A stretch of DNA of 64,000 nucleotides. Source: Sulfuriflexus mobilis (GTDB lineage Bacteria > Pseudomonadota > Gammaproteobacteria > AKS1). This document shows positions 1 to 64,000 of this stretch, one piece after another. The position numbers and the translations under genes were made by a program. Position 1 is the first letter of the stretch; each line of letters opens with the position of its first letter. The notes under the pieces are model-generated. The model saw only the letters and a list, made by a program, of their open reading frames with translations. It was not told the DNA's origin and ran no database searches. The DNA is taken from positions 496,001-560,000 of the forward strand of contig NZ_AP018725.1 in the NCBI RefSeq assembly GCF_003967195.1, written 5' to 3'.

Positions 1-1
1 G

Positions 2-2332
2 CAGTTATCCACGCAGCTCGGTGAGCGGGATGCGGGCTTCGAGAAGTTGCGTAACAAGATCCATTCCCAGCCCGATATCGGCGATGCCGCCCGTGTGCGT
101 GACTATGCGGCCGAGCACGTGGCCAGGAATCTGGCGCAAGACTACCTGCAGCTCGCCGATGCCATTGACGCCGTGTATCGGCCCGGGCAGGTGGATAGCA
201 CGTTGGCCGCGTTGGTACGCAGTCTGCCGCGGCGGCTGATCGCCGATAAGTTCCGTCGTGGCCGCCATGCGTTCAAGCAGGACCCGGCCCCGGCAGAACG
301 ACTGCACCTGGCCGCACGCCTGCTGGCCGTGTTGCGGGATGAATTTCCCTACCTGACGAGCCCGGTGCAATGGCTGGATACACTGGATGTCAGCCTGGCC
401 CTGGAACGTGAAGTCTTTACCGCCGGTGCCGCCCTGCGTGAGGGGCTTGGCAAACAAAGTCGCCGCCAGCGTATCGTCTTGCTCAAGGATGTGGCGATGG
501 CACTGTACGGCAGTGGTGAAATCAGTTCACGGCAGTGGCAGAGTGTGTCAGACGTTCTCGAGCAGTTATTGCGCGACAATATCAGCCTGTCCGAATACCG
601 CCAGCATTTGCGTTACCTGTCACGTCTGCCGGGTTGGATCGACCGCGCTTACCAGTTCCACTTTGCCGAGACGGTTGCGCACCTCGCTGCCATCGAGGCG
701 AAGACCTCGCGTTTCATCCCGGATCAGCTGCGCGGCGGTGCGGCATTGTTTGGCTCTGCGCTGCTCGATGGCCTGAGTATCGATGCCGATCGCCTGGCAC
801 AGGTCAGTCATAGTCTGTTTGGCAAGCCGGTGGGTAGCGGCCTGCGCATGCTGAACCCCGGCCTGGCCCGTGGCACCCTGCATACGGATACAGATGCCAA
901 TAGCCAAACATTACAGGCTGACGGCATATACGTGCTGCCGGAGACGATGCCGGAGTTGCCGCCGGTAACGGGCATCCTCACGCTTGGCGAGGGCAATATG
1001 CTTTCCCATATTCAGCTCCTGGCCCGCAATCTCGGCATCCCCAATGTTGTCATTGATGATCGCGTTCACAGCGTGTTGCGACACGATGATGGCAGCAAGG
1101 TGGTCATGGCCGTGAGTCCGGGGGGGCGGGTACTGCTCGAGCGGGACGGGCCAAAATGGGAACGCATCTTTGGCAGTGCCGGTCCCCTGGCCCATGAACG
1201 TATCGATGCGAACGTGCAGAAACTCGACCTACAGGTTCGCGACTTGTTTGGCCTCGGGCAGTTGCGCGCCACTGATGCCGGGCGCATTGCCGGGCCGAAG
1301 GCCGCCAACCTTGGTGAGCTGCGGTATCAATTTCCCGGCAACGTCCCGTCGGGTGTCGTGATCCCCTTTGGTGTATTTTACGCCCTGCTGCAACAACCTG
1401 GGAAGGAAACGGGACAGACCCTGTTCGAGTGGATGCAGGCAGAGTACCGGCGCATGGATAGCCTCGTGGGTGAGCCACAGCAGCAGGCCCGGCACAGGTT
1501 TCTCAAGACACTGCGTGAGCGGATCCTGCACAGTGACCCGGGAGTAGAATTTCGTACGCAACTGCGTGAGGCCCTGCACCGACATCTCGGTGAAGAGGAT
1601 AATTACACACTGTTTGTGCGCAGTGATACCAACATGGAAGACCTTCCCGGTTTCACCGGGGCGGGCCTGAACCTGACCGTGCCGAATGTGAAAGGCTTCG
1701 ATGCACTGCTTGATGCCATCAGGCAGGTGTGGGCCTCACCGTTTACTGAACGCGCCTTCAATTGGCGACAACGGCGCATGCAACAACCCGAGCATGTGTA
1801 TGTTTCTGTATTGCTCATGCCCAGTGTTGCGGTAGACAAATCGGGTGTCATGGTCACGGCCGATGTTGCCGCGGATAAACCGGGTTGGATCACGGTGGCC
1901 ATGAATGAAGGTGTCGGTGGCGCGGTGCAGGGACAGGCCGCCGAAGAGCTGCGTATTAACGTAGCGAGCGGCCAGGTGCAGTTGCTGGCCGAGGCCAGCA
2001 GCCCTGTGCGCCGGGTTCTCAATGCACAAGGCGGGCTGGATAGCTTGCCGGTCTCCGCGAGTGAGGAGGTACTGTCAGCAGAGGAAATCCGCCAATTGCG
2101 CGACCTGGCGAGGGAGTTGCCGCGGCGTTTCCCGATGCAGGACGAACAGGGGCAGGCCGCGGCGATCGATGTGGAATTCGGTTATTATGCAGACAAACTG
2201 ATACTTTTCCAGGCGCGGCCCTATCTGGCGAGTCGCAGTGCGCAGAAGAACCAGTATCTGAAAGACCTGGATGCCGGGTTGCATGACAGTGGGCAACAAC
2301 GCATCGTGCTTGATGATGTGCCAGCGGAATAA
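2..2332 (+). CDS. PEP/pyruvate-binding (GWD-like) dikinase, 5'-truncated by window edge
   Basis: The frame is open to the first base, so the true start lies left of the window; the TTG at 47 is internal or an alternative start. Numbered from that TTG, residues about 280-360 form the swivelling phosphohistidine domain (motif GEGNMLSHIQLLARNLGIP, His321). Residues about 420-740 form a PPDK/PEP-synthase-type ATP-grasp domain (GPKAANLGEL; FVRSDTNMEDLPGFTGAG; VEFGYYADKLILFQARPY). The histidine domain precedes the ATP-grasp domain, the order of plant alpha-glucan water dikinase and not of PEP synthase. The N-terminal 280 residues are helical and not recognised. It probably transfers the beta-phosphate of ATP through a phosphohistidine; the acceptor (pyruvate, glucan or other) cannot be told. 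Confidence 0.8.
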   Translation, partial: QLSTQLGERDAGFEKLRNKIHSQPDIGDAARVRDYAAEHVARNLAQDYLQLADAIDAVYRPGQVDSTLAALVRSLPRRLIADKFRRGRHAFKQDPAPAERLHLAARLLAVLRDEFPYLTSPVQWLDTLDVSLALEREVFTAGAALREGLGKQSRRQRIVLLKDVAMALYGSGEISSRQWQSVSDVLEQLLRDNISLSEYRQHLRYLSRLPGWIDRAYQFHFAETVAHLAAIEAKTSRFIPDQLRGGAALFGSALLDGLSIDADRLAQVSHSLFGKPVGSGLRMLNPGLARGTLHTDTDANSQTLQADGIYVLPETMPELPPVTGILTLGEGNMLSHIQLLARNLGIPNVVIDDRVHSVLRHDDGSKVVMAVSPGGRVLLERDGPKWERIFGSAGPLAHERIDANVQKLDLQVRDLFGLGQLRATDAGRIAGPKAANLGELRYQFPGNVPSGVVIPFGVFYALLQQPGKETGQTLFEWMQAEYRRMDSLVGEPQQQARHRFLKTLRERILHSDPGVEFRTQLREALHRHLGEEDNYTLFVRSDTNMEDLPGFTGAGLNLTVPNVKGFDALLDAIRQVWASPFTERAFNWRQRRMQQPEHVYVSVLLMPSVAVDKSGVMVTADVAADKPGWITVAMNEGVGGAVQGQAAEELRINVASGQVQLLAEASSPVRRVLNAQGGLDSLPVSASEEVLSAEEIRQLRDLARELPRRFPMQDEQGQAAAIDVEFGYYADKLILFQARPYLASRSAQKNQYLKDLDAGLHDSGQQRIVLDDVPAE

Positions 2333-2383
2333 TGTGCTACCGGAATGTTGTGATGCTTAAGTAATGTGATATTGGAGCGGGCG

Positions 2384-3667
2384 ATGAAGACGATTGGTGG
2401 TTTAGTGTTTTTACTGGCGCTGTTGATATGGCGGCCGTTCGCATTTGCCTACCCGATTGATGGCGCCGCGCTGACCGGTATCGAGCGTCTCGAAGGTTAC
2501 CGTCAGGCGCAGATTAATAAGAACTATGGACGCTTACTGCCGCGCGGTGCCCGCTTGACCACCGCAGAGGTAGACCTGCGCCTGACCTCACGTACAGCTC
2601 TCGATGTGCCCACTGCTGATGCCGACTTCAGCCGCGAGGTGGTCGCCTTGTTACAGGAGCTATCACAGGGGCAGGCCGATGACTTTGGTCTGGCGGTACT
2701 CGACCTTAGCGATAGTGCCCATCCCGTGTATGCCGAACACCGCGCCGACGTACGTTTTAATCCCGGCAGCGTCGGCAAGCTGGGCGTGGCCATGGGTGTG
2801 TTCCAGGCCCTGGCCAGTGCCTGGCCGGACGATGTCGAGGCGCGCCGGCGAGTGCTGCGAGAGGCGCAGGTCGTCGCCGATGCGTTTATTTATCATGACC
2901 ATCACAAGGTGCCGTTCTGGGACCCCCAGGCGCAACGCCTCTCCAGCCGCAAACTCCATGAAGGCGATACGGCTAATCTCTGGACGTATCTCGACTGGAT
3001 GCTTTCCGCCAGTTCCAATGCCGCTGCCTCCATGACCATGAAACACATGATGTTGTTGTCGCAGTTTGGTCGCGAATACCCACTCGGCGGGGACAGGGAG
3101 CAAGACTTCTTTAGTCGTACACCGCGGTCAGAACTCAGCAGGCTGCTGGCACGCGCATTTCGGGACGGGCTCGATGCCAGTAGTGTGGACAGCAACCGTT
3201 TTCGCCAGGGCAGTTTCTTTAGTGCGACGGGAAAACGGCTGGTGCCTGGTCAGAACAGTTACGCCACGCCCCGCGAGTTGATGCGCTTTCTGTTGCACCT
3301 CGAACAGGGCAAGGTGGTGGATGATTTTTCCAGCCGTGAAATCAAGCGCCTGCTGTATATGACCCAGCGGCGTATCCGCTACGCCTCATCACCGGCATTG
3401 GATGATGCGGCGGTGTACTTCAAGTCGGGTTCCTATTATCGCTGCAAGAGTGAAGAAGGCTTCAAATGCCGCAAGTACCGCGGCAATGCGGTGAACCTGC
3501 TCAATTCCGTGGCCATCATCGAGTCGCCGGCCGGCAAGGCCGATGGACTGTTTTATATGGTGGTGATGACGTCGAATGTGCTGAAGAAGAATGCAGCGCT
3601 ACTGCATCAGGATATCGGTACGCGATTACACCGCTTAATCGAGCGCCGCCACGCGGTTAGACCCTGA
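2384..3667 (+). CDS. SxxK serine hydrolase (beta-lactamase/DD-peptidase-like), exported
   Basis: A protein of 427 residues with an N-terminal signal peptide (MKTIGGLVFLLALLIWRP...AFA). The penicillin-recognising triad is present: S129-V-G-K132, S210-S-N212 and K347-S-G349, so it should be a periplasmic acyl-serine hydrolase. The substrate is not obvious and it is no typical beta-lactamase. The ATG at 2384 is preferred over the GTG at 2366 because GGAG sits 7 bases upstream and the signal peptide then starts cleanly. The 3' end overlaps the convergent serine hydrolase gene by 33 bases. It follows the dikinase gene by about 50 bases and may be cotranscribed with it. Confidence 0.8.
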   Translation: MKTIGGLVFLLALLIWRPFAFAYPIDGAALTGIERLEGYRQAQINKNYGRLLPRGARLTTAEVDLRLTSRTALDVPTADADFSREVVALLQELSQGQADDFGLAVLDLSDSAHPVYAEHRADVRFNPGSVGKLGVAMGVFQALASAWPDDVEARRRVLREAQVVADAFIYHDHHKVPFWDPQAQRLSSRKLHEGDTANLWTYLDWMLSASSNAAASMTMKHMMLLSQFGREYPLGGDREQDFFSRTPRSELSRLLARAFRDGLDASSVDSNRFRQGSFFSATGKRLVPGQNSYATPRELMRFLLHLEQGKVVDDFSSREIKRLLYMTQRRIRYASSPALDDAAVYFKSGSYYRCKSEEGFKCRKYRGNAVNLLNSVAIIESPAGKADGLFYMVVMTSNVLKKNAALLHQDIGTRLHRLIERRHAVRP

Positions 3668-4540
3668 CTCTGGTTGCATGACCAGATCGTCCATGGCGAC
3701 GATGAGTTTTTCCATCCAGCGACCGCCCTTGCTGTCATTGGCGAGTGCCACGGCGATGTAACGGCGACCATCGCGTTCAACGATAGCGCTGTCCGCATGC
3801 CATTGTCGCCAGCTGCCTGACTTGCGGTAGATCGTCGAACCCGGGCGGTTAGCGCTCAGGCCTTTGACAAACTTGTGGTTGATGCCCGGCTTGCTGAGGA
3901 TGGCCTTCATCTCGCGGCTCAATTCCGGGGAGACCAGCCTGTCGGTTTCCAGCAGGTAATAGAAACGCGCGACCTGGAAGACGTTGGCACCATGGGAGAG
4001 GTGATGCAGCGGGTCACGCTTGAAGGCTGAACCCTTACCGTATTCCTTGCCGACCCACAGACCACCGTCATGGTCCTTGTCATACAGGGCGTAACGGGGT
4101 GACTGCAACAGGTCGGTGAGAAATTGTTTGCCGACACGGTTGAGCATTTCGGTGGCGGCACGGTTCGAGGAATAACGAATCATCTTCACCAGGGTCGCAC
4201 GGGTCTTCTCATCCAGCTGCATGTCACCGCGCTCGATACGCGCGAAGGCGCCGAGCAGAATGGCGATCTTCGGCAGGCTGGCGGCATACATCATGTTGCG
4301 GCCGTTGATGGAGGCGAGGCGCGGGTGCTGTTCGTCGGTGATGTCGACGAGGGCAACAGCAAGTCTACTTTGCCGGGCTGCCTGGTTGAGGCCAAGCTCG
4401 GCGAGGACATGTTCAAGCTTTTTCTGCAGACGGGCGTCTTTATTATCGGCCAGGCGCGGCGGCTGGCTACGCCCGGCAATAGCCGGCGCGGCGATAAACG
4501 CCGCCAAAAGTAGTGCTATTGAGAGTTTTCTCATAGGCAT
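3635..4540 (-). CDS. class A beta-lactamase-related serine hydrolase, exported
   Basis: A protein of 301 residues with signal peptide MRKLSIALLLAAFIAAPAIA. The active-site motifs are S88-L-P-K91, S124-S-N126 and K240-S-G242. Two SxxK hydrolases facing each other suggest peptidoglycan or lactam-like substrates, but the general-base Glu loop of true class A beta-lactamases is not evident, so resistance should not be assumed. The stop region overlaps the end of the plus-strand hydrolase. The minus-strand -10-like hexamer TATACT lies only 8 bases before the first ATG, so the message may have almost no leader; the second ATG (4534) is an alternative start. Confidence 0.82.
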   Translation of the reverse strand: MPMRKLSIALLLAAFIAAPAIAGRSQPPRLADNKDARLQKKLEHVLAELGLNQAARQSRLAVALVDITDEQHPRLASINGRNMMYAASLPKIAILLGAFARIERGDMQLDEKTRATLVKMIRYSSNRAATEMLNRVGKQFLTDLLQSPRYALYDKDHDGGLWVGKEYGKGSAFKRDPLHHLSHGANVFQVARFYYLLETDRLVSPELSREMKAILSKPGINHKFVKGLSANRPGSTIYRKSGSWRQWHADSAIVERDGRRYIAVALANDSKGGRWMEKLIVAMDDLVMQPESGSNRVAALD

Positions 4541-4548
4541 ATTAGTAA

Positions 4549-4577
4549 AGTATAGGGGGATTTATCCTTCTCGCAAA
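4549..4577 (-). promoter_or_regulatory. putative promoter of the minus-strand serine hydrolase
   Basis: Read on the minus strand: TTGCGA, 16-base spacer, TATACT (-10 at 4554-4549). The predicted transcription start falls 1-3 bases before the ATG at 4540, which implies a very short or absent leader. The -35 match is moderate (4 of 6). Confidence 0.4.
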
Positions 4578-4609
4578 GAACTGCTTCACACTGTTATGAT
4601 TAATCTTAA

Positions 4610-5896
4610 ATGGAATCACCCCCTCAGACCCCTTCAAATCCTCGTCAGGTGGCGCACCCCGGCCTGCGCACGGCCGTCTTATTTGCCAATTTTTTCTTAA
4701 TAATCATGGCATTATATCACCTTAAGCCTGCCAGTCGATCGCTGGTGCTGGAGGCACTGGGCTCGGAATCACTCCCCTATATCTGGATCGCCTCCGCTGT
4801 CAGCCTGTTCCTGCTCATCAGCCTGTATCACCGCATCCTGGACCGTTACAGCCGCCTGCAGGTCGTGTTGGGCAGCTGCGTGGTGTTTATCCTCTCGCTG
4901 GTACTGATACGGGTGTTGCTCATATTCCCGGGTAAACTCGTGCCGATCGTGTTTTATGTCTTTGTTGATATCCTCGGCGTGGTCCTGGTCGAACAGTTCT
5001 GGAGCCTGACCAACAGTATCTACAGTACCGCGGAAGGCAAACGCTGGTACGGCATGGTCGGCACCGGCGGGCTGGTGGGGGGCATGGCGGGTGGCGGAGC
5101 CGCGGCACTGATCATCAACTATACGCCCTTGCAAACCCCGGACCTGCTATTGGTAGCCGCACTCATTATCGGCATCATCTATGCACTGACCCGCATGATG
5201 GCGCGCTTCAGGCTATATGTGGTCGAACCGCGGCCCAGTATTTCGACGGCAGAAAGTAAAAACGGCTGGCGTGCCCTGAGTCATAATCGCTACCTGTTGC
5301 TGATTGCCGCCGCGCTGTTACTGGCACAACTGGTATCGCCCTTGGTCGAATACCAGTACCTGAGGATTGTTGAGTCGTTGTATCCCGATCGGGAGGCGCG
5401 CACGGCGATCTTGTCGTTGTTTTTCAGCCTGATGAATGCGGTATCGATCTTCGTTAATGTGCTGGTGACACCGTTGGTGCTGCGTTATTTTGGCGTCCTG
5501 GCGGGGCTGTTGGTACAACCGCTGGCACTGGCGACGACCTCGTACGGATTTGTCCTGCAGCCGACGCTGTGGCCGGCGGCGACCATGAAGATCAGTGACC
5601 GCGGCCTGTCCTATTCCATCAACCGGGCCTCCAAGGAACTGCTTTATATCCCGGTCGACCCCGTGATCATGTACCGGGCCAAGGCCTGGATCGACATGTT
5701 TGGTTATAGGATCTTCAAGGTCTTCGGTTCCATGCTCATTATCGTCCTGACCCAATGGACGGCGATTGCCACCGGTTATGCCGACCTGAGTTGGGTGATT
5801 ATTTCTGGTTGTGTAGTCTGGATACTGGTCTTGATCAATCTGCATCGTGAATACCGGCTACTCAGCCACCCGGTGACGCCCGAAGCCGCTCGGTAA
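4610..5896 (+). CDS. ADP/ATP-carrier-like (Npt1/Tlc or MFS-fold) membrane transporter
   Basis: A polytopic protein of 428 residues with about 12 hydrophobic segments and a short hydrophilic N-terminus. The first helix region (LFANFFLIIMALYHLKPASRS) and the SINRASKELLYIPV segment resemble the nucleotide-transporter (Tlc/ATP-ADP antiporter) superfamily, which has free-living members of unknown substrate. A general MFS assignment cannot be excluded. It stands alone between divergent and convergent neighbours. Confidence 0.65.
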   Translation: MESPPQTPSNPRQVAHPGLRTAVLFANFFLIIMALYHLKPASRSLVLEALGSESLPYIWIASAVSLFLLISLYHRILDRYSRLQVVLGSCVVFILSLVLIRVLLIFPGKLVPIVFYVFVDILGVVLVEQFWSLTNSIYSTAEGKRWYGMVGTGGLVGGMAGGGAAALIINYTPLQTPDLLLVAALIIGIIYALTRMMARFRLYVVEPRPSISTAESKNGWRALSHNRYLLLIAAALLLAQLVSPLVEYQYLRIVESLYPDREARTAILSLFFSLMNAVSIFVNVLVTPLVLRYFGVLAGLLVQPLALATTSYGFVLQPTLWPAATMKISDRGLSYSINRASKELLYIPVDPVIMYRAKAWIDMFGYRIFKVFGSMLIIVLTQWTAIATGYADLSWVIISGCVVWILVLINLHREYRLLSHPVTPEAAR

Positions 5897-6138
5897 TAGA
5901 GACGTTTTTTGGACTTGATAATAATTTCTTATAGATAGGTAATTTACGGTTGCAAGGGTCTTTTGCGGCAGGTGTGGTTGCCGTATGATGACTATTCGAG
6001 CGCGCTGTATTATTGTGGTCAATATCGGGCGTGCTATATCAAGATACGCTGATATATTCCGCAGGTGTTAGTTGCGGAATACGGTTACCCCGGCAAGAGG
6101 GGGCGTAAAATAGTGGTCTGTTCCCTCAGATATCTCAT
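5897..6138. other. intergenic region with one short hairpin
   Basis: No ORF with coding character was seen. It holds a perfect 9-base inverted repeat, TATTCCGCA/TGCGGAATA (6055-6063 and 6073-6081), with a 9-base loop and no T-tract; its role is unknown. The rest shows nothing recognisable. Confidence 0.4.
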
Positions 6139-6171
6139 AAAAAAAGGCCGGTCAGATTAACTGCCCGGCCT
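6139..6171 (-). terminator. rho-independent terminator of the outer-membrane protein gene
   Basis: Stem AGGCCGG/CCGGCCT (6145-6151 and 6165-6171) with a 13-base loop, followed on the minus strand by a run of Ts (A-run 6139-6145 on plus). It lies 22 bases beyond the stop codon of the gene. Confidence 0.8.
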
Positions 6172-6193
6172 ATCCAAAAGCATTGATCAATAG

Positions 6194-7003
6194 TTAGAAT
6201 CGTACGACTATACCTGCTGACAGAAAGTCAATGTCGTCTTCATCACCGACATCCTTATAGACTTCGTATTCAGCTCGGATACCAATAGTCTTGTTAAAAT
6301 CATACTGTGCGCCTACACCAAGGACAATGTCGGTACCACTATCATCACCATTGAGATTGACAGCCGTTGCACCTACAGAAGCTGTGCCTTGTGAATTTAC
6401 ATCCCAGAAGTAGGCACCAAGGCGACCGATTACTGAAAAATTATCTGTGGCCGGGTAGGAACCAACCAGAGACAGCGAGTAACCATCCACATCCGCATCA
6501 CCGTTAAAGGTTGCAGATACAGGCGCTGTGATGATTGTATCAATATCATAAGTACCCAGATCAACATAACCCAGTTCGACAGCAAAATTCTTATGGAACT
6601 GCCAGCCTACAAAAGCTTTATAACCTGTGTCGGTATCTTCGATATCGGTACTGCTAGTGAACCCCGCTGCGGCGAACGCCGCATCAAAATCGGATTCACT
6701 TAGATCGTAGTCTGTGCGGCCAGCGCTTGCACCAACATACCACTGACTTTTAGCATGAGACTTAGCGGGTGCCGGTGGCGGAGCTGATGGCTTGACTTCG
6801 GCCGGCTTCGCCTTAGGGGCCTGGGCTTTACCCTCGGCCTCAAGTTCCTTAAGTATTCGATCCTGATCTGCATTACTGGAAGGTGCCGGGGCATCAGCGG
6901 AGACCGTAGTGGACAAAGCCATCAAGGTCAAGACCAGTAGACTGGTAACCAAGGAGCATCGGACAACTCCATCGCGTTGCACTGCGCGTGAATTACTGTT
7001 CAT
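6194..7003 (-). CDS. outer-membrane beta-barrel protein (OmpA/OmpW-like barrel)
   Basis: A protein of 269 residues with signal peptide (SLLVLTLMALSTTVSADA), then an Ala/Pro/Lys-rich linker (about residues 40-85), then a barrel domain of alternating hydrophobic strands starting at QWYVGASAGRTDYDLSESD and ending in a terminal Phe (GIVVRF), the usual barrel assembly signal. It fits the small 8-stranded barrel family seen in OmpA N-domains. The flexible linker may span the periplasm. GAGGAG lies just upstream of the ATG. It is monocistronic, with its own terminator. Confidence 0.75.
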   Translation of the reverse strand: MNSNSRAVQRDGVVRCSLVTSLLVLTLMALSTTVSADAPAPSSNADQDRILKELEAEGKAQAPKAKPAEVKPSAPPPAPAKSHAKSQWYVGASAGRTDYDLSESDFDAAFAAAGFTSSTDIEDTDTGYKAFVGWQFHKNFAVELGYVDLGTYDIDTIITAPVSATFNGDADVDGYSLSLVGSYPATDNFSVIGRLGAYFWDVNSQGTASVGATAVNLNGDDSGTDIVLGVGAQYDFNKTIGIRAEYEVYKDVGDEDDIDFLSAGIVVRF

Positions 7004-7186
7004 AGATTACTCCTCGCGATTCAATATAATAATGCTCTATCTATCCAGAATGCAGATGTGATTATTAATCATAATTCATTTAAACAGGTTAGTTAATAAG
7101 GGTAAACCATTATCCACAATAAATCCTGTAGCGAATTGATGCAGGTCATGACTATTTGAATCAAGGGATAGTTGTCACTTAAGGAA

Positions 7187-7232
7187 AAAAGGGGCCGGTG
7201 ACAAATGATAATAATTCTCACCGACCCCTTTT
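7187..7232. terminator. bidirectional terminator-like hairpin
   Basis: A nearly perfect 15-base inverted repeat, AAAAGGGGCCGGTGA/TCACCGACCCCTTTT (7187-7201 and 7218-7232), with A- and T-rich outer flanks, so it could work on either strand. It abuts the start of the barrel-protein remnant to its right. No upstream plus-strand gene remains for it to terminate. Confidence 0.6.
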
Positions 7233-7484
7233 ATTGGTGACCGGGCCGTGCTCGCTGCATCCGATGCTGATGATAACCCGGTTACCCAGACCGAGTTGGC
7301 ATTTGGTTATGAGGTCGACCGTGACTTTACGTGGGGCAAACTGAATGCGAACCTCGGTTACGAATGGCAGTACTGGATCAACCTGGCCGCGGCTGACATC
7401 ATATTTGGCGGTATTGGCAATGATGATGTGCTCGAGAATGTCAGCTTTGACGGCTTCGTGCTGGGTATCGGTGCCGAGTTCTAG
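7233..7484 (+). pseudogene. 3' remnant of an outer-membrane barrel protein gene
   Basis: The frame reads IGDRAVLAASDADDNPVTQT and continues to NLGYEWQYWINLAAAD and a terminal GIGAEF. These are typical last strands of a porin-like or Legionella-type major outer-membrane barrel. There is no signal peptide, start codon with a ribosome site, or N-terminal half, and the frame begins right at the hairpin 7187-7232. It is followed by its own strong terminator, so a real gene once ended here. Confidence 0.65.
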
Positions 7485-7506
7485 GCAAGTGTGAAAGGCT
7501 GGATTA

Positions 7507-7540
7507 AAAACGGCGGCCCTCGGGCCGCCGTTTTTTTTAT
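7507..7540 (+). terminator. rho-independent terminator after the barrel remnant
   Basis: Stem CGGCGGCCC/GGGCCGCCG (7511-7519 and 7522-7530), 2-base loop, followed by eight Ts. Confidence 0.85.
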
Positions 7541-7548
7541 TTATCGAA

Positions 7549-7592
7549 TTGACACAAAGGCCGTTCCCCCATACAATTCGATACATGTCGAA
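7549..7592 (+). promoter_or_regulatory. arsR promoter with overlapping ArsR operator
   Basis: A near-consensus sigma70 promoter: TTGACA (7549-7554), 17-base spacer, TACAAT (7572-7577). The imperfect palindrome TTCGATACATGTCGAA (7577-7592) covers the predicted transcription start and the first codons, as expected for ArsR autorepression. The predicted start (7584-7585) coincides with the ATG of arsR. Confidence 0.65.
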
Positions 7593-7902
7593 CTATTCCG
7601 TAATACAGATAGGGCAGCAGGCGGGGATGTTTCGGGCCCTGAGTAACCCGAATCGGTTGGCGCTGTTCCAGCGCCTGATGACCTGTTGTGTGCCGGGCAC
7701 GAAGTGTGACCCGCAGCAGGCGACAAAGGTTTGTGTTGGGGACCTCGGCGAGGGGCTGGCGATTGCGCCGTCAACGCTCTCCCATCACCTGAAAATATTA
7801 AACGATGCCGGTCTTATCAATATGCAGCGGCGTGGCAAGCACATTGACTGCTGGGTAGAGCCGGCGGTATTGCAACAACTGGCCGGGTTCTTCAGTCACT
7901 GA
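7585..7902 (+). CDS. arsR: ArsR-family metalloregulatory repressor
   Basis: A small winged-helix protein of 105 residues (FRALSNPNRLALFQRL; recognition helix APSTLSHHLKILNDAGLI). Cysteines 34, 35, 41 and 50 are available for As(III)/Sb(III); Cys50 sits where the classic CVC-DL site would be (VCVGDL). The longer frame from a TTG at 7549 is rejected, since that TTG is the -35 box. There is no Shine-Dalgarno sequence and the promoter predicts a leaderless mRNA starting at the ATG. It lies directly upstream of arsM, which it probably controls. Confidence 0.85.
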   Translation: MSNYSVIQIGQQAGMFRALSNPNRLALFQRLMTCCVPGTKCDPQQATKVCVGDLGEGLAIAPSTLSHHLKILNDAGLINMQRRGKHIDCWVEPAVLQQLAGFFSH

Positions 7903-7929
7903 GGCCGGCGGTTACCAGGAGAAAGTCTT

Positions 7930-8808
7930 ATGAGCGAGAACAATTGTTGTGGCGGCAATAACAGCGGTACCGATCAACAGACCCATGATGACCACCGACA
8001 ATCAGTGCGTGATGCCTATGCACAGGTGGCGAATGCCAGTAATGGGGGCGAGAGTTGTGGCATTGAGAGCAGCTGCTGTGGCGTCTCGGACGATACGGCG
8101 ATTAACACGCTGATCTCAACCCGGCTTGGCTACAGTGAGGCCGACCTGGTCACGGTGCCTGATGGCGCGGACATGGGCCTGGGTTGTGGTAACCCGCGGG
8201 CGATCGCCTCACTGAAACCCGGTGAGGTTGTCGTCGATCTCGGTTCCGGCGGCGGTTTTGACTGTTTTCTCGCTGCGCAGGAGGTTGGTGCCAGCGGTCA
8301 GGTGATCGGCATCGACATGACCCCGGATATGCTCAGCAAGGCACGCGCGAATGCCAGCAAGGGCAAGTTTACAAATGTCGAATTTCGCCTCGGCGAGATC
8401 GAACACCTGCCGGTCGCGAATGACACGGCCAATGTCATCATATCTAATTGCGTGATCAATCTGTCGCCGAACAAGCAACAGGTCTTCAGGGAAACCTTCC
8501 GCATCCTGCAGCCGGGTGGGCGTCTGGCGATCTCTGATGTGGTGGCGACGATTGAATTGCCGGAAGAAATGCGTAATGACCCGATGCTGGTTGCCGGTTG
8601 CATGGGTAATGCGTCGTTGATCGAAGACTTGAAAGAAATGATCACGGCCGCCGGTTTTGAAGACGTGCGCATCGAGCCGAAGGACGAGTCAAAAGACTTT
8701 ATTCGTGACTGGGCGCCCGACCATAACGTCACCGACTACGTGGTCTCTGCCAGCATCGAGGCGGTTAAACCGGATCCGAGTGGGTGTTGTGGTGGGGGTC
8801 GTTGTTAA
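7930..8808 (+). CDS. arsM: arsenite S-adenosylmethionine methyltransferase ArsM
   Basis: A protein of 292 residues that would methylate As(III) to mono-, di- and trimethylarsenic in the cytoplasm. The SAM site is D103-LGSGGGFD. The three conserved arsenic-binding cysteines are C86 (GLGCGNP), C174 (SNCVINLS) and C224 (AGCMGN). Extra cysteine pairs lie at both ends (NNCCGG, SSCCG, CCGGGRC), as in many bacterial ArsM. AGGAG precedes the ATG. It is cotranscribed with arsR, 27 bases downstream. Confidence 0.93.
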   Translation: MSENNCCGGNNSGTDQQTHDDHRQSVRDAYAQVANASNGGESCGIESSCCGVSDDTAINTLISTRLGYSEADLVTVPDGADMGLGCGNPRAIASLKPGEVVVDLGSGGGFDCFLAAQEVGASGQVIGIDMTPDMLSKARANASKGKFTNVEFRLGEIEHLPVANDTANVIISNCVINLSPNKQQVFRETFRILQPGGRLAISDVVATIELPEEMRNDPMLVAGCMGNASLIEDLKEMITAAGFEDVRIEPKDESKDFIRDWAPDHNVTDYVVSASIEAVKPDPSGCCGGGRC

Positions 8809-8837
8809 GTTGTTTAGGATTTTATTTGCTATTGAGG

Positions 8838-8864
8838 AAAGCCCGGCATCGCCGGGCTTTTTTG
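8838..8864 (+). terminator. rho-independent terminator of arsRM
   Basis: Stem AAAGCCCGGC/GCCGGGCTTT (8838-8847 and 8851-8860), 3-base loop, followed by Ts. Confidence 0.85.
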
Positions 8865-8907
8865 TGTTTATTTCTAAGAGATTTTTAAGTTTTTAAAGCA
8901 GTTGTTT

Positions 8908-9075
8908 TTTCACCTTAGAACCCCTTCGGGTTTCTCCCTAGAATCTCTTCGAGCTTCATCAGGGATTCCCTGCTCTTGCTCCGCAAGTTCTGGTTATTAG
9001 GTACTTCCTACGCTTCACTTAGAACCTCTACGAGTTTCATTAAGTACCTCCTGAACTTGCTTCACAAGTTCTGGG
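8908..9075. repeat. two tandem copies of a dispersed hairpin repeat
   Basis: Two related units, each with a TAGAA-stem-TTC-stem-TTCAT hairpin and then a (GAA)CTTGC...CAAGTTCTGG hairpin. In the second unit, AGGTACTT and AAGTACCT form outer arms around the inner hairpins. Related units lie near 42050, 44540 and 52930. They are not coding. The remainder of the gap to 9167 shows a GCGCGC inverted repeat (about 9073-9092) and nothing else. Confidence 0.6.
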
Positions 9076-9167
9076 CGCGCTACTGTCGCGCGCATACCGC
9101 GGGCGTGTTATTTTTCATTACTTGTCTAAGAGTAATCTAACCCTTTTCCCTGGGCGCAAGCTTCTGT

Positions 9168-9920
9168 TTAACCTGATGCATTGTCATGCTTCCCTTCCGA
9201 GCTGTGTGTGACCAGTATTTCTTCCAGTGCAAGTCCGGTCATGCCATGGATCGTCCGCCATAGGTAATACAAGACTGCCATCGTCATGAACATGGAGGGA
9301 ATGACGATGACTGGATAACTGAGCAGAGTCATCTGACCGAGTTCCTCGTTGAAAGCAGCGCTACCTGCCGGGCTGGTAACAATCCACTTGGCCAGGATGT
9401 AGTTCATCGTAGCTGAAAAGAGAAAAGTGCCGCTAAGTAGATACGTGGCGTTCAGCAGACGACCTTCAAATGCTGCGGTATTTCTACGATCATTGAGTTC
9501 CCGTTTGATCTTGCTGACATCCATAATCTTCGGACTATAGAGGAGTGTTTTGATCAGCGGATAACGGGTGCGCGTGGAAACTAACACCGCGATACCGATC
9601 AGTCCGGGTATAGCGGCTTCCTTGACGGCCAGCCACTGCAGATCGAGTTGTAACAGACCGATACCGCCGGTGAGCAATACGCTGATTAACCCGAGCAATG
9701 CAATAAAATTGAATTTTTTATACTTGAGTAGTTCGAACATGCCCCAGCCCACAGGGAAAGCGAGCGCCACTATCAGAGCAGTACTCGCCCCAAGGTCACC
9801 ATCACCACTGAGCTTCATCAGGATCACTGAAGGAATAACAATACTGACCAGCAGGTCAATCATTGGGTGTGGTTTATGGCCAGGAGAATGTTGTGTGCCT
9901 GTGTTGGGGATATTGGTCAT
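9168..9920 (-). CDS. VC0807-like integral membrane protein
   Basis: A protein of 250 residues with about six membrane segments (LLVSIVIPSVILMKL; FIALLGLISVLLTGGIGLL; LLSYPVIVIPSMFMTMAVLYYLW). The pattern KAPHPMIDLLV-like start and the KEAAIPGLIGIAVLVSTRTRYPLI motif resemble the VC0807 family and intracellular-septation-type proteins of unknown function. It is last in a minus-strand group with the rhodanese lipoprotein and the Bax-inhibitor homologue, 22 bases beyond the former. Confidence 0.6.
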   Translation of the reverse strand: MTNIPNTGTQHSPGHKPHPMIDLLVSIVIPSVILMKLSGDGDLGASTALIVALAFPVGWGMFELLKYKKFNFIALLGLISVLLTGGIGLLQLDLQWLAVKEAAIPGLIGIAVLVSTRTRYPLIKTLLYSPKIMDVSKIKRELNDRRNTAAFEGRLLNATYLLSGTFLFSATMNYILAKWIVTSPAGSAAFNEELGQMTLLSYPVIVIPSMFMTMAVLYYLWRTIHGMTGLALEEILVTHSSEGKHDNASG

Positions 9921-9942
9921 ACTCTGTCTCTGATTTAGGGTT

Positions 9943-10461
9943 TTACAAGCGCGTTACCGGTCTCTCATCACGGATCCATTGGGTGATGCCATTGCGTACA
10001 TTGAAGACATTTGTGTAGCCCATTTGTTCGACCATGTGGCGCGCCAGTGTTCTGGTACGGCTGCCAGTACGGCAGATCAATATCACTGGATCATCTTTGC
10101 CTACGACACGGGTGAAACGGGGCAGAAAATCTGGCATCGCACGTCCACCTGCATCCACAAAGGTCAGCAGCTGACTGCCTTCGATCACACCCGTCTGGCG
10201 CCATTCTTCCAGACGTCGTATGTCATAAATCGGCACACCCTGTTCAAGCATGGTCTTTAACTGATCATTACCCAGATTGCTATAAGGAGGCTCGGCGCAA
10301 GCTGATAGCAGGGTCACCGATAGAAAAATCCCAAGGAAACGAAAACTCTGGTACTTTCTCCATCGTGGAGTTAAAGCAATAACTGGCTTGTTAAAACAAA
10401 ACCCGGGGAACCTGTTCGTCTGTCCGGGCATTGTTTCGTTGTTATCGTTATTCATTGCCAT
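9943..10461 (-). CDS. rhodanese-domain lipoprotein
   Basis: A protein of 172 residues. A hydrophobic helix ends in lipobox LLSAC55, so it is probably a lipoprotein facing the periplasm. A single rhodanese domain follows, with active-site loop C130-RTGSRT, able to carry a persulfide. The start overlaps the end of the upstream Bax-inhibitor gene by 14 bases; later ATGs (10455, 10431) are possible. A periplasmic sulfur-transfer role would suit a sulfur oxidiser, but this is inference. Confidence 0.78.
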   Translation of the reverse strand: MAMNNDNNETMPGQTNRFPGFCFNKPVIALTPRWRKYQSFRFLGIFLSVTLLSACAEPPYSNLGNDQLKTMLEQGVPIYDIRRLEEWRQTGVIEGSQLLTFVDAGGRAMPDFLPRFTRVVGKDDPVILICRTGSRTRTLARHMVEQMGYTNVFNVRNGITQWIRDERPVTRL

Positions 10462-11119
10462 TCATAAACCCGAGCAGATGCAACAGGCTGGTAAACAGGT
10501 TGAAGATAGAGACATACAGGGTCACGGTCGCCATGATGTAGTTGGTTTCACCACCGTGAATGATGTTACTGGTTTCGTACAGGATTAGCCCGCCCATGAG
10601 TAAGACGAACATAGAAGACACCGCCAGAGATAATACCGGCATCTCGAAAAATATCGCCCCCAACCCGCCGAGGAAGGCCACCAGGATACCCACCATCAGG
10701 AAGCCACCCATGAAACTGAAGTCCTTGCGGCTGACCAGCGCATAACCCGATAGACCCAGGAAGATAGCACCCGTCGCGCCCATGGCGGTCATCACCACCT
10801 GACCACCATTAGGCAGGGCCAGATAACTATTAAGGATCGGTCCGAGCGTGTAACCCATAAAACCGGTCAGGACGAATACGCAGGCTATCCCTAAGCTGCT
10901 ATTCCGGAATTTTGCTGTCAGGAACAGCAGGCCGAAATAGCCACCGAGAGTTAGCAGGATCCCGGGGTGTGGCAGATTCAGCATCATCGAGGTGCCTGCC
11001 GTCAGCGCACTGAACAACAGGGTCATGGAGAGCAACATATAGGTGTTGCGGATCACCTTGTTGGTAGCGAGTACGGCCGTTTGTGTCCGGGCCGTGGTAT
11101 TTGGCATGGAAATATTCAT
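10448..11119 (-). CDS. Bax inhibitor-1 family membrane protein (YccA/YbhL type)
   Basis: A protein of 223 residues with seven hydrophobic segments, the UPF0005/BI-1 signature GGLILYETSNIIHGGETNYIM region and a C-terminal NLFTSLLHLLG segment. Bacterial members are pH-sensitive leak channels or modulators of FtsH (YccA). Its ATG overlaps the last base of the hpf-like stop codon, so the two are translationally coupled. Confidence 0.88.
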   Translation of the reverse strand: MNISMPNTTARTQTAVLATNKVIRNTYMLLSMTLLFSALTAGTSMMLNLPHPGILLTLGGYFGLLFLTAKFRNSSLGIACVFVLTGFMGYTLGPILNSYLALPNGGQVVMTAMGATGAIFLGLSGYALVSRKDFSFMGGFLMVGILVAFLGGLGAIFFEMPVLSLAVSSMFVLLMGGLILYETSNIIHGGETNYIMATVTLYVSIFNLFTSLLHLLGFMNGNE

Positions 11120-11508
11120 TATGGATTGTCTCCAATCAGGTCATTAACAGATTCAGGTATTTCGGTGAGTGCTTCCATTTCGCGCGGAACGGATGAGCGA
11201 TCTCTGTCACGATGTCGTGCCAGCCGACGCCCAACGGTTCGCCCGGCTCGATCCGCAGCACGGTCGATAGCGGCGTAGAGATCCACCTCGGTATCTTCGA
11301 TTACTACATCAGGTAGATGCGGTAGTATCACCTGAATGTGGCAGCATTTGTCTGCCCCGCCACGCGGGCCATTAATATCAGACAGCCGTACCATGATGCG
11401 CAGGATATGCTCATCTCTGGTGCTTAGCGCAAAGCACAACCGCCGTTCAACGCGGTCGCGCAAGGCATTCGTCAGAGGGAAATTACGTGATTGAATATCG
11501 ATCTGCAT
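11119..11508 (-). CDS. hpf: ribosome hibernation factor HPF/RaiA-like
   Basis: A protein of 129 residues from the ATG at 11508, chosen because GGAGG lies 5 bases upstream and the HPF fold starts there (MQIDIQSRNFPLTNALRDRV). The longer frame to 11601 lacks a start signal. The sigma-54-modulation/S30AE domain is present (DVVIEDTEVDLYAAIDRAADRAGRTVGR). It would bind the 30S decoding region in stationary phase. It is the first gene of a minus-strand operon with the Bax inhibitor homologue. Confidence 0.82.
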   Translation of the reverse strand: MQIDIQSRNFPLTNALRDRVERRLCFALSTRDEHILRIMVRLSDINGPRGGADKCCHIQVILPHLPDVVIEDTEVDLYAAIDRAADRAGRTVGRRLARHRDRDRSSVPREMEALTEIPESVNDLIGDNP

Positions 11509-11625
11509 TGTCGCCTCCCTTGTATCGGTCTGGTGATTAACGGAGCCTAGGGTAGGCCAATTCAAAACTGAGGAAAAGTCGAATATTATTGCTATAGTCA
11601 TCGTAATTCACGAAGTGATTACAGG

Positions 11626-12567
11626 GTGATGATTAACTATAAACATCTTCATTATTTCTGGGTGGTGGCAAAGGAAGGTGGCATTGCGCGCGCCAGCGAA
11701 CGCCTGCATCTGACGCCTCAGACCATCAGCGGGCAACTCAGTCTGCTGGAAGAAAACCTCGGCGAGGCACTGTTTAACCGCGTCGGGCGAAATCTTGAGA
11801 TGACAGAAACCGGCCGGCTGGTGTTGAGCTATGCTGACGAAATTTTTTCACTCGGCGGTGAGCTCGAAGAAATGGTGCGCAATCTTCCAGGGGGCAGGCC
11901 GATGGTATTCAAGGTCGGCGTTGCCGATGTGGTGCCGAAGTCCATTGCCTACCGCTTGCTGGCCCCGGCGCTACAATTGCCGGAGCCTGTTCGCATTGTC
12001 TGTCGGGAAGGTGCCATCGATTCTTTACTGGCCGAACTGGCCGTACACCAGGTTGATTTGGTCATCGCCGACGGGCCTATTCCAGCTGGCCTGAACGTGC
12101 GTGGTTTTAATCACCCCCTTGGTGATTGTGGCATCAGCTTTTTTGCCGCGCCCAAACTGGCTCGTAAGCTCGGCAAAGACTTTCCGCAAAGTCTAAGCGG
12201 CGCACCATTGCTGCTACCGGGTGAAATGACCGTGGTAAGGAGCCGACTCATACAGTGGTTTAACGAACTTCATCTGCATCCGCGCATCGTTGGCGAGTTT
12301 GATGACAGTGCTTTGATGAAGGCCTTTGGTCAGGCCGGAACCGGCGTGTTCATCGCCCCAACACCCATTGCAAAGGAAGTTGAAAAACAATACGGAGTGG
12401 TGTCTATTGGTCAGACGGATGAGGTGCGCGAACAATTTTACGCCATTTCCGTGGAGCGTAAGATCTCTCACCCGGCAGTATCCGCGATCACGGAAGCGGC
12501 GCGTGAATGGTTATTTACAAATGTCTCGGCAGGACGTAAACAAAAAACAAGCAGGAAAAAATCATGA
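11626..12567 (+). CDS. nhaR: LysR-type regulator NhaR
   Basis: A protein of 313 residues. The N-terminal LysR helix-turn-helix is clear (NYKHLHYFWVVAKEGGIARA; LTPQTISGQLSLLEENLG), followed by an effector domain. The YKHLHYFWVVA opening is typical of NhaR, the sodium-responsive activator of nhaA, and nhaA is the next gene, overlapping by ATGA. It is transcribed divergently from hpf. Confidence 0.9.
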   Translation: MMINYKHLHYFWVVAKEGGIARASERLHLTPQTISGQLSLLEENLGEALFNRVGRNLEMTETGRLVLSYADEIFSLGGELEEMVRNLPGGRPMVFKVGVADVVPKSIAYRLLAPALQLPEPVRIVCREGAIDSLLAELAVHQVDLVIADGPIPAGLNVRGFNHPLGDCGISFFAAPKLARKLGKDFPQSLSGAPLLLPGEMTVVRSRLIQWFNELHLHPRIVGEFDDSALMKAFGQAGTGVFIAPTPIAKEVEKQYGVVSIGQTDEVREQFYAISVERKISHPAVSAITEAAREWLFTNVSAGRKQKTSRKKS

Positions 12568-13952
12568 TCGAACAAGACAACAAACCAGCAGACTCAACAG
12601 AGAAAGGGATTTTCCATGCCCCGTGGGAAAAGTCATTCGACAAAATACTCAGCCCCTTTGAAGAGTTTATCCATCGCCAGACCACCAGTGGCTTACTGCT
12701 GATGGGCTGTGCGGTTATTGCCCTGCTGTTGGCTAATGGCCCGCTGGCATCTGCCTACGCACATTTAGTACATACCCTCATTAGCCTCAACATCGGTAAC
12801 TGGAAGCTGGAAATGAGTCTGCACCACTGGATTAATGATGGCTTGATGGCATTGTTTTTCTTTGTGGTCGGTTTGGAGCTCAAGCGCGAAATGCTGGTAG
12901 GTGAATTAGCAAAACTGCGTAATGCCGCACTGCCGATCGGCGCGGCTATTGGCGGCATGGTAGTACCGGCATTGATCTATTTCATTTTCAATCCGGACGG
13001 TGATGCGGCGCGCGGCTGGGGTATCCCCATGGCTACCGATATTGCCTTCGCCATCGGCGCACTGGCACTACTGGCGAGTCGGGTACCCAAGGCCCTGATC
13101 ACTTTTCTCGTGGCGCTGGCCATTGTCGATGATCTCGGCGCGGTGATGGTGATTGCAGTATTTTATACGGATACCATTGCACTCGTTCCACTCGCCGCAG
13201 CCGGTGGACTGTTTGCATTGCTGCTGGCGTTTAATATGTTCGGCATTCGCAAAACCATGCCATATTTTATTGTTGCCGTGTTTCTCTGGTATGCCTTACT
13301 GCTGTCCGGCGTGCACGCCACTATGGCAGGTATTCTCGGTGCATTATCGGTACCTGCCATTCCCAAATACAACCCGGAACGTTTCAGTGAGCATGTCAGG
13401 GATCTTATGCAGCGTTTCGATGCCGGCCATCAGCCTGGCAAGAGCATTATGAACAATGAAAAGTTACGAGCAGTGGTACAGACTCTGGAGAATGGTGTGC
13501 ACAGTGTTGAAGCCCCGCTGCAACGGCTCGAACACGTCTGGCATATACCCGTGGCTTACCTGGTGATTCCGGTTTTTGCGCTTGTTAATGCCGCTATCCC
13601 GATGGATTTTTCTTCTCTAGGTCAAAGTTTTACCCACCCGGTAATGTTAGGTGTCACGCTGGGGCTGGTGCTGGGTAAGTTTATTGGTATCACCGGCGTC
13701 TGCTGGTTGATGCTGAAACTGGGCATAGCGGAATTACCCAAAGAGACCCGGTTTACCCAGATTGCAGGGGTGTCCTTGCTGGCGGGGATCGGATTCACCA
13801 TGTCCATCTTTGTTGCACAGCTTGGCTTCGAAGGGAACGAAGATCTACTGTTGATGGCCAAGACAGGTATTCTTGCAGCTTCACTGCTGGCGGGCGTGGC
13901 AGGTTTCATCTGGCTTTACCTGGCGAGTAAATCGGTAGCGGCTAAGCAGTAA
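12564..13952 (+). CDS. nhaA: Na+/H+ antiporter NhaA
   Basis: A membrane protein of 462 residues that exports Na+ (or Li+) for protons. The essential aspartates are present: D159 in MATDIAFAIG and the D189-D190 pair in LAIVDDLGAVMVIAVF. It is longer than E. coli NhaA (388) because of a hydrophilic insert (about residues 275-320, KYNPERFSEHV...SVEAPLQRLEH), common in marine and halophilic homologues. It is translationally coupled to nhaR. Confidence 0.95.
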   Translation: MIEQDNKPADSTEKGIFHAPWEKSFDKILSPFEEFIHRQTTSGLLLMGCAVIALLLANGPLASAYAHLVHTLISLNIGNWKLEMSLHHWINDGLMALFFFVVGLELKREMLVGELAKLRNAALPIGAAIGGMVVPALIYFIFNPDGDAARGWGIPMATDIAFAIGALALLASRVPKALITFLVALAIVDDLGAVMVIAVFYTDTIALVPLAAAGGLFALLLAFNMFGIRKTMPYFIVAVFLWYALLLSGVHATMAGILGALSVPAIPKYNPERFSEHVRDLMQRFDAGHQPGKSIMNNEKLRAVVQTLENGVHSVEAPLQRLEHVWHIPVAYLVIPVFALVNAAIPMDFSSLGQSFTHPVMLGVTLGLVLGKFIGITGVCWLMLKLGIAELPKETRFTQIAGVSLLAGIGFTMSIFVAQLGFEGNEDLLLMAKTGILAASLLAGVAGFIWLYLASKSVAAKQ

Positions 13953-13966
13953 ATACCAGAGTAATA

Positions 13967-14300
13967 ATGGAAGCCCATGATTTTTTCCTTACCCTGCTAA
14001 TCATCCTGCTGACGGCGCGCATATTCGCTGAGCTGGCAACACGCATGCGCGGGTCGCGAGGATAGTATTAGGCCCTTCAGGTCTGGCTTATATCGAGAAT
14101 TACGATGAGATTGCGCACCTTGCTGAGTTGGGCGTTGTGCTGCTGTTGTTTGTGATCGGGATAGAAATTAACCCATCCCGCCTCTGGCGGATGAAGGGGG
14201 TTGTATTAGGACGTGGATCGCTCCAGGTGCTAATAACCGGAGGACTGATAACTGTCATAGCCCGCGAATCCCTTAATTCTTCATGGTCGGAAAAGAAAGT
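13967..14300 (+). pseudogene. decayed Kef-type (CPA2) cation/proton antiporter
   Basis: The first frame reads MEAHDFFLTLLIILLTARIF and stops after RGSRG. About 15 bases on, in another frame, it resumes with IVLGPSGLAYIENYDEIAHL and LLFVIGIEINPSRLWRM, the conserved start of CPA2/Kef antiporters. The residues expected between (the VVGELLAG part) are missing, so there is an internal deletion plus frameshift. Similarity fades after about 14280 and the remaining roughly 85% of such a gene is absent. It may once have followed nhaA. Confidence 0.8.
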
Positions 14301-14546
14301 TTATTTCCCAGGTGGGCTAACCAGTCCACTTTTATGCATGGCTTCTGGTACCTGATGTTCGACACTACTGAAAACGAGATTAATCTCAACATCATTTAGT
14401 CTTTTTGCGACTTTATGCATTTTCCCTCACCGGATATTGATGTTTATCAATGAGAAGTATTGAAGATATCAATTTCAATAAAAGTCATAACGCTTGTAGA
14501 ATCGCCAGTTGTTAAATTGGGTAGAGATTGATTTTGAGGTATTAAA
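14301..14546. promoter_or_regulatory. upstream region of the interrupted small gene, with operator-like motif
   Basis: No gene. It holds two ATTGAT/ATCAAT inverted repeats (about 14436-14455 and 14465-14476). The stretch at 14465-14493 (ATATCAATTTCAATAAAAG then TCATAACGC) resembles the sequence upstream of the mcdB-cbbR interval (26911-26940) and, less, that upstream of cbbL. A shared regulator such as CbbR is possible. Confidence 0.35.
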
Positions 14547-15032
14547 ATGAAGAAGGAAGCCGGTTTATTGCGTAAGACGTTACAACAAGTATTTACTGCA
14601 TTTGCCCATGAACATAGCGGTGAAATGTTGTCTTTATCAGGAAAACATCAGATATTATCGGATGATTTAATAAGCTCGACTGTTAAAGATAAACAATCCT
14701 AGCCACTGAAAAATATATCGTTTTCTAACAGGATACTTCTCGCATTCGATAAAGATATTGAGGATGAGTTAATCAGGTATTCAATTGGTGCGGCTAGGTA
14801 TTTTAATGCAAGAATCGATATTCTCAGCAGTATGGGCAAAGACGAATTCAATAGAATCATGAATAAGGAACTGATAAGGCAGACAATACCCTGGAGCTAT
14901 ATCCAGCTTGAAACAGAACTCATAGCGGGTATTTCTGATTATACATCCAGTCACTCAAATGTAGTGTTTATGGTGACGAGTCAACACCAGGCACTTACCG
15001 AACATTATACTAAAACAAAGCATGCCGCTTAA
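14547..15032 (+). pseudogene. small universal-stress-like protein gene with in-frame TAG
   Basis: A frame of 161 codons interrupted once by TAG (14700-14702). The first part (51 residues) starts MKKEAGLLRKTLQQVFTAFA with GAGG upstream. After the stop the frame continues NRILLAFDKDIEDELIRYSI to the final KHAA. The RILLAFD...A..YF.A.IDIL pattern recalls UspA-like domains, but the match is weak. It could be a nonsense pseudogene, two small genes, or a stop that is read through. It lies just upstream of the shell-protein gene. Confidence 0.5.
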
Positions 15033-15201
15033 AAGGGCATGTAACTGCCGATTTTGCCAGCCCCCCACCTATTGATAGACGATAGGCTATCGATCATCTA
15101 ATCATTATTTATTTGTATATAACCATAGTGTTTCATAAGCTCTTTTCCTGTAAATCATAGATATCTATTGATGCAATTGAAGAAAATAGTGAAGTAATTT
15201 C
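15033..15201. promoter_or_regulatory. upstream region of the tandem-BMC gene
   Basis: AT-rich and non-coding. It contains the inverted repeat CGATAG-G-CTATCG within TAGACGATAGGCTATCGATC (about 15077-15096), in style like the ATAGATA/TATCTAT palindrome upstream of cbbL. It is a possible LysR-type operator. Confidence 0.3.
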
Positions 15202-15816
15202 ATGGTTAAACTTAAAACCTATGTTTATATCGACGCATTACAGCCACAGTTAGCAGAATATATGGCTTCTGTGTCTCAGGGCTTTCCTCCCGTACCCGGG
15301 GATGCTTGTCTGTGGGTTGAGGTTTCACCAGGTATGGCCATTCACCGTGTTACAGATATTGCGTTAAAAGCATCCCAGGTAAAACTGACTCAACAAATTG
15401 TCGAGCGCGCATTTGGTTCAATGGTAATACATCATAGAGATCAGAGTGATGTGATTGAGTCAGGCAGAATATTGTTATCGAGTATAGATGCTGATGTAAA
15501 CGATAGAGAGCATTGTGATATTCAATGGCACGATATTATTCATGGGATGACATCAGATCACGCTGTTTTGATTAACCGCCAACATCGGGGCGGTTCAATG
15601 ATATTGCCTGGTGAGAGCATGTTTATTCTTGAGGCTCAGCCAGCCGGTTATATTGTCTATGCTGCTAATCAGGCAGAGAAAGCAGCAAATATTACATTAG
15701 TTGATGTGCGTGCAGTGGGTGCCTACGGTCGCTTAACAATATCAGGGAAAGAAGCGGATGTTGAAGAAGCTGCTGTCGCGGCAATCAGAGCGTTACAAAA
15801 TCCATCAAGGACATAG
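15202..15816 (+). CDS. csoS1D: tandem-BMC carboxysome shell protein, CsoS1D-like
   Basis: A protein of 204 residues built of two BMC-fold halves. The C-terminal half holds the clearest motif ([38 protein letters not shown]). The N-terminal half ([20 protein letters not shown]) matches the opening I associate with CsoS1D, the trimeric double-layer shell protein with a gated pore. It would sit in shell facets and pass larger metabolites such as RuBP or 3-PGA. Here it lies upstream of cbbL and is paired with a NUDIX hydrolase 3 bases downstream. It is AT-rich like the rest of the island. Confidence 0.8.
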
Positions 15817-15819
15817 TTA

Positions 15820-16383
15820 ATGCATCGACAGGAACTTTTAAATTTATTAAAAGAGCACCATACACGTTTTATGGACGAAGCAGGATATGTACAGCGTGCA
15901 ATAGGGTATATCGAGGAGCATGAAGATTGTTTCTATCGTGAACTATGGCCTATACATGTTACTGGTTCAGCATGGGTAATCAGTCCAGATTGTAATAAAA
16001 TTTTAATGATGCATCATAAGAAACATGATCAATGGTTTCAGCCTGGTGGTCATGCAGATGGTGATGCAGACATTGTACGTGTCGCACTACGTGAAACATC
16101 AGAAGAAACGGGTATTGATATATCACAAGTTAAATTATTAGATTTAAATGTATTTGATGTTGATATACATAGTATTCCAGCTATGGGACATGAACCACAA
16201 CATTATCATATTGATATCAGGTTCTTAGTGGAAATTGATGATAGCGTACCCGTGCCTGGTAATGATGAATCGCATCAGGTGCTATGGGTTAGTTTGTATG
16301 AGGTCACTCGTTATAATAATAACCGTTCAACTTATCGTATGCTGGAGAAGACTCGCCAACTACGCAACACGTTAGCTACTTGA
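15820..16383 (+). CDS. NUDIX hydrolase
   Basis: A protein of 187 residues. The NUDIX box is GGHADGD...ALRETSEETGI; the REx2EEx motif for Mg2+ is intact, but the first glutamate position of the box is Ala. The start lies 3 bases after csoS1D, so they form one operon. The substrate is unknown. A housekeeping role on nucleotides or on damaged sugar phosphates near the carboxysome is only a guess. Confidence 0.85.
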   Translation: MHRQELLNLLKEHHTRFMDEAGYVQRAIGYIEEHEDCFYRELWPIHVTGSAWVISPDCNKILMMHHKKHDQWFQPGGHADGDADIVRVALRETSEETGIDISQVKLLDLNVFDVDIHSIPAMGHEPQHYHIDIRFLVEIDDSVPVPGNDESHQVLWVSLYEVTRYNNNRSTYRMLEKTRQLRNTLAT

Positions 16384-16408
16384 AAATATTGCAATAGTGA
16401 ATTAACGA

Positions 16409-16903
16409 TTAAGCAGTGTATCTCGAATTTTCTTGTGCAGTATCTCCGCACTCATTCTGACTACGATACTTCATTAGATTTTCACGAATGCGTGGATATT
16501 TATTAGCAAGCATACTTGCTGCAAACAATGCTGCATTGACAGCACCTCCTGGTCCGGTGGTAAGCATCGAAACCTGGTTATCTATGTAGTTACGTGGGTC
16601 AAAATCATAAGATTTTTTATGTTTAGCAGAATTGGTTGTCATGGGGACACCAAGTACGGGTATCTCTGTTTTAGAGGCAAGAATTCCAGGTAAATATGCA
16701 GCACCAGCAGAGCCGGCGATGATAATTTCTAGACCGCGATCTATGGCATTGCCGGCATATTCATGCAATCGATTAATATTTTTATTTGCTGTGATGATTC
16801 GAGCTTCATAGGCAATACCCAAGTGAGCAAGTAATTTCGCCGTATGTTGCATGGTTGTCCATTGGAGCCTCGAGCCCATAATAATACCGACTTGCGTATG
16901 CAT
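16409..16903 (-). CDS. divergent PurE-like protein (N5-CAIR mutase paralogue), catalytic His lost
   Basis: A protein of 164 residues aligned throughout with PurE: start VGIIMGSRLQWTTMQHTAKL, then IIIAGSAGAAYLPGILASK, PVLGVPMTT and GGAVNAALFAASMLA. True PurE has SAHRTP and GAGGAAHLPG; here these read TANKNI and GSAGAAYLPG, so the catalytic histidine and the second histidine are both replaced. It is therefore probably not a working N5-CAIR mutase. It is convergent with the csoS1D-NUDIX pair and shares the intergenic region with cbbL. GAGGGTGG precedes the ATG. Confidence 0.75.
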   Translation of the reverse strand: MHTQVGIIMGSRLQWTTMQHTAKLLAHLGIAYEARIITANKNINRLHEYAGNAIDRGLEIIIAGSAGAAYLPGILASKTEIPVLGVPMTTNSAKHKKSYDFDPRNYIDNQVSMLTTGPGGAVNAALFAASMLANKYPRIRENLMKYRSQNECGDTAQENSRYTA

Positions 16904-17463
16904 AAGACCACCCTCTTGTAAGAACGTGTAAATTTATGGTTATAACAAGCAAATAAAAAATGACTCACATGCTTGTTAACAAATCAAGATTCACAAGGTA
17001 ACGATATTGCTTCAGTAAGACTAATCAAATAATTATCATCAAAATATAGATAACTATCTATCAAACAAGATTGATATTTCAATTAGTCAGGTGGAGTCTA
17101 TTACATTAACTTGGATGCTGATTAATGCATGATTAACTCTGAATAGGCATATAAATAATTTCACCAATGTTTTTACACTTAGTTCGAAGGCCTATGTGAT
17201 GGACAAGAATTCAATTTAAAATCATTGCGCAAGTAGTCGAATTGCATGCCTGGCATGATAGTTATTTTTTATTCTTTTTATTTAATGCCACTATTTAACC
17301 CTTAATTGCATTGATTGAATTAACCGCAGCATACATAGATTAGAAACTATGGGTTATCAATAAAATATCGATTGGAACTACTTATAGACTTACGACTATG
17401 ATTTACACATCTTTCATAAGTAAGCACTGAATCAACAAACAGCCAACTAAACAGGAGTTGAAT
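16904..17463. promoter_or_regulatory. divergent control region between the purE-like gene and cbbL
   Basis: 560 AT-rich bases without a gene. Visible elements are the perfect palindrome ATAGATA-AC-TATCTAT (17046-17061), the inverted repeat CATAG-8-CTATG (17334-17351), and TTATCAATAAAATATCGATT then GG (17354-17375), which recurs with one change at 26901-26922. A possible -10 TATGAT lies at 17397-17402. These are candidates for CbbR control. AGGAG at 17453-17457 serves cbbL. Confidence 0.5.
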
Positions 17464-18879
17464 ATGTCATCAAAAGCCTATGAAGCGGGAGTAAAAGAAT
17501 ACCGCGAAAAATACTGGACGCCGGATTATGTTCCACTCGATACAGATCTTTTGGCTTGTTTCAAGGTCACAGGGCAGCCGGGTGTGCCAAATGAAGAAGT
17601 TGCCGCCGCGGTAGCCGCAGAAAGTTCGACCGGCACATGGAGTACGGTATGGTCAGAACTATTAACTGATCTGGAATTTTACAAAGGTCGCGCTTATCGC
17701 ATTGAAGATGTGCCGGGAGACTCAGAGTCTTTCTACGCATTTGTTGCCTACCCACTTGATTTGTTTGAAGAAGGTTCAATCGTGAATGTATTGACTTCTT
17801 TGGTTGGCAACGTCTTTGGATTTAAAGCACTTAAACATCTGCGTCTTGAAGATATTCGCTTTCCAATTGCCTATATAAAAACTTGCGGTGGCCCGCCAGC
17901 AGGTATTCAGGTCGAACGTGATCGCTTGAACAAATACGGTCGCCCAATGTTGGGTGCGACAATCAAGCCTAAATTAGGTCTGTCAGCTAAAAACTACGGT
18001 CGTGCAGTATATGAATGTTTGCGCGGCGGTCTTGACCTGACTAAAGATGATGAAAATGTTAACTCTCAGCCATTCATGCGCTGGCGTGACCGTTTCGAGT
18101 TCGTTGCAGAAGCGATTGATAAAGCCCAACGCGAAACAGGTGAGCGTAAAGGTCACTACCTTAATGTTACTGCAGCAACGCCGGAAGATATGTATGAACG
18201 CGCTGAATTCGCCAAAGAAGTTGGTTGCCCAATCATCATGCATGACTTCTTGACGGGTGGTTTCACTGCTAACACAGGTCTGGCTAACTGGTGTCGTAAA
18301 AACGGCATGCTATTACACATTCACCGTGCGATGCATGCAGTAATCGATCGTCATCCTAAGCACGGTATTCACTTCCGCGTATTAGCTAAGTGTTTACGTC
18401 TGTCAGGTGGTGATCACCTGCACACAGGTACTGTTGTTGGTAAGTTAGAAGGTGATCGAAACTCTACATTAGGTTTCGTTGATCAATTACGTGAGTCATT
18501 TGTTCCTGAAGATCGTTCACGTGGTGTTTTCTTCGACCAGGACTGGGGCTCATTGCCAGGTGTATTCGCAGTTGCTTCTGGTGGTATCCATGTATGGCAT
18601 ATGCCTGCTTTGGTAACTATCTTCGGAGATGATTCTGTGCTGCAGTTTGGTGGTGGTACACAGGGACATCCATGGGGTAACGCAGCAGGTGCTGCAGCAA
18701 ACCGTGTTGCACTTGAAGCATGTGTTAAAGCCCGTAATGAAGGGAGAAATCTTGAAGCAGAGTCTAAAGACATTATGACTAATGCAGCTCGTACCAGTCC
18801 TGAACTTGCAATGGCGATGGAAACCTGGAAAGAGATCAAGTTTGAGTTTGAAACAGTGGATAAATTGGACGTAGGTTAA
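17464..18879 (+). CDS. cbbL: RuBisCO large subunit, form IA
   Basis: A protein of 471 residues, the catalytic subunit that carboxylates RuBP in the Calvin cycle, here packed in carboxysomes. The activating lysine is K194 in [17 protein letters not shown]; the phosphate and Mg2+ regions ([39 protein letters not shown]) are intact. The start [13 protein letters not shown] with AGGAG 6 bases upstream is preferred over the TTG at 17458. The close link to csoS2 and the carboxysome genes marks the carboxysomal form IA (Cso) type. Confidence 0.98.
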
Positions 18880-18942
18880 TAGCACTACGTGATTCACTAC
18901 ACCACTAGTTAACGAGATTTAAGATTACGAGGAACTATAACC

Positions 18943-19287
18943 ATGGCAATAAATTACAACGAAGCTGATTATCAAACCACACCAACGCTGGAAACTTTTG
19001 GTTTCCTACCTAAGTTGACACCGGAAGAAATTCAGATGCAGGTAGCATACATCATAGCTAATGGCTGGACGCCCGCAATTGAGCATGAGCATCCAAGTCA
19101 GGCATCCGATCATTACTGGACGATGTGGAAACTTCCTTTATTTGGTGAAACCGATATTGGTCGTGTATTGGATGAACTGGACACTTGTGGCCGTACTTAT
19201 CCTGATCACCATATCCGTTTAATCGGTTATGACAGTTACACCCAGAGTCAGGGTAGTGCCTTTGTTGTGCGTGAAGGCCGCGCATAA
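18943..19287 (+). CDS. cbbS: RuBisCO small subunit, form IA
   Basis: A protein of 114 residues with typical small-subunit motifs ([47 protein letters not shown]). GAGGAAC lies upstream of the ATG. It forms the L8S8 hexadecamer with CbbL and contributes to the surface bound by the N-terminal repeats of CsoS2. It lies 63 bases after cbbL. Confidence 0.97.
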
Positions 19288-19339
19288 CAAAGAAAGGCAA
19301 ATATCTGTAAACATAAATGACGATGCAATGGGGTTAACA

Positions 19340-21640
19340 ATGGCACAAACAGCAACGACAAATACTGCACGTGAAGCTTCATTGGCTCGACGTCGTGCTA
19401 TGTCAACAACAGGCAAAGCGGCAATCACCCGTACGGCAGAAGGTGCAACAGCAGGATCGAATAGGGAACGTTCGATTTCCGCACCATCTCCTAGTCCGGT
19501 TAGCACAGGTTCGACTGCGCGAGCGGCTTCAAGGGAGCGCCGTAGGTTGATGTCGACAAATGGCAAAACCGGTATTAAGAGTCCGGATAGAATTCGTGAC
19601 ATAGCGGCTAAAGAAAATAAATCTGCCGCTGATGTTCTTGATCAGGTTGGTGCCGCTCAGTCTCAGGTAGCTGAGAATAAAACCGGATGTGGCTGTGGTT
19701 GTAATGGCTCAAAAGCAATGTGTGATTCGCAATCAAGTGCAGCATCAAATGCAGTGACGCCACAGATGCGTGCGAAGGCGAGTATTCGTAAAAACATCAC
19801 ACGTGGTACAGCACGTGCGGCATCATTGGCACGTCGTGAAGCGATGTCATCGCGTGGCAAAGCTGGAATCACTTCTGGGACTTCTGCAGCACAGTCAACA
19901 CGTGCGGCAAACCCGAATTTGAGTAGTCGAGATCTGGCAAAAATATTGCGTGAACAACGCAGTCGTCAGGGTAAATCTGGCGAGAAAAAGTCGCAGCCCT
20001 GTGGACGCGTTCGCCCCAACGCTAAAACACAAAATGCTGCAGCAGAAGATGCTCCATGGAAAGTTGGTATGAGCGAAACTGCACAGGGTCAAACATTAAC
20101 GGGAACGATGGTTGGTCGCAGTCAGCGCGTAACAGGTGATGAACCGAGTACCTGCCGTAGTATTACGGGTACAGAATACATGGGTGCCGATGTTTTTCGT
20201 GAATTTTGTCAAAGCGATGTAACACCATCGACTGCACGCAAAGTTAACGTAACAACAACCTCTCATGGTAACGCTGTTAGTGGTGACCGTGTAGGTCGCG
20301 GAAGGAACGTAACCGGCAATGAAGCGGGTACCTGTAAGAATGTTACCGGTGATGAATACACTAGTGCAGAACAGTCACAAGGTTACTGTGGTGAGTTTGC
20401 GAAAAAATCACCTCGTAAATTTTCTATGGCTGAAACAATGAAAGGTGAAGCCGTTACCGGTAATAACGTTGGGCGTTCAGAAAACGTAACCGGTGATGAA
20501 TCTGGTATGAGTCGCTCTTTAACCGGAACGCAATACACAAAACCAGAAGAGATTGGTAATGTACCAGCTAAAGTGGGTGCGAGTACAACTTTACGCGGTG
20601 GTAGTGTCACTGGCAGCATGATTGGTCGACGTGAACGTATGACAGGTAATGAACCAGGTAGCTGTCGAAACGTGACGGGTGATGATTATGTTGGGCAAGA
20701 ACAGTACAACGGTTTTTGCAATGCAAAGGCTGACGCTCCAACAGACCGGAAGGTAGGTGTTGCTATGACAGGTAAAGGTTTATCGGTAACTGGCACAATG
20801 ACAGGTCGTGCTAATCAAGTGACGGGTAATGAGCCGGGTAGCTGTAAAGCGGTAACAGGCACACCATACGGTGGTGCGGAGCAGTCGGAAAATTTTTGCC
20901 GGGCTGAAGACGTAGCGATGGCGAGTGCACGCAACAGACAATTGAGAAGTACACCCGCCATGCCATTAACAGGGATTCAACCTGGTGTTGGTGGCGTGAT
21001 GACAGGTGCAGATAAAGGTGCATGTGAACAAGTATCGGGTACACCTTACGTTGGTGCTGATCAGTTTGCTAATGCATGTCCATCAACACCGGCAACGACA
21101 GCAAGCCCTGATTTTCCACAAGCAATTGGTGGTGATTCGGTAGGGCAACAATTCAGCATAAGCACGCCATCAGGTGGTGCCGCAGCTGCAACGGGTTCAA
21201 CCGGTATTACTGGAAAGCAAAATGCGCAAAGCCATATAACTGGTCCATTCGGTATGGCAACGGGCAAAGTAACGGGTACTGAAGATGCACGTTTTGGTAA
21301 AGGAAATGTTAATGCTGCTGAAATGCGACCTGAGCCTATTGCTCAAGTTGATGGCAGAGAAAAAACGCGTATATCAGGTGAAGGCCAGGATACGGGTTTA
21401 AATATTACCGGTGATGACTGGGGCCGAGGTAAGAATGTTACTGGCACTGAAGGTATGTCATCAACAAAACGTAATCCGACTATACGGGCGAGCAACTCAA
21501 TGGCGGCCATGCAAGAAATGGCGGCAATTGCACAAAAGCGCAATGAAGAAATTGCGGTACCTAATAGCAAGGTTACCGGTGGTAGTGGTAATACGGATAA
21601 AGGATCTTTAATTACTTATTCTGGAGGTGCACGCGGATAA
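19340..21640 (+). CDS. csoS2: carboxysome scaffold protein CsoS2
   Basis: A disordered, basic scaffold of 766 residues that joins RuBisCO to the shell. The N-terminal region has four RuBisCO-binding repeats (REASLARRRAMSTTGKA; RAASRERRRLMSTNGK; RAASLARREAMSSRGK; RDLAKILREQRSRQGK). The middle region has six VTG repeats of the form (V/L)TG..VGR...(V/M)TGNEPG.C..VTG, most ending in F/Y-C. The C-terminal shell-binding region carries ITG/VTG motifs and a Lys/Gly-rich end. The ATG at 19340 with GGGG 8 bases upstream is chosen over the frame opening at 19229, which overlaps cbbS. Two TTTTT stretches (20713 and 20893) could support the -1 frameshift known to make a short form in other species. Confidence 0.96.
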   Translation: MAQTATTNTAREASLARRRAMSTTGKAAITRTAEGATAGSNRERSISAPSPSPVSTGSTARAASRERRRLMSTNGKTGIKSPDRIRDIAAKENKSAADVLDQVGAAQSQVAENKTGCGCGCNGSKAMCDSQSSAASNAVTPQMRAKASIRKNITRGTARAASLARREAMSSRGKAGITSGTSAAQSTRAANPNLSSRDLAKILREQRSRQGKSGEKKSQPCGRVRPNAKTQNAAAEDAPWKVGMSETAQGQTLTGTMVGRSQRVTGDEPSTCRSITGTEYMGADVFREFCQSDVTPSTARKVNVTTTSHGNAVSGDRVGRGRNVTGNEAGTCKNVTGDEYTSAEQSQGYCGEFAKKSPRKFSMAETMKGEAVTGNNVGRSENVTGDESGMSRSLTGTQYTKPEEIGNVPAKVGASTTLRGGSVTGSMIGRRERMTGNEPGSCRNVTGDDYVGQEQYNGFCNAKADAPTDRKVGVAMTGKGLSVTGTMTGRANQVTGNEPGSCKAVTGTPYGGAEQSENFCRAEDVAMASARNRQLRSTPAMPLTGIQPGVGGVMTGADKGACEQVSGTPYVGADQFANACPSTPATTASPDFPQAIGGDSVGQQFSISTPSGGAAAATGSTGITGKQNAQSHITGPFGMATGKVTGTEDARFGKGNVNAAEMRPEPIAQVDGREKTRISGEGQDTGLNITGDDWGRGKNVTGTEGMSSTKRNPTIRASNSMAAMQEMAAIAQKRNEEIAVPNSKVTGGSGNTDKGSLITYSGGARG

Positions 21641-21680
21641 TCGAGGAGTAGTCCGAGATTAATCACGACACACGATCATT

Positions 21681-23231
21681 ATGTTGAATAGTCGCAGCAA
21701 GCAAAAAGCTTCACGCAGCTTGAACCGGAGATTGACCCCATTGGGTCGCCCTGGTGACAGAAGTACGAAGACTGCACATAAAGTAGAGTCCAGTCACTCT
21801 GCAAGTGTGTCAGTGAATGCTGCATACATGAAAATTTCGCATGGGCTAACCAATGCACCGGAAAATATGCAGTTATATGCATATGAAAGTAGTGTAAGAG
21901 AATCGTTTGATAACATTGTTCCAACGTTGAAACAAATTTCAGCATTGCAACATGAAGCAAATTTTGAGCAACAAGCGCAACAATTAGCGCGCACGCAACT
22001 TGGTTTTGAGTTGCCTGACTTGCTATTAAATAATGCCTGGGTGGACCAATTGGATATGCGCAGTTTGTTCGCATGGAGTGTGTTTGAAACTTACCATCGT
22101 TTTTGCGATGAGGTTTTCACACATGATCCACTTGGCCAGAACGGTAGTGATGCCAGCTTCCAGAGATTTATCCAGGAATGTGGTTTTCACATGGTTGATG
22201 TTTCACCTTGTGCAGATGGCCGTTTGGCGCATGTTATTCGCTATGTATTGCGCATGCCATACAAAGAAGTGCGACGCCGGTCTTATGCTGGGGCAATGTT
22301 TGATATTGAAGACAGTCTTGAAAAATGGGTTAAGACAGAATTGCTGCGTTTTCGTGAAGGTAAACCTAATACCCCAGATTCCGCGACACGTTATTTGAAG
22401 ACAGTGGTTTATCACCACAGTTCTGTTGACCCAAATCATCAAGGTTGTGCAGCACATGGTTCTGATACATCAAAAGCAGCACAAGGTGGTTTAGAACGTT
22501 TAATGGCTTTCCAGCAAGCGGTACAAAACACACATTGCTGCGGCGCTTCTATCGATTGCTTGTTAATCGGCATGGACACAGATACAGATAGTATTCGCAT
22601 TCATATGCCTGATGCGAATGGCAATATTGATTTAGAAAACCATGTTGACAGTTTAGAGGTGTTTGATGCGACCGCCAGCATGAATATGAATGATGCAGAG
22701 CAGTGGATAACAGATCATATTCAACAGAAAGGTGGTAACGCACTAACGTCGGGTATGGCACGTTTTATGTCATATCTAATGAAAAACAATATGTCACAAG
22801 TGGAATACGTGCGTAGTTACTACGGTGGTTGCTATAGCGACATAGGCCACGCTGAACGGTTTATTGGTGCGGGCATTGGTTTTGAAGAAATACAGTTACG
22901 TAACCTGACGTTTTTTTCTTACCTTAATACGGTTGAGGAAGCGGCTACAGATCTAGATGTCGGTATTAGCATATTTACCGGCTTAAATGTTTCGCAAGGA
23001 CTGCCTGTGCCTATAGTTGTTCGTTACGACTATCACGGTAATGTACCTGGTGCACGTGAACGCGCCGAAGAGCATTGCCAGCGCGTTGCAGATGCATTGC
23101 ATAACCGTTACAGCGAACTTACGGATCGAGGTATGTTGCACACATTACAAGTCGTACGTGACATTAATGGTGCCGGACAAATTGAGATACTTGATTGTTC
23201 AGTTAAAACAAAAGTTGCAGGTGGTCACTAA
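21681..23231 (+). CDS. csoSCA: carboxysomal carbonic anhydrase CsoSCA (CsoS3)
   Basis: A protein of 516 residues, an epsilon/beta-type carbonic anhydrase that turns HCO3- into CO2 inside the carboxysome. C177-A-D179-G-R181 gives the zinc cysteine and the Asp-Arg pair; by spacing, H245 and C256 are the other zinc ligands, 10 residues apart as in the studied enzyme. The N-terminal 50 residues are basic and disordered, the part that binds RuBisCO in H. neapolitanus. No close Shine-Dalgarno is seen; GAGGAG lies about 33 bases upstream. The stop overlaps the start of csoS4A (TAATG). Confidence 0.95.
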   Translation: MLNSRSKQKASRSLNRRLTPLGRPGDRSTKTAHKVESSHSASVSVNAAYMKISHGLTNAPENMQLYAYESSVRESFDNIVPTLKQISALQHEANFEQQAQQLARTQLGFELPDLLLNNAWVDQLDMRSLFAWSVFETYHRFCDEVFTHDPLGQNGSDASFQRFIQECGFHMVDVSPCADGRLAHVIRYVLRMPYKEVRRRSYAGAMFDIEDSLEKWVKTELLRFREGKPNTPDSATRYLKTVVYHHSSVDPNHQGCAAHGSDTSKAAQGGLERLMAFQQAVQNTHCCGASIDCLLIGMDTDTDSIRIHMPDANGNIDLENHVDSLEVFDATASMNMNDAEQWITDHIQQKGGNALTSGMARFMSYLMKNNMSQVEYVRSYYGGCYSDIGHAERFIGAGIGFEEIQLRNLTFFSYLNTVEEAATDLDVGISIFTGLNVSQGLPVPIVVRYDYHGNVPGARERAEEHCQRVADALHNRYSELTDRGMLHTLQVVRDINGAGQIEILDCSVKTKVAGGH

Positions 23232-23485
23232 TGAAAATCTGTCAAGTAATGAAACCATTAGTTTCAACTAATCGCATACCAGGTATGGAACATAAACACC
23301 TGCAAGTGGTTAAGGATGGTAGTTCAATTGCAGTTGCTGTTGATTCGGTTGGTTGTATACCGGGTGATTGGGTGATTTGTGTAGGTAGTTCAGCGGCACG
23401 TGAAGCCGCTGGTAGTAAAGACTATCCGAGTGATTTTACTATTGTCGGCATTATTGATCACTGGGATCCGGATGCTTCGGTATAG
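23231..23485 (+). CDS. csoS4A: carboxysome vertex protein CsoS4A (BMC-P)
   Basis: A protein of 84 residues of the CcmL/EutN pentamer family (MKICQVMKPLVSTNRIPGME; VDSVGCIPGDWVICVGSSAA; VGIIDHWD). Pentamers close the 12 vertices of the shell. It is translationally coupled to csoSCA. Confidence 0.95.
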   Translation: MKICQVMKPLVSTNRIPGMEHKHLQVVKDGSSIAVAVDSVGCIPGDWVICVGSSAAREAAGSKDYPSDFTIVGIIDHWDPDASV

Positions 23486-23494
23486 GCGATAACG

Positions 23495-23761
23495 ATGGAA
23501 ATAATGCAGGTTGAAAAACCATTGGTATGTACTCGTCGTGTCGATGGATTAAGAGATATTAGTTTGCGTGTGTTGAGAGACCGCGCAGGTAAACAAGTGG
23601 TAGCGGTAGACCCTGTGGGTGCCAGAGAAGGTAACTGGGTGTTCACGGCAAGTGGGTCTGCGGCGAGATATGCGGCATGTGACTTTCGGATTTTAACTGA
23701 CCTGACTGTCGCAGGCATTATAGATTTTTGGGATGCTGATTTCGATCAGCAAACCAAATAA
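23495..23761 (+). CDS. csoS4B: carboxysome vertex protein CsoS4B (BMC-P)
   Basis: A protein of 88 residues paralogous to CsoS4A (MEIMQVEKPLVCTRRVDGLR; VDPVGAREGNWVFTASGSAA; VAGIIDFWDADF), starting 9 bases after it. It forms minor vertex pentamers. Confidence 0.95.
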   Translation: MEIMQVEKPLVCTRRVDGLRDISLRVLRDRAGKQVVAVDPVGAREGNWVFTASGSAARYAACDFRILTDLTVAGIIDFWDADFDQQTK

Positions 23762-23859
23762 CAGCTACAACAGTTCTGGTTTTAATGCCTGGCAGATGTG
23801 GCTTAATTTAAATTTGAAACAATAAGGTCTACGACTTTAAAAATCAGGAGTGTATTAAG

Positions 23860-24159
23860 ATGGCTAATGACAACTATGGTATTGCCTTAGGTATGATTGA
23901 AACGCGCGGACTCGTTCCTGCCATTGAAGCAGCTGATGCGATGACTAAGGCGGCAGAAGTACGCATGATAGGGCGTGAATTTGTTGGCGGCGGCTATGTA
24001 ACAGTATTAGTTCGTGGCGAAACGGGTGCGGTTAACGCTGCAGTACGTGCTGGCGCTGATGCTTGTGAACGTGTTGGGGACGGCCTGGTGGCGGCACACA
24101 TTATTGCTCGTCCACACAATGAAGTTGAAGCTGTTTTACCCACAGGTAAAGAAGCTTAA
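23860..24159 (+). CDS. csoS1: carboxysome hexameric shell protein CsoS1 (copy 1)
   Basis: A BMC-H protein of 99 residues (MANDNYGIALGMIETRGLVP; REFVGGGYVTVLVRGETGAV). Hexamers tile the shell facets and pass HCO3- through the central pore. It is the first of four tandem copies; residues 1-88 are almost the same in all, and the C-terminal tail here ends EAVLPTGKEA. AGGAG lies 12 bases upstream. A 98-base gap separates it from csoS4B. Confidence 0.96.
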   Translation: MANDNYGIALGMIETRGLVPAIEAADAMTKAAEVRMIGREFVGGGYVTVLVRGETGAVNAAVRAGADACERVGDGLVAAHIIARPHNEVEAVLPTGKEA

Positions 24160-24201
24160 GCTAGTTTTATTGTTTCATTAACTTTATAGGAGAAACAGGC
24201 C

Positions 24202-24495
24202 ATGGCCAATGATAATTACGGCATCGCTCTAGGTATGATTGAAACGCGTGGACTCGTTCCTGCCATCGAAGCAGCTGATGCGATGACTAAAGCGGCAGAA
24301 GTACGCATGATAGGGCGTGAATTTGTTGGCGGCGGCTATGTAACAGTATTGGTTCGTGGCGAAACGGGCGCGGTTAACGCTGCAGTACGTGCTGGCGCAG
24401 ATGCTTGTGAACGTGTTGGTGACGGCCTGGTGGCGGCACACATTATAGCTCGTCCACACAAAGAGGTTGAACCTGTTTTACCCACAGGTAAATAA
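24202..24495 (+). CDS. csoS1: carboxysome hexameric shell protein CsoS1 (copy 2)
   Basis: A protein of 97 residues, nearly identical to copy 1 except for the tail (KEVEPVLPTGK). AGGAG lies upstream. Coding DNA is also nearly identical, which points to recent duplication or gene conversion. Confidence 0.96.
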   Translation: MANDNYGIALGMIETRGLVPAIEAADAMTKAAEVRMIGREFVGGGYVTVLVRGETGAVNAAVRAGADACERVGDGLVAAHIIARPHKEVEPVLPTGK

Positions 24496-24544
24496 GCTTT
24501 AGTTAGTGTAATTTACCCTTTTAAACTTATAGGAGATACAGATC

Positions 24545-24862
24545 ATGGCCAATGATAATTACGGCATTGCTCTAGGTATGATTGAAACGCGCGGATTAGT
24601 TCCTGCCATTGAAGCAGCTGATGCGATGACTAAAGCAGCAGAAGTACGCATGATAGGGCGTGAATTTGTTGGTGGCGGTTATGTAACAGTATTGGTTCGT
24701 GGCGAAACGGGTGCGGTTAACGCTGCAGTACGCGCTGGCGCTGATGCATGTGAACGTGTTGGTGACGGCCTGGTTGCGGCGCACATTATTGCTCGTCCAC
24801 ACAAAGAAGTTGAACCTGTTCTACCAACTGGCAGCACTGCTGATACAGCTGATGCAGCCTAA
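24545..24862 (+). CDS. csoS1: carboxysome hexameric shell protein CsoS1 (copy 3)
   Basis: A protein of 105 residues with the common body of the series and an extended tail, VLPTGSTADTADAA. AGGAG lies upstream. The longer tail may resemble the extended copy (CsoS1B) of H. neapolitanus. Confidence 0.95.
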   Translation: MANDNYGIALGMIETRGLVPAIEAADAMTKAAEVRMIGREFVGGGYVTVLVRGETGAVNAAVRAGADACERVGDGLVAAHIIARPHKEVEPVLPTGSTADTADAA

Positions 24863-24907
24863 AGGCACAGGCATTAGTGATAATTGAATTAACAGGAGAA
24901 TAAAACC

Positions 24908-25219
24908 ATGGCTAACGAAAACTATGGCATTGCCCTGGGCATGATTGAAACGCGCGGACTAGTTCCTGCCATTGAAGCAGCTGATGCGATGACTAAAGCG
25001 GCAGAAGTAAGTCTTGTAGGACGTGAATTTGTTGGCGGCGGCTACGTTACAGTGCTCGTTCGTGGCGAAACGGGTGCGGTTAACGCTGCAGTACGTGCTG
25101 GCGCTGATGCATGTGAACGCGTTGGTGATGGTCTGGTTGCAGCGCACATTATTGCACGTCCACACAATGAAGTTGAAGGTGTGATTGGCGAAACAGATAA
25201 TGGTGCATCAGCTAGATAA
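24908..25219 (+). CDS. csoS1: carboxysome hexameric shell protein CsoS1 (copy 4)
   Basis: A protein of 103 residues and the most diverged copy: MANENYG start, AEVSLVGREF instead of AEVRMIGREF, and tail EGVIGETDNGASAR. AGGAG lies upstream. It probably forms mixed facets with the other copies. Confidence 0.95.
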   Translation: MANENYGIALGMIETRGLVPAIEAADAMTKAAEVSLVGREFVGGGYVTVLVRGETGAVNAAVRAGADACERVGDGLVAAHIIARPHNEVEGVIGETDNGASAR

Positions 25220-25252
25220 TGACTGGTTTTTGACTAAAAAGATTACGTAACC

Positions 25253-25702
25253 ATGTTTCATATTAACACTGATGAACGCGTATTAGGCTACCTCGGTCGG
25301 GCCCTGAGCCTCGAGCTCTCTGCAGTACAGCTTTACAGTACGCAGTCAATGCTTGTTGCTTCTTGGGGTTTGACCGATGTTGCCGATAAACTTCGCGCAG
25401 AATCTCGTGAAGAAATGGGCCATGCTGAACGTATCATTAGTCGAATGCTTGCTCTTGGTGTGGCACCTAATGCTTCACAATTGCGTCCGGTTCGACTTGG
25501 ACGAAACCTGCAAGAGTTATTGCAATATGACTATGCATTTGAGAATGAACTTATAAGTTTATACGATGATGCAACGCGTCATTGTGTAAGTGTTGCTGAT
25601 TCTGATAACAGGCTGTTTTTTGAAGCGCTTCTTAATGAAGAGAAAGCACATGCAGCTGATTTAACGCAATGGATTCAGGAAGTAAAATCAACTGAAACAT
25701 AA
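25253..25702 (+). CDS. carboxysome-associated ferritin-like protein
   Basis: A four-helix protein of 149 residues of the bacterioferritin/ferritin-like family often found next to csoS1 genes. Di-iron ligands are present: LELSAVQLY, REEMGHAERI, ENELISLYDDA and NEEKAHAADL (Glu, ExxH, Glu, ExxH). Its role in carboxysome biology is not settled. It lies 33 bases after csoS1 copy 4 in the same operon. Confidence 0.85.
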   Translation: MFHINTDERVLGYLGRALSLELSAVQLYSTQSMLVASWGLTDVADKLRAESREEMGHAERIISRMLALGVAPNASQLRPVRLGRNLQELLQYDYAFENELISLYDDATRHCVSVADSDNRLFFEALLNEEKAHAADLTQWIQEVKSTET

Positions 25703-25741
25703 ACATCCACCAAAAATGTCACTTGTTAATGGAGGTGTAAA

Positions 25742-26002
25742 ATGAGCGATCAATGGCAAGAACGTAATAAACCTGCTCGTCTTGAACAGCGATACCTATT
25801 CCAGGATTACAGCACGCTGCGTGATTTTCTTGAACGTGCAGCCGGATTGTCAGAGCGTGAAAATTTATTTCCGGATATGGGCTTTGGTAAAGATTATGTC
25901 AATATCACCATTTATGCTGATGGAGATAATGAAAAACTAAGTGATAATCATCATCGTTTTGCACAAGAACTCGATAAGCTGTTTAACGTAAAAGAAAACT
26001 GA
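25742..26002 (+). CDS. alpha-carboxysome RuBisCO assembly factor acRAF (PCD-like)
   Basis: A protein of 86 residues with the pterin-4a-carbinolamine dehydratase fold (RYLFQDYSTLRDFLERAAGL; VNITIYADGDNEKLSDNHHRFAQELD). Members in cso operons lack dehydratase activity and act as RuBisCO chaperones (acRAF). Location between the ferritin-like gene and mcdA supports that. GGAGG lies 8 bases upstream. Confidence 0.85.
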   Translation: MSDQWQERNKPARLEQRYLFQDYSTLRDFLERAAGLSERENLFPDMGFGKDYVNITIYADGDNEKLSDNHHRFAQELDKLFNVKEN

Positions 26003-26014
26003 GGCTAGTGAACG

Positions 26015-26641
26015 ATGCCCATTATTGCCCTAGTAGGCAACAAGGGTGGCGCAGGCAAGACCACCTTATCGGTTAATCTTGCCTCAGCGCTAGCAAGACA
26101 AACCAGTATCGCTGTGGTTGATGCCGATCCTCAAGGTTCGGCCTTACAATGGCGAGCGTTTGCCGAAAACGACAATGCAATACCCATATATGAAGGTGAT
26201 GAACAGCTCGAGCAGCAGGCGAGAGATTTGTTACGCGAGTATACGTATGTGTTATTTGATTGCCCTCCTTCGGTACATGCGCCACAGATGAAATCAGTAT
26301 TGAGTTTCTGTGATCTGGCACTGATACCGGTGCAACCTTCACCCGTGGATCTGTGGGCCACGGTACATATTGAAGATGCTGTCAATCAGGCACTGAAAAC
26401 GAACACTACGTTGCGGGCCTTGTTGATCATTAATCAATTGGAAACACGAACGACCCTGTCACGATTGGCACGCGATGCCTTATCGGAGATAGGGTTACCC
26501 ATAGCCAAAACGGCATTGCGACGGCGCGCAATCTATCGAAGCAGTGCGCTAGAAGGCAAGAGTGTATTTGATATGGGGCGACGTGGCGCAGATGCTGCTG
26601 ACGAACTCGAGCAACTGATCCAGGAGGTACTGGCAGAATGA
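26015..26641 (+). CDS. mcdA: carboxysome-positioning ATPase McdA (ParA family)
   Basis: A ParA-type ATPase of 208 residues with deviant Walker A NKGGAGKTTLS (K10, K15), Walker A' region VVDADPQGSALQW and Walker B YVLFDCPPS. In cso operons this protein binds the nucleoid and distributes carboxysomes with McdB. The stop overlaps the mcdB start (ATGA). It lies 12 bases after acRAF. Confidence 0.88.
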   Translation: MPIIALVGNKGGAGKTTLSVNLASALARQTSIAVVDADPQGSALQWRAFAENDNAIPIYEGDEQLEQQARDLLREYTYVLFDCPPSVHAPQMKSVLSFCDLALIPVQPSPVDLWATVHIEDAVNQALKTNTTLRALLIINQLETRTTLSRLARDALSEIGLPIAKTALRRRAIYRSSALEGKSVFDMGRRGADAADELEQLIQEVLAE

Positions 26642-26868
26642 CAACTAATGACAAAACCAGACAAAAACTAGTGGATTCCATGCGTAAGACCAAGGTGTCT
26701 GCGACTAAAAAAACAAAGGTCGCAGTTTCCAAGGATACAAGCAATACGCCGGATGGAAATTCACAAACTAAAAATGCGAATAAAATAAAAAAGAAGATGG
26801 TGGTAAAAGCAAACAGTCATATGTTAGTTGACCCCTATCGATCTAGAGGGCGCATCTGGCCGGATTGA
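26638..26868 (+). CDS. mcdB: carboxysome-positioning adaptor McdB (alpha type)
   Basis: A basic, disordered protein of 76 residues rich in Lys, Thr and Ser, with an N-terminal KTRQKLVDSMRKTK segment and an ending GRIWPD; alpha-McdB proteins are short, charged and end with an invariant Trp motif like this. Coupling to mcdA supports the call. It would bind carboxysomes and stimulate McdA. Confidence 0.8.
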   Translation: MTTNDKTRQKLVDSMRKTKVSATKKTKVAVSKDTSNTPDGNSQTKNANKIKKKMVVKANSHMLVDPYRSRGRIWPD

Positions 26869-26992
26869 CTTGCTGGGATACATCGATGATTATCAATATA
26901 TTATCATTAAAATATCGATTGGTATTGAAGTCATAGCCGCTCCACACTAGTCATTACTTGTTTAGTAAGTATAGTGATGGAGAAACATTGGC
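26869..26992 (+). promoter_or_regulatory. control region upstream of the 65-aa ORF and cbbR
   Basis: Contains TTATCATTAAAATATCGATT then GG (26901-26922), a near copy (21 of 22) of the element upstream of cbbL, and the inverted repeat CACTA...TTACT / AGTAA...TAGTG (26945-26976). Probably a CbbR autoregulatory site. Confidence 0.5.
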
Positions 26993-27190
26993 ATGGGTAT
27001 CATTGAGTTATTATTCTCGTTATACACGACCGATTTCACCGTTCCATCACAAATGGAAATAGACGCAGCCATGAAGCATGCTCAAGAATGTAAAGCAGCC
27101 AAAGAGCCGGATGATAGTTGCTTAAACAGTTACCAGAAATATCTTAAGACGAGAGATGAAATGGAATCAGGCTATGTCTACTATCAATGA
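26993..27190 (+). CDS. small protein of unknown function upstream of cbbR
   Basis: A protein of 65 residues (MGIIELLFSLYTTDFTVPSQ; ECKAAKEPDDSCLNSYQKYL). GGAG lies 10 bases upstream of the ATG. It has two cysteines, no clear membrane segment, and no family I recognise. Its end overlaps the start of cbbR, so it may be a coupled leader gene. Confidence 0.5.
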   Translation: MGIIELLFSLYTTDFTVPSQMEIDAAMKHAQECKAAKEPDDSCLNSYQKYLKTRDEMESGYVYYQ

Positions 27191-28238
27191 TAGCAGCTAT
27201 ACACCACCGGGAGCAATGCCGGATCATCTTATTCGTTATGCAACATTTCGCCAGTTTCAGGTGTTTGAAGCGATTTATCGCCTAGGTAGTTTTACCCGTG
27301 CGGCCGAAGAACTCTTTTTGACGCAACCGACGGTTTCAATGCAGATAAAAAAATTATCAGACGCAATAGGCTTGCCATTATTTGAGCATGTCGGTCGAAA
27401 TGTTGAACCAACAGAAGCCGGCAAGGAATTGTATGTTGCCTGTCGTAACATGTTTGAAACACTGTCGAACTTGGAAATGAAAATTTCTGATATGCAAGGC
27501 TTGAAACGTGGCCGTTTGCGTATGGGCGTTATTACCACAGCAAAATATCTGGCTCCTGAAATGTTGGGTGAGTTCAGCCAGATCTATCCAGGTATAGAGC
27601 TTTCCTTAAAGGTTACCAACCGTGAAAACATTATACGTCGCATACGTGCTAATGAAGATGATCTGTATATCATGGGTCAGGCACCAGAAGGTGATGTTGA
27701 GGTGGAAGCATTTTCCTTTGCGCCTAATCCACTTGTTGTGATGGCACCGCGTAATCATCCGCTGGTGGGTAAGAAAAATATTAGTTTGGAAGAAATCGCC
27801 AAGGAACCATTCATTATTCGCGAACCAGGATCAGGAATTCGTGATGCTATGTTTAAAGCGTTTGATGAAATAGGGACGCGTCCTAGAATACGGATGGAAC
27901 TGGGTAATAATGAAGCCATCAAACATGCTATTGCAGGTGGTCTGGGATTGTCTGTCTTATCATTTCATACATTGTCACTCGAAGGTGTTGATGGTCCCGT
28001 TGCCATTCTCGACGTAAAAGGATTTCCTATCTTACGTGACTGGTATATCGTTTATCCAAAAGGGAAAGAATTATCATTGGTTGCGCAAACATTTTTAGAC
28101 TTTGTTATCGGTTCTGAGCCAGCGATCCGAGAACGCATGCAAAAAATGTGGCCTAAATTAGAAAGCATTTTAAACGAAAAACAAAAGATCACGTCAAGCA
28201 AGAAAAATTCTAACAAGAAAAAGCTTAGCAAGAAATAA
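27174..28238 (+). CDS. cbbR: LysR-type regulator CbbR
   Basis: A protein of 354 residues. The winged helix has the CbbR hallmark ATFRQFQVFEAIYRLGSFTR and FLTQPTVSMQIKKLSDAIGL; the effector domain contains LRMGVITTAKYLAPEML and EPGSGIRDAM. It would activate cbb and cso promoters in response to Calvin-cycle metabolites. The ATG at 27174 is the likely start; ATG 27216 (MPDHLIRYATF, with GGGAG just upstream) is nearly as good. A Lys/Ser/Asn-rich tail (SSKKNSNKKKLSKK) is unusual. Confidence 0.9.
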   Translation: MSTINDSSYTPPGAMPDHLIRYATFRQFQVFEAIYRLGSFTRAAEELFLTQPTVSMQIKKLSDAIGLPLFEHVGRNVEPTEAGKELYVACRNMFETLSNLEMKISDMQGLKRGRLRMGVITTAKYLAPEMLGEFSQIYPGIELSLKVTNRENIIRRIRANEDDLYIMGQAPEGDVEVEAFSFAPNPLVVMAPRNHPLVGKKNISLEEIAKEPFIIREPGSGIRDAMFKAFDEIGTRPRIRMELGNNEAIKHAIAGGLGLSVLSFHTLSLEGVDGPVAILDVKGFPILRDWYIVYPKGKELSLVAQTFLDFVIGSEPAIRERMQKMWPKLESILNEKQKITSSKKNSNKKKLSKK

Positions 28239-28487
28239 ACAGCTAAAAAGTAAAAATTACAACCACTTCTATTTGGTGTCTATCTACAACTCCCATCAAT
28301 AATATCGATGAATAAATATCGTTTAATTTGATCTCTGTAAATATAGTTAAACCTCTTCTTATTGGTAGCTAGCTATAGTATCCATCATTAATATCAATGA
28401 GTAATTTATTTTACTCAGATGCATAATATTAAATCGATTTACTCTTGTTATTCTCCGAGTAATTTTATTTTGCAGAGACCGTAAGAT
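28239..28487 (+). promoter_or_regulatory. SulP upstream region with a 54-base imperfect direct repeat
   Basis: Two related copies, 28266-28319 and 28355-28409, share CTTCT-ATTGGT and CATCA-TAATATC-ATGA elements. The second half resembles the ATATCGAT-type motif upstream of cbbL and the mcdB-cbbR gap. Probable binding sites for CbbR or a related regulator. No gene is present. Confidence 0.45.
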
Positions 28488-30182
28488 ATGCAAGTGTTAA
28501 ATGAAATTAATTTAAGACATAAACGCGGGGATATTTTTGGCGGAGTGACAGCGGCCGTGATTGCTTTACCTATGGCGCTTGCTTTTGGTGTTGCATCAGG
28601 TGCTGGTGCTGAATCCGGTTTATATGGTGCAATTCTTGTCGGCTTATTCGCGGCCTTATTCGGTGGCTCACCCACATTGATCTCAGAGCCAACCGGTCCA
28701 ATGACGGTTGTCTTCACCGCCGTCATCGCAAAGCTTATTGCTTCAGACCCGGTAAATGGAATGGCAATGGCCTTTACTGTCGTAATAATGGCAGGCCTGT
28801 TTCAAATTTTGTTTGGTGTAATGAAATTAGGTAAATATGTAACCCTGATGCCTTATACCGTTGTATCCGGTTTTATGTCAGGCATTGGTATCATTCTTAT
28901 CATCTTACAGATTGGGCCTTTGCTTGGGCAACCTTCGCCAAGTGGTGGTGTCATTGCCGTAATAGAAAATTTACCAACACTGCTTTCTGGTATACAAGCT
29001 AACGAAACAATTTTAGCCATATTAACACTGGCGATTCTTTTTCTTATACCAAAGAGTCTTAAACAATATCTTCCTCCTCCATTAGTTGCGTTGGTTGTTT
29101 GTACATTGATATCAGTGGTCTTCCTAAGTTCGACAGATATACGACGCATTGGTGAAATACCTACAGGATTGCCTGATCTACAGCTGCCTGTGTTTAGCCC
29201 TGAACAGTGGCAAGTAATGTTAATAGATGCCATTGTATTAGGTATGCTGGGATGCATTGATGCCTTACTTACTTCAGTTATTGCCGACAGCATTACTCGC
29301 AAACGGCATAATTCAGATAAGGAGTTAGTCGGCCAGGGTATAGGTAATATCATGTCTGGATTATTTGGTGGTTTACCGGGTGCCGGTGCGACCATGGGGA
29401 CAGTTGTCAGTATTCAGGCTGGGGCACGAACTGCTTTATCAGGTCTTATAAGAGCAGGAATATTACTCATAGTGATCTTATGGGCGGCTGATTTAACTTC
29501 CGTAATACCCTTGGCGGTATTAGCCGGTATCGCGTTAAAAGTGGGCATTGATATTATTGACTGGAGCTTTCTTAAACGTGCGCATCTTATTTCTGGAAAA
29601 GGTGCATTGATTACATACGGTGTAATACTATTGACAGTTTTTGTTGATCTGATTGCAGCAGTAGGTATTGGATTATTTGTTGCCAATGTTATGACAATTA
29701 CAAAACTATCCGAGTTGCAGGAAAACGATGTTAAAGCGGTCACCGATCCTGATAATACAGATTTGGACTTATCATCACGCGAAAAAGAAATATTAAGAGA
29801 TGCTAAAGGTAAAATTCTGTTGTTGTATTTACGTGGAACAATGATTTTTGGTAGCTCGAGAGCGATTACCCGTAAAAATTCACAAATTGGTGGTTGCCAT
29901 ACGCTTGTTGTCGATATTACTGATGTTAAACATCTTGGTGTTTCGGCAGCTTTAGCTCTTGAAGAATCTATTCTTGAAATGATTAATGCCGGGCGTTCGG
30001 TTTATATCGTTACGACTAAAGAACAAGCTCTAGAACGACTTGGTAAGCTGGATGTTCTTAAATATATACCTGAAGAGAATATTATTATGGGCAGACAGGC
30101 TGCGCTGGAACGTATTAGTACAAAGCAGTTAGAGAGGTTACATACGAATTATGATGAAAATGTGTCTGTAGCCAGTGTCTGA
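28488..30182 (+). CDS. SulP-family anion transporter with STAS domain, probable bicarbonate importer
   Basis: A protein of 564 residues. The N-terminal two thirds hold the SulP membrane domain (DIFGGVTAAVIALPMALAFG; SEPTGPMTVVFTAV; GLPGAGATMGTVVSIQAGA). The C-terminal STAS domain starts near residue 435 (KILLLYLRGTMIFGSSRAI; VVDITDVKHLGVSAALALEE). BicA-type SulP proteins import HCO3- with Na+; placement behind cbbR and next to carboxysome genes makes HCO3- likely, though sulfate is possible in a sulfur oxidiser. Confidence 0.85.
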   Translation: MQVLNEINLRHKRGDIFGGVTAAVIALPMALAFGVASGAGAESGLYGAILVGLFAALFGGSPTLISEPTGPMTVVFTAVIAKLIASDPVNGMAMAFTVVIMAGLFQILFGVMKLGKYVTLMPYTVVSGFMSGIGIILIILQIGPLLGQPSPSGGVIAVIENLPTLLSGIQANETILAILTLAILFLIPKSLKQYLPPPLVALVVCTLISVVFLSSTDIRRIGEIPTGLPDLQLPVFSPEQWQVMLIDAIVLGMLGCIDALLTSVIADSITRKRHNSDKELVGQGIGNIMSGLFGGLPGAGATMGTVVSIQAGARTALSGLIRAGILLIVILWAADLTSVIPLAVLAGIALKVGIDIIDWSFLKRAHLISGKGALITYGVILLTVFVDLIAAVGIGLFVANVMTITKLSELQENDVKAVTDPDNTDLDLSSREKEILRDAKGKILLLYLRGTMIFGSSRAITRKNSQIGGCHTLVVDITDVKHLGVSAALALEESILEMINAGRSVYIVTTKEQALERLGKLDVLKYIPEENIIMGRQAALERISTKQLERLHTNYDENVSVASV

Positions 30183-30228
30183 TTAAGTAAAGCACTCAAA
30201 ATAGTAAATAAGGAAAGGGGAATATTTT

Positions 30229-30528
30229 ATGTTAATGCCCAATCGGCTTTATCCTCATTTGTCTTATGAAATTATAACTGATGTTGCACAGGTTATTGAT
30301 AATCATCTTAGAAATGATTGGGTTATCAGGATCGAATATACAGAAGAAGTTGAATATTTAAATACAAGTTGGCATCAATGGGGTGAAGCGTTCTTTAATA
30401 TTACTGACATTTCTGCTGTGATCGATTGCATTCGTTCTTGTCATATGAATAACCAACTTTGCGCGATACGTTTGCATGCAGAGAAATTTCACCCCAGAAG
30501 CATTTTCTATTTTTGCGTTTGTCAATGA
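30229..30528 (+). CDS. stand-alone RuBisCO small-subunit-like protein
   Basis: A protein of 99 residues that resembles a divergent CbbS over most of its length. The NDWVIRIEYTEEVEYLNTSW segment followed by HQWGEAFF parallels the small-subunit core (W...IEYT...N..W..WG.P.F), and D-ISAVIDCIRSC...CAIRLHAEKF matches the next helix and strand (V...L..CR......IR). The true cbbS lies 11 kb upstream and is much closer to known form IA small subunits. Small-subunit-like domains are known in CcmM and in some activases as RuBisCO linkers. AAGGAAAGGGG lies upstream. It is probably cotranscribed with the SulP gene. Confidence 0.65.
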   Translation: MLMPNRLYPHLSYEIITDVAQVIDNHLRNDWVIRIEYTEEVEYLNTSWHQWGEAFFNITDISAVIDCIRSCHMNNQLCAIRLHAEKFHPRSIFYFCVCQ

Positions 30529-30639
30529 TAATGAAATACGAAGGGATTCTAAGGTAAAAAATAATAGGTTTTTTTAAAATTTAAAAGCTCTTGCGGTTAC
30601 TACTTACTGATAGTAAAGCTGATAAGATCCACACAATCT

Positions 30640-31506
30640 TTATTGTGCAATACCCTGGCGGAGTTTGTCTTTGTATTGTTGGTATCGATCCAGCATGTCA
30701 CGCCAGACCGGCCCCGGTTTGCCATTACCAACAGCCTGACCATCGAGATGCGTCACCGGCAGGATCTCCTTGGTGGAACTGGTCACCCAAATCTCGTCGG
30801 CCTCGCGCAGCATCTGCATGCTGATATCGGCCTCCTCGCAATCCAGGCCGTTATCGGCGGCGATCTCGAGTATCAGGTCACGGGTGATCCCGGGTAACAG
30901 GCATTCGTCTTTGCGCGGTGTGATGATGCGGCCGTTGTGAACAATAAAGACGTTACTCGCCGCGCCCTCGGTGACCTGATCATCGCGGTAGAGGATGGCC
31001 TCGGCGGCCCCGGCCTCGCGTGCGACCTGGCGCATCAGGGTATTAGGTAGTAGGGCGATCGACTTGATGTGGCAGTAACGCCAGCGGATGTCATCGTGGC
31101 TGATGGCTGCGATGCCGTTTTCCAGTTGCTCATCCGGCACAGGTGACATCGGTGTCGCCATGACGAATACGGTTTGTTTGACCTCATCGGGAAACACGTG
31201 ATCGCGTTTTGCGGCACCGCGAGTGACCTGTAAATAGATCGACAAATCGCCGTTGTTCTCGCTGTTGCGCTTGACGATCTCCTCCAGCACCTGGCCCCAT
31301 TGCAGGCGGTCGAGTGGATTGGCCAGGCGGATGCCGGCCAGGCTGTTATCGAGGCGTTGCAGGTGCTGCTCGAGGCGGAGCAGGCGTCCGCCGTAGGCCG
31401 GGATCACTTCATAGACGCCATCAGCAAAGACAAAACCACGGTCCAGGACCGAGACCCGTGCCTCGTCGGCAGGCAGGTACTCGCCGTTTAAATAGACAAT
31501 AGCCAT
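30640..31506 (-). CDS. D-amino-acid (D-alanine) aminotransferase, fold IV PLP enzyme
   Basis: A protein of 288 residues (YLNGEYLPADEARVSVLDRG FVFADGVYEV in class IV manner). The PLP lysine lies in CHIKSIALLPN and the phosphate-binding region in TEGAASNVFIV. It would make D-glutamate or D-alanine for peptidoglycan. It lies 3 bases after dacA in a minus-strand cell-wall cluster. Branched-chain aminotransferase is a less likely alternative. Confidence 0.87.
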   Translation of the reverse strand: MAIVYLNGEYLPADEARVSVLDRGFVFADGVYEVIPAYGGRLLRLEQHLQRLDNSLAGIRLANPLDRLQWGQVLEEIVKRNSENNGDLSIYLQVTRGAAKRDHVFPDEVKQTVFVMATPMSPVPDEQLENGIAAISHDDIRWRYCHIKSIALLPNTLMRQVAREAGAAEAILYRDDQVTEGAASNVFIVHNGRIITPRKDECLLPGITRDLILEIAADNGLDCEEADISMQMLREADEIWVTSSTKEILPVTHLDGQAVGNGKPGPVWRDMLDRYQQYKDKLRQGIAQ

Positions 31507-31509
31507 AGA

Positions 31510-32673
31510 TCAGGAAAACAGGCCCTTGAGGAATAGTGTGATGGCGTCGATAAGACGTTTCCACCAACCACCCTCTTTTACCTCATGCAGGGCAAGCAGT
31601 TCCCGGCTGGCAATGACCTTGTCATTCAGGCTGATATCAACGGTGCCGAGGGCAGCATGTTTGATAACCGGGGCCTCGATAAGGGAGGCATAGCTGATGC
31701 TGGGCTTGAGTTTCTGATAGCTGCCGCGCGGTACGGTGATGAACAGGTCCTCTTGCAGACCGAGTGCCAGTGTATCCTCCCGGCCCTTCCAGACCTTGGC
31801 TTCACTGAGTGTCTTGCCACCTTCATAGAGGCGATGGGTGCGATAAAAGCGGAAGCCGTAATTGAGCAGTTTTTTTGATTCCTGTTCGCGGGCACGTTCA
31901 CTGCTTGCGCCGAGTACCACGGATATCAGGCGCATATCCTCACGCAAGGCCGAGGCGACGAGGCAAAAACCGGCGGATTCGGTGTGGCCTGTCTTGATGC
32001 CATCAACGCTCTCATCATGCCAGAGCAACTTGTTGCGATTGTACTGGGTGATGTTGTTATAGGTGAATTTCTTATCCGAGTACCATTTGTAATGATCGGG
32101 AAAGTCACGGATCAGGGCACGGGCCAGTTTGGCCAGGTCATGCGGGGTAGTGAAGTGTTCTTTATCGGGCAGACCGGTACTGTTAACAAAGTGCGAGGCT
32201 GTCATGCCCAGGCGCACGGCATACTGGTTCATGAGCGATGCGAAGGTTTCTTCACTGCCGGCGACATGTTCAGCAATAGCGACCGTGGCATCGTTACCGG
32301 ACTGGATAATAATACCCTTGAGCAGGTCTTCGACGCTGACTTGCGTATTGACCTCAACGAACATCCGCGAGCCCGGCATGCGCCAGGCCTTGTTACTGAT
32401 GGTGACCTTGTCTTCGAGGCTGATATTACCGGCGCGTAGCTCATGGGCGACCACGTAGGTAGTCATCATCTTCGTCAGGCTGGCCGGTTCCATCTGCTGG
32501 TCGCCATTTTCCTCGGCGATGATCTGACCACTATTGAAGTCCTGTAGCACATAGCCCTTGGCGGCGAGTTGCGGCGCGGCTGGCACAGCCTGCGGGGCGG
32601 CGCTCAACAGGGACGCGCAGAGGATGAGAAAAATGGCGGTAATTGCTTGAAAACGGGTTTGTGAACGCATCAT
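31510..32673 (-). CDS. dacA: D-alanyl-D-alanine carboxypeptidase (PBP5/6 type)
   Basis: A periplasmic DD-carboxypeptidase with signal peptide (MMRSQTRF...SAAPQA), SxxK motif in EPASLTKMM, SGN in IIQSGNDATVA and KTG in DGIKTGHTESAG. The C-terminal beta domain ends in an amphipathic anchor (GGWWKRLIDAITLFLKGLFS). The open frame extends to 32709, but the double ATG at 32673/32670 begins the signal peptide. Confidence 0.93.
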   Translation of the reverse strand: MMRSQTRFQAITAIFLILCASLLSAAPQAVPAAPQLAAKGYVLQDFNSGQIIAEENGDQQMEPASLTKMMTTYVVAHELRAGNISLEDKVTISNKAWRMPGSRMFVEVNTQVSVEDLLKGIIIQSGNDATVAIAEHVAGSEETFASLMNQYAVRLGMTASHFVNSTGLPDKEHFTTPHDLAKLARALIRDFPDHYKWYSDKKFTYNNITQYNRNKLLWHDESVDGIKTGHTESAGFCLVASALREDMRLISVVLGASSERAREQESKKLLNYGFRFYRTHRLYEGGKTLSEAKVWKGREDTLALGLQEDLFITVPRGSYQKLKPSISYASLIEAPVIKHAALGTVDISLNDKVIASRELLALHEVKEGGWWKRLIDAITLFLKGLFS

Positions 32674-32750
32674 AGAATTAGTCGGGTTATCCAATATAGA
32701 CACCACCATTGTAGCCGCTTGCAGTGGCTGTGGCCAATATGGGCCGGAGA

Positions 32751-33605
32751 TCAGTCGCTGACGACGTGGCTATTGTGAATACCGAGCGAGACGAGTTTAC
32801 CCACCAGCTGGTCAGCGGAGTTGGTATCAAGGATCGGTCCGAGGCGTACCCGGTAGACGGTATTGCCATTCTGTTCGACCGGACTGATCTGGGTGTTGCC
32901 AAAGGCGGCATCGAGCAGCTTGTGGCGCAGGCGTTCAGCATTGTCACGACTGAGAAAGGCGCCGACCTGCAGGTACATGCTGATGGCCTTGTCTGCCGTT
33001 TCGTCATTGGCTTCATTGGCCTCGTGCGGCGGTGTTTCGTCACGTGCAGCGAGAACTGTCTCGGTATCCGGCGTTGGCTGGCTGGGGTCTATAGCGCGTA
33101 TCTCCACAAAACCGGTGCCTTTGCCGAGGATGCCGAGGCGGTGGGCAGCGGCGTAGGAGAGGTCGATGATACGATTGTTGTGGAAGGGACCACGGTCATT
33201 AACCTTGACGATGACCTTGCGGCCATTGTTCAGATTGGTAACCTCTACATAAGTGGGTAAGGGCAGGGACTTATGCGCGGCGGTCATGGCATACATGTCA
33301 TAACGCTCGCCGCTTGATGTCTTGCGGCCATGAAACTTGGTGCCATACCAGGAGGCGATGCCCTTTTTGGTATAGCCGGCGCTGTCTTGCATGACATGGT
33401 AACGTTTGCCGAAGACTTTATAGGAGGCCGGGTTACCATAACGACTAGGTGCCTCCTCACGTGGTATGGCATCGGGTACGTTGGACAGGTCACGGTATCC
33501 ACTTGGTGCGCTATCCTCTTCATCAAAGAGGTAGCTGCTGCCACCGCAGGCGTTCAGGCCGGCACAAGCCAGTAGGAGGACGATTTTTCTCAAAGGCTTA
33601 ACCAT
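32751..33605 (-). CDS. rlpA: septal ring lytic transglycosylase RlpA, lipoprotein
   Basis: A protein of 284 residues with a lipoprotein signal (LLLACAGLNAC), a double-psi beta-barrel domain (GIASWYGTKFHGRKTSSGER; VKVNDRGPFHNNRIIDLS) and a C-terminal SPOR domain (about residues 205-284) for binding denuded septal glycan. The start overlaps the mltB end by 8 bases. Confidence 0.92.
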   Translation of the reverse strand: MVKPLRKIVLLLACAGLNACGGSSYLFDEEDSAPSGYRDLSNVPDAIPREEAPSRYGNPASYKVFGKRYHVMQDSAGYTKKGIASWYGTKFHGRKTSSGERYDMYAMTAAHKSLPLPTYVEVTNLNNGRKVIVKVNDRGPFHNNRIIDLSYAAAHRLGILGKGTGFVEIRAIDPSQPTPDTETVLAARDETPPHEANEANDETADKAISMYLQVGAFLSRDNAERLRHKLLDAAFGNTQISPVEQNGNTVYRVRLGPILDTNSADQLVGKLVSLGIHNSHVVSD

Positions 33606-34614
33606 GTGAATCAGCCTGTTTCATTTCGTCGCGGCGTGCGCGAATGGCTTCCGATAATTGGTAAACGGCCATGGCATACAGGGCGCTGTGATTATAACGG
33701 GTAATGGTATAGAAATTATCCAGTCCCAACCAGTGTTCCAGACCCTCATCACCTTCCAGATTGATCATCGCCGCCTGTTGCTGGTCGTCGAGTGTTACGA
33801 GGATATCCCCGATGCCCTGTTGACGGAGTTCGCTCAGTGCATGCGAGGGTTTGAGGTCATCTTCGCTGAGCAGGGCCTTGTTAGTGACCGCACTGACATC
33901 AACGCGCTGGGTTACGTGTTCACCGCTCTTCCAGCCATGCATCTTGAAATAGTTGGCGACACTGCCAATCGCATCGGCGGCATCGTTCCAGATATCGCGT
34001 CGACCATCAGCATTAAAATCCACCGCGTAATGACGATAGCTGCTGGAGATAAACTGTGGCTGGCCCATGGCGCCGGCATAGGAGCCGAGCAGACTCATCG
34101 GGTCGACTTTTTCCTCGCGGGTCATGAGCAGGTAGTGTTCCAGCTCACTGCGGAAGAACTTGCTGCGTGGTGGGTAGTCGAAGGCCAGGGTCGAGAGGGC
34201 ATCGATGACCCGGAAGCTGCCCTTGTGGCGACCGTAACGGGTCTCGACGCCAATGATGGCGACGATCACGGCCGGGTCCACGCCGTATTCCTGTTCGGCT
34301 CGCTGTAACAGTTCGGCATGGCGGTCCCAGAATTCTATACCGCCCTCGATGCGTGACTCGGTGAGAAAGATCGGTCGATAGTCCTTCCAGGCCTTTTTCT
34401 CTGCCGGTCGCGAAATGGCCTTGATAATGGAGGGTTTGATCCTGGTATCGGCGAACCAGCGCTGCAGGTCCTGCTCGGCAAAATCATGGCGGTCGCGCAT
34501 TTCCTTGATAAAGGCCTGTACCTCACTGCGCTCGGTAATCGCCGCTGCCTGCATGGGCGGGCTGAGCAGGCCAAACAGGGCCAATGAGAAGATTATTTTC
34601 TGGTGTAGTGACAT
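33598..34614 (-). CDS. mltB: membrane-bound lytic murein transglycosylase B
   Basis: A protein of 338 residues from ATG 34614, chosen because the signal peptide starts there (MSLHQKIIFSLALFGLLSPP); the frame to 34698 overlaps rodA. The catalytic Glu lies in IIGVETRYGRHKG; YAGAMGQPQFISSSYRHYA and DFNADGRRDIWN are typical of MltB. No lipobox is evident, so it may be soluble in the periplasm (SltB-like). Confidence 0.9.
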   Translation of the reverse strand: MSLHQKIIFSLALFGLLSPPMQAAAITERSEVQAFIKEMRDRHDFAEQDLQRWFADTRIKPSIIKAISRPAEKKAWKDYRPIFLTESRIEGGIEFWDRHAELLQRAEQEYGVDPAVIVAIIGVETRYGRHKGSFRVIDALSTLAFDYPPRSKFFRSELEHYLLMTREEKVDPMSLLGSYAGAMGQPQFISSSYRHYAVDFNADGRRDIWNDAADAIGSVANYFKMHGWKSGEHVTQRVDVSAVTNKALLSEDDLKPSHALSELRQQGIGDILVTLDDQQQAAMINLEGDEGLEHWLGLDNFYTITRYNHSALYAMAVYQLSEAIRARRDEMKQADSHG

Positions 34615-34642
34615 GGGTGTCTCTTTAAATATGTAAACATGT

Positions 34643-35764
34643 TTATTGTGACAACAATTTTCGGTGAGTGTGCACTGACATGAGGATACCGAAAGCAATC
34701 ATCAAGGTCACCATCGATGTGCCCCCGTAGCTGACAATGGGCAGCGGCAGACCCACCACCGGCAACAAGCCGGTGACCATGCCGATGTTGACAAATATGC
34801 TGAAGAAGAAGGTGATCGCGATACTCCCGGCGAGCAGTCGACCAAAGGTATCCTGAGCCTGAGCGGCAATGTACAGGCCTCGGGCAATCACGAACAGGTA
34901 CATCAGTAATAGCACGACTACCCCCATCAGGCCAAACTCCTCACCGTACACGGCAAAGATAAAGTCAGTGGAACGTTCCGGCAGGAACTCGAGGTGTGAC
35001 TGGCTGCCGTTCAGCCAGCCCTTGCCATAGGTGCCACCGGAACCAATTGCGATCTTGGACTGCACGATATGCCAGCCGGCACCGAGTGGGTCGTTCTCCG
35101 GGTTCAGGAAAGTCAGAACCCGACGGCGCTGGTAGTCGTGCATGAAGTACCAGAGCAGCGGCGCAGCGGCCACGGCGGTGAAGATCGAGGCGAACACGAA
35201 GCGCCAGCGGATACCGGATAAGAGTATGACGAAGACCCCGGAACTGGCGATGAGCAGCGCGGTGCCGAGGTCAGGCTGTTTGGCGATGAGCAGGGTCGGT
35301 ACGATGATCAACAGGCCACAGACGAGAATCCGCTTCGGACGTGGAGGCAGGGCGGCATCGTTCAGATACCAGGCCAGCATCATCGGCAGGGTGATCTTGA
35401 TGATCTCGGATGGTTGGAAGCGAAACAGCCCAAGGTCCAGCCAGCGCTGCGCGCCCTTACTGACCACACCAAAGCCGGAGAGTACCGCGATCAGGAGGAT
35501 GACGCCGATACCAAACAGCCATGGGGTCCAGAACTGGAGTTGCCGTGGAGGAACCTGGGCAATAATAAGCATGATGCCAAAGGCCACGCCAAGGCGGGTC
35601 AGTTGGCGATAAATGATGTCGATGTTCTGGTTGCTGGCGCTGTAGAGGATCACCAGGCCGAGGCTGGCAATCATAAGCAGGCCAACCAACAGGGTCAGGT
35701 CGATGTGCAGGCTACGGGCGATACTGAAGCCACGGCTATGTCTGGATTGATAGCCCTCCAGCAT
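34643..35764 (-). CDS. rodA: rod-shape peptidoglycan glycosyltransferase RodA
   Basis: A SEDS-family membrane protein of 373 residues with about ten helices (LVGLLMIASLGLVILYSAS; KQPDLGTALLI; LPERSTDFIFAVYGEEFGL; GLPLPIVSYGGTSMV). It polymerises glycan strands with PBP2 and directly follows the PBP2 gene. Confidence 0.95.
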   Translation of the reverse strand: MLEGYQSRHSRGFSIARSLHIDLTLLVGLLMIASLGLVILYSASNQNIDIIYRQLTRLGVAFGIMLIIAQVPPRQLQFWTPWLFGIGVILLIAVLSGFGVVSKGAQRWLDLGLFRFQPSEIIKITLPMMLAWYLNDAALPPRPKRILVCGLLIIVPTLLIAKQPDLGTALLIASSGVFVILLSGIRWRFVFASIFTAVAAAPLLWYFMHDYQRRRVLTFLNPENDPLGAGWHIVQSKIAIGSGGTYGKGWLNGSQSHLEFLPERSTDFIFAVYGEEFGLMGVVVLLLMYLFVIARGLYIAAQAQDTFGRLLAGSIAITFFFSIFVNIGMVTGLLPVVGLPLPIVSYGGTSMVTLMIAFGILMSVHTHRKLLSQ

Positions 35765-37606
35765 TTATTGATTCCTCAGCAAATAATAATCGATTAGTTT
35801 ACGCGCAATGGGTGCCGCCGTCGCACTACCGCTGCCGGCATTCTCGGCGATCACGGCAATAGCGATCTGCGGGTCCTCGGCCGGGGCGAAGGCGATAAAC
35901 AGCGAATGGTCGCGCAGACGCTCATCGAGCTCCTCTGCCTCGTATTCCGCGTCCTGGGCGACACCAAATACCTGTGCGGTACCGGTCTTACCGGCGATGG
36001 TGTATTTTGCCCCGGCGCCGCTGCGTCGAGCCGTGCCCCGCTCACTGTGCATGACGCGGGTCATGGCGTGAATGATGCGGTGCCAGTGCGCCGGGTCTTT
36101 TAATTCGATCGGTTTTAGGTATGTGGTCTCGCGCAAGACCGGTTCACTGTCGGCGCTCGCCTGCGTGGCATGCAGGACATTGGGTTGTACGCGTTGGCCA
36201 TGCATGGCCAGCGTGGCCGTGGCACTGGCCAGTTGCAGCGGTGTGGTCAGGGTGAAGCCCTGACCGATACCGGTGATCAGGGTCTCACCCGGGAACCAGG
36301 CCTGGCGCCGTTCGCGACGTTTCCAATCGGCCGATGGCATCAACCCGGTCAACTCACCAATGATGTCGATACCGGTTTTCTGGCCGAAGCCGAAGCGGAT
36401 CATGAAGTCGTGGATACGATCAATCTTGAGGCGGTGCGCGAGTTCGTAGAAATACACATCACAGGATTCGACAATGGCCACGTCCAGATCGGTCTCACCA
36501 TGGCCCTGCTTTTTCCAGTCACGGTAACGGTGATCATCACCCTGTAATTCATACCAGCCGGGGCAGAAGGTGCTTTGCTTGCCGAGGCCGGCCTCAAGGC
36601 CGGCCAGGCCAATGAAGGGCTTGACGGTCGAGCCCGGGGGATACTGGCCAAGCAGGCTGCGGTTAAACAAGGGTTTGTCTTTTGAGGTGCGCAGGGCCTG
36701 GTAACTCTTGTTGTCGATCCCGGTCACAAAGGGGTTCGGGTCATAACCGGGTTTGCTCAGCAGGGTTAGTACCTCGCCGCTCTTCGGTGCCATGGCGACG
36801 ATAGAACCACGGTATTTGCCGAGGGCGCGGTCGGCGAGGGCCTGCATCTCGATATCGATATTCAGATAGAGGTTCTTGCCTGGTATGGCGGGGGTCTCGT
36901 TCAATATGCGCAGGGTACGTCCCTGTGCATTGACCTCGGCTTCCTGAAAACCGACCTGACCGTGCAGGATATCTTCATAGGAACGTTCAACACCAAGTTT
37001 ACCGATATGTGTGGTGGCACTGTAGTTGGCATTGTCGATGCGCTGCAGCTCGGTCTCATCGATGCGACCGACGTAACCGATGACGTGTACACCGAGTTTG
37101 CCGCGTGGATAGTAACGGATCAAACGTGCCTCGATATCGACACCTGGAAAGCGGTAGCGGTTCACGGCAAAGCGGGCAACCTCTTCCTCGTTAAGTCGAA
37201 AACGTAACGGCACACTGTCAAAGCGACGTTTTTGTTTTATCAGGCGCAGAAAGTGTTCGATGTCTTCATCGCTGATGGCAATGATTTTACGCAAGCGACT
37301 GAGCGTGTCATCCATATTGGAGACTTGCTCAGGGGTCAGTTCGAGACTGAAGGAGGGGATATTCTCCGCAAGTAAAACACCATTGCGGTCATATATCAGG
37401 CCGCGGGTTGGGGGAACCGAGACGATCTTGACGCGGTTTTTATGCGACAGCGTTTCATAGTGCTCATGGTTAATAACCTGCAGGTAGACAAGGCGTGAGA
37501 CGATGGTGAGCATAAGGAGAACAATGATAACAAAGGCAATGACCGCCCGTTGGCCAAACAGATGTGTTTCGCGGGCGTGGTCCTTAATCGTCAGGTATCT
37601 GGGCAT
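35765..37606 (-). CDS. mrdA: penicillin-binding protein 2
   Basis: A class B PBP of 613 residues, the transpeptidase of the elongasome. It has an N-terminal anchor (VIAFVIIVLLMLTIVSRLVY), a pedestal domain, and transpeptidase motifs PPGSTVKPF (SxxK), ESCD and AGKTGTAQVFG. The ATG at 37606 is chosen; it lies 2 bases after the mreD stop. Confidence 0.95.
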   Translation of the reverse strand: MPRYLTIKDHARETHLFGQRAVIAFVIIVLLMLTIVSRLVYLQVINHEHYETLSHKNRVKIVSVPPTRGLIYDRNGVLLAENIPSFSLELTPEQVSNMDDTLSRLRKIIAISDEDIEHFLRLIKQKRRFDSVPLRFRLNEEEVARFAVNRYRFPGVDIEARLIRYYPRGKLGVHVIGYVGRIDETELQRIDNANYSATTHIGKLGVERSYEDILHGQVGFQEAEVNAQGRTLRILNETPAIPGKNLYLNIDIEMQALADRALGKYRGSIVAMAPKSGEVLTLLSKPGYDPNPFVTGIDNKSYQALRTSKDKPLFNRSLLGQYPPGSTVKPFIGLAGLEAGLGKQSTFCPGWYELQGDDHRYRDWKKQGHGETDLDVAIVESCDVYFYELAHRLKIDRIHDFMIRFGFGQKTGIDIIGELTGLMPSADWKRRERRQAWFPGETLITGIGQGFTLTTPLQLASATATLAMHGQRVQPNVLHATQASADSEPVLRETTYLKPIELKDPAHWHRIIHAMTRVMHSERGTARRSGAGAKYTIAGKTGTAQVFGVAQDAEYEAEELDERLRDHSLFIAFAPAEDPQIAIAVIAENAGSGSATAAPIARKLIDYYLLRNQ

Positions 37607-37608
37607 GC

Positions 37609-38097
37609 CTACTGGACCCGGAAGTGACGACGTATGCCTCGCATAACAACAAACAACCATGGCCACAAGGCAGCACTAATCAGTGAGGGTAGCCAGTAAG
37701 TCCAGCTACGCGGTGGTGTGTTGATGATGCCGTGTATCCAGAGGTTGATCATTTCAGCCATTGCCACCAGTACCAGTATGGCAAAGGCCTGTTGCATGAG
37801 TGGAAAGACCCGAATGCGTTGATGTAACTTGAGTGTCAAGAAGGCAACAATGGCCAGGGACAGTGCGTGCTGGCCAAGCAGGCTACCGGTGGTGACGTCC
37901 AACATCAGACCAGCAAGCCAGGCCCAACCGATGCCGATTCGATCCGGCAAGGCCATACACCAGTAAATCAGTACCAGGGTGACCCATTCAGGACGAATAT
38001 GTTGTGCCCATTCCGGCAGGGGCAGCATGGCGAGCAACAGGGCGACAATAATGCTCGCCAGAATAATGCCGCCACCTTTATGTTGTATCGGTGGCAT
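37609..38097 (-). CDS. mreD: rod-shape determining protein MreD
   Basis: A hydrophobic protein of 162 residues with five to six membrane segments (IILASIIVALLLAMLPLP; RPEWVTLVLIYWCMALPDRI; GIGWAWLAGLMLDVTTGSLL). The start overlaps the mreC stop by one base. Confidence 0.93.
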   Translation of the reverse strand: MPPIQHKGGGIILASIIVALLLAMLPLPEWAQHIRPEWVTLVLIYWCMALPDRIGIGWAWLAGLMLDVTTGSLLGQHALSLAIVAFLTLKLHQRIRVFPLMQQAFAILVLVAMAEMINLWIHGIINTPPRSWTYWLPSLISAALWPWLFVVMRGIRRHFRVQ

Positions 38098-38966
38098 CAG
38101 CCTTTGCTCCCGCCCACATCAGACTGCATGGGTTCATCGAGTGGATTCTCTGCAGGCCAGACCAGCAGGACCTCGCGGCTGCGTTGTATGTGTGCGGTAG
38201 GCTCGGCAATCACGTGCAGGTAGGCACGTCCGGGAATATTATTGGTACTGGAGACCCGCGCCACCGGGTAACCGGCCGGGAAGCGGCCGCCGAGTCCGGA
38301 ACTGACCAGCAGGTCACCTTCCTGCAAGAGTGTGTTGCTAGGTATGTGCAGGAGTTCCAGTTCATTCGGGCGACCGGTGCCAACGGCAATGGCGCGCTGG
38401 CCGGTACGGTTCATCTGGATAGGCAGGGCATGGCTCGGATCGGTGATCAGCATGGCGATGCTGGAATAGCGACTGACGTGAATGACCTGACCGATGATGC
38501 CGTCAGCATCAAGCAGTGGCTGGCCGATGTAGACGCCACTGTTACTACCCTTGTTAATGACGATCTGGCGTGTAAAGGGGTCCAGGTCGACGCGTAACAA
38601 CTCCGCGATCAGAACCTTGTCACCAACCTTGAAAGACGAGTCGAGCAAGGTTCGCAGGCGCATATTCTCGGCTTCGATCGCTGAGAACTTTTGTAACTGA
38701 CCCTTGAGTAACAGATTCTTGGTGCGGAGTTCTTCATTTTCAGACAAGAGATGTGCACGCGTAGAAATATTTTCATCGATGCTATCAATAATAACAAACG
38801 GCAGATCGATCGCCTGCCGCAAAGGCTCCAGAATTAGACTAAGGCCGGAGCGTAAATTCTCAAGATATTGATAGCGGTGATCCATTGTCATCATAACAAT
38901 AGATATGATGACAAACAGGATCAGGCGTGCGCTGAGCAGTGGGCCTTGTGAAAAAAGCGATTTGAT
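38097..38966 (-). CDS. mreC: rod-shape determining protein MreC, apparent non-AUG start
   Basis: MreC links MreB to periplasmic wall enzymes. The body is typical (coiled coil about SENEELRTKNLLLKGQLQKF, then the two beta barrels). The first ATG (38894) falls inside the membrane anchor. Upstream in frame the conserved start IKSLFSQGPLLSARLILFVI is present, reading back to a stop near mreB, but with no ATG, GTG or TTG. The ATC at 38966 with GGGAAG upstream is the best candidate start; a sequence error is the alternative. The gap to mreB would then be 21 bases. Confidence 0.75.
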   Translation of the reverse strand: MKSLFSQGPLLSARLILFVIISIVMMTMDHRYQYLENLRSGLSLILEPLRQAIDLPFVIIDSIDENISTRAHLLSENEELRTKNLLLKGQLQKFSAIEAENMRLRTLLDSSFKVGDKVLIAELLRVDLDPFTRQIVINKGSNSGVYIGQPLLDADGIIGQVIHVSRYSSIAMLITDPSHALPIQMNRTGQRAIAVGTGRPNELELLHIPSNTLLQEGDLLVSSGLGGRFPAGYPVARVSSTNNIPGRAYLHVIAEPTAHIQRSREVLLVWPAENPLDEPMQSDVGGSKG

Positions 38967-38987
38967 AGTTGCTTCCCGTCTCGCACC

Positions 38988-40085
<1,098 letters not shown>

Positions 40086-40190
40086 CTATCAATGCGCAGG
40101 GTTTTGGGCAAGGCGCTAACTGTGATAAGTTTCGCATCCTGAATCTGCTATGAAAGTTTTCCCGAACGGGCCCCTGAGAACGGAGTTGAT

Positions 40191-40478
40191 ATGTCCCTGA
40201 GTCGTGACGATGTCGAAAAGATCGCCCACCTGGCGAGGTTGGCCATTAGTGAGGCGGATATTCCGGATTATGCGAGTGATTTGTCGAATATCCTGGGCCT
40301 GGTCGATCAGATGGAGGCGGTGGCTACCGATGCCGTCACCCCGATGGCGCATCCATTGAACATGGCGCAACGTCTGCGCCCGGATGTGGTGACCGAGGCC
40401 GACCAGCGTGATCGGTTTCAGGAAAACTCGCCGAGTGTTGAGAATGGCCTGTTCCTGGTACCACAGGTCCTTGAGTGA
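40191..40478 (+). CDS. gatC: Asp/Glu-tRNA amidotransferase subunit C
   Basis: A protein of 95 residues (MSLSRDDVEKIAHLARLAIS; MAHPLNMAQRLRPDVVTEAD). It stabilises the GatA-GatB complex that amidates Glu-tRNA-Gln and/or Asp-tRNA-Asn. First of gatCAB. Confidence 0.95.
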   Translation: MSLSRDDVEKIAHLARLAISEADIPDYASDLSNILGLVDQMEAVATDAVTPMAHPLNMAQRLRPDVVTEADQRDRFQENSPSVENGLFLVPQVLE

Positions 40479-40549
40479 GCCAGGGTGAGGCCGGAGACCT
40501 GTCCGGTCTGCACATACCTTTATATACCTAATCAGTTAATTGAAGCCGC

Positions 40550-42004
40550 ATGCATAACAAGACCATTAGTGAATTAGCCGCCGCGCTACGCGCCGGGGAG
40601 TTTTCCAGCGAGGAGCTGACCCGCGCTTATCTTCAGCGTATTCAGGCACTTGACCCGCAGCTTAACAGCTATATCAGTGTGACCGAAGAACCGGCCCTGG
40701 TCATGGCGCGCGCCGCCGATGCCCGCATCAAGGCCGGTGACGCATCACCGCTGACCGGCATCCCGATCGCGCAAAAGGACATTTTTTGCACCGAGGGTGT
40801 GAAAACCAGTTGTGGTTCGCGCATGCTGGATAACTTCATCTCGCCGTATAACGCCACCACCGTCGAGCGGTTCAATGCCGATGGTGCCGTGCTGCTTGGC
40901 AAGACCAATATGGACGAATTCGCCATGGGGTCGTCGAATGAGACCAGTTTCTATGGCCCGGTACGCAACCCATGGAACACCGACACCGTACCCGGCGGCT
41001 CCTCCGGTGGCGCGGCCGCCTGTGTCGCAGCCCGTCTGGCCCCGGCCGCCACGGGTACCGATACCGGTGGTTCGATCCGCCAGCCAGCCGCGCTGTGTGG
41101 CATTACCGGCCTGAAACCGACCTATGGGCGTGTTTCCCGCTACGGCATGATTGCCTTTGCCTCGAGTCTTGACCAGGCCGGGCCGATGACGCGTAGCGCC
41201 GAGGATGCCGCCATTATGCTCAATACCATGGCCGGTTTTGATGTGCGCGACTCGACCAGTGTCGATCGCGAGGTGCCGGATTACACCGCCAGCCTGAACG
41301 ATTCTATCGAGGGCCTGAAGATAGGCCTGCCGAAGGAATATTTCGGTGAGGGCCTGGACCCCGAGGTCGGCAAACAGGTCGAGGCCGCGATTAAGGAGTT
41401 CGAGGCGCTGGGCGCCACGGTGCAGGCGATCAGCCTGCCGAATACCCACCTGGCCGTGCCGACCTACTATGTGGTTGCGCCGGCCGAGTGTTCCTCGAAC
41501 CTGTCGCGCTTTGACGGTGTACGCTTTGGTTATCGCTGCGACAACCCGGTTGACCTTGAAGATATGTACAAACGTTCGCGCGGTGAGGGCTTCGGTGCCG
41601 AGGTCAAGCGCCGCATCATGATTGGCACCTATGCGCTGTCTGCCGGTTATTACGACGCCTATTACCTGAAGGCGCAGCGTATTCGCCACCTGATCAGTAA
41701 TGATTTCAAACAGGCCTTTGAACAGGTCGATGTCATTATGGGGCCGACCTCGCCGGACGTGGCCTTTGGTCTGGGTGAAAAGGCCGATGACCCGATCACT
41801 ATGTATCTGTCGGATATCTACACGATCGCCTGCAACCTGGCCGGTCTGCCGGGCATGTCGGTGCCGGCGGGCTTTGCCAGGGGCCTGCCGGTAGGGCTGC
41901 AGATGATCGGCAATTATTTTGACGAGGCGCGCCTGCTCAATGTGGCGCACCGCTTCCAACAGGCCACCGACTGGCATACGCGCGTGCCGGAAGCCTTTAA
42001 ATAG
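40550..42004 (+). CDS. gatA: Asp/Glu-tRNA amidotransferase subunit A
   Basis: An amidase-family protein of 484 residues that frees ammonia from glutamine. The Ser-cisSer-Lys triad region is present ([41 protein letters not shown]). It lies 71 bases after gatC. A long open frame on the opposite strand is a shadow. Confidence 0.96.
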
Positions 42005-42029
42005 CAGTTATTATTGATGAAAGATAAAC

Positions 42030-42180
42030 GCCCAACGCAAAGGCACTTGGCTCACAGAACGCTTTCAGCGTTCATTGTGAGTACCCTACCCGTACCGGGT
42101 CAGGGCAAGGTTGCAAAGTCTTTATTAAAAAATCTCTGCGGTTTTTGCATTCTCGGCGTCTCTGCGTTGTAAGAGGGTTA
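42030..42180. repeat. dispersed hairpin repeat between gatA and gatB
   Basis: A core of nested hairpins: CTCAC-GAACGCT-TTC-AGCGTTC-GTGAG (about 42051-42080), then CCCT-ACCCG-TAC-CGGGT-AGGG. Its outer ends (CAACGCAAAGG at 42033 and CTCTGCGTTG near 42160) are inverted to each other. It is of the same family as those near 8910, 44540 and 52930. Confidence 0.6.
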
Positions 42181-42185
42181 AAAAG

Positions 42186-43622
42186 ATGGATTGGGAAGTT
42201 GTTATCGGGCTGGAAATTCATGCCCAACTCGCCACCCGGAGCAAGATCTTTTCCGGTGCCTCGACCACCTATGGTGCAACACCGAATACCCAGGCCTGTG
42301 CCGTCGACCTGGGTTTGCCTGGCGTCTTGCCGGTGCTGAACGAGGAGGCGGTGCGCATGGCAGTGAAGTTTGCCCTGGCCACCGGTGCCGAGATCGGCCG
42401 CAAGAATGTCTTCGCACGTAAAAACTATTTTTACCCCGATCTGCCGAAGGGCTACCAGATCAGCCAGATGGACCTGCCTATAGTCGGCAAGGGCACGCTG
42501 GACATTCGTCTCGAAGACGGCACGGTGAAAACGGTTGGCCTTACCCGTGCCCATCTTGAGGAAGATGCGGGTAAATCCCTGCACGAAGACTTCCATGGCA
42601 TGACCGGTATCGACCTGAACCGTGCCGGTACACCCTTGCTGGAGATCGTCTCGGAACCGGACATGCGTTCGGCGAAAGAGGCCGTCGCCTACATGAAAAA
42701 GATCCACTCCTTGGTGACCTATATTGGCATCTGTGATGGCAACATGGCCGAGGGTTCTTTCCGCTGTGATGCCAATGTCTCGGTGCGGCCGAAGGGTCAG
42801 GCCGAATACGGCACGCGTGCCGAACTGAAGAACCTCAATTCCTTCCGTTTCGTCGAGCGGGCGATCAATCTCGAGGTTGAGCGCCAGATTGAAGTCATCG
42901 AAGACGGTGGCCAGGTCATACAGGAGACCCGCCTCTACGATGCCGACAACAACGAGACCCGCTCGATGCGTTCCAAGGAAGAGGCCAATGATTATCGTTA
43001 CTTCCCGGACCCGGACCTGTTGCCGGTGATCATCGATGACGAGACCATTGAGGCCGTGCGTGCGACCCTGCCGGAATTGCCAGATGCCAAGCAGCAACGT
43101 TTTGTCAGTGAGTATGGTCTATCGGATTACGATGCCGAGGTTCTGACCAGCAGCCGTGAACAGGCCGATTTCTACGAGGCCGTGGTCAAGGCCGCCGGGG
43201 GCGAGGCAAAGACTTGTGCCAACTGGGTCATGGTCGACCTCACCGGTGCCCTCAATAAGGTCTCACAAGGGCTAGCTGAAAGTCCGGTGAACGCCGCGCA
43301 ACTGGGTGGCCTGGTCAGGCGTATCGCCGACAAGACCCTCTCCGGCAAGCTCGCCAAGCAGGTCTTTGAGGCGATGTGGGCCGGTGAGGGTGATGCCGAT
43401 AGCATCATTGAGGACAAGGGCCTGAAGCAGGTCACCGATACAGGGGCTATCGAAAAGGTCGTCGACGAGATCATCGCCAGCAACCCGCAACAGGTCGAGC
43501 AGTATCGTGCGGGCAAGGACAAGGTCTTCGGCTTCTTTGTCGGCCAGGTCATGAAGGTCATGCAGGGCAAGGCCAACCCGGCCCAGGTCAACGAGCTGCT
43601 GAAGGAAAAGCTGAAGGGCTAG
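42186..43622 (+). CDS. gatB: Asp/Glu-tRNA amidotransferase subunit B
   Basis: A protein of 478 residues with the GatB signature ([54 protein letters not shown]) and a C-terminal YqeY-like tRNA-binding tail. It phosphorylates and amidates the misacylated tRNA. It is set apart from gatA by a repeat element, so coupling within gatCAB is loosened. The stop overlaps the convergent E1-like gene by 4 bases. Confidence 0.96.
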
Positions 43623-44374
43623 TCCTGAACGGCCTCGCCACAGGCCGGGCAGTTGGAGTCCTTGCGCAGGTTCATGGTTCGCCACTCCATGCGCAGGGCG
43701 TCGAAGACCTGCAATTTGCCGGCCAGGGTCTCGCCGAGATCAAGCAGGAGCTTGAGCGCCTCGAGGGCCTGCAGGCTGCCGAGCACACCAACTACCGGCG
43801 CGAGCACGCCATTCTCTGAGCAGCTGGTATTCTCCTCCCCCGTGTCCTGGTACAGGCATTGGTAGCAGGGGGCGTCGTCCTCATCACAACGAAACACGCC
43901 GAGCTGACCCTCCATACGGATCGCCGCGGCCGAGACCAGTGGTTTGCGCTCGGCGAGGCAGGCGCGGTTGACCATAAAGCGCGTGGCAAAGTTATCACTG
44001 CCATCGAGGACCACATCCACCCCGGCAATCGCCTTACCAAGTTCGGCCTCGTCGAGACGGGCATTAATCGTGTTGATAGTAATCAGCGGGTTGATGGCCT
44101 GCAAATGAGTCTTCGCCGAGTCGGTCTTGGCGCGGCCGATGTCTGCGGTGCTGTGCAGGATCTGACGCTGCAGGTTGGATAAGTCGACGTCATCAAAATC
44201 GACCAGGGTCAGTGTACCGACGCCGGCAGCGGCCAGGTATAGGGCCAGCGGTGAGCCGAGGCCGCCCAGGCCAAGGATCAGGGCATGCGAGTCGGCCAGT
44301 CGCTGCTGACCCTCAATACCGACTTGCGGCAGCATGATCTGGCGACTATAGCGCAGGAGTTCATCATCGTTCAT
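43619..44374 (-). CDS. moeB: MoeB/ThiF/HesA-type E1-like adenylyltransferase
   Basis: A protein of 251 residues ([55 protein letters not shown]). It has the zinc cysteines C-YQ-C (PCYQCLY) and C-PA-C near the C-terminus (NCPACGE). It activates the C-terminus of a ubiquitin-like sulfur carrier (MoaD or ThiS). MoeB and ThiF cannot be told apart by sequence alone. Confidence 0.88.
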
Positions 44375-44424
44375 AGGGCACAGGGTAAAGACAAAAGGCG
44401 AAAGATAAAAGTGTCAGATATTTG

Positions 44425-44676
44425 TTTTACCGCAAAGGTCGCGAAGGGACGCGAAGGAAAGGCTTATATACTTAAAAACCCTCGTCATACTGGCGCATGC
44501 CAGTATCCCGCATGTTGATTTAGAATACTGGATTTCGGCCTGCACTTAGATCATCTTCGATGATCATTAAGTACTTACTGAACCTTGTTCTGGTCGCGCC
44601 GGAATGACGTGCCTGTACAGGCATACCGGCCTGCATTGATTTTTCGTCGCGTTACTTTGCGACCTTTGCGGTTAAT
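44425..44676. mobile_element. small non-coding element with inverted ends (MITE-like) carrying hairpin repeats
   Basis: Perfect 14-base inverted ends, ACCGCAAAGGTCGC (44429-44442) and its complement (44659-44672), extend imperfectly to about 32 bases. Inside are GATACTGGCATGC-type and GATCATC-TTC-GATGATC hairpins with the CATTAAGTAC tail seen near 9050. No ORF. It fills most of the gap between the E1-like gene and the ORF at 44687. Confidence 0.5.
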
Positions 44677-44686
44677 GCTTTTAACG

Positions 44687-45097
44687 TCAGAGGTACTTTC
44701 GCCAGTGGTTCGGGCGCTCGTCACGGCAACCGTGGGGCAGGCGCTGGTAACGATCAATAAAGATATCCCGGGTCGTTTTGCTGTCGTGAACATGGCCCAT
44801 GTTCACGCGCTGGGTTTCTTCGGTGTAGTAATAAAGGGAACGACGCAGCTTGTTGAACAGGCTGTTATCGAGATGAAAGCCGACCTCGATGAGGGCATTC
44901 TCAGTGATTTGTAGAGACAGGTTGCGCAGGTCATAACTGACCTGCAGGCAGATGGCCGAGACCGGGTGCAGGCCAACAATACCCTCGACGTCAGCGAGCA
45001 ACAACATGGCGGCGTGCGCCGGTGCCGCGTCCTTTGCATGCAGGCTGCAAAAGTGAATCTCGCGGTGCTTGGTATAGTCGCGATGCGCATTATCCAT
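44687..45097 (-). CDS. conserved-looking protein of unknown function
   Basis: A protein of 136 residues, no signal or membrane segment (HFCSLHAKDAAPAHAAMLLL; VSYDLRNLSLQITENALIEV; HLDNSLFNKLRRSLYYYTEE). The coding look is good (regular amino-acid use, no competing frame), and the C-terminus is basic. I do not recognise the family. It follows prmC by about 50 bases on the same strand. Confidence 0.6.
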   Translation of the reverse strand: MDNAHRDYTKHREIHFCSLHAKDAAPAHAAMLLLADVEGIVGLHPVSAICLQVSYDLRNLSLQITENALIEVGFHLDNSLFNKLRRSLYYYTEETQRVNMGHVHDSKTTRDIFIDRYQRLPHGCRDERPNHWRKYL

Positions 45098-45148
45098 ACC
45101 CTCATCCTAGAACGACGGGACAAATATGCAAGGGTTTTTTGTCGGCAA

Positions 45149-45988
45149 TCAGGGCAGGCGGGCGAGGCTGAGGCGGTCATTTTGGCCGCTATCTTGCAGG
45201 GTTTTCGCCTCGGCATAACCGGCGGTGGTAAACAGCTCGCGCAGGTGTTGGCCCTGGTCGTAGCCGTGTTCGATGAGCAGCCAGCCACCGCTGACCAGGT
45301 GGTGTTTGGCCTGGTCGAGGATCAGGCGAATGGCATCGAGACCGTCCTCACCGGCAACCAGCGCCAGGCGTGATTCGAAACGCACATCCCCCTGCTCGAG
45401 GTGGGGGTCTGCGGCGCGGATATAGGGCGGGTTACTGACGATCATCTCGAATTTTTCGCCCTCGTCGAAGGCGCTGCACCAGTCGCTGTGGCGGAACTCG
45501 ATATTATTCAGCCCGAGTTTGTGGGCATTGGCCTGGGCCACGGCCAGCGCCGCGGTGGAGAGGTCGCAGGCGACGATCCGGCAGCGTGGCCGTTCGCTGG
45601 CGATGGCCAGCGCAATGGCACCACTGCCGGTGCCGAGATCGGCAATCTGCCAGTTGGCGTCTGCCGGAATGTGTGCGAGTGCCTGTTCGACCAACAGTTC
45701 GGTATCGGGTCGCGGGATCAGGGTGTCGGCGCTGACCTGCAGGGGCAGGGACCAGAACTCGCGTTCTCCGGTCAGGTGCGCGACCGGCTCACCGGCGGCA
45801 CGGCGGGCGACGAGCAGGTTGAAGGCCTGTTCGGTCTCGGCATCGACCTCGGCCTCGGCATAGGCACGCAGGTAACTACGCGACTTGTGCAGGGCGTGAG
45901 AGAGCAGTACCTCGGCATCAAGTCGCGGGCTGCCCGAGTCGGTAAATTGACGGATAGCCTCTTCAAGCAGTGTGTCGATGCGAGTCAT
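45149..45988 (-). CDS. prmC: release-factor glutamine methyltransferase PrmC
   Basis: A protein of 279 residues that methylates the Gln of the GGQ motif of release factors. SAM site IADLGTGSGAIALAIASERP; catalytic IVSNPPYI. It lies 11 bases after prfA, the usual arrangement. Confidence 0.95.
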   Translation of the reverse strand: MTRIDTLLEEAIRQFTDSGSPRLDAEVLLSHALHKSRSYLRAYAEAEVDAETEQAFNLLVARRAAGEPVAHLTGEREFWSLPLQVSADTLIPRPDTELLVEQALAHIPADANWQIADLGTGSGAIALAIASERPRCRIVACDLSTAALAVAQANAHKLGLNNIEFRHSDWCSAFDEGEKFEMIVSNPPYIRAADPHLEQGDVRFESRLALVAGEDGLDAIRLILDQAKHHLVSGGWLLIEHGYDQGQHLRELFTTAGYAEAKTLQDSGQNDRLSLARLP

Positions 45989-45999
45989 ATTAGACGTCG

Positions 46000-47082
46000 T
46001 TAATCGCCCATGGCGGCGAGCAGGTCGGCCTGATATTCGTGGCGCAGTGGCTCAATAATCTGGTCCAGGTCGCCTTCCATGATGTCGTCGAGTTTATAGA
46101 GGGTCAGGTTGATACGGTGATCGGTCATGCGCCCCTGTGGGAAGTTGTAGGTGCGGATGCGCTCGGAACGGTCACCACTGCCGATAAGGTTACGGCGCTG
46201 CTCGGCCTGCTCGCTTTGTTGTTTGTCTTGCACCGTACTCAGCAGACGTGCCTGCAATAGTGACATGGCCTGTGCACGGTTCTTATGCTGGGAACGCTGG
46301 TCCTGGCACTCGACGACGGTGCCGGTCGGCAAATGAGTGATGCGGATCGCCGAGTCGGTCTTGTTAACATGCTGACCACCGGCCCCGGAGGCGCGGAAGG
46401 TATCGATTTTCAGATCGGCCGGGTTGATCTCGATCGCCTCGACCTCGTCGACCTCGGGCATGACCGCCACGGTGCAGGCCGAGGTATGGATGCGGCCCTG
46501 TGACTCGGTCTCGGGCACACGCTGCACGCGGTGGCCACCGGATTCAAATTTGAGCCGCGAGTACACGTCTTTACCGATTACGCGCACAACGATTTCTTTG
46601 TAACCGCCATGTTCACCTTCGTGCTCACTGATGATCTCGATCTTCCAGCCGACCTGTTCGGCATAGCGGCTGTACATGCGAAACAGGTTACCGGCAAAGA
46701 TCGCTGCCTCATCACCGCCGGCACCGGCACGGATTTCGAGAAAGACGTTGCTCTCGTCGTGCGGGTCGGTGGGTAATAACAGAACCTGTAACTCAGCATC
46801 GAGCGCCTCGCTACGTTGCTTGGCCTCGGTAACTTCCTCCGCAGCCATTTCGCGCATCTCGGCATCGTCTTCCTCGAGCATGGCTCTGGCGGCCTCAATA
46901 TCCTCAAGCGCCTGGCGGTATTGCTGGTAACTGGCGACGATCGGGTTCAGCTGGGCATATTCCTTTGAAAGCTCACGGAAGCGGTTGTTGTCATTGATCG
47001 TATCAGGCTCGGCGAGCAAGGCATTGATCTCTTCAAGGCGCTCGCTGAGGGTATCTAGTTTGTTACGAATGGAATCTTTCAC
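46000..47082 (-). CDS. prfA: peptide chain release factor 1
   Basis: A protein of 360 residues with the GGQ loop ([18 protein letters not shown]) and the RF1 decoding region (about residues 180-200, near [19 protein letters not shown]). It recognises UAA and UAG. Confidence 0.97.
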
Positions 47083-47154
47083 AGTCTCTGTCCGGGGTTA
47101 CGTGATATGTCGAAAGGCCAGGGGGCTCTGGCGGACTAAAATCGCTGAGGGCAG

Positions 47155-48414
47155 CTAGGGCTCGTTGCCAAGGTCAAACAGTTCATGCACGGTGTCGAGC
47201 ATATCCAGGCGGCCATCATAACTGGCCTGACGAATTTGAACGCTTGGAGTATGGGTGAGCTTGTTGGTGAGCAGGCGGGCGAGTTCTCGCATCACCTGTT
47301 CCGGGTTCTCGCCACGTTCGAGTTGTGCGAGGGCGCGAAGTAGTGTCTCGTCACGCAGGTGTTCGGCCTGTTCGCGGAAGGCGCGAATGGTCGAGATCGA
47401 TTCGAGAGAGCGCATCCAGCCCATGAAGTGCGTCACTTGCGTGTCGATGATCTCTTCGGCCTGGTGGGCGGCATCCTGACGGGATTTGATATTTTCCTCG
47501 ATGATTTCCTGCAGGTCATCGACGCTGTAGAGATACACGTCATCGAGCTCATCGACCTCGGGTTCGATGTCACGCGGCACGGCGATATCGACCATGAACA
47601 TGGGTTTGTGCTTGCGCTGCTTGAGTGCGCTCTCGACACTGCCCTTGCCAAGGATCGGCAGGGTGCTGGCGGTCGAGGAGATCACGATGTCGGCCTCGGC
47701 AAGGTGTTTCGGCATCTCGGCCAGGGCTATGGCATAGCCATCGAGTTCAGAGGCCAGGGCATGGGCGCGCTCGACGGTGCGGTTGGCAATAATGATACGG
47801 CCAATACCACTGTCTTTCAGGTGACGGGCGGCCAGTTCAATGGTCTCACCGGCACCGATCAGCAACACCGTGCTGTCGCTGAGGTCACCGAATATCTGCT
47901 TGGCTAGCGAGACGGCGGCGAAGGCCACCGACACCGGGCTGTGACCGATGGCGGTATCGGTACGGATTTGCTTTGCTACCGAGAAGGTATGCTGGAACAG
48001 CTTCGACAGCGTCTTGCCGATGGTGCCGGCCTCGCTGGCCAACTGGTAGGCATCCTTCATCTGGCCGAGGATCTGCGGCTCACCGAGTACCATTGAATCG
48101 AGACCACTGGCGACGCGCAGCATGTGGCGTACGGCGTGCTGGTCCGGGTGGCGGTAAACATAAGGTTCGAGCTCGCTGCGCTCGAGGCGATGGAACTCTT
48201 CGAGCCACTTGAGGACTACATCTGTGTCGCCGGCGTCGAGACCGCAATAGACCTCGGTGCGGTTACAGGTGGAGAGGATCGCGGCCTCGTTAACGGCGGT
48301 ACGCTCAATCAGGTCCTGCAGGGCGTGTAGCAGGGACTCCGGCGTAAACGCTACGCGTTCGCGGATAGCCACCGGGGCGGTCTGATGATTGATGCCAAAA
48401 GCGAGCAGGGACAT
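47155..48414 (-). CDS. hemA: glutamyl-tRNA reductase HemA
   Basis: A protein of 419 residues, the first enzyme of C5 haem synthesis. The catalytic Cys lies in [13 protein letters not shown] and the NADPH-binding motif in [17 protein letters not shown]. First of hemA-prfA-prmC, divergent from the TPR lipoprotein gene. Confidence 0.96.
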
Positions 48415-48544
48415 GGTTTCTATATATTTAACATGTGGCGAAAAAAGACATTATACTGAAAATTACACGATGAGCCGTGTTTGTGCTCGTTAAAAGGTTA
48501 TGGTCCGGCGTGGCGGGAGGCCGCCCGGTGGAGAAAAGGGTGTT

Positions 48545-50290
48545 ATGAAAGGCATTTTTAGGCAGATTTCAGTAGGTTTTGGCGTATTACTCCTCAGTGG
48601 CTGCACCTTATTGGCACCCCAACCGGTGGCTGATATTGAGGCATCCGGTCCCCCGGCAGAGCCTGCCGGGGGCGAAACCGCCAAGGTCGATGCCGATCTG
48701 CCCAATATCAATCTGGATGGGCCGCTGCTGTTTACCCTGTTGTCGGGTGAGCTGGCCGGTCACCGTGGGGACCTCGACCTGGCGGCCAGCCAGTACCTGC
48801 GGGCGGCCCAGCTGACCCGTGACCCGCGGATTGTCGAGCGGGCCGTGCAGGTGGCGAACTTTGCCAAGCGTGATAAAGAGGCACTGGAGGCTGCCGCCCT
48901 GTGGGTAGAGATCGCCCCTGATCTGCTGGCGGCCCATTACACCTACGCAACGATGTTGCTGCGTAACGGCGAGAACGCCGCGGCATTGGAGGCCTTCGAC
49001 CTCATTGTGCAGAAGGAAAACAGCGAGACCTCGGTGTTTATCACGATTGGCAAACAGCTGGTTCGCGAATCCCAGCGTGATGCGGCCCTGGATGTGATGC
49101 AAAGGCTGGCACTTCGTTATCGCCACATCGCCGCTGCACATTTTGCCCTGAGCGCGCTGGCCGAAAATTCAGGCAAGCTGAAGCTGGCCGAGAGCGCGGT
49201 GCGCGAGGCCATTACACTGAAACCGAACTGGCTGGAGGCGCAGAACCAGCTGGCGAGGCTGTTACACCTGCAAGGCGAGACCGAGCAGGCCCTGGATATA
49301 CTGCGTAAGGTCCTTGAGTCAGAGCCAGACAACAAGATCGTGCGCCTGAGTTACGCCCGCCTGCTGGTTGATGTCAAACAACTTGATGCCGCGCGTGTGG
49401 AATTTGAACACCTCGCCGAACAGGCCCCGGGGAATGAGGATATTCTCTATGCACTGGGGATACTCGCCTTGCAGGCCGATGATCTTGATGCCGCTGAGCG
49501 CTATATGAAACAGCTCGCCGGTGACAGCAAACGTAGTCTTGAGGCGGCCTATTACCTGGGACAGATCGCCGAACAACGCAAACAACCCCTGAAGGCAATT
49601 CGCTGGTATGCCGAGATACGGCATGGGGAGTATGCCTTCGACGCACAAATGCGCACCATCTCGCTACTCGCCGAACAGGGTGAGATAGAGGCTGCGTTGG
49701 AACGCGTGCAGGCGATCCCGGCACGTGGTGAGGCACAACAAGTGCGTCTCTATCTGGTCGAAGGTGATGTGTTGCGTCACGCCGAGCGTTACGCGGACGC
49801 CATGTCACTGTACAACGCCGCCCTGGAAAAATTGCCGGGGAATAATGACCTGCTTTATGCCCGGGCACTCATGGCCGAGCGGGTGGACCGTCTGGATATT
49901 CTGATTGCCGACCTGCAGGCCGTGCTCAAGAGCGAGCCGGATAATGCCCATGCCCTGAATGCCCTCGGTTATTCCCTGGCGGATCGCACCCAGCGTTTTG
50001 ACGAGGCGGAAAAATATATCCAGCGCGCCTTTGCCTTGTTACCGGACGACCCAGCCATCATCGACAGCATGGGCTGGTTGCAGTATCGACTGGGTAACCA
50101 TGCAGAGGCCATTAAACACCTGACCCGTGCCTACGACCTGAACGACGACGGCGAGATCGCCGCCCACCTTGGCGAGGTGTTATGGATGGCCGGGAAGCAA
50201 AAGCAGGCACAAAAGGTCTGGCGGCGGGCACTGAAAAAGTCACCGAATGACAAGAAGGTACTTGAGGCCATGCAGCGTCTGGCCAAATGA
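48545..50290 (+). CDS. TPR-repeat outer-membrane lipoprotein
   Basis: A protein of 581 residues from ATG 48545 (GGAGAAAAGGG upstream; the frame to 48500 is less likely). Lipobox LLLSGC is near residue 20. About ten TPR units follow, e.g. AAALEAFDLIVQKENSETSV, DNAHALNALGYSLADRTQRF and DDPAIIDSMGWLQYRLGNHA. It lies just upstream of lolB in many gammaproteobacteria; its role may be in envelope assembly. The stop overlaps lolB (ATGA). Confidence 0.85.
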   Translation: MKGIFRQISVGFGVLLLSGCTLLAPQPVADIEASGPPAEPAGGETAKVDADLPNINLDGPLLFTLLSGELAGHRGDLDLAASQYLRAAQLTRDPRIVERAVQVANFAKRDKEALEAAALWVEIAPDLLAAHYTYATMLLRNGENAAALEAFDLIVQKENSETSVFITIGKQLVRESQRDAALDVMQRLALRYRHIAAAHFALSALAENSGKLKLAESAVREAITLKPNWLEAQNQLARLLHLQGETEQALDILRKVLESEPDNKIVRLSYARLLVDVKQLDAARVEFEHLAEQAPGNEDILYALGILALQADDLDAAERYMKQLAGDSKRSLEAAYYLGQIAEQRKQPLKAIRWYAEIRHGEYAFDAQMRTISLLAEQGEIEAALERVQAIPARGEAQQVRLYLVEGDVLRHAERYADAMSLYNAALEKLPGNNDLLYARALMAERVDRLDILIADLQAVLKSEPDNAHALNALGYSLADRTQRFDEAEKYIQRAFALLPDDPAIIDSMGWLQYRLGNHAEAIKHLTRAYDLNDDGEIAAHLGEVLWMAGKQKQAQKVWRRALKKSPNDKKVLEAMQRLAK

Positions 50291-50916
50291 TGCGTCGTTG
50301 GCTTTATCTTTGCGGGGTGCTGCTCAGCGGTTGTGAGATGTTGCCGGTCAGCGAGGCGCCGATCGGGGTCGGGGGCGATCCCCGTGCGGCCTGGGCACAG
50401 CACCAGTTACAACTAAACAGTCTTGAGGCCTGGACACTGGACGGGCGTATCTCCCTGCGGCATGAAGATGAGGCCTGGCATGCCAGCCTGCGCTGGCAGC
50501 AGATCGACAGCGCTTACCACATCAATCTGTTTGGTCCTTTTGGGCAGGGCGCGGTGCAACTCGATGGCAGCCCGCAGGGTGTAACCCTGCAACACAATGG
50601 CGAGACCGTGCAGTCCAACGATGCCGAGCAGTTATTGCGGCAGCACCTGGGTCTGCAGGTGCCGGTTAACGGCCTGCGTTATTGGGCTGTGGGGCTTGCC
50701 GCCCCCGATAGTGGATATCAACAAGAGCTGGACCCTGCTGGTCGCCTGGCCGTGTTACACCAGAACGGCTGGCGGGTGCGTTACCGTGGCTACGTGAGCG
50801 TGCAGGGCTTTAGCCTGCCCGGCAAGGTCTTCCTCGACCATGATGGGCTGGATGTCCGCCTGGTGGTCGACCAGTGGCAGGCTGTCGGGACGCCCGTCGC
50901 CGGGATGGGTGGATGA
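50287..50916 (+). CDS. lolB: outer-membrane lipoprotein insertion protein LolB
   Basis: A lipoprotein of 209 residues (lipobox LLSGCEML) with the LolB fold (WTLDGRISLRHEDEAWHASL; WQQIDSAYHINLFGPFGQGA; VQSNDAEQLLRQHLG). It receives lipoproteins from LolA and inserts them. The stop overlaps the ispE start. Confidence 0.93.
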   Translation: MMRRWLYLCGVLLSGCEMLPVSEAPIGVGGDPRAAWAQHQLQLNSLEAWTLDGRISLRHEDEAWHASLRWQQIDSAYHINLFGPFGQGAVQLDGSPQGVTLQHNGETVQSNDAEQLLRQHLGLQVPVNGLRYWAVGLAAPDSGYQQELDPAGRLAVLHQNGWRVRYRGYVSVQGFSLPGKVFLDHDGLDVRLVVDQWQAVGTPVAGMGG

Positions 50917-51758
50917 GCACGCCAGGCTGGCCGGCTCCGGCAAAGCTCAACCTGTTTTTGCACATCACGGCGCGCCGGGCCGATGGCATGCACGCGCTGC
51001 AGACCCTGTTCCAGTTCCTGGATGTGGGCGACACCCTGTATTTCGAGCCTCGGGAAGATGGCAGACTCAGTCTGCAGGGCCGAGTGGCGGGTGTTGCCGA
51101 GGAAGAGAATCTGGTCATGCGGGCCGCACGTTGCCTGCAGGCCGAGACAGGCACTCGCCTGGGGGCCAATATCCGGCTTGAGAAACGCCTGCCCGCAGGG
51201 GGCGGCCTCGGGGGCGGCAGCTCCGATGCGGCGACGACGCTGGTGGCCCTGAACCGGCTCTGGCGGACCAGTTTGTCGGTTGACGAGCTGGCCAGGCTGG
51301 GCCTGACACTGGGTGCCGACGTACCGGTTTTTGTGCAAGGCAAGGCCGCCTGGGCCGAAGGGGTGGGGGAGAAATTCACGGCGGCGAGCCCGCCCGAACC
51401 CTGGTATCTGCTGGTGGTACCGGATTGTGAAGTCAGTACGGCGGCAGTCTTTTCCGCCCCGGAATTGACACGTGACTGCCAGCCCATCACAATACGCGAC
51501 TTTCTGTCTGGTCAGACAACAAATGTCTGCGAGGCGGTGGTTCGCAAACATTACCCTGCTGTCGATAAGGCGTTGAAATGGCTGGGCCAGTTTGCCCCGG
51601 CAAGGATGACCGGGACCGGTAGTTGTGTGTTTGCGGCCTTTGAAAATAAGGCGCAAGCGGCTGAGATTTTGCGTAAAATACCGGCAGAATGGCAGGGGTT
51701 TGTGGCCAAAGGTTGTAACCGATCACCTTTATTAGAAAGGTTGGCCGCGGAGAGTTGA
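50913..51758 (+). CDS. ispE: 4-diphosphocytidyl-2-C-methylerythritol kinase IspE
   Basis: A GHMP kinase of 281 residues in the MEP isoprenoid pathway (PAPAKLNLFLHITARRADGM; LPAGGGLGGGSSDAATTLVA; MTGTGSCVFAAF). The ATG at 50913 (ATGA overlap with lolB) is chosen. Confidence 0.94.
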   Translation: MSTPGWPAPAKLNLFLHITARRADGMHALQTLFQFLDVGDTLYFEPREDGRLSLQGRVAGVAEEENLVMRAARCLQAETGTRLGANIRLEKRLPAGGGLGGGSSDAATTLVALNRLWRTSLSVDELARLGLTLGADVPVFVQGKAAWAEGVGEKFTAASPPEPWYLLVVPDCEVSTAAVFSAPELTRDCQPITIRDFLSGQTTNVCEAVVRKHYPAVDKALKWLGQFAPARMTGTGSCVFAAFENKAQAAEILRKIPAEWQGFVAKGCNRSPLLERLAAES

Positions 51759-51819
51759 TGATTTATGCATGCTGATGAATGACAAGTTTAATTCATCAAT
51801 CAGCATGCATAAATCATCA
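51756..51819. repeat. long palindrome between ispE and tRNA-Gln
   Basis: Arms of 20-21 perfectly paired bases (TGATGATTTATGCATGCTGA and complement), with a 4-base bulge and five further pairs (GAAT/ATTC) around a short loop GACAAGTTTA. The left arm begins at the ispE stop codon; the right arm ends 11 bases before tRNA-Gln. There is no T-tract. Confidence 0.8.
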
Positions 51820-51829
51820 TTAGAATTAT

Positions 51830-51904
51830 TGGGGCGTCGCCAAGAGGCTAGGCATCGGGTTTTGATCCCGACATACGCAGGTTCGAATCCTGCCGCCCCA
51901 GCCA
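51830..51904 (+). tRNA. tRNA-Gln (anticodon TTG)
   Basis: Acceptor TGGGGCG pairs with CGCCCCA (51894-51900). Anticodon loop TTTTGAT gives TTG; T-loop GGTTCGAATCC; encoded CCA end. The ispE-tRNA-Gln-prs order is common in gammaproteobacteria. Confidence 0.95.
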
Positions 51905-51963
51905 TATATTAAGGCATACCGCACGGGGCGGTAGTCTGCTGAGCCGAAGAATTGAGGTGTATT

Positions 51964-52917
51964 GTGCCCGAAAGCGCGATGATGGTCTTTGCCGGTAATG
52001 CCCACCCTGAACTGGTGAGCTCGATCGTGAGACACCTGCAGATGCCGCTGGGCAAGATGCATGTTGGCCAGTTCAGTGATGGTGAGGTCTCCTGCGAGAT
52101 TGAAGAGGATGTGCGAGGTAAGGACATCTTCATCGTGCAGCCGACAGGCGCGCCGACCAATGACAACCTGATGGAGTTATTGGTTATGATCGATGCGATG
52201 CGTCGTTCCTCCGCGCGTCGTATCACGGCGGTGATGCCGTATTTCGGTTATGCACGTCAGGATCGTCGTCCACGCTCGGCGCGGGTCTCGATCACGGCCA
52301 AGCTGGTCGCGAACATGATCACGGCGGCGGGTGCCGATCGCGTCTTAACCATTGACCTGCACGCCGATCAAATCCAGGGGTTCTTTGATATCCCGGTGGA
52401 TAATGTTTATGCCTCACCGATTTTACTGGGCGATGTCTGGAAAACTAACGGCAATGACCTGATGGTCGTATCGCCGGATGTTGGTGGTGTGGTGCGTGCA
52501 CGCGCGATCGCCAAGCGCCTGGATGATGCTGACCTGGCCATTATCGACAAGCGTCGGCCGAAGGCAAACGTGGCCAAGGTGATGAATATTATCGGTGATG
52601 TCGAGGGCCGCAGTTGCGTGCTGGTCGATGATATGGTCGATACCGCGGGTACCTTGTGCAAGGCCGCTGATGCTCTGAAAGAACATGGTGCTTCACGTGT
52701 CGCCGCCTACTGTACGCACCCGGTATTGTCGGGCCCGGCAGTCGCCAATATCGAGGCCTCGCAACTCGATGAGTTGGTGGTGACAGACACATTGCCACTG
52801 AGTGAGTCCGCACGGAATTGTTCACGTATTCGTCAGCTGAGTATCGCGACAATGCTGGCTGAGACGATGCGTCGTATCAGTAACGAAGAATCCGTTAGTT
52901 CCATGTATATGGACTAA
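51964..52917 (+). CDS. prs: ribose-phosphate pyrophosphokinase
   Basis: A protein of 317 residues that makes PRPP. Motifs: [11 protein letters not shown] start, [20 protein letters not shown], and the PRPP loop [20 protein letters not shown]. The GTG at 51964 with GAGG 8 bases upstream is preferred over the TTG at 51952. Confidence 0.95.
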
Positions 52918-53040
52918 CGATAGACTCACAGAACCCTTCGGGTTCATTGTGTTGTCTCATAGAACGCTTACAGCGTTCATTATGAATACCTCACCCAAAT
53001 TGGGTCGAGGCAACCCTAACCTTCATGCCGAAGGTTCAGG
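52918..53040. repeat. dispersed hairpin repeats between prs and rplY
   Basis: Four consecutive hairpins: CACAGAACCC-TTC-GGGTTC...TGTG, CATAGAACGCT-TAC-AGCGTTC...ATG, CCTC-ACCCA-AAT-TGGGT-GAGG, and CCCT-AACCTTC...GAAGGTT-AGGG. The second and third copy the 42051-42110 unit. They may also act as a terminator region for prs. Confidence 0.65.
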
Positions 53041-53122
53041 GCAACCGCTTTCTCTGGTCGCGGGGAAGCGTACGTTTTCATCATGGTGGTGAGACGTTTT
53101 AACGTAAACAGGAGTAATACCA

Positions 53123-53779
53123 ATGAGCGTAACTTTTGAGCTAAATGCAGAAGTTCGTACTGATGTAGGGAAAGGTGCGAGCCGCCGCCTGCGTCACGCG
53201 AACAAGGTCCCGGCCGTTATCTATGGTGGCGGTAAGGATCCGGTTTCACTGACGATGGAACATGACAAGCTTTTTCACGCACTGGAAAACGAAGCCTTTT
53301 ATTCACACATCCTCACCATTAAAGTCGATGGCAAGGGCGAGAAGGCCATTATGCGTGACCTGCAGCGTCACCCATCCAAGCCAAGGGTAATGCATGCCGA
53401 CTTCCAGCGTGTCAGTGCAACCGAAAAGATCCACATGAATGTACCACTGCACTTCGAAAATGAAGAAGAGGCCGTGGGTGTCAAGGAACAGGGTGGTCAG
53501 GTTTCTCACAACGCCACCGATGTAGAAATTTCTTGTCTGGCCAAGGACCTGCCTGAATACATCAGCGTAGACGTGGCGGCGCTTGAAGTCGGTCACGCCC
53601 TGCACCTGTCGGACCTGGTTCTGCCAGAAGGTGTTGAGCTGGTGCAGCTTGCTCTTGGAGAAGGCCACGATCAGCCTGTGGTCAGTATTCACATGCCGCG
53701 TGTTGTTGCTATTGAAGAGGAAGAAGAGGCCATCGAGGGTGGTGAAGAGGCTGCTGAAGGCGAAGAAGCTCCGGAATAA
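53123..53779 (+). CDS. rplY: 50S ribosomal protein L25 (Ctc form)
   Basis: A protein of 218 residues: L25 domain ([35 protein letters not shown]) and a C-terminal TL5/Ctc domain with an acidic tail ([20 protein letters not shown]). It binds 5S rRNA. AGGAG lies 10 bases upstream. Confidence 0.95.
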
Positions 53780-53817
53780 TTTACGTAGCTATCGCATAGC
53801 ATTCAGGACCGGCATTG

Positions 53818-54387
53818 ATGTCGCGTATTACGCTTATCGTTGGGCTCGGCAATCCCGGGACTGAATACGAAGCGACGCGGCACAATGCCGGTTTCTGGTT
53901 TATAGACGAGCTTGCCCGTCAGGCCGGTGTCGAGTTACGTAAAGACACTAAGTTTCATGGTCTGGTCGGTAAAGCCGACCTGCACGGTAATACCGTCTGG
54001 CTGCTGAAGCCGGACACCTTTATGAACCGCAGTGGTCAGTCTGTTTCTGCACTGGCTAGTTACTACAAGATCCCTGTCGAAGAAATATTAGTTGCCCACG
54101 ATGAACTGGACTTTGACCCCGGTGTGGTCAAGCTCAAGCGTGGCGGCGGACATGCAGGGCATAATGGCCTGCGCGATATTATCAGTGCGATGGGCAGTAA
54201 AGAGTTTTTACGTCTGCGTATCGGCATTGGTCATCCCGGCAATGCAAAACAGGTGTCTGACTTTGTGCTGACGCGGCCATCAAATGCCGATCGACAGGCG
54301 ATAGATGATGCCGTTTACGAGGCACAGCGTATCATGTCGGCTTTGCTCGATGGCGACGTTGAGAAGGCCATGCGCGAGCTGCATTGA
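53818..54387 (+). CDS. pth: peptidyl-tRNA hydrolase
   Basis: A protein of 189 residues with catalytic His in ATRHNAGFWFIDEL and typical LLKPDTFMNRSGQSV and HDELDFDPG motifs. It recycles peptidyl-tRNA. ATG 53818 is used; the TTG at 53815 is less likely. Confidence 0.95.
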   Translation: MSRITLIVGLGNPGTEYEATRHNAGFWFIDELARQAGVELRKDTKFHGLVGKADLHGNTVWLLKPDTFMNRSGQSVSALASYYKIPVEEILVAHDELDFDPGVVKLKRGGGHAGHNGLRDIISAMGSKEFLRLRIGIGHPGNAKQVSDFVLTRPSNADRQAIDDAVYEAQRIMSALLDGDVEKAMRELH

Positions 54388-54432
54388 ATAACAAAGATAC
54401 AGATGAGACTGAGCCGTCTGCGGAGATAAGTA

Positions 54433-55527
54433 ATGGGTATTAAATGTGGCATCGTGGGTCTGCCAAATGTTGGCAAATCGACCCTGTTCAACGCACTGAC
54501 CAAGGCCGGTATCCAGGCCGAGAACTATCCATTCTGCACCATTGAACCGAATGTTGGTGTCGTGCCGGTACCCGACGCGCGCCAGGATAAACTGGCCGAA
54601 CTGGTATCACCCGAGCGTATCCTGCCAACGACTATGGAGTTTGTTGATATCGCCGGGCTGGTTGCCGGGGCCTCGAAAGGTGAAGGCCTGGGTAACAAGT
54701 TTCTTGCCAACATTCGTGAGACCGATGCCATCGCCCATGTGGTGCGTTGTTTTGAAGATGTTGATGTTCTGCGTCATGGTGATGCCAAGGTCGACCCTCT
54801 GTCTGATATTGAAATCATCAATACCGAACTGGCACTGGCTGATATGGACAGTGTCGAGAAGGCCATCAACAAGGCGCAAAAGGTCGCCAAGTCCGGTGAC
54901 AAGACGGCATCTGCGTATGTGGCGCTGCTGGAGAAGGTCAAGGCGCAGCTCGACGAGGCCAAACCGGTGCGCACGATGGGCCTGGATGCTGATGAACGTC
55001 GGCAACTGTATGATCTGCACCTGCTGACGATAAAGCCGACCATGTACATTGCCAATGTCAGCGAAGACGGTTTTGAAAATAATCCGCTGCTTGATGCCGT
55101 GATCAAGTTTGCAGAAGAAGAAGGCGCACCGGTGGTTCCCATTTGTGCCTCGATTGAATCCGAGATCGCCGAACTGGAAGATGACGAGGCGCAGGAGTTT
55201 CTCGCCGAGATCGGCCAGGAAGAGGCGGGCCTGAACCGTGTGATTCGTGCCGGTTATGCCTTACTTGGTCTGCATACGTATTTCACCGCCGGCGTTAAAG
55301 AGGTGCGTGCCTGGACGGTCAAGGTGGGCGCCACGGCACCGCAGGCCGCCGGGGTGATCCATACTGATTTTGAAAAAGGCTTTATCCGTGCCGAGGTCGT
55401 TGCCTATAACGATTTCATTAAGTACAAGGGCGAGGCGGGCGCCAAGGAAGCCGGCAAGTGGCGCCTGGAAGGCAAGGATTATATCGTCAAGGATGGCGAT
55501 GTTATGCACTTTCGTTTTAACGTTTAG
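54433..55527 (+). CDS. ychF: ribosome-associated GTPase/ATPase YchF
   Basis: An Obg-like protein of 364 residues: P-loop [16 protein letters not shown]3 [16 protein letters not shown], and a C-terminal TGS domain ([19 protein letters not shown]). GGAG lies upstream of the ATG. Its end overlaps the convergent PhnD-like gene. Confidence 0.96.
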
Positions 55528-56398
55528 GCGTCGCCCGGCGACGGGCAAATTTCTCCAGGCCCAGGGCCTCCAGCGGGGCATAGTCTCGCTGGTAATCAGC
55601 GATGCGCGGGGCATTTAGCTGCACTCGCTTGAGCAGTTCTCGTTCGTTCCTGTCTTTCCAGATATCCAGTAGCGCCTGTTGTACACGTTGTGCAAGTACG
55701 GTGGGTATACGCGTGTGGGCGCTAAACGGGTGTGGGACCGAGCTCGGTGTCTTGTAGAGCACATGTAATTGTTTCTGCATGCCCTGGTTTTCCTGATGCA
55801 AGGTCTTGTCAACACCGCCGCCGGCTACGGCACGTGTATAGAGGACATTGCGGTAGACATTGGCATGGGTATCGACATAGCGTGGTTTGATGTGTATACC
55901 TTCCTTGTTGGTAAGTAGGGCACGCATGTACAGGGAGGCAGCAAAGGCATTCGGTGACGGGAAGACGACTTCCTGACCATCGAGTTGTTGCAGCGACGTG
56001 ATTCCACTGTCCCGGTGCACGACCAGCACACCGTGCAATGCCTCTTTGCCATTACAGACCAGCGGCGTATAGCCCATCTGCCCTTGCCGACTGAGAATGG
56101 CATGAAAGGGGTTCATATAGGCAAAGTCGGCCACACCCTTGCCGAGCTCGACTTCAAATTCCGGGATTGACCGGGCAATGAGCAGTGTAAACTGCATACC
56201 GGTGCGTAGTGACAAGGCCTTGAGCAAGGGGTTCCAGTTGCGTTGTATGACAAAGGGGTCCTGCTGTGGAACGACCGAGACCGTGTACTGGTGTACCTGC
56301 CCAGCCCCGGCCTGATGGGTGAACAAGACCAGGCAAACTGTCAGCAGGTAACGGGCGGCCATGGCTTGTACAGGTGTTTGAGGCATAGATGACATCAT
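55517..56398 (-). CDS. PhnD-like periplasmic substrate-binding protein
   Basis: About 290 residues with signal peptide ([20 protein letters not shown]) and a type-2 binding-protein fold of the phosphate/phosphonate PhnD family ([40 protein letters not shown]). No permease or ATPase is nearby, so the partner is unknown; such orphan proteins often serve as sensors or feed distant transporters. Start is uncertain (56398, 56386 or 56362); the frame to 56512 lacks a start signal. Confidence 0.8.
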
Positions 56399-56567
56399 TA
56401 CATTTATCGTGCTGGCGACGCTAATCACTTTAATCAAAACGGGGAAGTTAATAAACCTGGCGCCCGGGGCGGGGTTTTTTCTCCGCGAGCAGGCCCTCGT
56501 GGCTCTAACCAATTGAATATAAAATAGTAAATGCTTTATCTGGATGTGCCGGCAACGGGCACGGTGC

Positions 56568-56596
56568 TTGACAAGTCGACGGCAAACACCGAAAAT
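56568..56596 (+). promoter_or_regulatory. tRNA-Met promoter
   Basis: TTGACA (56568-56573), 17-base spacer, GAAAAT (56591-56596), followed by a GC-rich discriminator (GCGCGGC), usual for stringently controlled tRNA promoters. Confidence 0.55.
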
Positions 56597-56636
56597 GCGC
56601 GGCTCTCAGGGCATTGCCCTTTGATTCTCCCTGTAT

Positions 56637-56713
56637 GGCTATGTAGCTCAGTTGGTTAGAGCACAGCATTCATAATGCTGGGGTCGGTGGTTCAAGTCCA
56701 CCCATAGCCACCA
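56637..56713 (+). tRNA. tRNA-Met (anticodon CAT)
   Basis: Acceptor GGCTATG pairs with CATAGCC (56703-56709). Anticodon loop TTCATAA; encoded CCA end; 77 bases. It lacks initiator features, so it is probably elongator Met; a tRNA-Ile(CAU) is possible but less likely. Confidence 0.92.
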
Positions 56714-56753
56714 TTTTCCCCGTGGCGTCTTATCGAAGAAGAAACGAGTCAGT

Positions 56754-57254
56754 ATGGGTCGTTACCGTCCACCACAGCCGAAAAGCTCGGCCTATATTAC
56801 CCGACCGGGCCATGACCGTCTGGACGAGGAACTCAAGGCCTTGTGGCTGAAACGTCGAGAGGTCACTGCGGCCCTGTCTGCCGCCGCTGCCGAGGGTGAC
56901 CGTTCCGAGAACGCCGAGTATATCTACCGCAAGAAACAATTGCGTGAAATGGATCGGCGTATCCGCTATCTGCAAAAGCGCCTCGACGAACTGGTGGTGG
57001 TCGACAGGCCGCCCACCAATCCGCAACAGGTGTTTTTCGGCGCCTGGGTCGAACTGGAAGATGAACGGGGTGAACAGGTGACCTACCGAATTGTCGGCCC
57101 CGACGAGTTTGACGTGGAAAAGGGCTGGATCAGTATGGACTCGCCGGTGGCGCGTGCGCTGATGAAAAAGACCGTCGATGACGAGGTCAGTGTGCGGCGT
57201 CCGGATGGGGTGGTGCACTATGTGATCACCGACATCCACTATACGGATGAATAA
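56754..57254 (+). CDS. greB: transcription elongation factor GreB
   Basis: A protein of 166 residues with coiled-coil N-domain ([20 protein letters not shown]; acidic tip [10 protein letters not shown]) and FKBP-like C-domain ([20 protein letters not shown]). It rescues backtracked RNA polymerase. The [10 protein letters not shown] start fits GreB better than GreA. Confidence 0.94.
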
Positions 57255-57257
57255 GGC

Positions 57258-58208
57258 TTATTTCGTGTTGCCGGTACCGAGCCAGAAGCCCATATCTCGT
57301 CTAAGGAATTCGTCCCAGGGCATGTAGTGCGAGCCATCACAGGAGAAGGTCAGGCCAAGGATGCCATTCATAATATTGATGGAACTCGAGCGCAGGTAGA
57401 TCGTTTCATCGGCAAAGCGCAGCTTTTTGAACTGTTCGAGAATATCATGGATTTTTTCCTGCGGGATCTTCGCCGCAACCGGGTAATCATATAACGGGTA
57501 GGCCAGGCAGATATCCGGATCGATGATCTCATCGACACTGTGAATACGATAACTGTAAGGGTCATCCATCAACCACAACGAACAGCGGCCACTGGAAAAG
57601 TGCACCTTGCTGTGAAATACCCCGTGGTCGGTCATGAGTGCTTCAATCAGACCGAGCACCTCATCAATATGTGCGTCAAACAGGCTTGGGACCCGCTGCT
57701 GCAGGAAGACGGTGCCGCGCACGGCCGGGTCACCACGAAACTGGGTCCAGTGAAATTCCTCTTTATCGGCAAGCGGTTGTTCAGGCAGGTCGCTGACCGA
57801 AAAGTCGGCGGCGACAAAACCAAGCAATTCGCCATCCCGGGTCACCGCGTGCAGGGCCGTAATACATTGTTTGAAGGTGCGCAGACTCAGGTAGACCGAT
57901 GACAACATGACCCCTCGATAGGGCAGGTTCTTCATCAGGTAGGGGCGCTTGGACTGGTCGCGGTTGCGCCAGCCGGTATCGACCTTATTGGGCTCGACGT
58001 TCGAGCTTAACTGAACACCGTTAATATTCAGGGTAAACAGCAGGTGGGCATAGGGGATCGTTTTGTGCCCCTCGACGAGCACGGCATCGAGGGCATCGGC
58101 ATCCGGCCAGACCTCGGCACAACGCGCGGCGAGCGCCTCTAGCGGTTGATCAACAATGGTCGCAAGCGCATTTTTCTTGGCAATAATGGCTTGTTGTAGG
58201 GCATTCAT
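57258..58208 (-). CDS. PDC/Cache-domain protein without output domain
   Basis: A protein of 316 residues. The first 150 residues look like a PDC/Cache ligand-binding domain (HLLFTLNINGVQLSSNV; GWRNRDQSKRPYLM; LSLRTFKQCITALHAVTRDG). There is no membrane helix, signal peptide, kinase or GGDEF part, so it appears to be a soluble sensor or a ligand-binding partner. The remaining half (PSLFDAHIDEVLGLIEALMT; SGRCSLWLMDDPYSYRIHSV) is not recognised. Confidence 0.65.
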   Translation of the reverse strand: MNALQQAIIAKKNALATIVDQPLEALAARCAEVWPDADALDAVLVEGHKTIPYAHLLFTLNINGVQLSSNVEPNKVDTGWRNRDQSKRPYLMKNLPYRGVMLSSVYLSLRTFKQCITALHAVTRDGELLGFVAADFSVSDLPEQPLADKEEFHWTQFRGDPAVRGTVFLQQRVPSLFDAHIDEVLGLIEALMTDHGVFHSKVHFSSGRCSLWLMDDPYSYRIHSVDEIIDPDICLAYPLYDYPVAAKIPQEKIHDILEQFKKLRFADETIYLRSSSINIMNGILGLTFSCDGSHYMPWDEFLRRDMGFWLGTGNTK

Positions 58209-58491
58209 TGGGAGTCGTTCTCAGCTGGCGGTGTTCGTTCCTAGTTTATCACAGCCTTGGCAAGGTGCCGTCCGGTAAGGTTGCATATTAGCTTAAGTAT
58301 AACAGGGTATTTATGACAGGCGGATGAATGAATAAGCACTTGAATACACATAGAAAAAACACGGGCTAGCGGATGGGTGTGAAGTTTTCTTCGCTCTTGA
58401 CTATGATGAGGCGGAGGAGACGATCCGGACAGAGTCTTGACCGGGTAGTGGGAGACAATAACATGATAATGATAAAGTGAATAAAATTGTT
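58209..58491. other. intergenic region, promoter area only
   Basis: About 280 bases without a convincing gene. It is divergent between the Cache protein and the response regulator, so it must hold both promoters, but no strong consensus boxes were seen. Confidence 0.3.
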
Positions 58492-58872
58492 ATGACCGAT
58501 AAGCACTTGATTTTATACGTCGAGGACAACCCGGCGAACATGCGTCTTGTGGATCAAATCCTCAAGCAGTTCCCCAGTGTGGAATTGGCAGGTGCTGAAA
58601 CGGCGGAAGATGGCATTGAGATGGCCGTAAACAGTCAGCCCGCCTTGATCCTTATGGATATCAACCTGCCGGGCATGGACGGTTACCAGGCATTGGAAGA
58701 ATTGAGAAAGTGCACAGAGACCCGACACATTCCGGTGGTGGCCATCAGTGCGAACGCCATGAGTAGTGATGTGCAACGAGGACTGGACATGGGCTTTGAC
58801 GGCTATTTGACCAAGCCGCTCAACCTGCAGGAATTTATGTCCATGATCCGCATGCAACTCCAACTCGACTGA
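58492..58872 (+). CDS. single-domain response regulator (CheY-like)
   Basis: A receiver domain of 126 residues: acidic pocket VEDN, phospho-acceptor Asp in ALILMDINLPGMDGYQALEE, Thr/Ser in VVAISANAM, and Lys in YLTKPLNL. The type is close to receivers found with hybrid kinases (PleD/DivK-like). GTG 58477 is an alternative start. No kinase lies nearby. Confidence 0.9.
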   Translation: MTDKHLILYVEDNPANMRLVDQILKQFPSVELAGAETAEDGIEMAVNSQPALILMDINLPGMDGYQALEELRKCTETRHIPVVAISANAMSSDVQRGLDMGFDGYLTKPLNLQEFMSMIRMQLQLD

Positions 58873-58948
58873 TGGCAACGCGATCAGTCACCGGAGGACA
58901 TACGTTTTATCTACGAGATGATCCAGTATCGACTGGGTCGATAGGTAA

Positions 58949-60007
58949 TCAGCAATAACGGCTCAGGTATTCACGTGGCACCGTCCGGAGCCCGCCTTTC
59001 AGGACACTGGCCGTGAAGCCCTGCTGCAGGGCGATAAACGCCGCAGCCGTCGACAGCTGCCCATCACTACAACAAAACACATACTCACGTCCTTTGCCGA
59101 GTTTCTGCAGACGCAGGCGCAGCAGTGGCAGCGGGATATGCAGGCCATAGCCATTACGTCCGTGTTCATCCGCACTGCGCACATCAATCAACTTGGCACC
59201 CTGGCGCAGTTTGTCGAGCATGCCGCGGTAATCGTGGCAATGGATTAATTCGTTGACCACATAGCGCAGGAAATATTTTTTATCCAGGCGCATGAGCACA
59301 CCATCGGTGAGCATGCTGATCGTGGCATTGCGTGCCGAGCCCGTGATCAGGGCCTCTTCACCAAAACTGGCACCGGGACCAAGTTCGGCCAGTCGGATAT
59401 CGTCGCCCAGCGCGTGCGGGCGACGGCTGACACGGCAGTGGCCATTGAGAACGGTATAATAACCATCATCATATTCCCCCTGCCAGATAATGGTCTCGCC
59501 GGCCTGCACCTCGATACTTTGCATCAGTGCCATAACACTTTCGATATTGTCTGGCGGCAGGGCCAGCAGGCAACGGTTTTGTAACAGGTGACTCATGGCA
59601 TGCATGTCACTATCGACATGCAATTCCTCAATGTCATACCCCGCCTGCCAGTTGCTTTGTAGCAGGCGCTCAAGTTGTTCCTGATCGATACGCAACAGGG
59701 TACAGCGGGTGCGGGCCGCGATGTGCTCGTACTGGCTCAGACTGTCATGCAGGGGACGGCGGGCCTGGCTACTGTGCTGTTGAATGCGCAGGCGGGTATG
59801 TCGCCCGCGACAGAGCTCTACCTCACCACTGATAAGGTAATCAAGAAAACGTGGTGTCTGGTCCTGCATCGTCAGGGCCTCACCGGGCTGTAGATGGAGC
59901 AGCTGTGCGCAATCGCAGATCCGACGTAGGTCGGTCTCCGTTAATGACCCCAGGGGTTGCAGCCTGCGCAGGCTGTCCGGGTCAAGTTGGTGCGCTGTCT
60001 GATGCAT
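58949..60007 (-). CDS. protein with two cyclic-nucleotide-binding-like domains and a rhodanese domain
   Basis: A protein of 352 residues. The first cNMP-like domain is at about residues 18-115 (LHLQPGEALTMQDQTPRFLD) and the second at about 145-250 (VQAGETIIWQGEYDDGYYTV; GPGASFGEEALITGSARNAT). The rhodanese domain (about 270-345) contains KLIDVRSADEHGRNG and the active-site loop FCCSDGQLSTAAAF. No DNA-binding helix is present. It may couple redox or sulfur state to a nucleotide signal; this is inference. Confidence 0.82.
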   Translation of the reverse strand: MHQTAHQLDPDSLRRLQPLGSLTETDLRRICDCAQLLHLQPGEALTMQDQTPRFLDYLISGEVELCRGRHTRLRIQQHSSQARRPLHDSLSQYEHIAARTRCTLLRIDQEQLERLLQSNWQAGYDIEELHVDSDMHAMSHLLQNRCLLALPPDNIESVMALMQSIEVQAGETIIWQGEYDDGYYTVLNGHCRVSRRPHALGDDIRLAELGPGASFGEEALITGSARNATISMLTDGVLMRLDKKYFLRYVVNELIHCHDYRGMLDKLRQGAKLIDVRSADEHGRNGYGLHIPLPLLRLRLQKLGKGREYVFCCSDGQLSTAAAFIALQQGFTASVLKGGLRTVPREYLSRYC

Positions 60008-60161
60008 GGATTTACCTCTAATTTTAATATTAGGCGAGTGGCCGGAAAATGACCTTGACCGTGTTCACGAAAGGACTGTTAAGTCGCCCACACTTCCGGA
60101 TTTTCGTATCGGTGGGAGGGGTGGCCGGGTATAATTGACGCAATTTTTCTCAGGTGAAAGC

Positions 60162-62288
60162 ATGAAAATCTTTGTCAGTGCGCCGCGTGGCACCATTCGT
60201 CTGCTCAAGCGGGAATGTCAGGATTGCGGCGCCACCGAGGTGACCTCGGTGCCCGGTGGGCTCGATTGTGAGGTCACCCGGGAGGCCCTGTACCGTATCT
60301 GCCTGTGGTCGCGAGTGGCCAATCGGGTGTTTTTGCCGATTGACAGCTTCAAGGCCGAGACGACCGATGCCCTGTATGCCGGTGCCCGACAGATTGAATG
60401 GGACAAGATCTTCCCGGTGAGCACGCGCTTCGCCGTCGACTGCACGCTGGTGCAGGCCGACATTGATCACAGCCACTTTGCCGCGCTACGGGTCAAGGAT
60501 GCCATCGTGGATTTTTTCCGCGACAAGTACGATGAGCGCCCCTCCGTGGATACCGAGCAGCCGGATATTCGCATCAATGTCTTCATTAAGCGTAAGAGCG
60601 CACAGGTAGCGCTGGACATGTCGGGCGGCAGCCTGCATCGGCGGGGTTACCGTGAGGCGGGTGGTGAGGCACCACTGAAAGAAAATCTCGCTGCGGCGCT
60701 GTTGATGTTTGCCGGCTGGCCAAAACAGCAGGCCCTGTTTGACCCAATGTGCGGCAGCGGCACCCTGCTCATCGAGGCCGCCCTGATGGCAGCCGATATT
60801 GCACCGGGTTTACAGCGTGATCATTTTGGTCTGAAGGCCTGTAGTGATTTTGATGCCGGGTTGTGGAAGAGCCTGCTCGACGAGGCACACAGCCGCCGTG
60901 AAAAGGGCCTCGCTACGCTGGGGCCGATCCGCGGACACGATGCCGACAAGAAGGCCGTACGCTCGGCGATTGCGAATATTCAACGTGCCGGTCTGCAGGC
61001 CCATATCCATGCCGAGACCCGCGAGTTGGCCGAGACCGGCAGCCTGCCCGCTGCACTGTGTGAGGCCGAGACAGGCCTGCTGATCACCAACCCGCCTTAC
61101 GGTGAACGTATCAGCACCCAGGGCAGCCTGCGCGAGCTACATGCCGAGTTGGGGCGCTTATTACGCAAGCAGCTACCGCACTGGCAGGCGGCGGTGTTTA
61201 CCGGCAACCCGGACATGATGCTTTACCAGGGCGGCATTGCGCGTAAGGTCATTGATCTGTTCAACGGCCCGCTCGAGTGTCAGCTGTTTCTCTATGCTGC
61301 TGAGGCAAAACAGAACCGCGAGGGTGCGACGATGTTTGCCAACCGCCTGCGCAAGAACCTGAAAAAGTTCAGGCGCTGGGCCGGGCGCGAAGGGATTGAT
61401 TGCTACCGTGTCTATGATGCCGACCTGCCGGAATACGCCGTGGCCATCGACCTTTACCACAGTGACCAGCGTTATGTTTACGTGCAGGAATACGCCGCGC
61501 CCGCGACAATTGAACCCCTGCTTGCCCTGCAACGGCTGCAAGCCGCCTTTTCGGTTTTGACTGAGGTGCTGGAGGTGCCTGCCGCGCATATCTGGTTCCG
61601 CCAGCGTCGTCGTCAGCAGGGCAGCGCGCAATACACGCGCGTCTCTGAAAGTCATCGTTTTCATGAGGTACATGAAGGCCCGTGTCGGTTATGGGTGAAC
61701 TTTACCGACTATATCGATACCGGCCTGTTTCTCGACCATCGCATTACCCGTAAATTGATTGGCGAACAGGCCAATGGCAAACGTTTCCTCAACCTGTTTT
61801 GTTATACCGCTACGGCCACGGTGCATGCCGCCCTCGGCGGGGCAACAGAAACCTGTTCGGTTGATATGTCCAAGACCTACCTTGACTGGGCGCGGCGTAA
61901 CTTTGTCCTCAACGGCATGAATACGGACAAGCACGAACTGGTACGCGCCAACTGTGTCGAGTGGCTGGAGCAGGCCGCCGCAGATAAAAACCAGCAGTTT
62001 GACCTGATCTTCATGGACCCGCCGACCTTTTCCAACTCCAAGCGCATGGACATGACCTTCGATGTGCAGCGTGACCACGTCATGCTGATCAAATCGGCCA
62101 TGTCTATCCTTGCCCCCGGGGGGGAGTTGATGTTCTCCAATAACTTTCGTAAATTCCGCCTCGATGAAAAGGCGCTAAAGGATTTCGAGATAGAAGACAT
62201 CTCATCACGCACAATCCCTGAGGACTTTGCCCGACGCACTAACATCCACCGTTGCTGGCGTATTCGTCATGCAAAGCGGGCTGAATGA
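60162..62288 (+). CDS. rlmL: bifunctional 23S rRNA methyltransferase RlmKL
   Basis: A protein of 708 residues: THUMP domain (about 40-155), m2G2445 domain with DPMCGSGTLLIEAAL and LLITNPPYGERIST, and the m7G2069 (RlmK) domain with FLNLFCYTATATVHAALGGA and LIFMDPPTFSNS. The ATG at 60162 (MKIFVSAPRGTIRLL) is preferred over 60135; AGGTGAAAG precedes it. Confidence 0.94.
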   Translation: MKIFVSAPRGTIRLLKRECQDCGATEVTSVPGGLDCEVTREALYRICLWSRVANRVFLPIDSFKAETTDALYAGARQIEWDKIFPVSTRFAVDCTLVQADIDHSHFAALRVKDAIVDFFRDKYDERPSVDTEQPDIRINVFIKRKSAQVALDMSGGSLHRRGYREAGGEAPLKENLAAALLMFAGWPKQQALFDPMCGSGTLLIEAALMAADIAPGLQRDHFGLKACSDFDAGLWKSLLDEAHSRREKGLATLGPIRGHDADKKAVRSAIANIQRAGLQAHIHAETRELAETGSLPAALCEAETGLLITNPPYGERISTQGSLRELHAELGRLLRKQLPHWQAAVFTGNPDMMLYQGGIARKVIDLFNGPLECQLFLYAAEAKQNREGATMFANRLRKNLKKFRRWAGREGIDCYRVYDADLPEYAVAIDLYHSDQRYVYVQEYAAPATIEPLLALQRLQAAFSVLTEVLEVPAAHIWFRQRRRQQGSAQYTRVSESHRFHEVHEGPCRLWVNFTDYIDTGLFLDHRITRKLIGEQANGKRFLNLFCYTATATVHAALGGATETCSVDMSKTYLDWARRNFVLNGMNTDKHELVRANCVEWLEQAAADKNQQFDLIFMDPPTFSNSKRMDMTFDVQRDHVMLIKSAMSILAPGGELMFSNNFRKFRLDEKALKDFEIEDISSRTIPEDFARRTNIHRCWRIRHAKRAE

Positions 62289-62314
62289 GCGTGGCCATGT
62301 GGTAGACTGTGACG

Positions 62315-63250
62315 ATGACAACGGCGTTATACATAGAAGGTCTGTGCAAGACTTATAATAATGGCTTTGAGGCCCTCAAGGGCATCAGCCTCGAGGTGGC
62401 CGAGGGGGACTTTTATGCCCTGCTCGGGCCGAATGGCGCGGGCAAGTCCACTACCATCGGTATCATCAGTTCGCTGGTTAACAAGACCGCCGGCACGATC
62501 CGTATCTTCGGTGATGATATCGATGTCGATTTCCCCCGGGCGCGCACCCACCTCGGGCTGGTACCGCAGGAATTTAATTTCAACGTCTTTGAGCCGGTCG
62601 AGGAGATCCTGATCAACCAGGCCGGCTTCTATGGCATCCCACGGCATGTTGCGACACCACGTGCCGAACGCTACCTGCGCAAGCTGGGTCTGTGGGAGAA
62701 GCGCCACAACATGGCCAGGAATCTCTCCGGGGGCATGAAGCGCCGTCTGATGATCGCGCGTGCCCTCATGCACGAGCCACGCCTGCTGATCCTCGATGAG
62801 CCGACCGCTGGCGTCGATATCGAGATCCGTCATACGATGTGGCAGTTCCTGCGCGAGATTAATGCCGCCGGCACGACCATTATTCTCACCACGCACTATC
62901 TGGAAGAGGCCGAGAGCCTGTGCCGAAATATAGGCATCATTGATCACGGCACCCTGATCGAGAACACCAGTATGCGCAAGTTACTCGGCCGCCTGCAGCA
63001 GGAGACCTTTGTCCTCGACCTGGGGGACCCGCTGACCAGCGTGCCCGAGGTGAAGGACTGTGAGCTGCATCTTATCGATGACTATACGCTGGAGGTCATA
63101 TTGCCACGTGATCAGGCCGTCAACGAATTGTTCAGCTACCTGACCGAACACGGCATCAAGGTGCTGAGTATGCGCAATAAAACCAATCGCCTCGAACAGT
63201 TGTTCATGGAAATGGTTGAGAACAGCGACGCACGCCAGGAGGCCTCATGA
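62315..63250 (+). CDS. ABC transporter ATP-binding protein (YadG type)
   Basis: About 311 residues: Walker A GPNGAGKSTTIG, signature NLSGGMKRRLMIARALMHEP, Walker B LLILDEPTAGVD, and a C-terminal extension. It is an ABC-2 exporter ATPase; the substrate is unknown. GTG 62309 is an alternative start. The stop overlaps the permease start. Confidence 0.9.
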   Translation: MTTALYIEGLCKTYNNGFEALKGISLEVAEGDFYALLGPNGAGKSTTIGIISSLVNKTAGTIRIFGDDIDVDFPRARTHLGLVPQEFNFNVFEPVEEILINQAGFYGIPRHVATPRAERYLRKLGLWEKRHNMARNLSGGMKRRLMIARALMHEPRLLILDEPTAGVDIEIRHTMWQFLREINAAGTTIILTTHYLEEAESLCRNIGIIDHGTLIENTSMRKLLGRLQQETFVLDLGDPLTSVPEVKDCELHLIDDYTLEVILPRDQAVNELFSYLTEHGIKVLSMRNKTNRLEQLFMEMVENSDARQEAS

Positions 63251-64000
63251 CCGGCGTCGAGAAATATATCGCGTTTAAAACCATTGTCATCCGTGAGTTC
63301 CTGCGCTTCATTCGTATCTGGGTGCAGACGGTGCTGCCACCGGCAATTACTACCGTGCTGTACTTTATTATTTTTGGCAATTTGATTGGCGCGCAGATTG
63401 GTGACATGGAAGGCTTTCGCTACATAGACTACATTGTCCCGGGTCTGATCATGATGTCGGTGATCACAAATTCCTATGCCAACGTGGTGTCGTCGTTCTA
63501 CGGTTCGAAGTTTCAGCACAACATCGAAGAAATGCTGGTCTCACCAGTCCCGAATTATATCATCCTCACCGGTTATGTATCCGGCGGTGTGGCGCGCGGC
63601 ATCGTCGTTGGCATGGTGGTGACGGTCGTGTCTTTCTTTTTCAGTGACCTGCAATTACATAATATCTGGGTGTTGTTGAGTGTCTTCGTCCTGACCTCGA
63701 TCCTGTTTTCACTGGCAGGTTTTATCAATGGCGCCTATGCACAGAGCTTTGATGATATCTCCATTATCCCGACCTTTGTCCTCACGCCGTTGACCTATCT
63801 CGGCGGGGTGTTTTATTCCATCAGCCTGTTGCCCGAATTCTGGCAAACCGCCTCGCTGGCGAACCCGATCCTGTATATGGTTAACGCCTTTCGTTACGGT
63901 TTTCTCGGTGTCAGTGATATCAACCTGACGGCCTCCTACGCCATTATTATCAGTTTTATTATTATTCTGTATTTCTACAGCCTGAACCTGCTGAACAAGG
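63247..64000 (+). CDS. ABC-2 type permease (YadH type), cut by window end
   Basis: At least 251 residues, still open at the last base. It starts MTGVEKYIAFKTIVIREFLR at an ATGA overlap with the ATPase and has several membrane segments plus the ABC-2 signature region (LTPLTYLGGVFYSISLLPEF; NPILYMVNAFRYGFLG). It pairs with the YadG-like ATPase in an exporter. Confidence 0.9.
   Translation, partial: MTGVEKYIAFKTIVIREFLRFIRIWVQTVLPPAITTVLYFIIFGNLIGAQIGDMEGFRYIDYIVPGLIMMSVITNSYANVVSSFYGSKFQHNIEEMLVSPVPNYIILTGYVSGGVARGIVVGMVVTVVSFFFSDLQLHNIWVLLSVFVLTSILFSLAGFINGAYAQSFDDISIIPTFVLTPLTYLGGVFYSISLLPEFWQTASLANPILYMVNAFRYGFLGVSDINLTASYAIIISFIIILYFYSLNLLNK

Follow-up and report, generated by a model that had tools for sequence, protein, structure and literature searches.

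What is a protein that looks like the small subunit of RuBisCO doing directly behind a bicarbonate transporter gene, in a carboxysome region with a cbbS of its own? The gene (30229–30528, + strand) lies in the window, by which we mean the whole stretch of 64,000 nucleotides of Sulfuriflexus mobilis DNA that was analysed, and encodes 99 aa. We call its product SSUO, a label coined here for an orphan RbcS-fold family; the assignment draws on a PF00101 match, an AF2 model and PDB matches.

A sequence-only reading of the window had pointed to a small-subunit pattern in this product, and the profile search bore this out. Residues 17–84 match the Pfam family PF00101 (RuBisCO_small) with 46.2 bits (E 4.6e-12), above the curated cut-off of 27, and the tested orthologues score 31–47 bits against the same cut-off. 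PF00101 matches three loci on the single 3.11-Mb contig of the genome. Besides SSUO these are the cbbS of the carboxysome cluster and, at 353 kb, a non-carboxysomal cbbS of form IA. NCBIfam has no family for SSUO, the match to SiaC (E 0.018) being far below that model's cut-off. Among sequences with solved structures, the nearest come from red-type or reconstructed ancestral small subunits (8bdb, 1.1e-7; 7qsy, 1.1e-6); the alpha-carboxysomal 1svd is far weaker (E 0.025), and plant chains reach E about 0.8 or worse. Thus, of the earlier description of a plant- or red-type core, the red-type half stood and the plant half found no support.

The fold was predicted from an alignment of six orthologues from which true small subunits had been left out. 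The resulting AF2 model (pLDDT 80.8, pTM 0.74) has the order alpha-beta-beta-alpha-beta-beta, with helices at 13–26 and 62–74 and strands at 32–38, 49–56, 79–86 and 91–98. All 32 Foldseek matches in the PDB with E at or below 0.001 were RuBisCO small-subunit chains, including 8uhi_I, whose entry is titled for allophycocyanin and whose chain is labelled RuBisCO small subunit. In VIA-align the model reached Z 12.4 with RbcS, against 10.3 with 6has, an activase SSUL; the best PDB matches were all RbcS (Z 10–12.4). The orthologue-only model thus has the RbcS fold, as the earlier reading had anticipated in proposing a comparison with RbcS and SSUL. A PII fold, as in an SbtB-like partner, was rejected on the same model.

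Gene neighbourhood, carriers and tails

The SSUO frame begins 46 bp past the stop codon of a gene for a SulP transporter with a STAS domain (28488–30182, +; 564 aa; PF00916 330 bits, STAS 36 bits). This transporter is of the BicA type, scoring 860 bits with the NCBIfam model BicarbTportBicA, just under its cut-off of 880; the bicarbonate-type SulP gene that had been read from sequence directly in front of SSUO is therefore confirmed. A purine stretch, AAGGAAAGGGG (30210–30220, +), lies 8 nt before the SSUO ATG and resembles a ribosome-binding site; a similar stretch is present at this position in the orthologous loci L052 and L053. No terminator-like sites were found in 28200–30700, and a promoter scan gave no more matches than shuffled sequence. 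The two genes are likely co-transcribed. Their G+C content (bicA 41%, SSUO 35%) is low against the window (52%) and the cso cluster (46%), and a recent gain of the pair is possible.

In front of bicA lie a CbbR-type LysR regulator gene (27156–28238, +; best NCBIfam match CbbR, 244 bits, below the model cut-off), found at the same place in L052, L053 and L073; a gene for a small basic protein of 76 aa (26638–26868, +), for which Pfam and NCBIfam gave no family above cut-off and which its position suggests is an McdB-like ParA partner; and a ParA/McdA-type partition ATPase gene (26015–26641, +; NCBIfam ParA_partition 198 bits, cut-off 180). A pterin-dehydratase-like protein of carboxysome loci, which we take to be acRAF-like, is encoded at 25742–26002 (+; PF01329 26.7 bits, cut-off 26). 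The carboxysome cluster itself spans 17458–25702 (+) and, with names by sequence likeness unless a profile is given, comprises cbbL (17458–18879), cbbS (18943–19287; PF00101 124.5 bits), csoS2 (19229–21640; PF12288 at G000:C1:515811-517079, window 19811–21079), csoSCA (21681–23231), csoS4A/B (23231–23761), four csoS1 copies (23860–25219) and a ferritin-like gene (25253–25702; PF00210). A BMC-domain, CsoS1D-like shell protein is encoded farther upstream (15202–15816, +; PF00936 39.2 bits in two stretches); the gene for its orthologue adjoins SSUO in L054 and lies three genes off in L066.

A profile built from the window protein and its first relative was run over an even class sample of 369 genomes, where it returned four SSUO proteins at 72–189 bits, against 48 bits and less for ordinary small subunits. 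A single-sequence scan of the genome contigs with SSUO gave no matches, whereas a four-sequence SSUO alignment found five loci in the same contigs. The carriers found are 11 genomes, all gammaproteobacterial: G000 (the window), G039 (L054; MAG WH4.bin33), G127 (L055; Thiohalophilus thiocyanatoxydans), G404, G395, G396 (L066), G244, G409 (L056; Candidatus Tenderia), G792 (L052), G793 (L053) and G813 (L073). In a phylum-wide sample of 398 genomes, SSUO occurred only in the window's own genome, and three genomes of the same genus lack both SSUO and CsoS2. The viral contigs scanned held no SSUO, and nothing therefore points to a phage as its source. The family is a rare one of patchy occurrence.

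All 11 carriers possess CsoS2, the mark of alpha-carboxysomes. Within the class sample, SSUO was found in 4 of 71 CsoS2-positive and 0 of 298 CsoS2-negative genomes (Fisher p 0.0013, a value that overstates independence owing to shared ancestry); in the family of G792 the corresponding counts were 3/11 and 0/43. Since most carboxysome genomes lack the gene, SSUO is an optional part of the system.

When we surveyed gene order among the carriers, as the sequence-only reading had proposed, the pairing with the SulP gene recurred: SSUO lies directly behind a BicA-type gene in five genomes, with gaps of 46 bp in the window, 44 in L052, 45 in L053, 60 in L066 and 173 in L073. The window order is parA, small basic protein, cbbR, bicA, SSUO; L052 and L053, whose SSUO is 68–71% identical to that of the window, have the same end of this series, and L073 keeps it throughout with an SSUO only 35–39% identical to the window group. 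In L066 the series is csoS1D, NUDIX, bicA, SSUO, cbbL. Identity between the groups is only 28–42% despite the shared position behind bicA. The paired transporters are 70–94% identical to one another, whereas the SulP proteins of Thiohalophilus cso loci are only about 30% identical to them; among 16 genomes scored, a search that did not extend to G813, only G000, G396, G792 and G793 reached 844–870 bits with the BicA model. The parA-to-SSUO unit of G813 (L073, 6453–11595), with its genes for carboxysome positioning and uptake, is separated from csoS2 by about 440 kb, which shows that the module need not adjoin the shell genes.

Other carriers have other arrangements. In G039 the gene sits between csoS1D and cbbR, followed by SbtA-like and small PII-like genes (named by sequence likeness); in Thiohalophilus the gene faces cbbR in convergent orientation where the cso cluster ends; and in G244, G409 and G395 no cso or transporter genes surround it. 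All members read are single-domain proteins, alone or with a tail. Those of L054, L056 and L049 continue through a linker into a hydrophobic C-terminal stretch (Kyte-Doolittle 1.9–2.0 over 19 aa) that by its hydropathy looks like a tail anchor or transmembrane helix; in L056 AF2 left the tail unmodelled (pLDDT under 50). These tails could not be seen from the window sequence, and the three genomes have no BicA of the 844–870-bit grade. The remaining members have polar or proline-rich tails. The window protein has almost none, being 18–23 residues shorter than those of L052 and L053 (99 versus 117–122 aa), and neither it nor the Thiohalophilus member has a membrane helix.

Relationship to small subunits and SSULs

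Ten near-universal residues serve to judge CbbS function: S9, L11, P12, Y25, E36, W48, L53, P54, F56 and E67 (PMC9164163). Only E36, W48 and F56 are kept across the SSUO family; S9, P12, Y25, L53, P54 and E67 are missing from every member or almost every one, and L11 from 7 of 10, whereas true small subunits in the same alignment retain nearly all ten, with L53 varying in red types. By this measure SSUO is not a functional CbbS. It also lacks the RbcS N-terminal loop, its profile matches starting at Pfam position 7–15; this loop, absent from SSULs too, provides much of the RbcS–RbcL contact (PMC7059596). With the loop and seven of the ten residues missing, the sequence speaks against the earlier suggestion that SSUO might replace a small subunit. 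What it has in common with CbbS/RbcS (PF00101, best with red-type form IC/ID) is the profile, the fold, and W31, E36, W48, F56, C71 and R81. Red-type subunits carry an extended C-terminal hairpin, whereas SSUO ends after strand D, and its gene does not stand in cbbLS order.

Ten residues are identical in all ten aligned members, including the family-specific D30, A84, K86 and P89, which by reading also fit G813, the eleventh member. The profile alignment places SSUO 19–85 on 27–93 of the 1svd chain, and a one-residue extension puts K86 opposite D94 of CbbS, a position that holds D (or N) in SSULs and true small subunits. In CbbS, D94 begins the D94–S99 loop, which lies beside CsoSCA and CsoS2 peptides (PMC10614612). 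SSUO carries an AEK..P motif here, so the loop with which CbbS helps to bind CsoS2 and CsoSCA is charge-reversed in it, and this loop may be a binding site of SSUO itself.

We built a tree of 41 distinct domain sequences, including ten SSUO members. SSUO (UFBoot 99), SSUL (100), green-type (99) and red-type (92) sequences were each monophyletic, and SSUO fell within none of the other groups; given so short a domain, with SSULs only partly represented, the tree gives no branching order between the four. Nesting within red-type small subunits, which the IEYT and WG motifs had suggested, was rejected, as the red clade closes without SSUO. Descent from SSULs was likewise rejected, given the separate clades and the family profile, which gave SSUL chains E 0.18–0.25 compared with 4e-13 for true small subunits. 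The earlier view of SSUO as a stand-alone protein of a CO2-concentrating gene cluster, distinct from the local CbbS, is supported.

Selection has acted on the gene, with dN/dS of 0.21–0.24 for the window against L052/L053 and 0.16 for L052 against L053. Eleven orthologues, the values of 0.16–0.24 among the three closest and the kept gene order show that SSUO is not a chance frame. The family is old, monophyletic and selected, with its fold core kept, and SSUO is no spare CbbS and no isolated case. It is very probably a non-canonical protein of RbcS fold, under selection, that belongs to the alpha-carboxysome CO2-concentrating system. In the open literature (subscription journals and most preprints lay outside the search) we found no earlier description of an SSUO-like protein or family.

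Candidate roles

The closest functional parallel is the SSUL/SSLD of CcmM and of activase (ALC), which shares the RbcS fold with SSUO (Z 10.3 to 6has), likewise lacks the N-terminal loop and, like SSUO, is a non-catalytic accessory protein of a carboxysome system. However, SSULs are found in cyanobacteria with beta-carboxysomes and form IB RuBisCO, either as repeats or as C-terminal fusion partners, whereas SSUO stands alone or with a membrane tail in alpha-carboxysome bacteria; no member read is repeated or fused to gamma-carbonic-anhydrase or AAA+ domains. SSUO would thus act most like an SSUL, yet by kinship and architecture it is not one. The linker or tether role that the sequence-only reading had envisaged is the best-fitting idea.

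We tentatively propose, short of an even chance, that SSUO is a repurposed small subunit serving as an adaptor by which RuBisCO, or intermediates of its assembly, would be connected with the membrane and with bicarbonate uptake. Recognition of RuBisCO (L8S8 or an assembly intermediate) by its RbcS-like domain is suggested by the fold and by the precedent of the CcmM and activase SSULs; an action at the cytoplasmic face of the inner membrane is suggested by the transporter pairing and the membrane tails. The hold on the membrane would be the C-terminal transmembrane helix in three genomes and the co-encoded BicA in the window's group. RuBisCO or the carboxysome assembly site would thereby be placed near the point of bicarbonate entry, or, alternatively, transporter output would be tied to the presence of RuBisCO. 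A more specific version is doubtful. In it, alpha-carboxysome bacteria would have recruited an RbcS domain separately from the cyanobacterial SSULs and made it a RuBisCO receptor, bound to the membrane or the transporter, by which the uptake of bicarbonate is physically coupled to RuBisCO or carboxysome assembly. Several points stand against the adaptor. With the shell between the membrane and packaged RuBisCO, a tether could reach only free RuBisCO, precursors or the assembly site, or the non-carboxysomal enzyme. The window protein has neither transmembrane helix nor tail, so for it a membrane location would depend on BicA, and the gene is not beside cso or transporter genes in G395, G244 and G409; what a gene's neighbours say of its role is, moreover, indirect. 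In the Chlamydomonas pyrenoid, BST4/RBMP1 shares the idea of RuBisCO linked to a membrane bicarbonate channel, although by short linear motifs in the channel instead of an RbcS domain, and its tether role was later rejected (PMC10680556).

Two rivals are serious. SSUO could bind and gate BicA, in the way that the small PII-like SbtB acts on SbtA, sensing a metabolite or the state of RuBisCO with no need to bind the enzyme. The short, kept spacing directly behind bicA in five genomes would suit such a regulator, as would the position of the L054 gene near cbbR, sbtA and a small PII-like gene; SbtB is likewise a small protein encoded beside a bicarbonate transporter, SbtA, though that transporter is of another family than the SulP/BicA of SSUO and SbtB has the PII and not the RbcS fold. 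Because three orthologues carry a membrane tail of their own in genomes without a BicA-grade transporter, 3 of 11 genes are unlinked to any transporter, and SSUO has no sign of a ligand site, we consider this rather unlikely. The other rival, which we also regard as unlikely, is a soluble RuBisCO condenser, assembly factor or cargo adaptor that works like a single SSUL in the cytosol or carboxysome and has no membrane role. The RbcS fold without N-terminal loop, the adjacency to cbbL in L066 and the lack of a membrane helix in the window and Thiohalophilus members are all compatible with it; however, CcmM-like linkers hold several SSULs, one domain could bridge only if dimeric, and the transporter pairing and membrane tails would be left unexplained.

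A spare subunit and a relic are both unlikely. That SSUO takes the place of CbbS in some L8 complexes under certain conditions is improbable: the complete RbcS fold, the retained E36, W48 and F56 and the place beside cbbL in L066 allow it, but the other seven near-universal residues, by which function is judged (PMC9164163), are lost (L11 in 7 of 10 members), the genome already has two intact cbbS genes, and membrane-tailed members would not fit an L8S8 core. Least probable of all is a functionless, decaying relic of a second cbbS, for which one could cite the missing tail of the window copy, its low G+C (35% versus 52%) and the absence of the gene from many relatives; dN/dS of about 0.2, the ten invariant residues (D30, A84, K86 and P89 among them) and a gene order kept between families speak against it.

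Accounts of CO2-concentrating mechanisms keep transporters and carboxysomes apart, as parts joined only by diffusing bicarbonate. If the adaptor proposal is true, SSUO, encoded with the transporter or anchored in the membrane, would join uptake and carboxysome physically or through regulation, and small subunits would have become accessory modules at least twice, once each in the beta- and alpha-carboxysome lineages. SSUO would also offer a small, testable part for rebuilding CO2-concentrating mechanisms in other hosts.

Other genes of the carboxysome regions

The four tandem csoS1 copies of the window (23860–25219) are 85–94% identical in DNA and 92–100% in protein over the first 93 codons. 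At 15202–16383 (+), a NUDIX hydrolase gene comes next after the CsoS1D-like BMC gene; L066 and L050 have this pair too, and both genes lie, farther apart, near the cso locus of G039 (L016). By sequence likeness, G039 (L016/L051, L017) also combines its cso locus with SbtA-like and DAB-like uptake genes, and its red-type RuBisCO genes form a locus of their own that includes a CbbX-like AAA+ gene. The window also encodes, in the interval from the csoS1D/NUDIX pair to cbbL, a PurE-like AIR carboxylase (16409–16903, −; PF00731 116.7 bits) that, by eye, has TANKNI where the active-site motif is usually SAHRTP.
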